DNA of 38,028 nucleotides. Source: a virus. The notes under the pieces are model-generated. The model searched no databases and was not told the DNA's origin. It saw nothing but the letters and a program-made list of their open reading frames with translations. A program made the translations under genes and the position numbers. The stretch covers positions 1 through 38,028 of the IMG/VR virus record IMGVR_UViG_3300031825_000049. One strand, given 5' to 3'. Positions 1-38,028 of the stretch are shown here, in pieces (positions within the stretch are counted from its first letter, which is position 1; every line of letters begins with the position of its first letter).

Positions 1-111
1 CCAAGCCACCCTAGCCGCCCCAGCCGCCCCAGCCACCCTAGCCGCCCCAGCCACCCTAGCCGCCCCAGCCGCCCAAGCCACCCTAGCCGCCCTAGCCACC
101 CTAGCCGCCCC
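1..111. repeat. 9-bp Ala-codon tandem repeat, left contig end
   Basis: The plus strand reads as variants of AGCCGCCCC and AGCCACCCT repeated about twelve times. It encodes the Ala-rich segment of the junction-spanning gene. The same repeat closes the right end of the window, but the terminal sequences do not match exactly over any long overlap. Confidence 0.9.
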
Positions 112-291
112 TAAAAATTTTTCATCGGTTATATCAACGCACCATTCAATTCGAGGAATGGGCAAATCAAATAGCTTGTAAGACTTTTCAACAAGTTCCG
201 TAATTTTTTCCTTGTCAAAAACATATTCCTTACGAGAAGCGACAGCGTTCATCCTGTCTAACAATTCTTTTGTTTTTTGCGTGTATTGCAT
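1..291 (-). CDS. DUF6745-like protein, N-terminal part, interrupted by the contig end
   Basis: The reading frame starts at ATG 291-289, which overlaps the stop of the upstream gene as TAATG, so the two are probably translationally coupled. It encodes about 60 charged residues ending in IEWCVDITDEKFLG and then enters an Ala/Gly/Arg/Val/Trp repeat (AARVARAARVAW...) that runs to base 1. The rest of the gene is almost certainly the frame at the other end of the window (37307-38028), which begins in the same repeat. Direct joining of base 1 to base 38028 is out of frame by two bases, so repeat units are missing or collapsed at the break. The repeat is made of 9-base GCN-GCN-GGN/CGN units. Function unknown; I connect it to the DUF6745 family through the C-terminal part. 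Confidence 0.7.
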   Translation of the reverse strand, partial: MQYTQKTKELLDRMNAVASRKEYVFDKEKITELVEKSYKLFDLPIPRIEWCVDITDEKFLGAARVARAARVAWAAGAARVAGAARVAGAAGAARVAW

Positions 292-626
292 TAATCCCTC
301 ACTTGCGCCATTTTTTTAGCAAAATAATCAAAGGCTTTTTTAATTACGACTTTATATTTTCCAGGCGCAATTGTATGCGGTTGATGAACATCCAAACCAG
401 TTTTTTTGTGAACCAACTGACCTGTAGCACCCACATCCAAGTACAATTCGTTATCTACTTCGTATACCCGTAATGTCTTAGTAGCCAACTGCAAAACATG
501 GTGGTGACCAGTTTCGCTATGGGCTACAATGTGTTCTTTGCCAGTTTTTACAAGTTTGGCTTCTTGGGGGATTTCCCCTATCGGCTTGAGGATAACCTCG
601 CCGTGACGCACTATTTCTTGTTTCAT
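291..626 (-). CDS. conserved phage hypothetical protein (111 aa)
   Basis: The 111-residue product begins MKQEIVRHGEVILKPIGEIP, contains a His-rich turn (SETGHHHVL, residues 38-46) and ends with HQPHTIAPGKYKVVIKKAFDYF. I recognise this as the type of small beta-rich protein found in many phages (a GEVILKPI-like start, a GHHH or GHAH core, and an APGKY end), but its function is not known. It lies immediately upstream of the DUF6745-like gene with a TAATG overlap, and downstream of the replication genes. A metal-binding role for the His cluster is possible but unproven. Confidence 0.75.
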   Translation of the reverse strand: MKQEIVRHGEVILKPIGEIPQEAKLVKTGKEHIVAHSETGHHHVLQLATKTLRVYEVDNELYLDVGATGQLVHKKTGLDVHQPHTIAPGKYKVVIKKAFDYFAKKMAQVRD

Positions 627-686
627 AAACTCTCTTTCTGCGTTTTATGGCCGCCGCCGATTATTTTTAACTTTCCTTAGCCTTGT

Positions 687-1046
687 TTAGGGGGTGGCAG
701 AATTTAAGGCTTCTTCATTTTTGGCTTTTATATTATCCATCGCTTCTTGCCAACGAGATTTTAGATAATTAAACACGGGAAACCTAAACGAAGACTTAAC
801 TTTAATATCTTTTTTGGATTCCTTGTCGTAAATTAAGGCTTCCCTGTCAAAGCGGATTTTGCCGTCATGGGTAATGGCTTTAGTTTCAATCAGTAAACGC
901 TCAAACCAGTTTTTTTGCGGTAGTTTCGAGTATTCGATAACCTGGTCATACATCCGGCCGAGTTCAACGGCGTCCGTATTAAAAGCTGTAAAATTCTTAA
1001 GGTCGTCGTTTAAAAAATCTTGGATTATTTTTTGTTTAAGGTTCAT
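687..1046 (-). CDS. hypothetical protein downstream of the replication initiator
   Basis: The 119-residue product is charged, mostly helical in appearance, and has no motif that I recognise. Its start codon overlaps the stop of the RepO-like gene as ATGA, so the two are translated as a unit. In lambda-type phages the gene after O (gene P) loads the host helicase. The position invites that comparison, but no sequence feature supports it. Residues 44-100 (KNWFERLLIETKAITHDG and onward) look like a compact folded domain. Confidence 0.7.
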   Translation of the reverse strand: MNLKQKIIQDFLNDDLKNFTAFNTDAVELGRMYDQVIEYSKLPQKNWFERLLIETKAITHDGKIRFDREALIYDKESKKDIKVKSSFRFPVFNYLKSRWQEAMDNIKAKNEEALNSATP

Positions 1047-1786
1047 ATATCTTTTACAGACCTAACCATTAATTTTTCCTTTTGTCCTATTGGGGTTTTA
1101 GCAGTCAGCTTACCACCTACCACGTCAGCGATTTTCATGCGAACAGTGTTCATTGACCAATCCTCGTAATTGGCGTTGCATATTTCCATCGCTGTGATAA
1201 CTTGCTCTAACCCACGGTCATTTTTAAACATCAGCTTTAGTTCTTTTAGCACCGGCAGATATTCAGAACCCTTTAAAACAATGCCTTTAAGGGATTGGTA
1301 TTTATCCGTTGCTTGTTTGTACCATTCTCTTGGGTAAGTTCCAATGTCGAATTTGTGCGTAGCACTAATTTCTTTTTTCTTTTGTATAGTTTCTTTTGTA
1401 GTACCCTTTTTGGGTAATGATTCATTTCCTTTTTGGGTTACGTTTGTTTCCTTTTTGGGTAACGTTTCCTTTTTGGGTAAAGGCTTCCAAGTTCGATAAT
1501 GCTTGTTAATACTGTATATTTTGGCTATTTCGTTTCCTTTTTGGGTAATGATGTTGATTTTCAGTAATTTAGATATTGCTTTACATACAGCAGATTTTCT
1601 TAATCCAGTTGCTTTAGAAAATTGAGATAAAGCTATTGGGTCTTCTTTTTTTTTATACCCGTATGTTTGTCTAAAAATATGGTCTAAAACTTGCCTAGCT
1701 TCACCAGGAATACGGGTCTTTGTCAAGGCTTCCAGTAGCTCATTCGCTATCTTAGTAAACCCGTCTTCGGTTTGTGGGGAAGCCAT
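1043..1786 (-). CDS. replication initiator, lambda O-like, containing the iterons
   Basis: The 247-residue product has an N-terminal winged-helix domain typical of the phage replication protein O family: DGFTKIANELLEALTKTRIP (residues 8-27), then VLDHIFRQTYGYKKKEDPIALSQF and a TGLRKSAVCKAISKLLK recognition-helix region. The middle (about residues 90-140) is a low-complexity linker of repeated LPKKET and TQKGNE peptides. The C-terminal domain (about 150-247) is unassigned, and in lambda O the C-terminal part contacts the helicase loader. The linker is encoded by five near-identical 17-base DNA repeats, matching the lambda arrangement in which the origin lies inside the O gene. It would bind the iterons and open the origin. 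The start has an upstream GATAGGAAAG. Confidence 0.85.
   Translation of the reverse strand: MASPQTEDGFTKIANELLEALTKTRIPGEARQVLDHIFRQTYGYKKKEDPIALSQFSKATGLRKSAVCKAISKLLKINIITQKGNEIAKIYSINKHYRTWKPLPKKETLPKKETNVTQKGNESLPKKGTTKETIQKKKEISATHKFDIGTYPREWYKQATDKYQSLKGIVLKGSEYLPVLKELKLMFKNDRGLEQVITAMEICNANYEDWSMNTVRMKIADVVGGKLTAKTPIGQKEKLMVRSVKDI
1404..1548. repeat. five iterons, probable replication origin
   Basis: The plus-strand consensus is GTTTCCTTTTTGGGTAA. Copies lie at 1404-1417 (partial), 1425-1440 (one change), 1446-1462, 1464-1480 and 1532-1548. Three copies are translated as LPKKE/G and two as TQKGNE, so the DNA is conserved in two different reading frames. This points to protein binding to the DNA rather than selection on the peptide. 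An AT-rich stretch lies on the 1490-1560 side. Confidence 0.75.
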
Positions 1787-1807
1787 GTTTGTTTCTGATT
1801 AACTTTC

Positions 1808-1852
1808 CTATCTCACCTCCCCGTCGAGCCACCTTCGGGGAGTAGAGTAGAA
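1808..1852 (-). other. GC hairpin between recombination and initiator genes
   Basis: On the minus strand CTCCCCG pairs with CGGGGAG around a loop of about 13 bases, just upstream of the initiator's ribosome binding region. No T-run follows, so it is not a standard intrinsic terminator. It may shape translation of the initiator or mark an RNA-processing site. Confidence 0.4.
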
Positions 1853-1867
1853 AAACTAAGTGGGGGA

Positions 1868-2716
1868 CTAAAAAGGAATTTTTACCGTTTCGCCAGTGTT
1901 TTTGTCCGTTACCACCGTGTTGCCGTGTTCATCCGTATAAGCGTCCTCATTTTGGCTAACAGGCTCACCAGCAGGGTTAATCTTAGTAGGGGCTTTCATA
2001 AGCCAGTCAATTAACTCACTTGCCGTACCCTCTTTACCACCTGTCAGTTTAGTAAATCCTTGGTCTAAAATATCCTCTTTGGTGTAGCCTTTTTGGTTGC
2101 AAAGCTTGCCTATAAGTTCTAATTGCTTTTCACTAGGCTTAAAACTTTCCGTTCGTAGTTTATAATTTGTTTGAACATTAACCCTGGGTTCTTCTTGGTG
2201 TTGACCTATTTGTTCACGGGGCATATCCTCTAAATCCTGGGTAAAGAAGTCGCTAAGACCACTAGCCCTAAGTACAGCGTCAATGAAAGCACTCTTTTGA
2301 GCCATTTTGAGGGTCTTGTTTGGGTCGCCGCTGTTCTTAGAAAGACTGGCCGCACCTCTGCCCTCGCCAACAAAATCACCATTGACCAGGGAGCATTTAA
2401 ACGCAACTAGACCCTCTTTTATACCCAACATTTCCAGGCTTTCAGTATCTTTGCTAAACGTGGCTTTCCAGTGAAAGATTGACGCTATCTTTTCCGCACC
2501 ACCTTTAGCCAAACTCTTGCGCCCCTGGATAACGTGATAGTCTTTCCCCTCTACGCAAATGGAATTTACTTTGGTTATAAACGCTTGCCGTTTAGCTATA
2601 AAGCCGTCAATGTCAGCGTCATTTTTGACAATCTCATTTTTAACTGGTACAATTTCGGTAGATTTTTGTTCAACGACTGCCGTTCCAGCGGTGGTCGTTT
2701 TTTTTGGGTTGGTCAT
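1868..2716 (-). CDS. putative single-strand annealing / recombination protein
   Basis: The 282-residue product has a central domain (about residues 50-170) with GRKSLAKGGAEKIASIFHWK, a CSLVNGDFVGEGRGAASLS strand pair, and the phrase KTLKMAQKSAFIDAVLRASG followed by LSDFFTQDLED. This pattern belongs to a common phage family encoded next to replication genes. I associate it with Rad52/Erf-type annealing proteins, although many members are annotated only as hypothetical. The C-terminus (about 185-240) contains SEKQLELIGKLCNQKGYT, a helical segment seen after such domains. It would coat or anneal single-stranded DNA in replication-linked recombination. The N-terminal 30 residues are low complexity. 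The start overlaps the preceding small gene by 47 bases. Confidence 0.6.
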   Translation of the reverse strand: MTNPKKTTTAGTAVVEQKSTEIVPVKNEIVKNDADIDGFIAKRQAFITKVNSICVEGKDYHVIQGRKSLAKGGAEKIASIFHWKATFSKDTESLEMLGIKEGLVAFKCSLVNGDFVGEGRGAASLSKNSGDPNKTLKMAQKSAFIDAVLRASGLSDFFTQDLEDMPREQIGQHQEEPRVNVQTNYKLRTESFKPSEKQLELIGKLCNQKGYTKEDILDQGFTKLTGGKEGTASELIDWLMKAPTKINPAGEPVSQNEDAYTDEHGNTVVTDKNTGETVKIPF

Positions 2717-2828
2717 ATAAGTAATTGATTAAGTCTTTAGGGTCTAATTTCTTAAATCTTCTATGCTTTTCTTCTTCCATTCGCTCAAACATATAGTCCA
2801 TTAGCTTGTCATTTTGCGGATGTGACAT
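2670..2828 (-). CDS. small charged protein (52 aa)
   Basis: An open frame runs from ATG 2828 to TGA 2670 and encodes MSHPQNDKLMDYMFERMEEE..., a strongly charged helical peptide. It overlaps the end of the upstream zinc-binding-like gene and 47 bases of the downstream annealing-protein gene in other frames. The size fits the dense packing of this operon. Long overlaps lower the confidence; no function is assigned. Confidence 0.5.
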   Translation of the reverse strand: MSHPQNDKLMDYMFERMEEEKHRRFKKLDPKDLINYLYDQPKKNDHRWNGSR

Positions 2829-3021
2829 GACTTTCCTTTCTAAGCGTGGCTAGAAATTCGTTGGTAGGCCAGGAACCGTTGCACCATGTGCCGTTTGGTA
2901 GCCGTTGTCCGCACCAGTTGCCCCACTTGCCCTTTTTAATCGTATGAGAGGGGTGTTTAGCGCAAGGCTTGCCTACTTCGTATTCCGCCCATGCTTCTAA
3001 TTCTTTATTTGTTGCTTGCAT
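2809..3021 (-). CDS. small Cys/His protein (70 aa)
   Basis: The product has a middle segment with Cys19, His22, His26, Cys37 and Cys47 (GKPCAKHPSHTIKKGKWG, then NWCGQRLPNGTWCNG). This could form a zinc-binding fold, but the spacing is not one I can name. It sits in the replication operon and overlaps its upstream neighbour by 17 bases. Function unknown. Confidence 0.65.
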   Translation of the reverse strand: MQATNKELEAWAEYEVGKPCAKHPSHTIKKGKWGNWCGQRLPNGTWCNGSWPTNEFLATLRKESHVTSAK

Positions 3022-3091
3022 ATTTTTGTAGCCAGTTTTTTAATTGTCTGCGGCTCTCCAGGACTTCACAGTAATACCAGTAATCATTCAT
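3005..3091 (-). CDS. very small ORF (28 aa)
   Basis: ATG 3091 opens a 28-residue frame, MNDYWYYCEVLESRRQ..., that fills the space between the membrane protein gene and the Cys/His gene and overlaps the latter by 17 bases. It has no recognised motif. Support is its fit to the compact gene order only. Confidence 0.4.
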   Translation of the reverse strand: MNDYWYYCEVLESRRQLKNWLQKYASNK

Positions 3092-3094
3092 AAA

Positions 3095-3331
3095 TTATTT
3101 CTTAATTGCAATCGGCGTGTAGTCAATCCCTCTAGCCCTGTCGCCTATCAGCAAGGCTCTGTTAATCAGGTAGCCAAATAAGGCAATTACTAAACAGATA
3201 AAACAAGCGGTGATAAAGAATAAGAGGTAGTTAGGTTTGTGGCTGAATCCGGCAATCCAGCGTCTACGAGGCTTAAACTGGTTAGGCTCAAAGTCGTAAG
3301 TCTTGCCCGATATATTACTTTTGATTTTCAT
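3095..3331 (-). CDS. small single-span membrane protein
   Basis: I choose the ATG at 3331 (MKIKSNISGKTYDF), giving 78 residues; a longer version would need a TTG at 3364. A basic segment (FKPRRRWIAGFSHKP) precedes one hydrophobic helix (YLLFFITACFICLVIALFGYL), which suggests the N-terminus stays in the cytoplasm. The C-terminus is short. Function unknown; an accessory membrane protein in the early operon. Confidence 0.65.
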   Translation of the reverse strand: MKIKSNISGKTYDFEPNQFKPRRRWIAGFSHKPNYLLFFITACFICLVIALFGYLINRALLIGDRARGIDYTPIAIKK

Positions 3332-3409
3332 AGATTTTGTTTTAAAGATTTCATTACTACCCAACCCGCTAATCCCTTGCGGTTATAACGAGTTGGAAAG
3401 TGCAAGCGA

Positions 3410-3724
3410 TTATTGTATTTGCTCAAACAAATACTTTATATTATCTAACCTACTTATTATTTCGTCAGACTCTATTTTTATCAATTCTTCACGTCTGGCT
3501 TGTATCAACTTGCCTAAATTCGAGTTAGGCTCAATCCAGTGTACATAAGATTTGTAAATTTGGTCGTCAGTACTATTGTCAGAGCCTATTAATTTTTTTC
3601 CATCAATTTTTAACTTTGCAGAAAAGGGGCTTTTGTAGAGTAAGTTAAAGAACTGGGTATATTCAGCCTGTAATTTTGCCCCTGCTCTTTCTTCAATTCT
3701 TTTCTCAATGAATGTTTTATCCAT
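3410..3724 (-). CDS. hypothetical protein (104 aa)
   Basis: The product MDKTFIEKRIEERAGAKLQAE... is charged and probably helical at both ends, with a C-terminal coiled-coil-like segment (LIQARREELIKIESDEIISR). No family is recognised. It is the first gene of the early operon downstream of the structured non-coding block, so transcripts from that side may reach it. Confidence 0.65.
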   Translation of the reverse strand: MDKTFIEKRIEERAGAKLQAEYTQFFNLLYKSPFSAKLKIDGKKLIGSDNSTDDQIYKSYVHWIEPNSNLGKLIQARREELIKIESDEIISRLDNIKYLFEQIQ

Positions 3725-3761
3725 AATTTATTTATTGGTTATTTAATCTCGACCTTTAATC

Positions 3762-3922
3762 CAGCCAGAGGCGTAAGGCGTAACAAGATGATTGCACCCC
3801 GCCTCTGACTGTAGTTTTCCAAGGCAGATTCCATACTGCCTTAAGTGATTGCTCACTTACCCCCAAGCCCGAAGGCTTAGGAGTGGGGGCACTTGACACC
3901 CTTCGCTCCAGTCAAGCTGGAG
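3762..3922. other. array of four hairpins, including an IS200/IS605-end-like hairpin
   Basis: Four strong hairpins follow one another: 3762-3773 with 3800-3811 (12 pairs, one wobble), 3821-3827 with 3836-3842 (7 pairs), 3860-3869 with 3874-3889 (CCCCC, AAGCC, CGAA loop, GGCTT, bulge, GGGGG) and 3906-3911 with 3917-3922 (6 pairs). The third, read on the minus strand as CCCCCACTCCTAAGCC-TTCG-GGCTT-GGGGG, closely resembles the right-end hairpin of IS200/IS605-family elements. No transposase or TnpB frame is present, so if it is such an end it is a remnant or a mobilised short element. Confidence 0.45.
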
Positions 3923-3930
3923 GGTAAATG

Positions 3931-3958
3931 AAAAAACCAGTAGCATTTCTGCTACTGG
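3931..3958 (-). terminator. intrinsic terminator of structured RNA 1
   Basis: On the minus strand CCAGTAGCA-GAAA-TGCTACTGG is followed by six Ts. Five bases of the stem (3954-3958) are also part of the 14-pair end helix of the RNA, so the terminator and the complete end helix cannot both form fully. Confidence 0.85.
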
Positions 3959-4297
3959 CTAGGTAAGGAAACGCTACTACCGAAGTAGTAACCCCTTATT
4001 TGCTCAAATTTTGACTACCACTGCGTCGCCTAAGCTGTATCTTATGAGGCGCGGGGCGGTTAAAAATAATAACGCTGAGGTCAATTTTGAGCGTTTGGTG
4101 AGATTTCCAGGTAGGGGCATAAAGACTAGCCACAATGGGCTAAGCGTTACTACGGTACTAACCTCTTGGCTTCGCCAACTTCGCACGTCTGCAAAATCGG
4201 TTACTCCCAAAAGGTCTTCTCATAGCTTACTTTATGCTTTTAACTGGAAACCTCTAATTTGGCTTACCTAGCCAGTATTCAAATTTTCAAGGAGCTT
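3931..4297 (-). ncRNA. large structured RNA 1 (about 370 nt)
   Basis: No coding frame is credible here, but the minus strand has a complete transcription unit. The promoter is TTGACA (4327-4332), a 17-base spacer, then TAAACT (4304-4309). The 3' end is an intrinsic terminator with a 9-pair stem and U-run at 3931-3958. Long-range helices close the molecule: 4263-4276 pairs with 3954-3967 over 14 perfect pairs, 4244-4254 with 4100-4110 over 11 pairs, and 4080-4093 with 4002-4015 over 12 pairs with a small internal loop. A TACTAC-TTCG-GTAGTA tetraloop hairpin lies at 3974-3990. I cannot assign it to a named class. By size and phage context it resembles the giant phage RNAs (GOLLD, ROOL), but this is not demonstrated. 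Confidence 0.75.
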
Positions 4298-4303
4298 ATA
4301 TAT

Positions 4304-4332
4304 AGTTTAGCAAGCGGTCTTTAAACTGTCAA
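4304..4332 (-). promoter_or_regulatory. sigma70-type promoter of structured RNA 1
   Basis: TTGACA, 17 bases, TAAACT. The -35 box is formed by the last codons (Leu-Thr-Val-stop side) of the small basic protein gene upstream. The spacer ends in ACCGCTTGC and runs into TAAAC, a block shared with the promoter of that same gene. Confidence 0.8.
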
Positions 4333-4488
4333 GGGCTGTTTATCCACAAGCGCTTTTCTGTTCTCTTTGCGCTTTTTGGCCGCTAAAAGTTGGATTTTAC
4401 GATAGTGTTCTATTCCGAACCGCTTGGCTGTTTTCTTACCACCCCTACTACCAAGTTCCTTAGCTACTGTTTTTAATAAGTCTTTCAT
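4321..4488 (-). CDS. small basic RGGK-type protein (55 aa), leaderless mRNA
   Basis: The frame from ATG 4488 to TAA 4321 gives MKDLLKTVAKELGSRGGKKT followed by AKRFGIEHYRKIQLLAAKKRKE. The RGGKKTAKRFG...YRKI pattern resembles small RGGKAxAKK-type proteins that occur widely in bacteria and phages and are often annotated as general stress or DNA-associated proteins. Here it is probably a basic nucleic-acid-binding protein. The -10 box of its promoter ends only 6 bases before the ATG, so the transcript would start at or next to the start codon (leaderless). Its last codons contain the -35 box of the downstream structured RNA, which suggests the two are controlled together. Confidence 0.7.
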   Translation of the reverse strand: MKDLLKTVAKELGSRGGKKTAKRFGIEHYRKIQLLAAKKRKENRKALVDKQPLTV

Positions 4489-4494
4489 ATTTAT

Positions 4495-4522
4495 ATTTTA
4501 GCAAGCGGTTTATATTTGTCAA
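4495..4522 (-). promoter_or_regulatory. promoter of the RGGK-type gene
   Basis: TTGACA (4517-4522), a 16-base spacer, TAAAAT (4495-4500). The segment ACCGCTTGCTAAA next to and in the -10 box is repeated in the promoter of structured RNA 1 and is a candidate operator. Confidence 0.75.
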
Positions 4523-4552
4523 CCTTTTAAAATTGGGGCAAAGGTGTTTATT

Positions 4553-4852
4553 TTAAATGTTATCCACAAAGCCTGGGGTGGTTTTTCGAGCTATCCACTC
4601 CCCTAGCCATTTTAGAAAACTTTCGTATAAGGAGAGTTTTGGTTTTATCAATCCCCTAAGTTTTTCTAAAGTTTTGTCTTCGTGGTGGAAGCAGGCTACT
4701 AACAGATCACGGTCTTGTAGGCACATCATTACTTGCTCGTTACACCCGCAAGGGCAGTAACCGAGAAAATAGCCTAAATGTCCGTTTTCCTCCCTTATCG
4801 GGAAGCCTGTTACTTTCCTACCTCCTTTAATTGACTGACGTGTTAAAATCAT
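4553..4852 (-). CDS. hypothetical protein with a CPCGC motif (99 aa)
   Basis: The product begins MILTRQSIKGGRKVTGFPIR and has GYCPCGCNEQVMMCLQDRD (residues 32-50) with later CFHHED, so Cys and His residues could bind zinc. A C-terminal helix (SLYESFLKWLGEWIARK) follows. The start has an AGGAG 9 bases upstream. It lies between the HNH/AP2 nuclease gene and the small basic protein gene on the same strand. No family is recognised. Confidence 0.65.
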   Translation of the reverse strand: MILTRQSIKGGRKVTGFPIREENGHLGYFLGYCPCGCNEQVMMCLQDRDLLVACFHHEDKTLEKLRGLIKPKLSLYESFLKWLGEWIARKTTPGFVDNI

Positions 4853-4909
4853 TTTAGTAATCTCCTATTATTAATTAGCCGACCTTTGCGCCCAATTTTT
4901 GCATATTAA

Positions 4910-5440
4910 CTATTTTTTGTCAACCGGAAAATTTAGTTTTGCCTTATCTTTATAAATTTCTTTTGCCCAAATATCATAGGCCATAGCCGCCCATCTCTCT
5001 GCGGGAAAAATACCAATATGTAATTTTTTGTCGCCTAATCTTATCCTGGCTTCCCATTTTTTAGAATACTTATGTCGTGCTACTCCCCTAAATTCTGATG
5101 TATAAATTCTATCAGGATTATCGCTGCGGTGTGGCTTAGGTGTTCCATTGCTCCCTTTTCGATTTAAGCAATTTTGAGAATGGGTGACCCACCTTAAATT
5201 ACTTTTTTGATTGTTTAAAGGATTTCTGTCTATATGGTCTATTTCTAAATTTGTTGGTTCTTTTAAATGAGCGAACATAACAAGACGGTGCATATATAAA
5301 TATTTACCATTTTTAAAAATAACCGGATATAAAGGATTGGCTTTTCGTCCTACCAATGTCCACCACTTTAAATCATTTAGCCAGTCGTAATCTTCGTCGT
5401 CCACTAACGCTTCTTTATCTTTTATCTTAATAGTTTTCAT
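4910..5440 (-). CDS. HNH homing endonuclease with AP2 DNA-binding domain
   Basis: The 176-residue product has an HNH fold at about residues 50-92 (MHRLVMFAHL, then LEIDHIDRNPLNNQKSNLRW and a following SQN) and an AP2-type DNA-binding domain at about 115-170 (SEFRGVARHKYSKKWEARIR, then a later AERWAAMAYD). This pairing is the standard HNH-AP2 homing endonuclease of phages: a selfish gene that nicks or cuts DNA lacking it. It stands between two structured non-coding blocks and has its own promoter and a hairpin leader directly upstream of the start. There is no sign that it is inside an intron of a coding gene. Confidence 0.9.
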   Translation of the reverse strand: MKTIKIKDKEALVDDEDYDWLNDLKWWTLVGRKANPLYPVIFKNGKYLYMHRLVMFAHLKEPTNLEIDHIDRNPLNNQKSNLRWVTHSQNCLNRKGSNGTPKPHRSDNPDRIYTSEFRGVARHKYSKKWEARIRLGDKKLHIGIFPAERWAAMAYDIWAKEIYKDKAKLNFPVDKK

Positions 5441-5444
5441 AAAT

Positions 5445-5524
5445 CAAAAGCCCGCTTTACCAGGCTTGTACCTCTGGCTCCACGGGTTAAGTGAATAATA
5501 TCATAGCTTGGTACAAGCAAGCAA
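5445..5524 (-). promoter_or_regulatory. promoter-leader-hairpin cassette A, upstream of the HNH/AP2 gene
   Basis: TTGCTT (5519-5524), an 18-base spacer and TATTAT (5495-5500, preceded by TGA as an extended -10) are followed by a leader with GGAGCCAGAGG. A hairpin AAGCC...GGCTT with a short T-run (5445-5467) then ends just upstream of the ATG at 5440. Any full-length mRNA must read through this weak terminator-like hairpin. Confidence 0.6.
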
Positions 5525-5550
5525 TATAAGTATAGCACTTTTCCCGTAAA

Positions 5551-5638
5551 TTAAAAACCTCCCGTAAGAGGTTTGGCGTTCAAGTCGCTCCTGGCTCAAT
5601 AGTTATTTAGTTATACAATAAATATATTTTGGGTGCAA
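5551..5638 (-). ncRNA. cassette B: promoter plus free-standing short RNA (about 55 nt)
   Basis: TTGCAC (5633-5638), 17 bases, TATAAC (5610-5615). The transcript starts near 5603, contains GAGCCAGGAGCGACTTGAAC and ends at an intrinsic terminator AACCTC-TTACGG-GAGGTT-TTTT (5553-5573). There is no reading frame. The layout matches leader cassettes A, C and D but has no gene behind it before the next promoter. Confidence 0.6.
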
Positions 5639-5733
5639 GCCTGTGGAAACGGTGCAGAAAGTGGACAAGTATTCCTGGATTTTTTATCAATTCCTGATAA
5701 AAAAGTTATGAAGTTTTGATAAAGTCCTAAAAG

Positions 5734-5753
5734 AAAAACCCCCTTTTGGGGGG
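5734..5753 (-). terminator. intrinsic terminator of structured RNA 2
   Basis: CCCCCC-AAAA-GGGGG followed by TTTTT on the minus strand. Confidence 0.85.
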
Positions 5754-6161
5754 AAAATTCTGATGGCAGGAGGGAGCCTCACAATTTTTTTAGGTAATAC
5801 CTTGTAAGGCAAAACGTGTACCCTCACGCTTAAATTGTCTTATAAGCGGCCTCTAGGAATCTCGCCTAGCCAAAGTGGGGTTGGGTGACCCCCACGCATT
5901 CCACCTACAGGGCTATGCCCTACTACCTTTCTAGCCGACGATCGATAGCTATAGTGGAAGCTAGTATTTAAAACCAACACATCTCTCGCTTGCTCTGTCT
6001 GCCGAATTGTACTTTAGCACCCTAGTCTGGCTAGGATGTCGGCAAAGACTAGTAATTCCTACCCACGGTTCCCGATTTAACGGTTAACTCCTTCGTATGC
6101 CTACAAAGGTTTATTTCAGACTCCTTCCCGTGGAGAGACTAAAGGCAGGTTGGATGTTGGC
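5734..6161 (-). ncRNA. large structured RNA 2 (about 430 nt)
   Basis: The promoter TTGCCC (6191-6196), 17 bases, TATAAT (6168-6173, with an extended TGA) drives the minus strand. A C5/G5 hairpin with T-run at 5734-5753 ends it. Between them are many self-complementary segments on the minus strand: CCTTTGTA-GGCA-TACGAAGG (8 pairs), CATCCTAG-CCAGA-CTAGGGTG (8 pairs, enclosed by TGCCGA and TCGGCA), AGGGC-ATA-GCCCT, GTGGGG-...-CCCCAC and CTAGG-...-CCTAG. No credible ORF covers it. It is a second ornate RNA next to a homing nuclease gene; the class is not identified. GOLLD or ROOL membership is a candidate by size and context only. Confidence 0.7.
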
Positions 6162-6167
6162 AGGGGT

Positions 6168-6196
6168 ATTATATCAAATAAAAGCGGGAGGGGCAA
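6168..6196 (-). promoter_or_regulatory. promoter of structured RNA 2
   Basis: TTGCCC, 17-base spacer, TATAAT with TGA directly upstream of the -10 box. This is among the best promoter matches in the window. Confidence 0.8.
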
Positions 6197-6379
6197 GTGT
6201 GCTTATTCCTACTGACGATAGGGAATCCCGATTCTCCACCCTATTTGCATAGCGTTCATGGGTTAGCTATGCACCACCTGTCTTTTTCAAAGACCCATTG
6301 ATTACAAGTCAACGGAGTGATTAGTTGCCGACAATTTATTTATCGTTCTGTTCGGCTCACATCAGCAGGAAAAAATACG
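6197..6379. other. non-coding stretch with hairpins and an anticodon-arm-like segment
   Basis: The minus strand holds GTCTTT-GAA-AAAGAC, GCATAGC-...-GCTATGC and GAATC-GG-GATTC hairpins. It also holds TTGACTTGTAATCAAT, which looks exactly like a tRNA-Thr(UGU) anticodon arm. No matching acceptor stem or T-arm is found, so I do not call a tRNA. It may be the 3' UTR of the zincin-like gene or a decayed tRNA. Confidence 0.4.
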
Positions 6380-6796
6380 CTATAATTTTTTGGCTTCCTC
6401 TAATATCCGTTTCATCATAAAAGTATGCGAATGTGTAAAGGTTTCGTGATAGGGTGACATTGTTGTCATGCAAAGTGGAAAGACCCAACGACTAAAATAA
6501 AACTGGCAAACGTGTATTAACTCATGGGCTACTTCCGCAGGGTCTTTAATGCTCTTGCTGTCAAAGAACACAAAACCTTTACAATGCTTATCTTTCATGT
6601 TATCAGTAGCTACTACCTGAGCATGCCATTTTCCATGAAAACTTGCGTGTACACCATCTTTTTTTAAGCTCCTGGCATAATGATACATGTCTACTCTATT
6701 CTTAGTATAACATACCAAAAAATAATCATCAGCACGTTTACCTTTAGTTTTCCACCAAGGATAGATTTTAAATTTTAATACGTCGTATGAGTTCAT
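6380..6796 (-). CDS. zinc metallopeptidase-like protein (HELIH motif)
   Basis: The 138-residue product carries AEVAHELIHVCQFY (residues 87-100) with H91, E92 and H95 forming the HExxH zinc site of zincins. A later HETFTHSHTF (116-125) could supply the third ligand. There is no signal peptide, so it would act in the host cytoplasm or the virion. Such SprT- or WLM-like small zincins occur in phages, but the substrate is unknown. It lies at the end of the lysis and small-membrane-protein gene run, after a GC hairpin (6806-6832), and before the structured RNA block. Confidence 0.65.
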   Translation of the reverse strand: MNSYDVLKFKIYPWWKTKGKRADDYFLVCYTKNRVDMYHYARSLKKDGVHASFHGKWHAQVVATDNMKDKHCKGFVFFDSKSIKDPAEVAHELIHVCQFYFSRWVFPLCMTTMSPYHETFTHSHTFMMKRILEEAKKL

Positions 6797-6803
6797 AAGG
6801 CAG

Positions 6804-6832
6804 GGGGGAGCGTCGGAAATAGGCGCTCCCCA
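6804..6832 (-). other. GC-rich intergenic hairpin
   Basis: On the minus strand GGGGAGCG pairs perfectly with CGCTCCCC around an 11-base loop, between the 39-residue membrane peptide gene and the zincin-like gene. It is not followed by a T-run. Confidence 0.5.
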
Positions 6833-6851
6833 GTTAGGACTAACGGGCGGG

Positions 6852-6971
6852 TCACGGGCGGAGCAAGGCGGTTATCTGGTAGGAGTGGACAGCGTGTTCG
6901 AGCGCCAGGCCGAACGCCACAACGATAGCGGCGCAGGCGATTAGAAACCAGCAAGTTTGTCTGTCGGTCAT
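6852..6971 (-). CDS. tiny membrane peptide (39 aa)
   Basis: ATG 6971 overlaps the stop of the upstream gene as ATGA and is preceded by GGAGG at ideal spacing. The peptide MTDRQTCWFLIACAAIVVAF and onward has one hydrophobic span. Its GC content is much higher than that of the surrounding genes. Function unknown; a holin-like or accessory membrane role is possible. Confidence 0.65.
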   Translation of the reverse strand: MTDRQTCWFLIACAAIVVAFGLALEHAVHSYQITALLRP

Positions 6972-7156
6972 TTTCCTCCACGAAGGTCGGGTCTGACCTT
7001 GCTTTCCAGCAGGGTTTCGCTGTAGACGAATACTTCCCTGTGGGGCTGGTCAGGGTTCATAGCGGGGACGTTGTTCACGAACATGAGCATGTAATCGAGT
7101 AGCTCACGCTCATAGTTCGGTTCGAATCGGTACTTACGTTTCGGTTGTGGAGCCAT
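6968..7156 (-). CDS. hypothetical protein (62 aa)
   Basis: I choose the internal ATG at 7156 (MAPQPKRKYRFEPNYEREL...) because GGAG lies at the right distance; the longer frame upstream reads through sequence used by the 33-residue gene. The basic N-terminus is followed by a helical segment (LLDYMLMFVNNVPAM). No family is recognised. It is coupled to the next peptide through ATGA. Confidence 0.6.
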   Translation of the reverse strand: MAPQPKRKYRFEPNYERELLDYMLMFVNNVPAMNPDQPHREVFVYSETLLESKVRPDLRGGK

Positions 7157-7241
7157 TAGAGTCTCCTGGAGCTTAGGGGCTGCTGTCAGCCCCTTCGCTT
7201 GACGTGGACTGCTTGCGCTAGTTGTTGCTAGTTCTGGTTGT

Positions 7242-7343
7242 TCATCGCTTTCTCCTTTCCTTGAAGTAGATAGCCCGCACTTTGGGCTTCTTTTTCCCAA
7301 CACGCCTGGGCTTGCCATGTCGATTCGGGTGTCTGAGTTTCAT
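7242..7343 (-). CDS. very basic peptide (33 aa)
   Basis: ATG 7343 overlaps the upstream stop (CTGATGA). The peptide MKLRHPNRHGKPRRVGKKKP... is about half Lys, Arg and His, suggesting nucleic acid or membrane-surface binding. Overlap-coupled position and composition are the only support. Confidence 0.5.
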   Translation of the reverse strand: MKLRHPNRHGKPRRVGKKKPKVRAIYFKERRKR

Positions 7344-7438
7344 CAGTGCCTTTTCAGCTCTGCGATTCCCACCGCAAACGCCGCCAAGATTAACAGCCCG
7401 ATTAAGACGTAATACTGTGTGTCCGTTAGATTGAGCAT
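7343..7438 (-). CDS. tiny membrane peptide (31 aa)
   Basis: GGAGG lies 3 bases before ATG 7438. The peptide MLNLTDTQYYVLIGLLILAA... is a single hydrophobic helix with a short basic tail (ELKRH). It resembles the small holin-like peptides of phage lysis regions; no direct evidence of that role. Confidence 0.6.
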   Translation of the reverse strand: MLNLTDTQYYVLIGLLILAAFAVGIAELKRH

Positions 7439-7459
7439 AATCCTCCGTTTAGCAAGCTT

Positions 7460-7565
7460 TTACGGCCGAAATGCTTCCGAGTGGTTGTTGTCAGAAAGTT
7501 CAGCCGTAATGTAGTCTGCTATCTAGCCTCCCACGTCCTTTGGGGAAAGGGGCGGGAACGCTAGA
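7460..7565 (-). other. two-hairpin structured leader
   Basis: 7522-7527 pairs with 7560-7565 (TCTAGC/GCTAGA) around an inner stem with CCTTT/AAAGG, and 7460-7466 pairs with 7503-7509 (TTACGGC/GCCGTAA). The pair fills the gap between the 56-residue membrane protein stop and the 31-residue gene. It may be an mRNA processing or translation-control element. Confidence 0.45.
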
Positions 7566-7736
7566 CTATTCAATGGGCTGAGAGGTCTTGAGACGCAAAG
7601 CGACAGAACCCACGCCGGTAACTATCAGCGACATAGCCATGTCTTTGTCTATGAACCCAAAAGCCAAACCTGTTAGACCGAATAGAGTTTGAAATATCCC
7701 GAACCAAATTGTTTTACTCGAAAAGAATGTTTTCAT
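7566..7736 (-). CDS. small two-span membrane protein, holin-like (56 aa)
   Basis: The product MKTFFSSKTIWFGIFQTLFG...AFGFIDKDMAMSLIVTGVGS has the start 'SKTIWFG' and two hydrophobic segments separated by a short loop, then SVALRLKTSQPIE. This is a familiar pattern in small membrane proteins beside phage endolysins. It starts 2 bases after the endolysin stop. A holin or holin-partner role is inferred from location and topology only. Confidence 0.65.
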   Translation of the reverse strand: MKTFFSSKTIWFGIFQTLFGLTGLAFGFIDKDMAMSLIVTGVGSVALRLKTSQPIE

Positions 7737-7737
7737 A

Positions 7738-8469
7738 TTATTTTGCTACTAAACTAGACACTTTAAATTTATTAAATTCCGTAGGCGGCAATTCGACAAT
7801 CGTCGCATTAGGAAACTCCCTTTGGAACGTGACAAAGTCGGAACCAAATCCTACCAGCACGTCCCCTACGCTAAAATAAAGGGTTGGTTTATCTGCTTGC
7901 TTGTATACTGTCATGTTAATCTCCTTTTTATAATTAAGAATTAGTAAAGGGTCTACTGTGCCAAAATAGTTATTGTCCTCGCCCTGGACTTCGCACTGTA
8001 GGTGGAGGTGTAGGCCGGGGTAGGGCGGTACACCTTTCATTTCTTCGGGGACGGGCTGGGTGCCTGTGTAAACCTGTCCTGTATTGCCGCAGCGCATTAT
8101 AGGCGTGTCCCGGCTGACTTCACCGTCCTTATCTAAAATGTTTAAGCCATGTAAATACTGGTGTACCATTAGAACTCTTTTAGAGTAGTCTTTAGGTACC
8201 GTCCCCATAGCTTTCAGGTAATTTATCAATCCCTCATCCAGCCAGGTGTCTATGGCTATGGCTTTAGAGTTTTTACCCTGGTAATCTTCGTAAAAGTATC
8301 TAAGTGTACCGTCTAAAATAGGGTAAACAGGTGCTGGCCATCCCCTACCCTGGTCATCTAAAGGGAGAATGTCTACTCCTAAATGCAGTCCCCCCTTGTA
8401 TCTGTCCCAGGGGGAGTTAAAGTATTGGGTTATTGTTGACAGCCCTTTTAAGGGGTAGGATGGTCTCAT
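7738..8469 (-). CDS. endolysin, M23 family metallopeptidase
   Basis: The 243-residue product has an M23 (LytM-type) domain: GLHLGVD gives the HxxxD pair (H29, D33), MVHQYLH supplies H103 and H107, and PGLHLHLQCE supplies the HxH zinc motif (H154, H156). These enzymes cut peptide cross-bridges of cell-wall peptidoglycan, here for host lysis. The C-terminal 60 residues (from about 180) form a separate small domain of unknown role, possibly wall binding. There is no signal peptide, so release would need a holin. ATGA overlap with the upstream coiled-coil membrane protein places it in a lysis cassette. Confidence 0.85.
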   Translation of the reverse strand: MRPSYPLKGLSTITQYFNSPWDRYKGGLHLGVDILPLDDQGRGWPAPVYPILDGTLRYFYEDYQGKNSKAIAIDTWLDEGLINYLKAMGTVPKDYSKRVLMVHQYLHGLNILDKDGEVSRDTPIMRCGNTGQVYTGTQPVPEEMKGVPPYPGLHLHLQCEVQGEDNNYFGTVDPLLILNYKKEINMTVYKQADKPTLYFSVGDVLVGFGSDFVTFQREFPNATIVELPPTEFNKFKVSSLVAK

Positions 8470-8753
8470 TTCATTGGTATTCTTTCATTTATAATTGTCG
8501 AAAGTTTGGCAGTTTCTATTGCTTGGGCGTTGATACTGGAAATTGCCCCGTCAAGTTTTACATCGAGCGAATGGATGTGGTTGTCCTTGAGGTTGGTAAA
8601 CTCTAAGCGCAACTGTTTTAACTGTTCAGCAAACACCGCGTCTTGTTTTTCTGTTTTTTCCTGTGGTCCCCGAAAAGACTTATAGACAGTGAACAACATA
8701 CCTAAAAGCAAAGTTGCGTTTACTATATTTTGGATTATCTCGGTGTTAGTCAT
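8466..8753 (-). CDS. membrane-anchored coiled-coil protein (95 aa)
   Basis: An N-terminal hydrophobic segment (IVNATLLLGMLFTVYKSF) is followed by a long heptad-like helix (EKQDAVFAEQLKQLRLEFTN...). It overlaps the endolysin start as ATGA. Similar one-span plus coiled-coil proteins beside endolysins act as holin or spanin-like partners, but this is inference from location. Confidence 0.65.
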   Translation of the reverse strand: MTNTEIIQNIVNATLLLGMLFTVYKSFRGPQEKTEKQDAVFAEQLKQLRLEFTNLKDNHIHSLDVKLDGAISSINAQAIETAKLSTIINERIPMK

Positions 8754-8769
8754 TATTCTTCGATTATCT

Positions 8770-8976
8770 TTATTTAAGTACAGGTTCGTATACCTGTCCG
8801 TCAGAACAAATCCTGTATCTGTTAAGGGGGCTATCAGTGGCGTTTATTGTAATACACCCCACTCCTTCGGTTACTGGGACACGCACTTCTCTTTTCCTGT
8901 AAGCAAAAAAGATGGTGGAAATAAAGAGGAGGGTTACGAGGACGTAAACTGCTATTAGATGTTTTTTCACTTGCAT
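8770..8976 (-). CDS. small membrane or secreted protein (68 aa)
   Basis: MQVKKHLIAVYVLVTLLFIS followed by TIFFAYRKRE forms a signal anchor, and the outer part has two Cys (VGCITIN and RICSDGQVYEP) that could form a disulfide outside the membrane. It opens the minus-strand lysis cassette. Its upstream region is shared with a divergent plus-strand promoter at 8971-8998. Confidence 0.6.
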   Translation of the reverse strand: MQVKKHLIAVYVLVTLLFISTIFFAYRKREVRVPVTEGVGCITINATDSPLNRYRICSDGQVYEPVLK

Positions 8977-8998
8977 TAAGTTAATTGTTTGCTATAGT
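8971..8998 (+). promoter_or_regulatory. plus-strand promoter, leaderless
   Basis: TTGCAT, 16-base spacer, TATAGT, with the ATG of the following gene only 8 bases beyond the -10 box, so the transcript would start at or just before the start codon. Confidence 0.6.
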
Positions 8999-9006
8999 TA
9001 AGGTAT

Positions 9007-9141
9007 ATGTGGAAATCTCTGATTAAACAGCTAGTAATACTCTATCGCCGTTGGGCTTGCGGCTGTGATTGCCACCACCATAGCTGGGCCACCGTACACT
9101 GCTATGGCGAACATTGCGACTGTAAACCATTAAAGAAATAA
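9007..9141 (+). CDS. Cys/His-rich peptide (44 aa), plus strand
   Basis: The frame from ATG 9007 to TAA 9141 encodes a peptide with a WACGCDCHHHSW and HCYGEHCDCKP pattern: six Cys and several His in 25 residues, a likely metal-binding knuckle. A similar CxCDCH motif occurs in the 51-residue peptide at 28824-28979. It is transcribed from its own leaderless promoter against the surrounding genes. No named family. Confidence 0.6.
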   Translation: MWKSLIKQLVILYRRWACGCDCHHHSWATVHCYGEHCDCKPLKK

Positions 9142-9142
9142 T

Positions 9143-9325
9143 ATGCACATAACAATAGGGATTTGGGGGGTAATAGGAATAGGGCTTGCAGGGTTTGTTG
9201 TGGGCCTCTTAGGACTTTGGGGATTAATGGCAATGTTACAGAGCGATTGGTTTTGGAAAGACTTGCAACCTCCTTGCAAGAACGGAACACCAGGTTACCT
9301 GTACGACAAGAAAATCAATCCGTAA
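9143..9325 (+). CDS. small membrane protein (60 aa), plus strand
   Basis: ATG 9143 is one base after the stop of the Cys/His peptide. The product MHITIGIWGVIGIGLAGFVV... has one or two Gly-rich hydrophobic spans and a short polar tail with KNGTPGYLYDKKINP. It converges on and overlaps by 11 bases the tail-end of the minus-strand lectin-like gene. Function unknown. Confidence 0.6.
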   Translation: MHITIGIWGVIGIGLAGFVVGLLGLWGLMAMLQSDWFWKDLQPPCKNGTPGYLYDKKINP

Positions 9326-9935
9326 AGAACAGCGCTTTAGTTGTTGCCGCTGGCGGGTCTATACCATTATCAATCGTAATACTCGCTACCTGGAACTGGG
9401 AGTCGGTTTGGGCGTAAATTCTTAGCTTCTTGCTGCCGCTGGCCGTAGACGCGTCGCTGTATACCTGTACCCCGTCAATCTTCGCTACGTTGCCGGTAGA
9501 GGTGAAGTCAATAACGAAATCATGGGTACCGCCTAAAGCCACGCCTGTATCGTGGGTTGCGCCAGAAATATCCCGGTAGTAGTAATTAGATCCGCTGTTC
9601 AGGAATATGGGATAGCTACTTGCTCCAAATCCAAATTCAAAGTTTCCGCTGCCGCCATACGTTACGTCGTTAAACATCACTCGTACAGTCGGGCTTGTAG
9701 CCAAGTCAAAAGAAGAATTAGTATCAATCTGGCTGTGGGTTCCGGTCATGGTAACAACACCGCCCGCTACAGTACAATTTCCCCCGCCGGTCTGTCCCCA
9801 AGCGGTAGTACAATCCGCCCATGACTCAGTGAAAAGATTAGCCGCCCGCACTTGCGAGGCGTTTTTAATTTGCCAAGCGAAAGCAGCGGCTACTATTAGG
9901 GCGATTGTTAGAAAACTATAAAGGAGTCTTTTCAT
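9315..9935 (-). CDS. secreted lectin-like beta-sandwich protein (206 aa)
   Basis: A Sec signal peptide (MKRLLYSFLTIALIVAAAFA) is followed by a domain with FTESWADCTTAWGQTGGGNC, SFDLATSPTVRVMFND and HDFVIDFTSTGNVAKIDGVQV. This is the alternating pattern of concanavalin-A-like (LamG-type) carbohydrate-binding folds. It sits directly after the large fibre-like gene, which also has a signal peptide. A surface-binding role is likely. Signal peptides are not expected on virion proteins, so it may be displayed on the infected host instead. Confidence 0.6.
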   Translation of the reverse strand: MKRLLYSFLTIALIVAAAFAWQIKNASQVRAANLFTESWADCTTAWGQTGGGNCTVAGGVVTMTGTHSQIDTNSSFDLATSPTVRVMFNDVTYGGSGNFEFGFGASSYPIFLNSGSNYYYRDISGATHDTGVALGGTHDFVIDFTSTGNVAKIDGVQVYSDASTASGSKKLRIYAQTDSQFQVASITIDNGIDPPAATTKALFFTD

Positions 9936-9939
9936 AGGG

Positions 9940-11910
9940 CTAGTAGTTTAGCGAGGACTGGCAATAATACTTGTTGAATGAAGCTGAATACCTGACAACA
10001 ACCAAATCCGTCTTGTTGGCCGTAGTAGTGAACGTTGGAGCCGCGCCGCCGCTCCAAGAACAGTTGCTAAAGGTCATAGTTCGAGAACCTGTGCCGTCTT
10101 GTTTCATTTCCAAGTAGTACGCGGGGCCTGGCTGGGCATTGCTGAATGTTATGGTTGTAGAGGTCGCAACGGAGAACGGCAAGAAGTTTCCCGCGCTTAA
10201 ATCCATTGTGTAGGCAGCCGTGCTGATTGTCGTTGTGGCTGGCTCGGTTGAACCATAAACACCAGAGACAGCGAGCTTGGTTTGCGGCGTACTCGTCCCA
10301 ATCCCGACGTTGCCGCCAGACTGCACATTGAACAGAGAGGCATAGGTCGAGCTGGCAACATTAAGCAATACTTCACTCGGAGAGGACGAAGTGCCGTTGA
10401 CCGTTAATAAAGCAGTAGGCGAACTGGAACCAATACCAATCCTGCCTGCTTGAAGTCCCGAAAAAAAGTTTACGTTAGGGGTTGTACCAGCCTTAACTCG
10501 CATAGCTTCACGCAAAACGGTCACGCCGCCTGTGCTGTTATTCTGCGTCATAACAATAAGGTCATGAAAACCCGTAGGTGGAGAAGCGCCGTCATTAAAT
10601 ACCCCCAACAAGGCGGAATTGGCAGTACCTGTAAGACCCGTAAAGCCGGTACACCCTCCACTACCACAAGTGCTGTATGATGCAAGCCATACCGTATTGG
10701 GGCTTGCGCCATAATCCGTTCCGGAAACTTTTAAAACTGAATTGTCCGCACTTTGGGAAACATTTGGACTAACGACGAACTCGGTAACGCCGCTACTGGT
10801 TTTACGAAAAGTCGTACGACTGGCAAAAGTAGAAATAGTGTTTATGGTGTCAGTCCAAGAAGCAGACTGCAAAGCTCCCGTAAATGTTCCGGAAGAACCG
10901 CTAACGGCTCCCGCACTTGTTACTTTAAAGTTACTCGTTCCATTCACCTGTATATCAATTAAGTTGCCAGTAAAGGAAGTCGGGGTGTTTGCCGCCAAAT
11001 ACGTCCCATTAGCCGAAGGAGAAGTTAGTGGCCTGTCACCAAGCTGTAAAGTATGCAGCGTGGAAGCGGTAGAAGTGGCGTCATAGGCGATGTGGAGTTT
11101 GGAGGCTGGGGTTATGGTTGCTATACCGACGTTACCAGCGGCAGAGATATATAATTTTGAATTTGCTATAGCTCCACTTGAAGCCAAAAACCCAAGATTA
11201 CCGCTAGTGTCTTGAAGCATTAATGCCTCAGTGATACTTGAAGCTCCGTCATTCAACCGCTGAATAGTAAAACTTTGACCATTATCGTGAGGACTTCCAA
11301 CCCGATACTGCTGATAGCCGGTAGCGTTTTTTAAATTGTTAATGTTGAAAAATGCCTGTTTTCCGCTTGTGTTTGCGGCTTTTACTGTAATATACGCATT
11401 TGTCGAACCATTAACTCCACTAACAAGAATAGCGGGGTCTGCGGTTGTCGGATTGATTTCAAGATTGGCTGTTGGTGCCGCCGTCCCAATCCCCACATTC
11501 CCCGCCTGTGTAACAGTCAAAAGGGCTGTGCCGGTGGAGGAGGCGACAATCAAAACAGGGATTGTGGGAGCTGTGGAAGAACCCTGAACGACTAAATTGG
11601 CATTCGGAGTGGAGGAGTTTATTCCAACCATGTAGCCGAAGTTGTTATAAACTGCATTGGTTGTGGTAGCCCAGCCTACGGAGGAGCCGGAGCCGCCGCC
11701 TGTTGGCCAAGAAGCAATACAAGAATCGCCAGTCAAACAAAACTGCTTACCAGTAATACCAATCCACGCTTTTGTGCTTGTGCCAAGCTCGTAAGTATTT
11801 GTAACTTCAGGATATATGGTTCGGGAATAATTTAAAATTGGTGCGCTAAGAGCAACCCCTGCTGTCAGCAATCCGGCAGCTAATAAAGTCCATAATAAAT
11901 ATTTTTTCAT
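9940..11910 (-). CDS. tail-fibre-like protein with signal peptide (656 aa)
   Basis: MKKYLLWTLLAAGLLTAGVA is a typical Sec signal ending LSA-P. The next segment, TIYPEVTNTYELGTSTKAW, and several blocks of 'GNVGIGTxxPTANLEI' and 'SSTGTALLTVTQAG' type mark the trimeric beta-fibre repeats known from phage tail fibres and from surface proteins of Patescibacteria and Bacteroidota. Blocks lie at about residues 100-150, 260-290 and 490-560. The C-terminal 90 residues form a knob-like beta domain. The codon use gives a higher GC content than the early genes. Role: adhesion. Whether it is in the virion or on the cell is open because of the signal peptide. Confidence 0.75.
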   Translation of the reverse strand: MKKYLLWTLLAAGLLTAGVALSAPILNYSRTIYPEVTNTYELGTSTKAWIGITGKQFCLTGDSCIASWPTGGGSGSSVGWATTTNAVYNNFGYMVGINSSTPNANLVVQGSSTAPTIPVLIVASSTGTALLTVTQAGNVGIGTAAPTANLEINPTTADPAILVSGVNGSTNAYITVKAANTSGKQAFFNINNLKNATGYQQYRVGSPHDNGQSFTIQRLNDGASSITEALMLQDTSGNLGFLASSGAIANSKLYISAAGNVGIATITPASKLHIAYDATSTASTLHTLQLGDRPLTSPSANGTYLAANTPTSFTGNLIDIQVNGTSNFKVTSAGAVSGSSGTFTGALQSASWTDTINTISTFASRTTFRKTSSGVTEFVVSPNVSQSADNSVLKVSGTDYGASPNTVWLASYSTCGSGGCTGFTGLTGTANSALLGVFNDGASPPTGFHDLIVMTQNNSTGGVTVLREAMRVKAGTTPNVNFFSGLQAGRIGIGSSSPTALLTVNGTSSSPSEVLLNVASSTYASLFNVQSGGNVGIGTSTPQTKLAVSGVYGSTEPATTTISTAAYTMDLSAGNFLPFSVATSTTITFSNAQPGPAYYLEMKQDGTGSRTMTFSNCSWSGGAAPTFTTTANKTDLVVVRYSASFNKYYCQSSLNY

Positions 11911-11925
11911 TTGTTTAACTTAATT

Positions 11926-12720
11926 CTAAGCGGTTGTGTAGAGAACATATAAAGTTTGACCCGTGGCTAAGGTGCCAGCGGCTTCAACTTCTGACGTGAA
12001 AGTTATGGTCATGGCTGAACCATCAACCGTATAATCAACTGTCGGACGAAAAGCATAAGGGAAAGAAGAAGAACGGACATCAAAAACCTTCCAGAAAGCC
12101 GGTAAGCCAAAAGTCTTAGTCACTCCGTCTAACGAAGAACTTAAATCATAAACCTGAACTTGGTTTCTACTTGGTGCTACTGCAAAGACAGGTCTTCCGT
12201 TTTCAGATTTAATCTCAGGAAGATTTTTAATATGCGAAGCGTCTATTTTTAACTCCTCATCGTCAGTAGGTAGTTTGTTTATTTCAGAGACTACTTGATC
12301 TCCCTTACCCTCTAAGATAAAGGCTTTAGGGAGTTTTATTTGTTCCATAACCAGCGGAACCACGTCAGCAGGGTTGCAATCTTTTCCGTCGTTACCATCC
12401 ACAGGCTTCATGGCTAACATTTCGTCCATCATCCCTTGACACTTCCTTAAAGTGTTAGCCATCGTCGCAGCCATTTCTGTATTCATCTTCTTATGGTCGG
12501 CTTCATGTTCCCCCTGCATTTTGGTCATTTCAGTCATGACAAAATTAACTGTCTTTTCCAGTTCGGCTTTTTGTTCTTCTGTGAGTTTTTCAATCCCCTT
12601 TTTATTATTCGCTAAAATAGTAATCAGGGCATTTAAGACCTGCTCTACTTCATCTTGGGTTACTATCTTATCCGAGTTAAATATCTGACCCAACTTTTTT
12701 AACTGTTCTAAATTTTCCAT
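11926..12720 (-). CDS. tail protein with N-terminal coiled coil (264 aa)
   Basis: I choose ATG 12720 (MENLEQLKKLGQIFNSD...). Residues 10-110 are long helices with heptads (IEKLTEEQKAELEKTV...). A linker follows with DGKDCNPADVVPLVMEQIK and IDASHIKNLPE, phrases found in phage fibre-associated proteins, and then a beta C-terminus ending TLATGQTLYVLYTTA. It is probably a fibre-attachment or tail-spike adaptor. Its start codon is directly joined to the T-run of terminator-like leader cassette D, an unusual control arrangement. Confidence 0.65.
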   Translation of the reverse strand: MENLEQLKKLGQIFNSDKIVTQDEVEQVLNALITILANNKKGIEKLTEEQKAELEKTVNFVMTEMTKMQGEHEADHKKMNTEMAATMANTLRKCQGMMDEMLAMKPVDGNDGKDCNPADVVPLVMEQIKLPKAFILEGKGDQVVSEINKLPTDDEELKIDASHIKNLPEIKSENGRPVFAVAPSRNQVQVYDLSSSLDGVTKTFGLPAFWKVFDVRSSSFPYAFRPTVDYTVDGSAMTITFTSEVEAAGTLATGQTLYVLYTTA

Positions 12721-12816
12721 AAAAAAATAAGGCAAGCCTCAAATGAGGACTTGCCCGGTTCGTTCCGTGGCGACGTTATTTTGTTTAATTATAGCATTTT
12801 ACAAGGGTTTTGTACA
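12721..12816 (-). promoter_or_regulatory. promoter-leader-terminator cassette D
   Basis: Promoter TGTACA (12811-12816), 17 bases, TATAAT (12788-12793, with TGC as extended -10). The leader carries CGGAACGAACCGG (12755-12767), then a strong hairpin (GGCAAG/CTTGCC plus CCTC/GAGG, 12731-12755) and a run of seven Ts that abuts the ATG of the tail gene. As drawn it would terminate most transcripts before the gene. Confidence 0.75.
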
Positions 12817-12818
12817 GC

Positions 12819-12847
12819 TTGACAGTTTTTTGAATTAAGAGTAATAT
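12819..12847 (+). promoter_or_regulatory. plus-strand promoter of the secreted coiled-coil gene
   Basis: TTGACA, 17-base spacer, TAATAT. It is divergent from, and only two bases away from, the -35 box of cassette D. Confidence 0.75.
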
Positions 12848-12871
12848 CGGGGTACTATTAAGAATAACTAT

Positions 12872-13621
12872 ATGTATAAAAAACTGATGTTTTTGGTGGT
12901 TTTAGGGCTTTTGATGGCACCTGTCGCTCAAGCAACCGTTCCTGACGGTACTTACTTTTTTATGGATAATAAGGGGTATAACGACAAGCAGGAACAAGTG
13001 TTTTTCTGCTTAGGTATTACCAGCCAAACTTGTTATACCATAGAGAGCGAATTTGCTTTTACTAGGGACATAAAGGTTAAAGTTGACGAAGTTAGCAATA
13101 AAGTAGACCAGCTAAACCAGAAAATTGACCAGTTACAGAATACGGTTAATCAGTTACAGCAACCAGCGGCTTCCATTCCTGTGGGTGGTTCGGATATTCC
13201 TGTAGTGGTGGATAGTACGGCTCCGAAGTTATTAGTGGTTAGAAGTACGGAACAATCACCCATTACTTATTGCGGAAGTGGTTTTGCTTGCCCGACTAAC
13301 CTGTCAGATAAGATTAAGCAATTTAAGCTGCAAACGCCCACAGATACTTATCTTTCTTTTGCAACAAACGAACTTACAACGGCCGTAGCTTATTTTTATA
13401 AAGAAACTGGTGTTATCCCCGCAACAGCTACTTCTTCTGCGCTTCATGTTTTTGGTGAACCTGTTAGTTTAAACGATTTTAACTTATCTGATATTCATAA
13501 TATAAGTTATTCTAGTATGGACAGAGGTGGCAGATATAAAGTAAGTATAGAATTGACAGACGCCGCAGGGAACAAGTCCAATCAAGATAACGCCATTATC
13601 TTTACATATTCTACTTACTAA
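12872..13621 (+). CDS. secreted protein with coiled coil and Ig-like domain (249 aa)
   Basis: Signal peptide MYKKLMFLVVLGLLMAPVAQ-A, a small N-terminal domain with two Cys (FFCLGITSQTCYTIES), a four-heptad coiled coil (VDEVSNKVDQLNQKIDQLQ, about residues 72-100), then a beta domain with SIELTDAAGNKSNQDNAIIF, typical of bacterial Ig-like surface modules. It is on the plus strand with its own promoter, separate from the structural operon. It is probably exported to the host surface and could alter adsorption or exclude other phages; no direct evidence. Confidence 0.65.
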   Translation: MYKKLMFLVVLGLLMAPVAQATVPDGTYFFMDNKGYNDKQEQVFFCLGITSQTCYTIESEFAFTRDIKVKVDEVSNKVDQLNQKIDQLQNTVNQLQQPAASIPVGGSDIPVVVDSTAPKLLVVRSTEQSPITYCGSGFACPTNLSDKIKQFKLQTPTDTYLSFATNELTTAVAYFYKETGVIPATATSSALHVFGEPVSLNDFNLSDIHNISYSSMDRGGRYKVSIELTDAAGNKSNQDNAIIFTYSTY

Positions 13622-13646
13622 ATCAGGTAATTAAGTTATAGATATT

Positions 13647-13835
13647 ATGTGGAATAAATTATTGGCAGTTGGACTAGCAGTATTAACAGTTTGGTTATCC
13701 GTTGCATTTCCACCAAGCAGGGGTTATGGGCTAAATTATATAATTGCAATTCCTATGATTCTTATAATAAAAGCGGTCTGGAGTTATAAGTCTACTGCTG
13801 AAAAACCGCCCTCTCTAAACCAACCGAACCCTTAA
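13647..13835 (+). CDS. two-span membrane protein (62 aa)
   Basis: Two hydrophobic segments (LLAVGLAVLTVWLSVAF and YIIAIPMILIIKAVWSY) are separated by a short polar loop, and a Pro-rich tail follows. It lies 25 bases after the secreted protein gene on the same strand and overlaps the end of the minus-strand virion protein gene by 44 bases. A partner of the secreted protein is possible. Confidence 0.55.
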   Translation: MWNKLLAVGLAVLTVWLSVAFPPSRGYGLNYIIAIPMILIIKAVWSYKSTAEKPPSLNQPNP

Positions 13836-15348
13836 TTGCAGCAACTTTAGCAATCTCAACAGCCAAACTCTTTAAGTTCTTGATTAAAGCATTCTCGGTC
13901 TTTGCATTTAAAGCCTTTTCAATCATGGAAAGGTTTTTTTGCAAGGCTTGTTCAATATCAATGGCGTTCATCGCTTTATTGCCTACGTTGCTTGGGAAAA
14001 GTCCAGTAACAAAACCGCGCAAAGTATTGCCCGTAACAGCGTTTATGGCCTTAGCGGTTTTACCGCCTAACTTTTCAAGGATATTTCTTTCATTAACTTT
14101 TTGCTTTAATTTATTAACTGCTTCCATATTTTTCTTTACTAAAGTTTGTGCGTCTAAAACATCGGAAAGTTTTGCGTCCAACGCCTTAGCTTCTGCACCA
14201 CCTAAGCCTTGTCGGGCAACGCCTTTTAATCCTTTACGAGTATTTTCAAAGTTTTGAGCATTTACGCTAGTAAGAGGCTCCCCCAATTTACTAAAGGCCT
14301 TTTCACCAAATTCAATCCCATAAACCCTTGAGATATCGTTTACTTCTTGTCTAGTTAGACCCTCTTTTGCAGCTTTTAGTATCGTGTTATCAATATCAGA
14401 CTTTGCCACGTCATCCCCTATTTTTCCATAGAGTTCCGATAACTGACTTAACCCACGACCAACATAATCAGTAGTGATTTCCTGCCCCGCTTTATTTTTT
14501 GCCTTTAAAGCCAACTGGCTAAGAGTGTACACTCCCGTGTCTTTTGCCAGCTCATTATCTACTTGGGTGGCAAGTTTTGGTATGACCTCACTAAATTTGC
14601 CTTTCAAGTCTTCAAAAGTTTTCACCCCTTTAGTTTCAACTAAATCCAAAGCACGTTTAAAGACAGGAATATCTTTTGTGGTGCCTTGAGCAATCTGCCC
14701 TACTGCCTGCTCTGCTGTTTTGGCAGACTTAAATAATTTGCTTGCAAGTCCTAATATCGGACTAATCGCGCCAATGACTGAAGCTACCCCGGTATCTGTT
14801 CCGCTTCCGCCTTGCGCTGCTGTTATACCTCCTGCCTCAACAGCGCCAACCGCCATTTTAGTAGCCAAGCTTGCCCCCTTACCTACTTTTAATCCTGCCG
14901 TTCCAGGTATTGCATACTCTGCTAGTTGTTCTAATCCAAATCCTACATTCTGAGCTGTATTTGTTGGGACTATTTTATCCGTACCTTCAAAAGTTTGGTT
15001 TAGAGTTGGAGTGGCTTGATAAGGTTTCCCTGTAATTGCTTCGCTGACAGGCTTTGTGATAGCGTCCAGCACCTTTTGCCCACCACTTTCAATGTTAGAG
15101 ATTGTACTAGCCGCGCCTTTATAAGCCCCGTGTGCAAAATCTTTAACCACATTTCCTGATTTTTCAGGATTCGTATTGCTTGGTTGTTGCTGAACTTGCG
15201 GAGCAGGCTTGAACGGCGTTAAGTCAATTCCATTTTTCCTTGCCTCCACGTCTAAAGACCCACTAGCGGCCAGTTGTTTTAGGTTGTTAGCAAAGTCACT
15301 GTTCGGATTTTTTGCTGCGTACTCAAACGCTTCACGGATAGTAGCCAT
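13792..15348 (-). CDS. internal virion / ejection-type protein (518 aa)
   Basis: The product starts with MATIREAFEYAAKNPNSDFA, a short helical region seen at the N-terminus of phage internal proteins. It continues through a Gly/Ala-rich hydrophobic region (about 130-220) to long helices with a KxxxA pattern. Length, Ala content and position downstream of the nozzle and beside another helical virion protein match ejection proteins of podoviruses, which leave the capsid to form a channel for DNA. No enzymatic motif is seen. Confidence 0.55.
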   Translation of the reverse strand: MATIREAFEYAAKNPNSDFANNLKQLAASGSLDVEARKNGIDLTPFKPAPQVQQQPSNTNPEKSGNVVKDFAHGAYKGAASTISNIESGGQKVLDAITKPVSEAITGKPYQATPTLNQTFEGTDKIVPTNTAQNVGFGLEQLAEYAIPGTAGLKVGKGASLATKMAVGAVEAGGITAAQGGSGTDTGVASVIGAISPILGLASKLFKSAKTAEQAVGQIAQGTTKDIPVFKRALDLVETKGVKTFEDLKGKFSEVIPKLATQVDNELAKDTGVYTLSQLALKAKNKAGQEITTDYVGRGLSQLSELYGKIGDDVAKSDIDNTILKAAKEGLTRQEVNDISRVYGIEFGEKAFSKLGEPLTSVNAQNFENTRKGLKGVARQGLGGAEAKALDAKLSDVLDAQTLVKKNMEAVNKLKQKVNERNILEKLGGKTAKAINAVTGNTLRGFVTGLFPSNVGNKAMNAIDIEQALQKNLSMIEKALNAKTENALIKNLKSLAVEIAKVAAIKGSVGLERAVFQQ

Positions 15349-15351
15349 ATA

Positions 15352-17130
15352 TTATTTTAGTTTAGGGACTGAGGGGATACTTGGAATACCTGACTTATAT
15401 CCTGGGATGTTAAAATTTAAAGTGCCATCAGTGTTTGTACCGCCTATGATGATAGTGCCTGGTATCGTGCTGGAAGTAGAGCCTAAAGCCTTGTTGAATG
15501 GGTTATTAGGATCGGAAGCGGCTTGAGCATTCTTTATCACCTTATAGCTATCACCCAAGACATTCTCATAAGTTGTATCTATGTCGGTATTAAACGAAGC
15601 CAAAAGTCCATTGATTTTCGCTTGATTAAGTCCTTGCTTGTTAGTAATGCCTGGAAAAATCGCCTCTATTCTTGCGTCTTCTTTAACTGAAGCAGCAGTA
15701 CCAGTAACTGCTAGTCTATATTTTTGCATAGCAACGGCCATTTGTGTGGCAAGAGTAACTAATTTAGGGTCATTCACCTCCCCTAATTTATTTACAACTT
15801 CCTCGTACTTGCCTTTAAAAAGATTAGTATTCCCACCATTTGCGTAAAAATCTTTAAGTGTAGAATCAATGGCTTTCAATTGGGACGAAGCGGTTTCTAA
15901 TTTACTTAAGGCACTAGCTTCAGTTTGCCCCATTATATTTTTAGCTTGATTTTTAACTACCGAAAAAGGATTTTGACCATTCTTTACTGCATTGGTGATT
16001 GAGGCTTTCTGCTCTTTAGTAAATTTTTCAGAACCTAAAATCACGTCCAAAGCTCCCTGGTATTCACTAGGGACGGTGCCAGACGGATTGCTTAAGGCGT
16101 TTATCTCAGCCCTTGTTTTGCTGATATCAGAAGAAATTTTGGACTGCTGTAATTTCTCAGTCTTAATCTGTTCTTTAAGCATTTCGTATTTCAAATACTC
16201 CCCACTATACTTACCAAGAATTTTAGCAGCTTCTACAGAAGTCTTTGCGTTGGCGGCTTGGTTAATTACATCCTGCGAAGCTCCTTGAGCCGAAGCGTTT
16301 ACAATCATTTCCTGTATAGATTTTTGATTGGCTTTTTCATCAGCAACCTTTTGCCGTTCGTCGTCTATTTCTTTCTGCCTATTCTGCAAAAGTAATTGAA
16401 ACGCTTTGCCTTGTCGGTCAGTTTGACGGTCAATTTCAGGCTTTATGGCGTTAAGCTGGGCTTGCCTGATTTTAAGCTCGTCCTCAATCGGCGCATACTT
16501 AGCGTCTACGGCGTTCTGGGCGATTGAGAGGGCTGTTTGGATATTTCCCGCTGCCGCTTGCGCTCTTGCGCTTAAAAGCCCCAAATTGGCCGCTTTTAGG
16601 GCTAATTTAGAGTTCTGGGCTTGGGTTAAGCCGTACCTTTGGGCTTCTAATACCGAAGCCTGTTCTGCTACCCCATTACCGCCTAAAGCGTTCTGCTGTA
16701 CGTCATTTTCAGCTAATTGGCGGGTGTAATCGGCGTTGCCAGTAAGTATCTGGTTATTTAAGTCTTGTAATTGTTTTTGAAATTCAGGAAGTCCTGCGTT
16801 TATCTTTTCCTGGGCAAGTGCCTGGCTTTTCCCTGCTCCAGTTTCAGTTAAAGAAGATATGCGATCTAAAATAGTCTGGTTAGCGGTGTCGGTGGCCGTT
16901 GGTGCAGGGGTAATAGAAGCGATATAATCTTGTAGGCTCTTTTGCGAAGCCATAGAGCTATCAACTAACCCACTTTGATTAGATGTAGGTGTCGGAGTAG
17001 GGATATTTAAAGGCGTAACAGGTTTTAAGCTGTCTACTGTAATTGCCCCAGGCATATTATACTGCCCTGTGGTTGCGTTAAAAGTCGCATTGGGGTCTGA
17101 CTGCGCTATTTGCAAGTTTGTCGGAGCCAT
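15352..17130 (-). CDS. internal virion / coiled-coil protein (592 aa)
   Basis: The first 60 residues are Pro/Thr/Gln-rich (ITVDSLKPVTPLNIPTPTPT...). Residues 90-330 are almost entirely helical and Gln/Ala-rich (LAQEKINAGLPEFQKQLQDL, ALSIAQNAVDAKYAPIEDEL...), and a second helical region lies at 380-540. It is adjacent, with three bases between, to the 518-residue ejection-type protein. Candidate ejection or tail-internal protein; the family is not named. Confidence 0.55.
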   Translation of the reverse strand: MAPTNLQIAQSDPNATFNATTGQYNMPGAITVDSLKPVTPLNIPTPTPTSNQSGLVDSSMASQKSLQDYIASITPAPTATDTANQTILDRISSLTETGAGKSQALAQEKINAGLPEFQKQLQDLNNQILTGNADYTRQLAENDVQQNALGGNGVAEQASVLEAQRYGLTQAQNSKLALKAANLGLLSARAQAAAGNIQTALSIAQNAVDAKYAPIEDELKIRQAQLNAIKPEIDRQTDRQGKAFQLLLQNRQKEIDDERQKVADEKANQKSIQEMIVNASAQGASQDVINQAANAKTSVEAAKILGKYSGEYLKYEMLKEQIKTEKLQQSKISSDISKTRAEINALSNPSGTVPSEYQGALDVILGSEKFTKEQKASITNAVKNGQNPFSVVKNQAKNIMGQTEASALSKLETASSQLKAIDSTLKDFYANGGNTNLFKGKYEEVVNKLGEVNDPKLVTLATQMAVAMQKYRLAVTGTAASVKEDARIEAIFPGITNKQGLNQAKINGLLASFNTDIDTTYENVLGDSYKVIKNAQAASDPNNPFNKALGSTSSTIPGTIIIGGTNTDGTLNFNIPGYKSGIPSIPSVPKLK

Positions 17131-17131
17131 G

Positions 17132-17380
17132 TTAGATGTGTTTTAAAAGTCCTAATTTAATTAAAGCCGCCTCAATTTCATTTATCCTAGTTCTCATATT
17201 AGCTATGGTGGTAGCTGCGGTATCTGCAACGTAAGAACCTCCTGAGCCTGTGCCTATGGCCGTTGAATCAACGGCGGTAAGTGCCTGAATCGGAGCATAG
17301 ACAAATTGCCGTCCTGTTAATGACTGCTGTAAAGCTTCATCAGGGTATTCTGGTTTTATTTCTTTTAAATCATCGCTCAT
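17132..17380 (-). CDS. small structural-module protein (82 aa)
   Basis: MSDDLKEIKPEYPDEALQQS, then a middle segment with Gly/Ser/Ala, then a C-terminal helix with TRINEIEAALIKLGLLKHI. Proteins with this 'MRTRINEIEAALIKLGLL' end are common in phage tail modules, where the helix probably trimerises. Overlaps the upstream nozzle-like gene by 4 bases. Confidence 0.65.
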   Translation of the reverse strand: MSDDLKEIKPEYPDEALQQSLTGRQFVYAPIQALTAVDSTAIGTGSGGSYVADTAATTIANMRTRINEIEAALIKLGLLKHI

Positions 17381-18933
17381 ATATCGTCGTTAGCGTCTTC
17401 TTGTGGTTGTGGTGTGCCGTAAGAGGTTATCCGTTGTAGTCCACAGCCAATAGTGGTTAATACCAAAGTTATATCCTCTAGCCTGTCTGGTTGATTAGTA
17501 GTGGTCGGCACCCTTTTAAAACAAAAAGTCTGTTTGGGGTTTGAGGAATTGTAACTCTTAGTTTCAGTAGAAATTAACTGCGTCCCACCTCTTGAATAAA
17601 CACTTAAGGTTATTGACTGTCCTGAGCTTAACTTATCCGTAGCCGTGATTTTCGTGTAGTCGTACTTAACAGGCTTGTCTAAAACATAATTTAAAGTAGT
17701 TATCTGTAAGTTACCCCTGGTCGTGTTGCCAGAAGAATTGAAAGTGTAAATACCAGGTAAATTAGAACCAATAACCAAACTGTCCCCTAACGAAGTCAAA
17801 GCGCTGACTACTTCACCTGTTACCGCGTTACTAAACGGACGACTCATCACTTTGGGCTGGCCATATACAGGGTTTCCGTAAGCAAACACTGCCCCCCCAT
17901 AAGTACCTGTGCCGTCAATCCAGTAAATTGTTCCTTTAGAGGCGTGCATTTGCTTTGAGTGCAGCGGCCTACCAAAGTTGATACTTTCTGTAGTCGGAAA
18001 GGGGCGAAGTAATCGTGGTTGAGCTACAGAGTTACAGATACTAATGCCGTTATATGTTAAAAGATAAACAGCACCGTCCATATACCGAGTGCCAATCGCC
18101 CAGGAGTCAGTAAACTCATATTTGGCGTCAGGTGTAATTACTGTACCACTAGATTGTGTCTTAACCATGTCCCAAAAATAAACTTGCACTCGATAATTAC
18201 CAACTAGCCTGGAACCAACCCGAATTTGGTTGTCATCAGCGAGAATAATTAAATACCTGCCGTCTGTTTGAATATCACGAACATTAAAACCATCGTCAAT
18301 TTTATACTTAACCGTATTCCCTGTTGAAGTACCTGGAAAAGCACAAGCCCCCGTTCCTAATGCCGACATTACATAAATATATTGGCTGTGTCCACCATAC
18401 AAATTACCGTCAGACCCTACACATAATGGCACAAAATCCCCAACTCTATCTGCTTGGTTCGCCACACTATCGGTCAGCTCGTTCCTCATGGTAAAATCAC
18501 TGGCTAAAGCAACGTCTATTGCGTTGTTGTTGAACTGGACTAACGTGGTATTAATCATGTTTACATAGATGTAGCTGTTCTTCCAAAAATGGGTATTTAA
18601 TAAGCGGGTGACAGTATTTCCGCTGAGGTTTTGATTAATTTGTGCTGTCTTAGAAGTGAAAGTGTAAGGGGAGGTGGTTAAGTAGCGTTCAAGCGACGCC
18701 CCACCGTGGTTATGGATATACGTCAATCCACCAGCATTAAACGGAGTTAAAAAACTAGGGCTAACACTAGCTGTCTTAGTCAATGGTAAGTACGAAGGAG
18801 TGGCCGTACCACCAACCTCGAACGGATTACTTCCCCCGAACACCTGGAAAAGACCGCCTAGTGCTGTGCTAGGGTGGATGGATTGGCCTTTTAGCCAGTC
18901 GCCGTTTTTCAATTCGAGTATTTTATTTGGCAT
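17377..18933 (-). CDS. tail nozzle-like / beta-propeller protein (518 aa)
   Basis: The product begins MPNKILELKNGDWLKGQSIH and then has repeated beta-blade-like segments (DGRYLIILADDNQIRVG, MDGAVYLLTYNGISICN, GTIYWIDGTGTYGGAVFAYG). The layout recalls nozzle or tail-tubular proteins of podoviruses. It lies between the fibre gene and the internal virion proteins, the usual place for a nozzle. The assignment rests on position and repeat character, not on a family motif. Confidence 0.55.
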   Translation of the reverse strand: MPNKILELKNGDWLKGQSIHPSTALGGLFQVFGGSNPFEVGGTATPSYLPLTKTASVSPSFLTPFNAGGLTYIHNHGGASLERYLTTSPYTFTSKTAQINQNLSGNTVTRLLNTHFWKNSYIYVNMINTTLVQFNNNAIDVALASDFTMRNELTDSVANQADRVGDFVPLCVGSDGNLYGGHSQYIYVMSALGTGACAFPGTSTGNTVKYKIDDGFNVRDIQTDGRYLIILADDNQIRVGSRLVGNYRVQVYFWDMVKTQSSGTVITPDAKYEFTDSWAIGTRYMDGAVYLLTYNGISICNSVAQPRLLRPFPTTESINFGRPLHSKQMHASKGTIYWIDGTGTYGGAVFAYGNPVYGQPKVMSRPFSNAVTGEVVSALTSLGDSLVIGSNLPGIYTFNSSGNTTRGNLQITTLNYVLDKPVKYDYTKITATDKLSSGQSITLSVYSRGGTQLISTETKSYNSSNPKQTFCFKRVPTTTNQPDRLEDITLVLTTIGCGLQRITSYGTPQPQEDANDDI

Positions 18934-20060
18934 TATAAACCGTAACCCATGCTTTGAACACGGATTATATTACTGTTGTTAGTGTTGTCGTTTGAGATAG
19001 AACACTGAGCGTTTACTTCACCAGCGGCTGTAGGGATGTTAGTTGTAACGTTGGTAGCTGCGCTCAAAGTAGCGCCATTCTTGCTGTAATAGAAATCAAC
19101 ACTGGAAGTTGAGTTTATGATTGCCATTAGCTGAATAGAATCGTCCACTGTTAAAGTTGTTAAGGCGCTAGTTGCCGTTTCCGTCCCCGCTGCCACTGTC
19201 CCGTAAAGAGTAGCTACTCCACCTGAAATTAAAATCTTGAATCCTATGTGAGAGTCGGTAAAAGTATGCCCTGTAGACGAGACTGTTACTAAACCAAGAC
19301 CGATAAATACCGAGCCAGTACCGTTTAAGGTGTTAAGCCCCGCTGTAGCAACAAACACACCGCCAGCGGCGTAGATAGAGGACGAGGCACCATTTAACGC
19401 ACCCCAAGCAGTCCTGCTAGAGCCTGCGGTAGCACCTGTCGCCATTTGAACACCTGCGGAGTTAAAAGCAGGGGTTACACCCGCACCGTTAGCGGCCAAA
19501 GAATACCTTCCTGTGGTTTCAAAACCAGCGTATCCGAATATCTTTGGAAGTGAAATAACACCAGCCCAAGTACCGTCTGCTCTTAAAAACTTGGTAGTAA
19601 GGTTTGGGGCTTTTGGGACAAAACCGTGCTTAGTCGTTGAAACATCATTAGTGGTGTTATCAGAAAGCGTTATATCGGCTTCTACCACAGCAGAATAAGC
19701 CGGGTCAGTCGCCCCGCCGTGAAGTACCTGAGTTGCTGAACCGACTGCTAATCTACCGTTACTGGAGGCACCACGAACGATTAAATCGCCTCTAGTCGTA
19801 GTAGGAGCTAGAGCGTCAAACCCTGCGGCCGCAGTTGATCCGCTTGTCCCGCCGTTCGCTATCGAAACAGGAGTGGAGAGAGTCAGTGTCCTGTTGGCTG
19901 CCAAGCTCCCGCCACCAGTAAGGCCAGTGCCAGCAGAAATAGTTGTAGAAGTTTCGGCTTTATCTGAATTTAAGTTAGCAGCGGCCGCTTTAATCCCTGT
20001 TAAGGAATCAGCGCCGTTGCTGCTAGAGGTTAAATTGGATATGCCTGTTACATCGGCCAT
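18933..20060 (-). CDS. tail fibre protein (375 aa)
   Basis: Residues 30-110 carry 'GTGLTGGGSLAANRTLTLS' and 'SIANGGTSGSTAA', and residues 135-165 'DVSTTKHGFVPKAPNLTTKF' then 'LRADGTWAG'. These are standard phage tail-fibre phrases. A beta-rich receptor-binding domain follows to the C-terminus. Unlike the fibre at 9940-11910 it has no signal peptide, so it is the better candidate for the true virion fibre. Confidence 0.8.
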   Translation of the reverse strand: MADVTGISNLTSSSNGADSLTGIKAAAANLNSDKAETSTTISAGTGLTGGGSLAANRTLTLSTPVSIANGGTSGSTAAAGFDALAPTTTRGDLIVRGASSNGRLAVGSATQVLHGGATDPAYSAVVEADITLSDNTTNDVSTTKHGFVPKAPNLTTKFLRADGTWAGVISLPKIFGYAGFETTGRYSLAANGAGVTPAFNSAGVQMATGATAGSSRTAWGALNGASSSIYAAGGVFVATAGLNTLNGTGSVFIGLGLVTVSSTGHTFTDSHIGFKILISGGVATLYGTVAAGTETATSALTTLTVDDSIQLMAIINSTSSVDFYYSKNGATLSAATNVTTNIPTAAGEVNAQCSISNDNTNNSNIIRVQSMGYGL

Positions 20061-20061
20061 A

Positions 20062-20259
20062 CTAGCTCCTATCGTCTAAATTAAGTATCTGTCCACTGCC
20101 TGTCCACTGCCAGGGAAAATCCAAAGTCCAGGGGTAAATAGTTGATGACCACAAATTACCAGAAGTCGCCCGTGAGTCTTGAGTAATACTTGCGGCTGAC
20201 TGCCTATTATCCCCTGTAAAAGTCCCGGCGTTTCTTGTATCCTGAGAAATTGAAGCCAT
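20062..20259 (-). CDS. small tail-associated protein (65 aa)
   Basis: The Ser/Thr/Asn-rich product contains two imperfect repeats, ASISQDTRNAGTFTGDNRQS and ASITQDSRATSGNLWSS. It ends PWTLDFPWQWTGSGQILNLD. It lies one base upstream of the fibre gene; a fibre-attachment or connector accessory role is inferred. Confidence 0.6.
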   Translation of the reverse strand: MASISQDTRNAGTFTGDNRQSAASITQDSRATSGNLWSSTIYPWTLDFPWQWTGSGQILNLDDRS

Positions 20260-20260
20260 A

Positions 20261-21034
20261 TTATTTATTATTTTGATACATAGGAATCATTCTGCCGTTA
20301 GAAGGCTGTTTTGCGCTATACCATTCCTGCATTTCTTTCAAAATTCCCTTTTTTAGTACACCATCTCTCCTGCCACCATAAATATCCATGCGTAATTCTG
20401 GTAAAAGGTCAGGCTTGTATAGTTTTGCATACTCATATGAAGCTCCAATAGCAGGTAAGTGCTGGAAAGGTAAATCAAAACCTGTTGTATATGAATCGGT
20501 GCCACTTGTGGCAAAATCCCTGGGCGCTCTAAAGAATTCAATATAGACCTTAGCACCTGCGTCCACTTGAGCTTGAGTAAATTTAGGAAAAATCTTAAAT
20601 CCGTTAGATATTAAGTCATATTTTGGCGCACTTCTGTCAAACCTAGTATCAATATTTGGGTCATTTACAGCTAAATCCCGTCTATCGTTATCATCAAAAG
20701 GACTAGCCGGGTAGTAATTCGTACCGTCATAAGAAATGTTTACATTCTTAAACCGCAACATGGCATACGAAGTGTCCAAGTTGTAGTCTCTGTTTGTAGT
20801 TCCTGTAAAAGTACCAGATGGTGCGGTAGAATAATTGGGGTCATCTACGTCGTGACCTTTAAACGACATAATGGCATACGCAAAACCAATTTTATTCCAT
20901 TGGTTCATCCACCTAACAAACTGCTGAAATGTAGCAGTGCTGGAAGTTATACCCGTCGCACCTAAGCCACAGGTGTCTTCACACCACTGGATAAGTCCGT
21001 TTCTAGCAGTTGTATCATTGAATACTAAAGCCAT
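20261..21034 (-). CDS. head-tail adaptor-like protein (257 aa)
   Basis: The N-terminus FNDTTARNGLIQWCEDTCGL followed by a helical FQQFVRWMNQWNKIGFAYAI, then FDRSAPKYDLISNGFKIFPK and FEFFRAPRDF-type beta strands, matches the pattern of podoviral connector or adaptor proteins (short helices, then a beta sandwich, then a C-terminal helix). Place in the gene order, between capsid genes and fibre, supports this. Confidence 0.6.
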   Translation of the reverse strand: MALVFNDTTARNGLIQWCEDTCGLGATGITSSTATFQQFVRWMNQWNKIGFAYAIMSFKGHDVDDPNYSTAPSGTFTGTTNRDYNLDTSYAMLRFKNVNISYDGTNYYPASPFDDNDRRDLAVNDPNIDTRFDRSAPKYDLISNGFKIFPKFTQAQVDAGAKVYIEFFRAPRDFATSGTDSYTTGFDLPFQHLPAIGASYEYAKLYKPDLLPELRMDIYGGRRDGVLKKGILKEMQEWYSAKQPSNGRMIPMYQNNK

Positions 21035-21036
21035 AA

Positions 21037-21966
21037 TTATTTATCGTAAGTATTGATTAAAGTTTGCCCATCAACTTCTTCTACTACCACTTCTTTATCA
21101 GGGTTCATTTTTTTAGCATAATCAACCATCATCTGTACTCCCAAAGATTTACGCTCGTCAAAAGGTTTTCCCAGGGGATTGTAATCTCCCCTATTAAGGC
21201 ACCAATAGTAATCCCATTCATCAAACTTTAACCATTCAAAATTTATATTCTCTAAAGCAAATACGAAAGCCTTTTTTATCGGCGGCCAATACAACAATAG
21301 GCTTGCCATCTGTATAGTTTTGATAATCCTTGTCCCCGCACCATCAATTTCTGTATTGGAAAACGTTGGGTCTCTTTTAGCCAATATCCCTACTAGCCTT
21401 AAAAGTTCCTTTCGCGGGTTTTTCAGTAATGCTTCTTTGGAGCTTTCATTTAGAACATCTTGGATTCTTACTTTATAAGCGTCATCGTACTCGATAATTG
21501 TGGTTATTTGTAAGCCGGTGCGATAAGCGATTTCGTCTTTAATTCCTATCTTCTTTAGAAAAAGGTAAATAAAATCCCATAAGGACTTCCCGAATTCACT
21601 GTAGTATTGGTAATGCAGGTACGGAACTTGGTCGCAATCAGCATAAATTGAGTCAACTAACCGATTAAAATTAAGTAAGTAATTATTTAGAAATGCTTTT
21701 ATCCCTTTTCTTAAGCTGGCAAAAGGTAGGAATAGCGCTAAGGTGATTCTTTTAGCCTTATTATTAGGAGCCGTAATACCAGAATAGACAAAAGTTTTTC
21801 GGGGGAAAGGATGGCCAGGGAAAACCGTAGCCATCCCACCCGTTTTCGTTTTTGCAAGACCAGTAGGCGCGGGTAACTCATAACCGCCTATTTCCATTCT
21901 TCCCACAGCGGAAGAACGAGGCTGTTGATATACCCTGCTTGGTGCTGCAAATTCGACTACTGACAT
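21037..21966 (-). CDS. structural-module protein of unknown role (309 aa)
   Basis: The first 60 residues are Pro/Gly-rich and extended (PSRVYQQPRSSAVGRMEIGG). The rest is helical and rich in aromatic residues (FGKSLWDFIYLFLKKIGIKD; INFEWLKFDEWDYYWCLNRG). The start overlaps the preceding stop. No family is recognised; the position suggests a minor head or connector protein. Confidence 0.6.
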   Translation of the reverse strand: MSVVEFAAPSRVYQQPRSSAVGRMEIGGYELPAPTGLAKTKTGGMATVFPGHPFPRKTFVYSGITAPNNKAKRITLALFLPFASLRKGIKAFLNNYLLNFNRLVDSIYADCDQVPYLHYQYYSEFGKSLWDFIYLFLKKIGIKDEIAYRTGLQITTIIEYDDAYKVRIQDVLNESSKEALLKNPRKELLRLVGILAKRDPTFSNTEIDGAGTRIIKTIQMASLLLYWPPIKKAFVFALENINFEWLKFDEWDYYWCLNRGDYNPLGKPFDERKSLGVQMMVDYAKKMNPDKEVVVEEVDGQTLINTYDK

Positions 21967-22406
21967 TATTGCGCTCCTGGAAGTTGCGGATTAGACGCAA
22001 TAAAGTCAAGTTCTACAATAGCTTGTCCTGTTGCAGCGCTGGACTTGATAGTAGCCGTTCCACCAGAAGAAAACGCTACATGAGAGAAATACGAACCCTT
22101 AACACCACCCTCAGAGCCTTTGGCGATGGTAAAGATAGTGGTAGCGGTTCCTGCGGGGTTGTTCTGCAAGGTAATGTTTCCGTTGGCGTCATCCCTAGAG
22201 ATAATTCTTGCGCCTAAGAACGTACCGGCGAAACCATTAGTCGGACCGAACACATTTACTTCTGTGGTTCCATTGGTAAGAACGACAACAGTATTGTGTT
22301 TGGCATAACGAATGTTGGTTCCATTAACAGGAACAAAAGTATTAACGAGACCTTGCTGGGTTTGAAGTCCTGCGTACTGCGGATTTAAACCATTTGATTG
22401 AGACAT
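21966..22406 (-). CDS. capsid decoration-like protein (146 aa)
   Basis: A beta-rich product with NTVVVLTNGTTEVNVFGPT and GNITLQNNPAGTATTIFTIA. It lies directly after the major capsid gene, separated by a strong hairpin. The high beta content and position suggest a head decoration or head fibre protein, but no motif proves it. Confidence 0.5.
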   Translation of the reverse strand: MSQSNGLNPQYAGLQTQQGLVNTFVPVNGTNIRYAKHNTVVVLTNGTTEVNVFGPTNGFAGTFLGARIISRDDANGNITLQNNPAGTATTIFTIAKGSEGGVKGSYFSHVAFSSGGTATIKSSAATGQAIVELDFIASNPQLPGAQ

Positions 22407-22423
22407 GTTTTGTCCTTTCTTTT

Positions 22424-22480
22424 AAGGGGCGGGAGCGGAAAGCCGAGCTGGTGGGCGGCGGCTCTCCAATCCCGCCCCTT
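22424..22480 (-). terminator. strong hairpin after the major capsid gene
   Basis: AAGGGGCGGGA pairs perfectly with TCCCGCCCCTT (11 pairs), with an inner GAGAGCCG/CGGCTTTC stem. Only a short A/T run follows. It is probably a partial terminator or RNA stabiliser that raises capsid protein yield relative to downstream genes. Confidence 0.6.
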
Positions 22481-22492
22481 AATTACTTGTGG

Positions 22493-23374
22493 TTAGGCCA
22501 AAGTAATGTCTACCGTTAATGCCTTAAACTGGTTCCAAAGTTTGAAGCCGAATAAGCCATTAGTGCTTACTTCCTTACCTGTCTTACCGGAAACATCAAA
22601 CGCGCGGGAAGTAACATCTTGCGGAACAGCGTAAGTAGCTGCCCCTTTAACACCGAACACGCGGTGGCCAGAGTTGGTAATCGAAGTGGTGTCAGTACCG
22701 ACGTATGTAGCGTTCTCAAAAGTACCGGAAGCTACAACATAAATATCTACACCAGCGTAATTACTCAAGAAGCCGTTATTCAGAGACCTATCGGAATACG
22801 AGAAACCAGAAGTGAGTTGAGCCTGCAAAATACCGACAATATCAGTATTTTCAACAATCAAGTAAGCTCCGCCCATCGGGGTAGAGTATCCTTCAATCTT
22901 AGAAAGCAGGTTAGCGAAGATTACCGGGATGTTGGAACCCACAGTAAAACCGCCCGTGGGAGTGGTGTAAGTACCAGTACCGTCCTCACAAAGCAAGTTC
23001 ACAATATACTTATCAATAGCAGTCTTAATCGCATAGGCTTGGTTGTCCATGCGGTCTGCCATGATATCTGCGTGCTGCATGACCCGTTCAAAGTCATACA
23101 CCTGTTCACCGACCTTAAACTCTGTACCAACGGTCAGAGTATCGTTAGTCGTGGTGTAAGCAGCGGGGGTGTAAGTACCCGTCAACGTGGAAATTTCCAC
23201 GGTCGGTTGCGAAGAATAAGGATTATAAATCAACTTATTATTCGACCTATCGACGTTACAAACAGCTTCTGCAACTAGGGCGTTTCTCAGGATTTGCTGT
23301 AAATTCGGCCCGAAAAACTTAGTATTCCAGCTAGTTGTACCGTCAGTGTTAGTGACTGGAAATGCTTCAGCCAT
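22493..23374 (-). CDS. major capsid protein
   Basis: The 293-residue product fits an HK97-fold coat protein. The N-terminal arm has TSWNTKFFGPNLQQILRNAL, then TLTVGTEFKVGEQVYDFERV, followed by a helix MQHADIMADRMDNQAYAIKT (a spine-like helix), and a C-terminal domain with VYDGVxxYVV-like strands (GVDIYVVASGTFENATYVGT). It lies in the usual place after portal and scaffold. Length and the QAYAIKTAIDKYI segment resemble coat proteins of environmental podoviruses. It has a good ribosome site (GGGAG) and a strong hairpin behind it. Confidence 0.8.
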   Translation of the reverse strand: MAEAFPVTNTDGTTSWNTKFFGPNLQQILRNALVAEAVCNVDRSNNKLIYNPYSSQPTVEISTLTGTYTPAAYTTTNDTLTVGTEFKVGEQVYDFERVMQHADIMADRMDNQAYAIKTAIDKYIVNLLCEDGTGTYTTPTGGFTVGSNIPVIFANLLSKIEGYSTPMGGAYLIVENTDIVGILQAQLTSGFSYSDRSLNNGFLSNYAGVDIYVVASGTFENATYVGTDTTSITNSGHRVFGVKGAATYAVPQDVTSRAFDVSGKTGKEVSTNGLFGFKLWNQFKALTVDITLA

Positions 23375-23426
23375 AAAACTATTCTATCTCCCACCAGACA
23401 ATTAACCAGCCACCACTAATTAACCG
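23375..23426 (-). promoter_or_regulatory. leader of the capsid gene with a tandem repeat
   Basis: The minus strand has GGTTAATTAGTGGTGGCT followed by GGTTAATTGTCTGGTGGGA, an imperfect duplicate of about 18 bases that ends in the GGGAG ribosome binding site. Confidence 0.45.
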
Positions 23427-24002
23427 TTATTTTTTTGCCTTTTTCAAATTCATTCTCGCAACAGCAAGAGCTTCGGGGTCAACAGACTTTCCCTCGTAAA
23501 ACCTTTGGACAACCTGTTCATCAGTCATTTTGGCTGATGTGCGGCGTGATCCATCGGTATTGGTAGCGTTAGCGGTCTTGCGCTGTTCAGCCAAGTCTTT
23601 CAACCTAGCTTGCATAAAACCGTCCTGCAAAGTCTCAGGGACGCTTTTCCCTAAAATCTTTGCTGCCTTAACAACCTCGTCAACGTCTATCTGCGGAACC
23701 TTAGCGTCCATAAGGGCGTAAAGGTCTTTAGATGAAAGACTGTCTTTGTTCTCTTGCGTTTGCGTCGCCTTGTTTTGGGGAGTACGGGGATTCTTTTGGA
23801 TATCTTCCAAAGTTTTCTGAATCCCTCTAACTACCTGCCAAATCTTAGGCTTCTTTTCTTGGTTATCTTGATTTTGAGAATCTTGATTACCAGTATCGTC
23901 TCCGCTATTTTGGTCAGATACGGAGCTATCTGAATTGTCGCTTACCGAAGTTTCATCAACTTCCAATTCAGCGGCAGGGTCTTGGTTTGTTTCGTCACTC
24001 AT
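23427..24002 (-). CDS. scaffolding protein
   Basis: The 191-residue product is very acidic at the N-terminus (MSDETNQDPAAELEVDETSV, then Ser/Asp/Asn/Gln runs) and basic and helical at the C-terminus (DPEALAVARMNLKKAKK). This charge layout, the length and its place just upstream of the major capsid gene identify a scaffold, which binds the coat protein during head assembly and leaves afterwards. Confidence 0.8.
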   Translation of the reverse strand: MSDETNQDPAAELEVDETSVSDNSDSSVSDQNSGDDTGNQDSQNQDNQEKKPKIWQVVRGIQKTLEDIQKNPRTPQNKATQTQENKDSLSSKDLYALMDAKVPQIDVDEVVKAAKILGKSVPETLQDGFMQARLKDLAEQRKTANATNTDGSRRTSAKMTDEQVVQRFYEGKSVDPEALAVARMNLKKAKK

Positions 24003-24070
24003 TAGAGTTCCTACTAAGTAGATTTATTAACTAGGGTCTACTTTTAACCCCGATAAAATGACTAAGTGTC

Positions 24071-24076
24071 ATTATA
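24071..24076 (-). promoter_or_regulatory. possible late promoter before the scaffold gene
   Basis: A perfect TATAAT lies on the minus strand in the 118-base gap upstream of the scaffold gene, followed by a small hairpin ATGAC-ACTTA-GTCAT. No good -35 box is seen, so it may need an activator or be a false match. Confidence 0.35.
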
Positions 24077-24120
24077 GCCCCGCCTACTCTCGCATAAGCA
24101 GGACTAAATGCTGCCTAACT

Positions 24121-24702
24121 TTATTTTGTGCTATTCATCTGCAATATCTGTCTAATTTCTTGTTCTGAAAGAGTATTTTGAATCGCGTATTGCATTAAAA
24201 ATCTGATTTGACTGTCCACATACGAGACATACCCATTACGAGCGACAACGAAAGAAAAATCATTATCCTTTACTTCCAGGTTGACTCCTTCCAAGTCAGG
24301 GTTCTCCAATCTTTTTAAAGACTTTTCAAGCCATTCCAATATTTTTAATTTAGCTTCGTAAAAATACGGATAACTGTCAGGGTCGGAGTTCTTAATATCC
24401 TGGGTTTGCCAAAGGTCGTAATTCTGTCCAAAAGGCAAATCTTTAGAAAGCTGGGGTAAGAATACCCGTCTCATCAAGTACATCACCGGTGTAATTCTTC
24501 CTAACTCCACTCTCTGACCATCAGTAATCTCAAACCCATAAAAGCAATCTCTTAAAGCCGTATAAATTGGAGTGTCCATCCCGAAAACTGACTGTAATTG
24601 TTTCTTCTCAGTTTTACTGATACGGGCAGGGTTAGTGAGTTCTTGAGCCTTTTGAAGTTTCTCTTGGCGTAACGCATTAGCGTTTTGTGTAGACTTAGAC
24701 AT
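24121..24702 (-). CDS. head-module protein (193 aa)
   Basis: I choose the ATG at 24702 (MSKSTQNANALRQEKLQKAQ). The product is mixed helical, with VFGMDTPIYTALRDCFYGFE and TLSEQEIRQILQMN at the end. It overlaps the upstream gene by 8 bases in another frame. Found between portal and scaffold; no family recognised. Confidence 0.6.
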   Translation of the reverse strand: MSKSTQNANALRQEKLQKAQELTNPARISKTEKKQLQSVFGMDTPIYTALRDCFYGFEITDGQRVELGRITPVMYLMRRVFLPQLSKDLPFGQNYDLWQTQDIKNSDPDSYPYFYEAKLKILEWLEKSLKRLENPDLEGVNLEVKDNDFSFVVARNGYVSYVDSQIRFLMQYAIQNTLSEQEIRQILQMNSTK

Positions 24703-25024
24703 TTTTCGGTTTCCTCCCACGCTTTACTTCGGGTGTAGCGTCAGGTTCAGGTGTAAAATCCAGTTCCTGTTTAACATTTTCTTTCTCGCTAATTTCCACT
24801 TTCAAAGAAGAACCGGCAGCGTAAGAGGGTGATATCTTCTTAATTGCTTCCTCTGGTGCTACATAATCCCACTTGTTAGGCTGGCCGGCAAATGGTTGAC
24901 CCATTGGAACGGTACCTGTAACTTTTCCATACTTCATTAAGTATTTAGCTGGATTTTGGCGTTCATAAGTCTTTAGCCATTCCAGCTTCTGCGCGTCTGA
25001 CATTTTGTTAAAATGTATCTGCAT
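24695..25024 (-). CDS. small head-module protein (109 aa)
   Basis: N-terminal helices (NKMSDAQKLEWLKTYERQNP) lead into a segment with GTVPMGQPFAGQPNKWDYVA and an acidic, then basic tail ending VKRGRKPKNV. It shares one base with the portal stop region. Unknown function in head assembly. Confidence 0.6.
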   Translation of the reverse strand: MQIHFNKMSDAQKLEWLKTYERQNPAKYLMKYGKVTGTVPMGQPFAGQPNKWDYVAPEEAIKKISPSYAAGSSLKVEISEKENVKQELDFTPEPDATPEVKRGRKPKNV

Positions 25025-26829
25025 TATTGTGTAGGCGTTTTCTGTCCCGCTGCCACCATAGCAGGACTCATTTGTAATTGTGGCTTGCTTACTGGAATTT
25101 CCACTGGGCTGATTTGTCCAGTAGTTTCTAGTATTTTATTAAACAAAGTTTTTGCGGTTGGGTCTTGAAGCACCATTGGATTACGGGCGATAGTTTGTAG
25201 CGTGGTGCTTAGTGTGGTAAGGACAGCTTGCGTGTCCATAGCCTCATCCTTGATATTTATATCAGGCTCCCACTCAAAATCTTTCATCAATTCTTTCCAG
25301 GTCTTATCTGGAATGTCGGATGGTCGTATGTATCTTTGATTTCCTAATGTTGAAAGCTCCTGTCTAACATCTTGCTCCAACATATTTCTGTCCATATTTT
25401 GGGCAACCTGGCCGGAAAGAACAGTATCAATAACCTGTTTATTATCCCGTCTAATTGCTTCATTTGGGACATACATTGAGTCGAATTGTGCCAAGTCATT
25501 ATCCTCAAGGATTGCCGTAATCTCGTCGCTAGTATCCATTTTGGTCTTAAGGAACGGGATAATGTAATTCCTAAGCATTTCTTCAATCGCCAAGCCCTTA
25601 TTCTCTTTCATTACCTCAAATAAGGAATGAGACTCTTGCAAAAGTGCTTCTGTCTGACGCCATGCCGCACCTGCCTTAACCTCACCTGTGGCCATCGCTT
25701 CGGATATTCCGTTTAACTCGCGTCCCTGACTTTGCCACAACTGCCCAAAAGTAACTATTTGGGTAATGTCATGTTGGTTATTTACCTGGGTAATAGGCGA
25801 ATTGTCGGCATGGACTAAGATGTTTCCTGTAATCAAGTCTTCCAAGACATTCCTTCCGGCATAAGTACCGTCAGCGGTTTGCATTATCATCAAAGAGGCC
25901 AGGTCAAGAACATCTTTTTGCAACTTCATTGAATGGTTGGTCATCCACTGGGCTTGAAATAGGTTTTCCACTGACCCAATACTCAAAGCTCTGCCATCTT
26001 CTTTGATTAAGTGGGTAATGAAATACGGGTCTTTCTTTTCCTTTCCTTTGTAAAGAGTGTAGTCATCGTAAGCATAAGTCCGTGCGCTTCTGTCGTAATC
26101 ACCCTTAACGAAAGAGACAACGTGCATCTGTTGGACATAAATTTCATCGTCAGATTCTTTATCCGTTATCAAGGATAAGGGTAATTCCCCATGTACTTCA
26201 TAAAGTTTGATGTAATTATCCTTATTGTCTTTGTTCTGACCACCAATTTGTTTTCTGCTTTGTGTAGCTGATAAAAGGTTCTCTAGTGCTTCTTGGTCGT
26301 AATCCTTTTTCTTCCTTAATTGAGCCGGGGTGAACTCAAGTATTTCTATCTTCACATTACTTTCAAAATCAATAACGTCAGAAATAAGCCTGTTCCAAGG
26401 AATGCAATTACAGAAAAGATCTCCGTCTTTTTCAACGAATTTGACTACATAACTTCCATAAGTCGCAAGCCCCCTACCCCAATCATTCAAGAAAGCGCCA
26501 AAATTGGCTTTCTTCATCCAATTCTTTAAAAGGATGTTAGCTACTAAAGTTAAGATAACCTGGTTAGACTTAGTCGAGGTTAGTTTAATATCCTTACGGT
26601 CAATATCCGTAGCCCTAAACCAGATATTTCTAGCTGCTATAACAATGTTAAAGAACGGTTTTTCTCTGCCAATCGCGTCCGCGCTTCCCGATAAATGGAC
26701 TGAATTAATATAAGCGTCAATCGTATTTATCGTTTCATACATATTAAAATCAACATACTTGCTGATTGTAGTAGTGCCGTTTGTATATTGACTCTCTTGT
26801 TCCCTTACGATTGAGCAAATATTATCCAT
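25024..26829 (-). CDS. portal protein
   Basis: The 601-residue product has the features of a podoviral portal: an N-terminal helical region, the core FFNIVIAARNIWFRATDIDR, then NWMKKANFGAFLNDWGRGLA, the wing-and-stem section with LFCNCIPWNRLISDVIDFES and later GISEAMATGEVKAGAAWRQT, and a C-terminal helical barrel. The portal ring is the DNA gate of the capsid and the docking site for terminase. It lies between terminase and scaffold, as expected. Confidence 0.8.
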   Translation of the reverse strand: MDNICSIVREQESQYTNGTTTISKYVDFNMYETINTIDAYINSVHLSGSADAIGREKPFFNIVIAARNIWFRATDIDRKDIKLTSTKSNQVILTLVANILLKNWMKKANFGAFLNDWGRGLATYGSYVVKFVEKDGDLFCNCIPWNRLISDVIDFESNVKIEILEFTPAQLRKKKDYDQEALENLLSATQSRKQIGGQNKDNKDNYIKLYEVHGELPLSLITDKESDDEIYVQQMHVVSFVKGDYDRSARTYAYDDYTLYKGKEKKDPYFITHLIKEDGRALSIGSVENLFQAQWMTNHSMKLQKDVLDLASLMIMQTADGTYAGRNVLEDLITGNILVHADNSPITQVNNQHDITQIVTFGQLWQSQGRELNGISEAMATGEVKAGAAWRQTEALLQESHSLFEVMKENKGLAIEEMLRNYIIPFLKTKMDTSDEITAILEDNDLAQFDSMYVPNEAIRRDNKQVIDTVLSGQVAQNMDRNMLEQDVRQELSTLGNQRYIRPSDIPDKTWKELMKDFEWEPDINIKDEAMDTQAVLTTLSTTLQTIARNPMVLQDPTAKTLFNKILETTGQISPVEIPVSKPQLQMSPAMVAAGQKTPTQ

Positions 26830-27131
26830 TAAATAAGGTCGTTAAAAACTGCCGTTACGTCTAAAGTACCTGATGTTTCAACATAAATTCCATTAGTGAA
26901 TTCAAGTTCTTTGTAAGCTACAACCGAAGAACCGGCAGCGGGGGTGTAAGTCCCGCCAACAGCGGAATTAGATGTTGCTGTCCCGTTGCATAATCGCCAA
27001 GTTCCCGATGAATGGGAATTAACGATAACCTCATGCAAAACTGCATGACTAGAGGTAATTTGCCCTGTGGTCTTTACATTGGAGCCTTGGGCTTTTATCC
27101 AAGTCCCTGCGCTTATATTTTGGGCTGACAT
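26829..27131 (-). CDS. beta-rich small structural protein (100 aa)
   Basis: MSAQNISAGTWIKAQGSNVK, then HAVLHEVIVNSHSSGTWRLC and SVVAYKELEFTNGIYVETSG give an all-beta profile, as found in small head or decoration proteins. It overlaps the portal start by one base. A decoration or head-completion role is only inferred. Confidence 0.6.
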   Translation of the reverse strand: MSAQNISAGTWIKAQGSNVKTTGQITSSHAVLHEVIVNSHSSGTWRLCNGTATSNSAVGGTYTPAAGSSVVAYKELEFTNGIYVETSGTLDVTAVFNDLI

Positions 27132-27156
27132 TTAAGTTAATGTTCTCCACCAGCTT

Positions 27157-27363
27157 TTATGTTATGTCTATTTGTAAGGTATTTAATACATCTTTTGGGA
27201 GCTGCAAACCTGCGGCCACTAAATCAACCAATTTCACTCTGACACCAAGCTTATCGGGGACGCACTTCACAAATCGGCGTTTGCCAATCTTCAAGATAAA
27301 CGGCTCCCAGATTTTAAGTATGGCTTTTGGGTTGTTAATCGTTTGCCAGTCAATCTGTGTCAT
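27157..27363 (-). CDS. small protein between terminase and portal module (68 aa)
   Basis: MTQIDWQTINNPKAILKIWE..., with no recognised motif. It overlaps the terminase stop as ATGA, and so belongs to the packaging operon. Confidence 0.6.
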   Translation of the reverse strand: MTQIDWQTINNPKAILKIWEPFILKIGKRRFVKCVPDKLGVRVKLVDLVAAGLQLPKDVLNTLQIDIT

Positions 27364-28565
27364 TTTGTTGAATTTAAGACTCTTTGATTTCTATTCCTTG
27401 CCCAAGTTTGCTGTTGTACTCTCGCAATTTCAGGGTCTTTGGGCTTTAAAGTCTGTAAGGCGTATCTGATAGCGTCCATTGAATGACTCCAAGTATGATC
27501 GGGTTCGTTTATAATCTTTCCGTCCTTATCTGTAAGCCAAACGTAATTCCTGTATTCCTTTAAGACATTTATGCTTCTTCGTGTAACTGAAATCCTTTGG
27601 CTTTGAACATAATCTATTCCCTGTTTTACTGACCCTGGGCCTTTAGATACTTCCAGCATGGTCAGTCCATAAAGTTTCAGCTCGTCAACGCTCTTAGGTT
27701 CTGCTGGGTCAAAAGCGCAAGGAACTAGCTCTTTACCACGATTTTTAACAACATCCGCTATCTGGTTGTTGTGTAGCCCTTTTTGGTAAGCAATCTCATC
27801 AACAATATAACCACCGTTGTACCTGTAAATATCAACTATCGCCGCTGGGTCATTGGTATAACCAAAGTCTCCGCCTGTCCTGACTAACTGTGCTTCATGG
27901 GGGATGTCGTCAATTATCTGCCAACCCTTATAAATCCTTGTCTCTATCTCTCCTAGCTGCCCTAATGCGTATACTTGCCACCAAGTCTTGTTATTTTGGT
28001 GAGCATAAATTTCAGCCTTAGAAACATCATCTAATGCTTCATTATCCAGGAAAGTTAGGGTAATAAAATCTACATCCTGCCGCTTACCAAGCATTTCTGT
28101 ATAGAACCAAAACTCCTCTACGGGGTTCCAGTCCATCCAAACTATCTTACGAGTACGGGTTATAAGCTGGTCAGCTATCTGGTAGGAAATGTTATTAGCT
28201 TCATTTATGAAAAGAACATCCCTTCTTGGCCCATGTGCCTTGCCATAAGTATCTACGCTTAGAAATTCTAGTATCGTACCACCGTTAAACGTGTACTCAT
28301 GCTTGGTTTCGTGCCAATTATCCTCATTCCAGTAACCATTGGCTTTCATTATGTTTTTAAAGTCCCGAATTGCACCATCCTCTAGGTGGGGGAAACTTTC
28401 CGAAACTACACTTAAAATCTCATTTTCTGTACTCTGTCCGTAATCTATTAACCAAACCAGTATGCTTATTGTCTTACTTGCCGAAGTCCCCCCCGCCACC
28501 GCCCTAATTCTCTTGTTTAGCTGGAATATCTTCTTGGTCGATGTCGTGTCTTGAAAGCCCACCAT
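27360..28565 (-). CDS. terL: terminase large subunit
   Basis: The 401-residue product has the ATPase domain with a Walker A of AVAGGTSASKT (residues 22-32), a Walker B of DVLFINEA (116-123) and a coupling region near TRTRKIVWMDWNP. The RNase-H-like nuclease domain has GGDFGYTNDPAAI (231-243), AFDPAEP and a final HTWSHSMDAIRYAL. It belongs with the Terminase_3/PBSX-type large subunits. It powers DNA packaging into the procapsid and cuts concatemers. The start overlaps the small subunit by 62 bases with no clear ribosome site, so an alternative start is possible but must precede residue 22. Confidence 0.9.
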   Translation of the reverse strand: MVGFQDTTSTKKIFQLNKRIRAVAGGTSASKTISILVWLIDYGQSTENEILSVVSESFPHLEDGAIRDFKNIMKANGYWNEDNWHETKHEYTFNGGTILEFLSVDTYGKAHGPRRDVLFINEANNISYQIADQLITRTRKIVWMDWNPVEEFWFYTEMLGKRQDVDFITLTFLDNEALDDVSKAEIYAHQNNKTWWQVYALGQLGEIETRIYKGWQIIDDIPHEAQLVRTGGDFGYTNDPAAIVDIYRYNGGYIVDEIAYQKGLHNNQIADVVKNRGKELVPCAFDPAEPKSVDELKLYGLTMLEVSKGPGSVKQGIDYVQSQRISVTRRSINVLKEYRNYVWLTDKDGKIINEPDHTWSHSMDAIRYALQTLKPKDPEIARVQQQTWARNRNQRVLNSTK

Positions 28566-28797
28566 AAATAGGAATTACTGGTAAAGGATTTTCAGGGTCA
28601 TTGCCTAGCTTCTGCGCCATACCCTTAACAACTATTGGTAAGGCCATTTCTTTTGTTTGCTGGAAGTTAAGGCTTTTGTCCAAATACTTTTTTACTTTAC
28701 TTCTAGCCAGTTTTAATAAAGCCTGCTCAGTTATCTCATCAATGGCAGCCTGTTTTTCTTCCGCTTTAGTCTTTCGGCCGCTATTCCTGTTGCCCAT
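28504..28797 (-). CDS. terminase small subunit candidate
   Basis: The 97-residue product starts MGNRNSGRKTKAEEKQAAID with helices and ends in an acidic tail. Short, basic-then-helical proteins directly before a large terminase are usually the small subunit that recognises the packaging site. No classical HTH is obvious, so the call rests on position and size. Confidence 0.65.
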   Translation of the reverse strand: MGNRNSGRKTKAEEKQAAIDEITEQALLKLARSKVKKYLDKSLNFQQTKEMALPIVVKGMAQKLGNDPENPLPVIPIYGGLSRHDIDQEDIPAKQEN

Positions 28798-28823
28798 GTT
28801 TTAAAACCTTTTTAACCGCTTAT

Positions 28824-28979
28824 TTAAGCCTTAATCTTTCCTATTGGCAAATCACTAACAGTTATCTTCCCAACACACCAACTGCAATCCCTGTAACCAA
28901 AACTGTGACAGTCGCATTTACAGGTAGAGAACCCTAACATTTTAAGTAACCAGTTCATGTTTTTATGCTTAACCCCCAT
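28824..28979 (-). CDS. Cys-rich peptide with CxCDCH (51 aa)
   Basis: AGGAG lies upstream of ATG 28979. The product reads MGVKHKNMNWLLKMLGFSTC then KCDCHSFGYRDCSWC and a short tail. The Cys knuckle could bind zinc. Its CxCDCH pattern matches the plus-strand peptide at 9007-9141, so they may be distant relatives. Function unknown. Confidence 0.65.
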   Translation of the reverse strand: MGVKHKNMNWLLKMLGFSTCKCDCHSFGYRDCSWCVGKITVSDLPIGKIKA

Positions 28980-29048
28980 ATCTTAAATCTCCTGTAGGGG
29001 GTATTGCGCCAAAGGCGTAGAAAAATAGGAGAGGTAGGCATAAAAAAA

Positions 29049-29390
29049 TTAATTCTCTTTACTTAAAAAAGTCTTTAATCTATGACAATTAGCACATAAT
29101 GTTTGCAAATTTTCTGGATTATTATTACTATGATTTCCATCAATATGGTCTACGTCTAATTGGCACATACTAATTGGAACAAATTTGCAAAAATCACATA
29201 TACTTTTTCTATACTTATAGTAAGGCTTCCTATATTTGAATAGCTTAATTTTTAATTCTTTTGATGTTTTTACACCTGCCTCACATAAATAACACTTATT
29301 GCGCCATTCCGTCTTATTTCTACGTTTAACCTTCCTGACACCACAAATAGAACACATTTTCCCGTCAAAATTCAATCTTTTTCTACCCAT
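29049..29390 (-). CDS. HNH endonuclease with zinc-binding cysteines (113 aa)
   Basis: I choose ATG 29390 (MGRKRLNFDGKMCSICGVRK). Three Cys pairs (CSIC, CYLC, CDFC) precede the HNH core LDVDHIDGNHSNNNPENLQT followed by LCANCHRLK. This is a single-domain phage HNH nuclease, probably a free-standing homing endonuclease. It is preceded by leader cassette C, like the other HNH gene at 4910-5440. Confidence 0.85.
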   Translation of the reverse strand: MGRKRLNFDGKMCSICGVRKVKRRNKTEWRNKCYLCEAGVKTSKELKIKLFKYRKPYYKYRKSICDFCKFVPISMCQLDVDHIDGNHSNNNPENLQTLCANCHRLKTFLSKEN

Positions 29391-29397
29391 AAAATAC

Positions 29398-29493
29398 AAA
29401 AACCAGCCAAACCCATAAAACTGGGTAAGGCCGGTTCGTTCCGGTTCGATATTAAGTTAGTTACAGTATATACTATTTTGAACTATCTTGCAA
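29398..29493 (-). promoter_or_regulatory. promoter-leader-terminator cassette C
   Basis: TTGCAA (29488-29493), 17 bases, TATACT (29465-29470). The leader has CGGAACGAACCGG (29431-29443), identical over 13 bases to cassette D, then a hairpin GCC/GGC plus ACCCA/TGGGT (29406-29431) and a T-run (29398-29402), ending 8 bases before the HNH start codon. Confidence 0.75.
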
Positions 29494-29640
29494 GTCAACA
29501 ATACCTTTTTTTATCAAATACCTTAATTCTTCCCACATAACCATTAAATGAATCTGTCCCGTAAATCTCTTGTCAGGTAGTTCTACATACTGGCCTTTCT
29601 TAAACCCTTTATAGTCTTTGTTAAATTTGAATATCGGCAT
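29473..29640 (-). CDS. small protein (55 aa)
   Basis: ATG 29640 overlaps the previous stop as TAATG. The product MPIFKFNKDYKGFKKGQYVE then LPDKRFTGQIHLMVMWEELR resembles a short KOW/SH3-like strand followed by a helix, but I cannot name it. Its 3' end contains the -35 box of cassette C. Confidence 0.65.
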   Translation of the reverse strand: MPIFKFNKDYKGFKKGQYVELPDKRFTGQIHLMVMWEELRYLIKKGIVDLQDSSK

Positions 29641-29822
29641 TATTTTATATATTTTAAACTCCCCTGCTTAATCATAACCTTAGTCTTTCTTGTGATAATA
29701 AGCGTATCAGGTATACCCCCGTCTTCGGGGACTTTAAACTCTACCGATTCAAAAGGCTTTAAATCTTTAAGATATTCCACCAGTTTTTTTATACTTGGCG
29801 TAGCCTTTATGAATTCATCCAT
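29640..29822 (-). CDS. small protein (60 aa)
   Basis: I choose ATG 29822 (MDEFIKATPSIKKLVEYLKD) rather than a longer frame, because the upstream part of that frame is occupied by the membrane-protein gene at 29825-29992. Helix, then SVEFKVPEDGGIPDTLIITR strands. Function unknown. Confidence 0.6.
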   Translation of the reverse strand: MDEFIKATPSIKKLVEYLKDLKPFESVEFKVPEDGGIPDTLIITRKTKVMIKQGSLKYIK

Positions 29823-29824
29823 GT

Positions 29825-29992
29825 TTATTTTGCCGCTATTACTTTTAACAATCCAATCGCTTCCCATCCCCACCACGCCGCACCAGCCATAGCCAGTATC
29901 ATCAGCGCTAGTTTCCACTTTTGGCTCCAATCGCTTACCTTTACTGGTTTTCCACCTATTATTTTTCCTGAGTTATAGTCTATGTAGGCCAT
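29825..29992 (-). CDS. small membrane protein (55 aa)
   Basis: MAYIDYNSGKIIGGKPVKVS then DWSQKWKLALMILAMAGAAW and a hydrophobic end. One membrane span near the C-terminus. It begins inside the end of the 26-residue peptide gene and ends 2 bases before the next start, so it is part of a tightly coupled chain. Confidence 0.65.
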   Translation of the reverse strand: MAYIDYNSGKIIGGKPVKVSDWSQKWKLALMILAMAGAAWWGWEAIGLLKVIAAK

Positions 29993-30053
29993 AAATAAGT
30001 ATTAATATCCAAAACACTAAAGCTATAAGACTAATCTTTGTATCGAGGGTCAT
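29973..30053 (-). CDS. 26-residue membrane peptide
   Basis: ATG 30053 overlaps the stop of the upstream gene as ATGA. MTLDTKISLIALVFWILILI and six more residues: nearly all hydrophobic, one span. Its start and stop both touch neighbouring genes, which supports real translation. Confidence 0.6.
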   Translation of the reverse strand: MTLDTKISLIALVFWILILIYGLHRL

Positions 30054-30361
30054 TTTTGTTTCCTTACCCATTCTAACAACTCTCTTAACTCCGCATTATG
30101 ATTATTCCCCAGGGTGGTGTTGTATCGCAAAATACCTACCCACACCAAGAACCTGCCTACCCCGGCCGCTACAATCATCAGGGTCAGGTAGTAAAGCGGT
30201 ATATGCCAAAATGGTACGCTTACCCCACGGACTGAGAGCAGTGTAATGATAGCCAGGGTTTCCGGGATGAATGAGCCTATCTTAGCGTACTCGCCACGGG
30301 CTTGGGCGGCGTACCACATAATATCCTGATACCAAAAGAATAATCGTTTTAAGTAGTTCAT
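30050..30361 (-). CDS. membrane protein (103 aa)
   Basis: ATG 30361 overlaps the stop of the 35-residue gene as TAATG. MNYLKRLFFWYQDIMWYAAQ is followed by three hydrophobic segments (LAIITLLSVRGVSVPFWHIP; LYYLTLMIVAAGVGRFLVWV). A conserved-looking integral membrane protein of unknown role in the accessory region. Confidence 0.65.
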   Translation of the reverse strand: MNYLKRLFFWYQDIMWYAAQARGEYAKIGSFIPETLAIITLLSVRGVSVPFWHIPLYYLTLMIVAAGVGRFLVWVGILRYNTTLGNNHNAELRELLEWVRKQK

Positions 30362-30468
30362 TAAAAATGCGTTATCTTCCACATACAATAGGCCATAAGA
30401 CCTAGAGCTAGGATGGTTAAGTGTAGTAATATCCAGTCAACAATACACCAGGTTTTATCTTGTTTCAT
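30361..30468 (-). CDS. 35-residue membrane peptide
   Basis: MKQDKTWCIVDWILLHLTIL and on to YCMWKITHF: one hydrophobic helix with a Trp/Cys-rich end. Overlaps both neighbours (13 bases with the previous, TAATG with the next). Confidence 0.6.
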   Translation of the reverse strand: MKQDKTWCIVDWILLHLTILALGLMAYCMWKITHF

Positions 30469-30526
30469 ACAGCATCCCACAGATGAACCCTGCTATAAAC
30501 CAAATGATACAGGCTAATATAATCAT
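30455..30526 (-). CDS. 23-residue membrane peptide
   Basis: ATG 30526 overlaps the previous stop as ATGA and has AGGAG upstream. MIILACIIWFIAGFICGMLY-ETR is a single span. It is one of four tiny consecutive membrane peptides. Confidence 0.55.
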   Translation of the reverse strand: MIILACIIWFIAGFICGMLYETR

Positions 30527-30744
30527 ACATTTCTCCTATGTCCCCGTGGGGTGGGGTTAAATTGGTTACAATTACATCTCGTTAAATCTGAATTTATTTT
30601 TATACATTCGCCTATTTTACCAATGTGGTAATTCCGTGAACAGTGACCACAAGAGCATATCGGATGTTTGCATTTACCTTTTTGACAGACTTCACTAAAT
30701 TGTGGAAGTATTCTGTCAGCAACTTTTTCGTATATATCTTTCAT
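30523..30744 (-). CDS. Cys-rich small protein (73 aa)
   Basis: Central CQKGKCKHPICSCGHCSRNY and a later RCNCNQ give eight Cys and two His, a likely two-zinc fold. It starts the chain of coupled membrane peptides. No named family. Confidence 0.65.
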   Translation of the reverse strand: MKDIYEKVADRILPQFSEVCQKGKCKHPICSCGHCSRNYHIGKIGECIKINSDLTRCNCNQFNPTPRGHRRNV

Positions 30745-30746
30745 AC

Positions 30747-31016
30747 CTACTTCCTATCTAACTCCGAAATAATATCGGTTAATTGGTTAAGGACTTGGGT
30801 GCGGTATTTATCATAACCACATTCTTCGGCCGAACCGTCAGGCAATTCTCCTTTACGCACATTCCATCCGTATGCTTCCGGCAACCCAGCCACAATCGTT
30901 TGAATAAGGTTATGCGTATACTCCTTAAGCCTACGTCGTACCAGACTCTTAGGACAGTGAACAGCAGTAAAGTCCCGCACCATTTCGTCCTGCTCTCTTA
31001 TAATGTTAGTTGGCAT
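30747..31016 (-). CDS. hypothetical protein (about 89 aa)
   Basis: I choose ATG 31016 (MPTNIIREQDEMVRDFTAVH) since the upstream part of the frame overlaps the 50-residue membrane protein gene; a start at 31055 (MRNECGQ) is an alternative. Helical, with QVLNQLTDIISELDRK at the end. Function unknown. Confidence 0.55.
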   Translation of the reverse strand: MPTNIIREQDEMVRDFTAVHCPKSLVRRRLKEYTHNLIQTIVAGLPEAYGWNVRKGELPDGSAEECGYDKYRTQVLNQLTDIISELDRK

Positions 31017-31026
31017 GGGGGGGTGT

Positions 31027-31179
31027 TTAGTTAATTGTCCACATTCGTTTCTCATCACGTCTGCCAGCTTCGTATCCTGCATTCCAATCATTAAACTGGT
31101 CAGTAAGCAAAAATTTATCAGTGGCTATGCCTAAAATCAAACCGCAAACAAATAATATAATGTATGCGAATATTTCCAT
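31027..31179 (-). CDS. single-span membrane protein (50 aa)
   Basis: MEIFAYIILFVCGLILGIAT then DKFLLTDQFNDWNAGYEAGR and a charged end. The 'GYEAGRRDE' tail is common in small phage membrane proteins. The ATG follows AAGG at 3 bases. Confidence 0.65.
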   Translation of the reverse strand: MEIFAYIILFVCGLILGIATDKFLLTDQFNDWNAGYEAGRRDEKRMWTIN

Positions 31180-31190
31180 ATCCTTATTTA

Positions 31191-31349
31191 TTAAGTAATA
31201 AGTTTGTCAACACCACATCGAACACAAACATTAACAGCCTGCCAGCTGGTTATAGTGCGTGTAATAAACGCGCTAATATATTGTTGGTCCCTTGTTACGT
31301 GCATGAACTTATGGCCGAATAACCAACACCAAAATGTTCCGTATCTCAT
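31191..31349 (-). CDS. small protein with CVRCG (52 aa)
   Basis: Overlaps the previous stop as ATGA. MRYGTFWCWLFGHKFMHVTR starts with the FGHK motif seen in small phage zinc-finger-like peptides, with a final VNVCVRCGVDKLIT. The Cys/His set may bind one zinc. Confidence 0.65.
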   Translation of the reverse strand: MRYGTFWCWLFGHKFMHVTRDQQYISAFITRTITSWQAVNVCVRCGVDKLIT

Positions 31350-31669
31350 CTCACTCCCCTTTCTTTATCAATAATCTCTAGGGATTTGTCTAAGCCTAAA
31401 TCAAAATAAAAATCATCGTCATCATCACTGTCCTCATCATGTTTCTCCCCCTCTATCTGCTCTCGTATAGATGTGAGGTTGGCTTCAAAAACCTCACAAG
31501 CCAACTTAGCCATTGCCGGAGCCATCTTTCTTAATAAATCAGCTGCCACAGCGTCTTTAGCCGTTCGTTCTTCAGGTATAGGTAGCCACACGCTTTCTGG
31601 GTATTTATCTCTAATGGATTTTGTTATTCGTTCTTCTAAACTTGTTGCTTTTAGTTCTTGTTCATTCAT
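31346..31669 (-). CDS. acidic protein (107 aa)
   Basis: MNEQELKATSLEERITKSIR, helical, then a run GEKHDEDSDDDDDFYFDLGL that is strongly acidic. An acidic C-terminal region could mimic DNA or bind a basic partner. No family is recognised. Confidence 0.6.
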   Translation of the reverse strand: MNEQELKATSLEERITKSIRDKYPESVWLPIPEERTAKDAVAADLLRKMAPAMAKLACEVFEANLTSIREQIEGEKHDEDSDDDDDFYFDLGLDKSLEIIDKERGVR

Positions 31670-31826
31670 GGGAGTAAGTCCTTTTGGAAACTTTAGTTGT
31701 CATGTAACCATAACAAAGTACTAAGAGTAACCATGCAAGCACCCAGCCAGGACGATTATGCGCAGCAAACCAAACCATTTTGTAAATAGTCCAACAAAAT
31801 CCAGCAAACCACAAATATTTTTCCAT
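31662..31826 (-). CDS. Trp-rich membrane protein (54 aa)
   Basis: ATG 31826 opens MEKYLWFAGFCWTIYKMVWF then AAHNRPGWVLAWLLLVLCYG, with two short hydrophobic spans. Its stop lies inside the next gene's first codons, giving translational coupling. Function unknown. Confidence 0.6.
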   Translation of the reverse strand: MEKYLWFAGFCWTIYKMVWFAAHNRPGWVLAWLLLVLCYGYMTTKVSKRTYSHE

Positions 31827-31852
31827 ATCTTTATAAGTTAATTAACGGAGGA

Positions 31853-31974
31853 GAGGTGGCGGCAGGCGTCGAACCCTGCTTCTCTTGCTTCTTAGCTAAT
31901 TAGGCCAAGCTGTGCAAGCGAGCTAACCCTGTATTGGATAGCTTTTCCAACATTACCGTACTCCACACCACCTC
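31853..31974 (-). ncRNA. tRNA-like structured RNA candidate
   Basis: GAGGTGGTG (31966-31974) pairs with CGCCACCTC (31853-31861) over 9 pairs with one wobble, directly stacked on GCAGG/CCTGC (31875-31879 with 31862-31866) around GTTCGACG, which looks like a T-arm. TTGGA-AAAGCTA-TCCAA resembles an anticodon arm but lacks U33, and a long variable-type arm CTTGC/GCAAG is present. The 8-base T-loop and 9-pair acceptor are not canonical and no CCA is encoded. It fills the gap between the Trp-rich membrane gene and the next gene. Confidence 0.45.
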
Positions 31975-31989
31975 GCCCCCGCAAACTAG

Positions 31990-32472
31990 CTAGGGGAGGA
32001 ATTCTTCATGTATTTTTTTATTACCTTCTACACAAAATTTGCAAGAACTATGCAGTAACATTTCATACCTTTCAACCATCGCCCTCTTTTCCTCTGTAAA
32101 CTTCTGGGCTTGGAAGGAGAGGAGGCTTAATACATTCGTATACTGGTAATGCGACAACGCTTCGTTTCTTTCTCCAAGTGCCTGGTCAAGCAGTCCCAAT
32201 TCCCTTTCCCACTCTTCGCTTTTAGGGGAAGTGGGGGTGTGGCAGGGGCAAGCTTTTCTTACACATTTAACATTAGATAATCCTGAATAATGAGGGTTGT
32301 AGCACCCACATTTTTCTACATTTACGCATGGTTCTGTGTGTCCTCCAGCACCGCCTGGACACTTTTCACAGCACTTCCTTTGTTCGATAGGGGGCATAGG
32401 GTTGTGTTCCGGCATACCACATCCGTCATTTTCAGAATGAGTCTGGCCTTCGGGTAATTCGTTAAAAGGCAT
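31990..32472 (-). CDS. Cys-rich N-terminal protein (160 aa)
   Basis: Residues 18-80 have many Cys (KCCEKCPGG, CVNVEKCGCYNPHYSG, CVRKACPCH), suggesting a multi-zinc or disulfide-rich domain. Residues 88-150 form a helical domain (ELGLLDQALGERNEALSHYQ). No family is recognised; the combination is unusual. Confidence 0.6.
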   Translation of the reverse strand: MPFNELPEGQTHSENDGCGMPEHNPMPPIEQRKCCEKCPGGAGGHTEPCVNVEKCGCYNPHYSGLSNVKCVRKACPCHTPTSPKSEEWERELGLLDQALGERNEALSHYQYTNVLSLLSFQAQKFTEEKRAMVERYEMLLHSSCKFCVEGNKKIHEEFLP

Positions 32473-32480
32473 AAAATTAT

Positions 32481-32783
32481 TTACTCCTTATTAGATGTGG
32501 GGGTTACGGGCTCATAAGTTTTTTCAAAGATGTCGGGCTTGCAGGGATAAAATTCACCGTTTATGCCTTTGATAATCCAATCCCCAACAACTGCTTTCAT
32601 TTCACCCTCTAGTGTCTGTATAAAAATATCTGTGCCATTATGCCACGCTACTCTGTCTTTATCGTCAATGGTTTGTCCGCCATTTATCCAATTAACAATC
32701 TTATCCATAGTTGGACTACCAACTTCATTGTTTGTGGTAAATTCTTCTGCTTCAACTATTACTGGCTTTTTTCTAAATTTCAT
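32481..32783 (-). CDS. conserved phage protein (100 aa)
   Basis: MKFRKKPVIVEAEEFTTNNE and GDWIIKGINGEFYPCKPDIF then EKTYEPV are the hallmark phrases of a very common small phage protein of unknown function. The PGDWIIxGVxGExYPCKPDIFxxTYE line is strongly conserved across unrelated phages. Confidence 0.85.
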   Translation of the reverse strand: MKFRKKPVIVEAEEFTTNNEVGSPTMDKIVNWINGGQTIDDKDRVAWHNGTDIFIQTLEGEMKAVVGDWIIKGINGEFYPCKPDIFEKTYEPVTPTSNKE

Positions 32784-32813
32784 ATCTTTCCTTTCTTTAA
32801 ATTATTGGCTTGT

Positions 32814-32893
32814 GGGGAACCAGCTTAACGAAACCAGCGATATTCCATTACTTTTATGCTCACAAAGCAAGGGTAGTTATGAGCCAGTTCCCC
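32814..32893 (-). other. 80-base closed stem in an intergenic gap
   Basis: GGGGAAC (32887-32893) pairs with GTTCCCC (32814-32820) at tRNA distance, with a GCTC/GAGC stem inside. No standard T-arm or anticodon arm is visible, so it is recorded as a structured element only. Confidence 0.35.
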
Positions 32894-32910
32894 AAAAACC
32901 AACAATACCT

Positions 32911-32982
32911 TTAGGGGGTGGGGGCTTGTGGTTTTTCAAGCCCAGTAGTAGGTTCAAAAGTCCAATCTTTTATTCTCTTCAT
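32911..32982 (-). CDS. very small ORF (23 aa)
   Basis: AGGA lies 9 bases before ATG 32982; MKRIKDWTFEPTTGLEKPQA-PTP. Short, Pro-rich end. Support is the ribosome site only. Confidence 0.35.
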   Translation of the reverse strand: MKRIKDWTFEPTTGLEKPQAPTP

Positions 32983-32994
32983 ATAATATATCCT

Positions 32995-33207
32995 TTACTT
33001 CCTATTAGCTTTCTTCCACAAAAAAGTCATTGTCTGTTTGGCTTTTGTTAAAGCGGTCTCTAGTTCTTTAATATGTCTCTGCCTTTCTTTTTCCAAGGAT
33101 TCGTCATGGGCTAAAAGTAGCTTTTTTAATTCATCATGCTGCTCCCAAGTTAAATCCACTCCAATAGACTTTAAATAATCCCAAATTTTTACTCTATCTT
33201 CTTTCAT
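32995..33207 (-). CDS. coiled-coil peptide (70 aa)
   Basis: MKEDRVKIWDYLKSIGVDLT, then WEQHDELKKLLLAHDESLEK and helical heptads to the end (ELETALTKAKQTMTFL). A small helical, probably self-associating protein. No family assigned. Confidence 0.6.
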   Translation of the reverse strand: MKEDRVKIWDYLKSIGVDLTWEQHDELKKLLLAHDESLEKERQRHIKELETALTKAKQTMTFLWKKANRK

Positions 33208-33244
33208 ACACGCTTTTCTCCATTTAATTAGTTTAAGAGGGGGG

Positions 33245-33958
33245 CTACTGAATAATTGCTTTATAAGTTACACCGTCCAATTTAACTTCCACTTCCTTGC
33301 CTTTTAATGAGGGTGTTTCCTCAATCGGAGTAATCTCGTAATCACCCAGAACGTACTGATTTTTCCAATACGTTGAGCCGGTCTTGTCTGTTATGTCGGT
33401 TATCTTTCCTGTATCATCGCCGCCGATAAACCAGCCTTTAGTAAAAGAAACTTTTGCGGACACCCATGCGTTACCGGACACCCGTGCGTTACCGGACACC
33501 CGTGCGTCACCGTACACCTGTGCGTCACCGGACACCCGTGCGTCACCGTACACCTGTGCGTTACCGTACACCTGTGCGTCACCGTACACCTGTGCGTTAC
33601 CGGACACCCGTGCGTCACCGTACACCCGTGCGTTACCGTACACCTGTGCGTTACCGTACACCTGTGCGTCACCGTACACCTGTGCGTTACCGTACACCTG
33701 TGCGTCACCGGACACCCGTGCGTCACCGTACACCTGTGCGTCACAGGACACCCGTGCGTCACCGTACACCTGTGCGTTACCGGACACCCGTGCGTCACAG
33801 GACACCCATGCGTTGCCGTCTTGGCTTAGGTTTTCTTCCTTTTCTACATAACCGCCTAACTCACCCTTAACCACTATCCCAAAACTAACCGTCGCCTCAA
33901 TCTGCCATAGAGTTATTCCACACCACTCTTTTTTGTTCTTTGTAAGCTTAAATTTCAT
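33245..33958 (-). CDS. hexapeptide-repeat beta-helix protein (237 aa)
   Basis: An N-terminal segment (CGITLWQIEATVSFGIVVKG) and a C-terminal segment (GWFIGGDDTGKITDITDKTG) flank about 20 copies of a six-residue unit, [N/D]A-[R/Q/W]-V-[Y/S]-G. This is the left-handed or pentapeptide-like beta-helix pattern ('GNARVYGDAQVSG') found in many phage and bacterial proteins. The coding DNA is an 18-bp minisatellite. The regular helix suggests a rod-like surface for binding, but no function is known. Confidence 0.75.
   Translation of the reverse strand: MKFKLTKNKKEWCGITLWQIEATVSFGIVVKGELGGYVEKEENLSQDGNAWVSCDARVSGNAQVYGDARVSCDAQVYGDARVSGDAQVYGNAQVYGDAQVYGNAQVYGNARVYGDARVSGNAQVYGDAQVYGNAQVYGDARVSGDAQVYGDARVSGNARVSGNAWVSAKVSFTKGWFIGGDDTGKITDITDKTGSTYWKNQYVLGDYEITPIEETPSLKGKEVEVKLDGVTYKAIIQ
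33462..33816. repeat. 18-bp tandem repeat coding for the beta-helix
   Basis: About 20 units of GTGCGTCACCGTACACCT or GTGCGTTACCGGACACCC, mixed in an irregular order. The two variant positions switch YG and SG and Q/R in the protein, and the mixture points to repeated duplication and conversion. Confidence 0.9.
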
Positions 33959-33976
33959 ATTTTTCTCTTTCTGCCT

Positions 33977-34165
33977 CTAGGTGAGGCGGTTAAATAACAG
34001 CTTCCAATTAGCTTTACTCACAAAACCTTTTTTGAAACTCTTTTTAAGATTCTCAATAATTGCCCCTTTTTTCACATCATTGGCTAGCCAAAACAATATC
34101 TTTTTGCGTATCTCGACATTGTTCCGCTCACTATATTTCCAATAATAATCAAGTTTTTCAATCAT
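33977..34165 (-). CDS. small basic helical protein (62 aa)
   Basis: MIEKLDYYWKYSERNNVEIR then KKILFWLANDVKKGAIIENL; basic, helical, no motif recognised. It overlaps the previous gene as ATGA. Confidence 0.6.
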   Translation of the reverse strand: MIEKLDYYWKYSERNNVEIRKKILFWLANDVKKGAIIENLKKSFKKGFVSKANWKLLFNRLT

Positions 34166-34503
34166 ATTTTAAGCGTCAGTTGATTAGATACTTTTTCTTC
34201 CTTAGACCACTTACGGGCTAGAAATTCTTGTACAAAGGGAGTGGGTGGCCTTTCGTATACCCTGTTTGGTTGCAAATTCTGCCCCAAGTGAGGTTTTTCT
34301 GGTGGGTTGCCAGTCAAGCGCCACATCTTCACGCCGCCCTTGTGGTAATCGTGTATAGTGCAACGGCCACCACATTCCACCTCTTTGCCCATTTCCTGTA
34401 ATCTTTTAGGCGGGTCAGCCATGTATAACGCTCTCATCTCGCTGGTGCAGTGGAATTTTGCGTCATCTAACAATTCTCTAATTTTTTGGTGTTGGCTGTT
34501 CAT
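34162..34503 (-). CDS. hypothetical protein (113 aa)
   Basis: MNSQHQKIRELLDDAKFHCT with ECGGRCTIHDYHKGGVKMWR in the centre and KPHLGQNLQPNRVYERPPTP near the end. Cys and His could bind a metal. Overlaps the preceding gene by 26 bases. No family is recognised. Confidence 0.6.
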   Translation of the reverse strand: MNSQHQKIRELLDDAKFHCTSEMRALYMADPPKRLQEMGKEVECGGRCTIHDYHKGGVKMWRLTGNPPEKPHLGQNLQPNRVYERPPTPFVQEFLARKWSKEEKVSNQLTLKI

Positions 34504-34801
34504 TTTTTATAAACTTTATAAACGCTTGAAAGTGTTTTTGGCTAATCCAGCCGCACTCTTGACACTCGTCGATATCAAACTTAGGTTCTCTTTGGTTTTC
34601 TTTTACCCAGGCCAGCCATTGAGGACTTTCTACTACGGTTTTCCAAAAGCTATCATGCCAGCCGTCGGAACAGGGGTAAGCCCAATGATAATTGTTTCCC
34701 CAGGCTTTTTTAATTGCCCCATTCAACCTCTTTTGGCTCACCGTTTTTACATTCGTTACTGGGATGTACCCAGACTTCTGTTTCTTCATAATTAGATTCA
34801 T
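34478..34801 (-). CDS. paralogue 1 of the SFWKTVxESPQW family (up to 107 aa)
   Basis: The C-terminal half reads DSFWKTVVESPQWLAWVKEN, then a short acidic linker and ISQKHFQAFIKFIKN. This matches the protein at 35809-36060 over nearly its whole length. The start is uncertain: the annotated ATG (34801) overlaps the zinc-ribbon gene by about 90 bases; a GTG at about 34735 (SQKRLNG...) is an alternative. Function unknown. Confidence 0.55.
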   Translation of the reverse strand: MNLIMKKQKSGYIPVTNVKTVSQKRLNGAIKKAWGNNYHWAYPCSDGWHDSFWKTVVESPQWLAWVKENQREPKFDIDECQECGWISQKHFQAFIKFIKNEQPTPKN

Positions 34802-34844
34802 TTACATATCTAGCACCGCAATTTTTACAAACGGTTATTTTCAT
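34710..34844 (-). CDS. zinc-ribbon-like peptide (44 aa)
   Basis: ATG 34844 overlaps the previous stop as ATGA. MKITVCKNCGARYVNESNYE then an acidic part with HPSNECKN. CxxC plus a distant His/Cys suggests one zinc. It overlaps the 5' part of paralogue 1 in another frame. Confidence 0.6.
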   Translation of the reverse strand: MKITVCKNCGARYVNESNYEETEVWVHPSNECKNGEPKEVEWGN

Positions 34845-35104
34845 TGTCCACCCCACGAATACGCCAGCCTACTTCTTTTTATGGACTCCAGGGCTTTCTG
34901 CTTGCCCTTTCCAGGGTATTTTCTTTCCATGTTTTCAGTCAGTATGTCCATATAAGATTTTCCAGGGGCAGGGATAAATTTAGGCTTAGGCTTTACAGGC
35001 TTAATTCGGCTTACTTGTCCGTTTAATCTCAAACGGCAGTCTATACAGCGTTTTCTTTTATCACCGTGGAATACTATACCGCATTGTGAGCAAGTGTTTT
35101 TCAT
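34841..35104 (-). CDS. zinc-ribbon protein (87 aa)
   Basis: MKNTCSQCGIVFHGDKRKRC-IDC gives a CxxC...CxxC ribbon at residues 5-23, then a basic Pro/Lys linker (RIKPVKPKPKFIPAPG) and a helix. Small phage zinc ribbons of this kind often bind nucleic acid or RNA polymerase; here unassigned. Confidence 0.7.
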   Translation of the reverse strand: MKNTCSQCGIVFHGDKRKRCIDCRLRLNGQVSRIKPVKPKPKFIPAPGKSYMDILTENMERKYPGKGKQKALESIKRSRLAYSWGGQ

Positions 35105-35105
35105 T

Positions 35106-35429
35106 TTAGTATCTTTTAAGGCTTGTTATAACCGCAAACCTGTCCCGTAAATCACCCCTGAACCTTTTTAACTGGCCTATAAGCAACTTAGTCTTTTCCC
35201 GCTGGCGGTAAATTTCGGTCATTTCAATAGCCCTGTCTGCCTCGCTGTTGGTTTTCAACTCTTTACGCAACTCGCCCCATTTAACACTAACCTGGTAGTT
35301 TTCTTCGTTTAACTGTTCTTCGTAGTGGCTGATAAACCCGCCAACATAACTGCTGATGATGTTACATTGCCCCGGCTCAATAATCTTTTCGGGCGTTCTC
35401 ATTATTTCAATTATTTTGGCGAGTTCCAT
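35106..35429 (-). CDS. helical protein (107 aa)
   Basis: MELAKIIEIMRTPEKIIEPG, then long charged helices (YRQREKTKLLIGQLKRFRGD). Resembles helical phage proteins with an unknown role. One base before the zinc-ribbon gene. Confidence 0.6.
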   Translation of the reverse strand: MELAKIIEIMRTPEKIIEPGQCNIISSYVGGFISHYEEQLNEENYQVSVKWGELRKELKTNSEADRAIEMTEIYRQREKTKLLIGQLKRFRGDLRDRFAVITSLKRY

Positions 35430-35443
35430 GTTTGTGTTTTTAG

Positions 35444-35794
35444 TTAGGGGGCTGGTTCAAAATAATAAGGTGTTCCGCATTGTTGTGGGTAAGCGGTATA
35501 GGTTCCATCCAACCAATCTCTCAAGCAATGCCCGTTGTTGTTCCAGCTTTTATACTGTTTTCCATTATGTTCAAAATCTCTATAAGCGGAATAGTTATTG
35601 TCCTGTCTTGGTTTTTTCTTACTGTAAAATTTATTAATTTTTATCAGTGTGTAGTTGGGGGTAAAATGTAAGTCGTCAACATACTTAAAAATTATAGTCT
35701 TGGGTGTTTCGGTTTTCCTCCAAATTCCACCGTCTGCTACTGTCCCTCCACCACTAGTAATTTTACAAGTATATTTTTTCTCTTCATTTACCAT
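35444..35794 (-). CDS. hypothetical beta-rich protein (116 aa)
   Basis: MVNEEKKYTCKITSGGGTVA, then IIFKYVDDLHFTPNYTLIKI and YKSWNNNGHCLRDWLDGTYT. Mixed beta with three Cys and a compact C-terminus. No family is recognised. Confidence 0.6.
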   Translation of the reverse strand: MVNEEKKYTCKITSGGGTVADGGIWRKTETPKTIIFKYVDDLHFTPNYTLIKINKFYSKKKPRQDNNYSAYRDFEHNGKQYKSWNNNGHCLRDWLDGTYTAYPQQCGTPYYFEPAP

Positions 35795-35808
35795 ATATGG
35801 GGGGGGGC

Positions 35809-36060
35809 TTAAACTAGATTATTCTTTTTACAAAACTGTAGGAATTCTTGAAAATGTTCGGGGCTTATAGTTCCCATTTCTTCCACTTCCGGCATATCCC
35901 TTGTCGGATTTTTCCTTTGCTCTTTTTGCCATTCTTTCCATTGAGGACTTTCTATTACCGTTTTCCAAAATGAGGGATGACCATTTTTACAACCTTGACA
36001 GGGCGGACAGTACCAGAAATGCAGGCATTTATCGCATGTACAAGTTTTATGGGGGCGCAT
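35809..36060 (-). CDS. paralogue 2 of the SFWKTVxESPQW family (83 aa)
   Basis: N-terminal HKTCTCDKCLHFWYCPPCQG-C is a dense Cys motif of zinc-knuckle type. The rest, PSFWKTVIESPQWKEWQKEQ, an acidic linker and ISPEHFQEFLQFCKKN, is homologous to the protein at 34478-34801. This shows a local duplication. Function unknown. Confidence 0.6.
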   Translation of the reverse strand: MRPHKTCTCDKCLHFWYCPPCQGCKNGHPSFWKTVIESPQWKEWQKEQRKNPTRDMPEVEEMGTISPEHFQEFLQFCKKNNLV

Positions 36061-36077
36061 AACTTCTTATTTAGTGA

Positions 36078-36770
36078 TTAGACTTTTTGCAATACAAATC
36101 CCTGTGCGTATTTATCCACCAAATGAAAACCTGCGTCCATAGCGTTTTCTATTTCCCGGAATATATTAAATCCATGCCCGACGTGCAAACCTATAATGTA
36201 AGCTGTAAAATAACTACCAGGCTTTAAAACATTTAAAGCGTTCTTATAAAACTTAGTTCTGGCCTCTGGCTCAATTAAGTCTATAACCGCTTGCGATATG
36301 GCATAATCAACAGAATTAGGTTTTATCGGTAACTTTTCGCAAATGTCAGCCTTTATAAACTCAATCTTGTTTTCCCAATTACTCCTTACGTTGCACAAAT
36401 CTACTGCTATAGATTTTTTAGCACCCAACTCTAAAGCAATAACTCCGTCGGGACTTTGTCCACAACCAAAATCACAAAACACTTTGCCTTTAAATTTATT
36501 AACATCATTTAATACGCTTCCATTTTTTTCAACAGCCCAACGTAAATACCAAAATGCGGTAGACTCAAACCTACTAAACTTATAAGGGTGCGGAATACTT
36601 TTAAAGTTCTCGTCTTTGGCCTTTCTAAAATCAATGCGCCTAGTCCAGCCTTTATTGCGAAGTTTGTAAAGAATGGCTAAATCAGTATCGCTTGTTTCAG
36701 GGCTAAAATTTTTGCGGTCAAACTTAGCAAACTTTACCTCATTTTTTGGTTTTTTAAATAGTGTTTTCAT
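36078..36770 (-). CDS. class I SAM-dependent methyltransferase (230 aa)
   Basis: The Rossmann motif I is VFCDFGCGQSPDGVIALELG (residues 97-116), then AVDLCNV at the end of strand 2, KADICEKLPIKPNSVDYAIS as motif III/IV, and VLKPGSYFTAYIIGLH as strand 5. It looks like the Methyltransf_11 type. The substrate (DNA, RNA or small molecule) is not evident; there is no DPPY or NPPY DNA-methylase motif, so a DNA N-methylase is unlikely. Confidence 0.75.
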   Translation of the reverse strand: MKTLFKKPKNEVKFAKFDRKNFSPETSDTDLAILYKLRNKGWTRRIDFRKAKDENFKSIPHPYKFSRFESTAFWYLRWAVEKNGSVLNDVNKFKGKVFCDFGCGQSPDGVIALELGAKKSIAVDLCNVRSNWENKIEFIKADICEKLPIKPNSVDYAISQAVIDLIEPEARTKFYKNALNVLKPGSYFTAYIIGLHVGHGFNIFREIENAMDAGFHLVDKYAQGFVLQKV

Positions 36771-36793
36771 ATCTTCTTTTAGTTACTAAGTCC

Positions 36794-37183
36794 TCAAATC
36801 CAGTTAAGCATTTTACCAATCTTCTTTTTAGTTTCGTTATACTCTTTCGCTTCGATTAAGTTTATTTCAACGGTAGGGTGGTATTTTTTCATGCGCTTTA
36901 GCTTGATTTTCCCCTGCTTATAACCTTTCAACTCGTCATAGTAAGGCTTGTCGTTTAGCCGTGTCACTTTAAAATCTGGCAAGTAACCGTTTCCCAAAGC
37001 ACGGGGCGGATCAGTGGAGTTGTCAATGAAGTAAAATCTTTCTGGCTCGTACTCCCAATCCTTAATCATCCCCTGCTCTTTCTGCCATTGTAGGTAAACT
37101 GCCCAATTTCGCTCCCAGCCCGAACGGAAAAATATATCTTTGTCGCCTACTCGGTAAGTGCCGCGATTTACGTTTTCAAACAT
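36794..37183 (-). CDS. PD-(D/E)XK nuclease (129 aa)
   Basis: I choose ATG 37183 (MFENVNRGTYRVGDKDIFFR). The core has SGWERNWAVYLQWQKEQGMI (E24), IKDWEYEPERFYF, LPDFKV (PD at 69-70) and DELKGYKQGK (E84, K86), a PD-(D/E)XK nuclease fold. The WEYEP...YLPDFKV...ELKG pattern is familiar from small phage endonucleases of the same superfamily. Likely a DNA-processing or host-DNA degrading nuclease. Confidence 0.75.
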   Translation of the reverse strand: MFENVNRGTYRVGDKDIFFRSGWERNWAVYLQWQKEQGMIKDWEYEPERFYFIDNSTDPPRALGNGYLPDFKVTRLNDKPYYDELKGYKQGKIKLKRMKKYHPTVEINLIEAKEYNETKKKIGKMLNWI

Positions 37184-37304
37184 TGTCGTCAGCCTCCATG
37201 CTTTCAATATCAAGTATAAGTATCTTTAAATCCTGCTTAATCGCTTTTAAACGGATTTTTAGAATATCGACTTTTTGTATGTCGGTTTGTGTTTGGGAGG
37301 GCAT
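37176..37304 (-). CDS. small helical protein (42 aa)
   Basis: ATG 37304 starts 3 bases after the previous stop. MPSQTQTDIQKVDILKIRLK then AIKQDLKILILDIESMEADD. A short amphipathic helix protein that overlaps the nuclease start by 8 bases. Confidence 0.55.
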   Translation of the reverse strand: MPSQTQTDIQKVDILKIRLKAIKQDLKILILDIESMEADDNV

Positions 37305-37306
37305 TT

Positions 37307-38028
37307 TTAACTTTCTAATTTCATGGACATATACTCTGAATAATCAAGCCCGCACAACAGAGCTTGCATAACATCAGCTTTCGGCTGGGCTTCTGCCGCG
37401 TCAGGTGGAACACCCTCAACAAAGACACGACCAGTGGGACAAGTCATCCGCAAAAACCATATTTGTGGAAATTCCAAATCTTTGTTTAACTGTTGGCCTT
37501 CAATTTTAAACAGTTCATTACCACGTTCTGACTTATCAACTAATTCAGCGTTTTCTTTAATGATTGCTTCGGGGTTGTATTTAAGAGCTACTGTCCGCTG
37601 GTCGGATATTTCAATCGCCATTATCTCTTTGAAAGTCATCTGCTTAGATAGGATTTTCTGCCAGACTTTCTTATCAAACAAGACCCCATCAAGATAAAAC
37701 ATCTCATAACCATTTTTCCAAGAGATTGCTGGAAGTTGGTCAGAATGATAACGGTTTTCCTCTAAAAGAATTATCGGATTGGGACAAATGTAAATTTTAC
37801 CATCTTGTTCTGACCAATAACCACAGCCAACTTCTTTAAGTTGTAAAAATAATTCTTGCGCTTCTAAAAACTTTTTATCATTCTCATTGTGTTCATTGGT
37901 TTGGCAAAACTCATAATCAAATATAAACTCTTGTCCGTCATAATCGGTAGCCGCCCAAGCCGCCCCAGCCGCCCCAGCCGCCCCAGCCGCCCCAGCCGCC
38001 CAAGCCACCCTAGCCGCCCCAGCCACCC
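37307..38028 (-). CDS. DUF6745-like protein, C-terminal part, interrupted by the contig end
   Basis: The frame opens inside the Ala-rich repeat (AGAARVAWAAGAAGAAGAAG...) and then runs 215 residues to its stop at 37307. It contains NRYHSDQLPAISWKNGYEMF then YLDGVLFDKKVWQKI and AVALKYNPEAIIKENAELVD-type segments. The 'LPAIxWxxGxxxYxxxGVxxxxxV' line fits DUF6745, a family found beside Ala-rich repeats in phages and bacteria. This is the continuation of the gene at 1-291. No biochemical function is known for the family. Confidence 0.7.
   Translation of the reverse strand, partial: VAGAARVAWAAGAAGAAGAAGAAWAATDYDGQEFIFDYEFCQTNEHNENDKKFLEAQELFLQLKEVGCGYWSEQDGKIYICPNPIILLEENRYHSDQLPAISWKNGYEMFYLDGVLFDKKVWQKILSKQMTFKEIMAIEISDQRTVALKYNPEAIIKENAELVDKSERGNELFKIEGQQLNKDLEFPQIWFLRMTCPTGRVFVEGVPPDAAEAQPKADVMQALLCGLDYSEYMSMKLES
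37950..38028. repeat. 9-bp Ala-codon tandem repeat, right contig end
   Basis: Repeats of GCCCCAGCC and close variants run to the last base. They are the same family as the repeat at 1-111. Confidence 0.9.

Follow-up and report, generated by a model that had tools for sequence, protein, structure and literature searches.

A folded RNA whose closing helix shares a hexamer with its terminator, a candidate strand-exchange leader ahead of the early genes of a phage probably infecting Patescibacteria

The minus strand of this DNA, from an uncultivated phage, encodes, between 4277 and 3953, a putative non-coding RNA of ~325 bases, described here from a single sequence, which lies within a leader of ~570 bases and folds as a three-branched structure closed by a 15-bp helix (P1). 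The outer pairs of P1 compete with an intrinsic terminator for the same bases, and in the reading that we rank first, although we would put it a little short of an even chance, the RNA is a strand-exchange leader that decides whether RNA polymerase stops or enters an early operon. The window referred to below is the whole stretch of DNA analysed, the 38,028 bases of a virus record, and all features of the RNA are given on its minus strand.

A three-branched fold closed by a long helix

P1 pairs 4277-4263 (5′ arm, UACUGGCUAGGUAAG) with 3967-3953 (3′ arm, CUUACCUAGCCAGUA), and all of its pairs are Watson–Crick. A preliminary description of this DNA had proposed an end helix of 14 bp; the helix itself is present, but its length is 15 bp. 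When these 325 bases were put through 300 dinucleotide shuffles, comparable helices reached 10 bp at most, compared with 15 bp in the actual sequence. Inside P1 we distinguish Domain A (4254-4100), with an 11-bp helix P2, an 8-bp helix P3 and two branches; Domain B (4092-4002), a stem of 7+5 bp with an internal branch; and Domain C (3996-3969), a hairpin with a cUUCGg loop. The at least three long-range helices claimed previously could be located, namely 4254-4244/4110-4100 (11 bp), 4237-4230/4124-4117 (8 bp) and 4092-4086/4008-4002 (7 bp), together with others. A local 5′ hairpin, P0 (4274-4260), with the sequence UGGCU(AGGUA)AGCCA, is predicted to form first and then to be replaced by P1.

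The core (4277-3953) has a folding energy of −124.3 kcal/mol on the minus strand; its z-score, from 200 shuffles per strand, is −7.6 there and −4.4 on the plus strand, indicating that the signal comes mainly from an RNA of the transcribed strand and not just from palindromes in the DNA; the longer segment 4297-3925 gave a z-score of −6.6. No credible ORF was found in the RNA, as had been stated before: the longest, which begin with TTG, are of 68 aa (minus strand) and 86 aa (plus strand) and are without a Pfam or PHROG match. Perfect 15-bp inverted ends, and the abundance of hairpins close to an O-like replication gene, would also suit a DNA feature, i.e. a mobile element or a hairpin-rich replication origin, of which transcription would be incidental. 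However, one strand folds much better than the other and, with regard to MITE-like properties, we found a single copy in the window and no flanking target duplication at 3953/4277; nor did pieces 4300-3950 and 3930-3745 have a copy in the host-lineage genomes searched. We therefore consider a DNA feature very improbable.

Exchange over a hexamer shared with the terminator

The intrinsic terminator that had been claimed (3960-3931) was confirmed, with a stem at 3960-3935 containing nine perfect pairs plus an A-U and a G-U pair, a GAAA loop and six U residues at 3936-3931. The last six bases of the P1 3′ arm, CCAGUA (3958-3953), are common to that arm and to the base of the terminator stem, and represent the predicted switching sequence. 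The overlap noted in the preliminary description is thus real, but it comprises six bases with the 15-bp helix, the five given earlier corresponding to the 14-bp version. CCAGUA can take part in two helices because UACUGG stands both at the 5′ end of the RNA (4277-4272, the outer six bases of the P1 5′ arm) and in the terminator 3′ arm (3942-3937), and since these two possible partners are identical the exchange should be balanced.

The unconstrained minimum of a transcript ending at 3953 contains the 15-bp helix. According to stepwise ensembles, P0 holds until the 3′ end reaches 3960, and P1 attains probabilities of 0.96-1.0 at ends 3953-3947; at ends 3935-3931 the outer pairs of P1 have values of 0.48-0.58 and the terminator 0.42-0.51, a balance near 1:1 at the decision point, at 37 and 20 °C alike. 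For the transcript from the RNA's own promoter, constrained ensembles placed the closed and terminator states within 0.3 kcal/mol of each other with the Turner 2004 parameters, and three other parameter sets favoured P1 by 0.9-2.4 kcal/mol, these being equilibrium values with errors of several kcal/mol and with little bearing on kinetics at the U-tract. The calculations support the earlier suggestion that the RNA either folds as a whole or terminates, in that the two states are mutually exclusive. This balance is confined to the outer six pairs of P1; the inner nine are compatible with a full terminator, so that stabilization of the core need not block termination. As a control, we examined 109 distinct perfect terminators in related DNA for an upstream helix covering at least five bases of the terminator 5′ arm: a competing helix longer than 8 nt occurred at one of the 109, the terminator described here (15 nt; next best 8 nt). 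Such an arrangement is thus not typical of terminators, although any closed RNA that ends directly at its terminator would have been picked out by this comparison too.

A balanced overlap might equally act as a fixed splitter, passing a constant share of polymerases and yielding a short RNA and a leader mRNA, with no signal being sensed. The near 1:1 ratio at both temperatures is what such a device would show, but the energies carry uncertainties of a few kcal/mol and the large, elaborate core would be left unexplained; we rank this reading third and regard it as improbable.

Two promoters with different predicted outcomes

The promoter named in the preliminary description, TTGACA-17-TAAACT, is present at 4332-4304, where it also carries a TGC extension before the −10 element and overlaps the end of a small KGG-type ORF; the RNA would start near 4297. 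This promoter and the others considered here were called as consensus matches only, by which weak promoters could be missed. A near-copy of it, the twin promoter TTGACA-16-TAAAAT, lies at 4522-4495, the RNA promoter sitting 190 bp downstream; the 13-mer ACCGCTTGCTAAA is common to both and has no other exact copy in the window. Directly behind the twin promoter is the KGG-type ORF (4488-4321, 55 aa), which from the sequence is apparently leaderless, and a transcript from the twin promoter would meet no terminator-like site ahead of the terminator at 3960-3935.

Starting the transcript at the twin promoter gave the closed, anti-terminated state with P1 an advantage of 7.9 kcal/mol under Turner 2004; under the other parameter sets this advantage was 4.6-7.3 kcal/mol. 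The shift toward P1 between the short and the long transcript, 7.6 kcal/mol, was matched by none of 60 shuffled upstream stretches (−0.4 ± 2.2 kcal/mol, none below −4.4), and the bias was already there at end 3937, with the U-tract still unmade. The main new pairing in the long transcript is between AAAAACAGUAGC (4474-4463), a piece of the KGG mRNA that mimics the terminator 5′ arm, and the terminator 3′ arm (GCUACU) plus U-tract; the long transcript thus favours P1 because this piece can also hold the terminator 3′ arm. Ribosomes translating the KGG-type ORF could hide 4474-4463 and so prevent the pairing.

The fold continues to the start of an early gene run

The stretch from the terminator to the next gene (3930-3725) is rich in hairpins and strongly folded, with z-scores of −4.6 for 3924-3731 and −5.0 for 3935-3725, and the whole leader, 4300-3725, which extends as far as the ATG that opens the next gene at 3724, gave −8.6. 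The structured RNA previously taken to end near 3931 is therefore real, but its fold does not end there and continues to the next gene. We found no further terminator in 3930-3725, and between the terminator and the next gene a consensus scan gave no −35/−10 pair above 8/12, as against 10/12 for the RNA promoter. The gene behind the leader (3724-3410, 104 aa, no known family) begins a close-set run, 3724-291, in which 1043-1786 encodes an O-like replication initiation protein. As there is no good promoter between, the RNA promoter is the nearest good one for this run, in which case polymerase could reach the run only by reading past the terminator at 3960-3935. The consensus scans thus weakly suggest that the run may be transcribed through the terminator from the RNA promoter.

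That the fold reaches the next start codon, with no good promoter in between, favours a leader or attenuator over a free-standing large RNA. In the strand-exchange leader that we prefer, P0 would form first and be displaced by P1 once the P1 3′ arm is made; in the own-promoter transcript the terminator arm would then compete with P1 at near-equal energy, whereas a transcript from the twin promoter would be strongly biased to P1. If the closed RNA were stabilized by its tertiary fold, a ligand, a protein or the upstream start, the terminator would be blocked and polymerase would continue across 3930-3725 to the gene run; failing this, transcription would end with the release of a short, ~365-nt RNA.

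The same ~365 nt could instead be the product itself, a structured non-coding RNA that stands alone and works in trans or as an RNA particle, with the overlap as a matter of compact design. A consensus promoter and a terminator of its own, the closed three-branched fold and the lack of an ORF all agree with this, which we rank second and hold to be possible while leaning against it: the fold continues beyond the terminator to the next gene, and the sharing of six bases by way of an identical hexamer would be unexpected, its chance under free design being about 1 in 4096. Even as a free RNA, it would still be an unclassified, strongly folded phage RNA.

Comparison with known RNA systems

GOLLD and ROOL RNAs are often found near tRNA islands. 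Phage RNAs of these two kinds exist and can accumulate (PMC12286853, PMC5643018), providing a precedent for a free-standing RNA, and like the present RNA they are phage-encoded, non-coding and of an elaborate, multi-branched fold. The preliminary description had suggested a large RNA of the GOLLD, ROOL or HEARO kind, but no part of the window matched an Rfam model at gathering score, whether of these, OLE or other families, and a permissive scan of 3500-7400 returned only unrelated matches at chance level. The present RNA differs from GOLLD and ROOL in that it matches neither in sequence or structure, is much shorter, has no tRNA neighbours (there is none in the 38-kb window), is known from a single copy and runs on into the leader of a gene, and its size, the lack of an Rfam match and the lack of tRNAs also count against the free-standing reading.

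A likeness in geometry is seen with strand-exchange riboswitches, in which the closing helix overlaps the terminator 5′ arm and, in the ON type, the stabilized domain prevents the terminator (PMC10907184); crcB and pfl RNAs have an overlap of closing helix and terminator 5′ arm of the same geometry (PMC2864571). As in the ON-type riboswitches ZTP, crcB/fluoride and pfl, the domain helix and terminator 5′ arm of the phage RNA share bases, here six, and the folded domain and the terminator are modelled as mutually exclusive. Unlike these, its domain of ~325 nt is far larger, there is no known aptamer or ligand, and the overlap is limited to the outer six pairs. Geometrically, then, the RNA corresponds to ON-type strand-exchange riboswitches; the tests made place it in no known family.

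We also considered an anti-termination RNA that acts in cis, as HK022 put does, and would remodel the polymerase instead of competing with one hairpin. The put RNAs are situated downstream of early promoters and consist of two stem-loops in ~70 nt (PMC9378689), and the phage RNA resembles them in being structured, in opening an early phage transcript and in that it would favour read-through. However, put acts on polymerase at distant terminators, and the phage RNA is five times larger and differently folded, making this the least probable of the readings considered.

If the preferred reading is correct, the early genes of a Patescibacteria phage would be controlled by an unusually large RNA of riboswitch-like or attenuator type, and the balanced hexamer exchange and twin promoters make read-through simple to test in vitro. 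To our knowledge, Patescibacteria are poorly studied and almost nothing is known of their gene regulation. A further proposal, which we make with reserve as somewhat unlikely, is that it represents a new class of leader RNA in a Patescibacteria virus, with a ~325-nt domain whose closing helix is the antiterminator by way of an identical hexamer, with twin promoters of different outcome (the upstream one reading through, the downstream one balanced) and with a core that would sense a signal.

Likely host and search for relatives

Nearly all phage genes in the record are on the minus strand, with a terminase (Terminase_3 match) and many small early genes. The protein encoded at 1868-2716 matches phrog_10048, of unknown function, and its best relative (69% identical) is on a Patescibacteria metagenome contig (L203), where it adjoins a relative of the 2809-3021 protein; further relatives, at 43-48%, are on Moraniibacteriota and Vogelbacteria contigs. 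These relatives point to Patescibacteria as the probable host. RecT, initially considered as a name for this protein, was dropped, as the searches gave only phrog_10048.

No homologue of the RNA was found by blastn against phages and plasmids or against 21 related virus records, where the best short matches were apparently within protein-coding sequence, or by exact patterns in IMG/VR, where matches fell in coding sequence or were due to chance. Covariance models of three segments (R1-R3) found none in the fetched loci and 380 Patescibacteria genomes, such single-sequence models detecting relatives only when these are fairly close. One Patescibacteria genome contained an exact match of 20 nt, which looks antisense to the 3′ end of rpsI and was taken as chance. 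Relatives of the terminase, the capsid protein and the phrog_10048 protein were retrieved and the RNA was found with none of them, and the ORF at 3410-3724 and three small neighbours had no relatives in IMG/VR. On L203, which carries phage-like genes, a folded, ORF-poor leader (8362-8729, z-score −4.5) lies ahead of the matching early genes, and its terminator is likewise looped by GAAA; it is unrelated to the phage leader in sequence and pairing, and at most weakly supports the occurrence of structured leaders at this place.

Repeats and other folded sites in the window

The same 9-nt repeat (AGCCGCCCC-like) is present at both ends of the window (1-119 and 37949-38028), which may mean that the record represents a circular or permuted genome opened within a repeat. 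Short direct repeats at 1405-1558, within the O-like replication gene, encode a peptide repeat of the PKKET/TQKGN type, and about twenty 18-nt repeats at 33385-33906 encode repeated hexapeptides (GDAQVY/GNARVS) in the ORF at 33245-33958, the product of which is probably a β-helix protein.

A second structured, ORF-poor region lies at 6168-5732 on the minus strand, with a promoter-like sequence at 6196-6168, a terminator at 5755-5739 and a z-score of −2.9; a terminator overlap of the P1 kind was looked for there and not found. Also on the minus strand, 7319-7575 is non-coding and folded and precedes a small ORF, with z-scores of −4.3 (7319-7565) and −3.6 (150-nt window at 7426). Finally, a strong hairpin at 22422-22482, with 24-nt arms that are 88% complementary and a z-score of about −5.9, stands just behind the capsid gene (22493-23374) and may be a terminator or an mRNA stabilizer.
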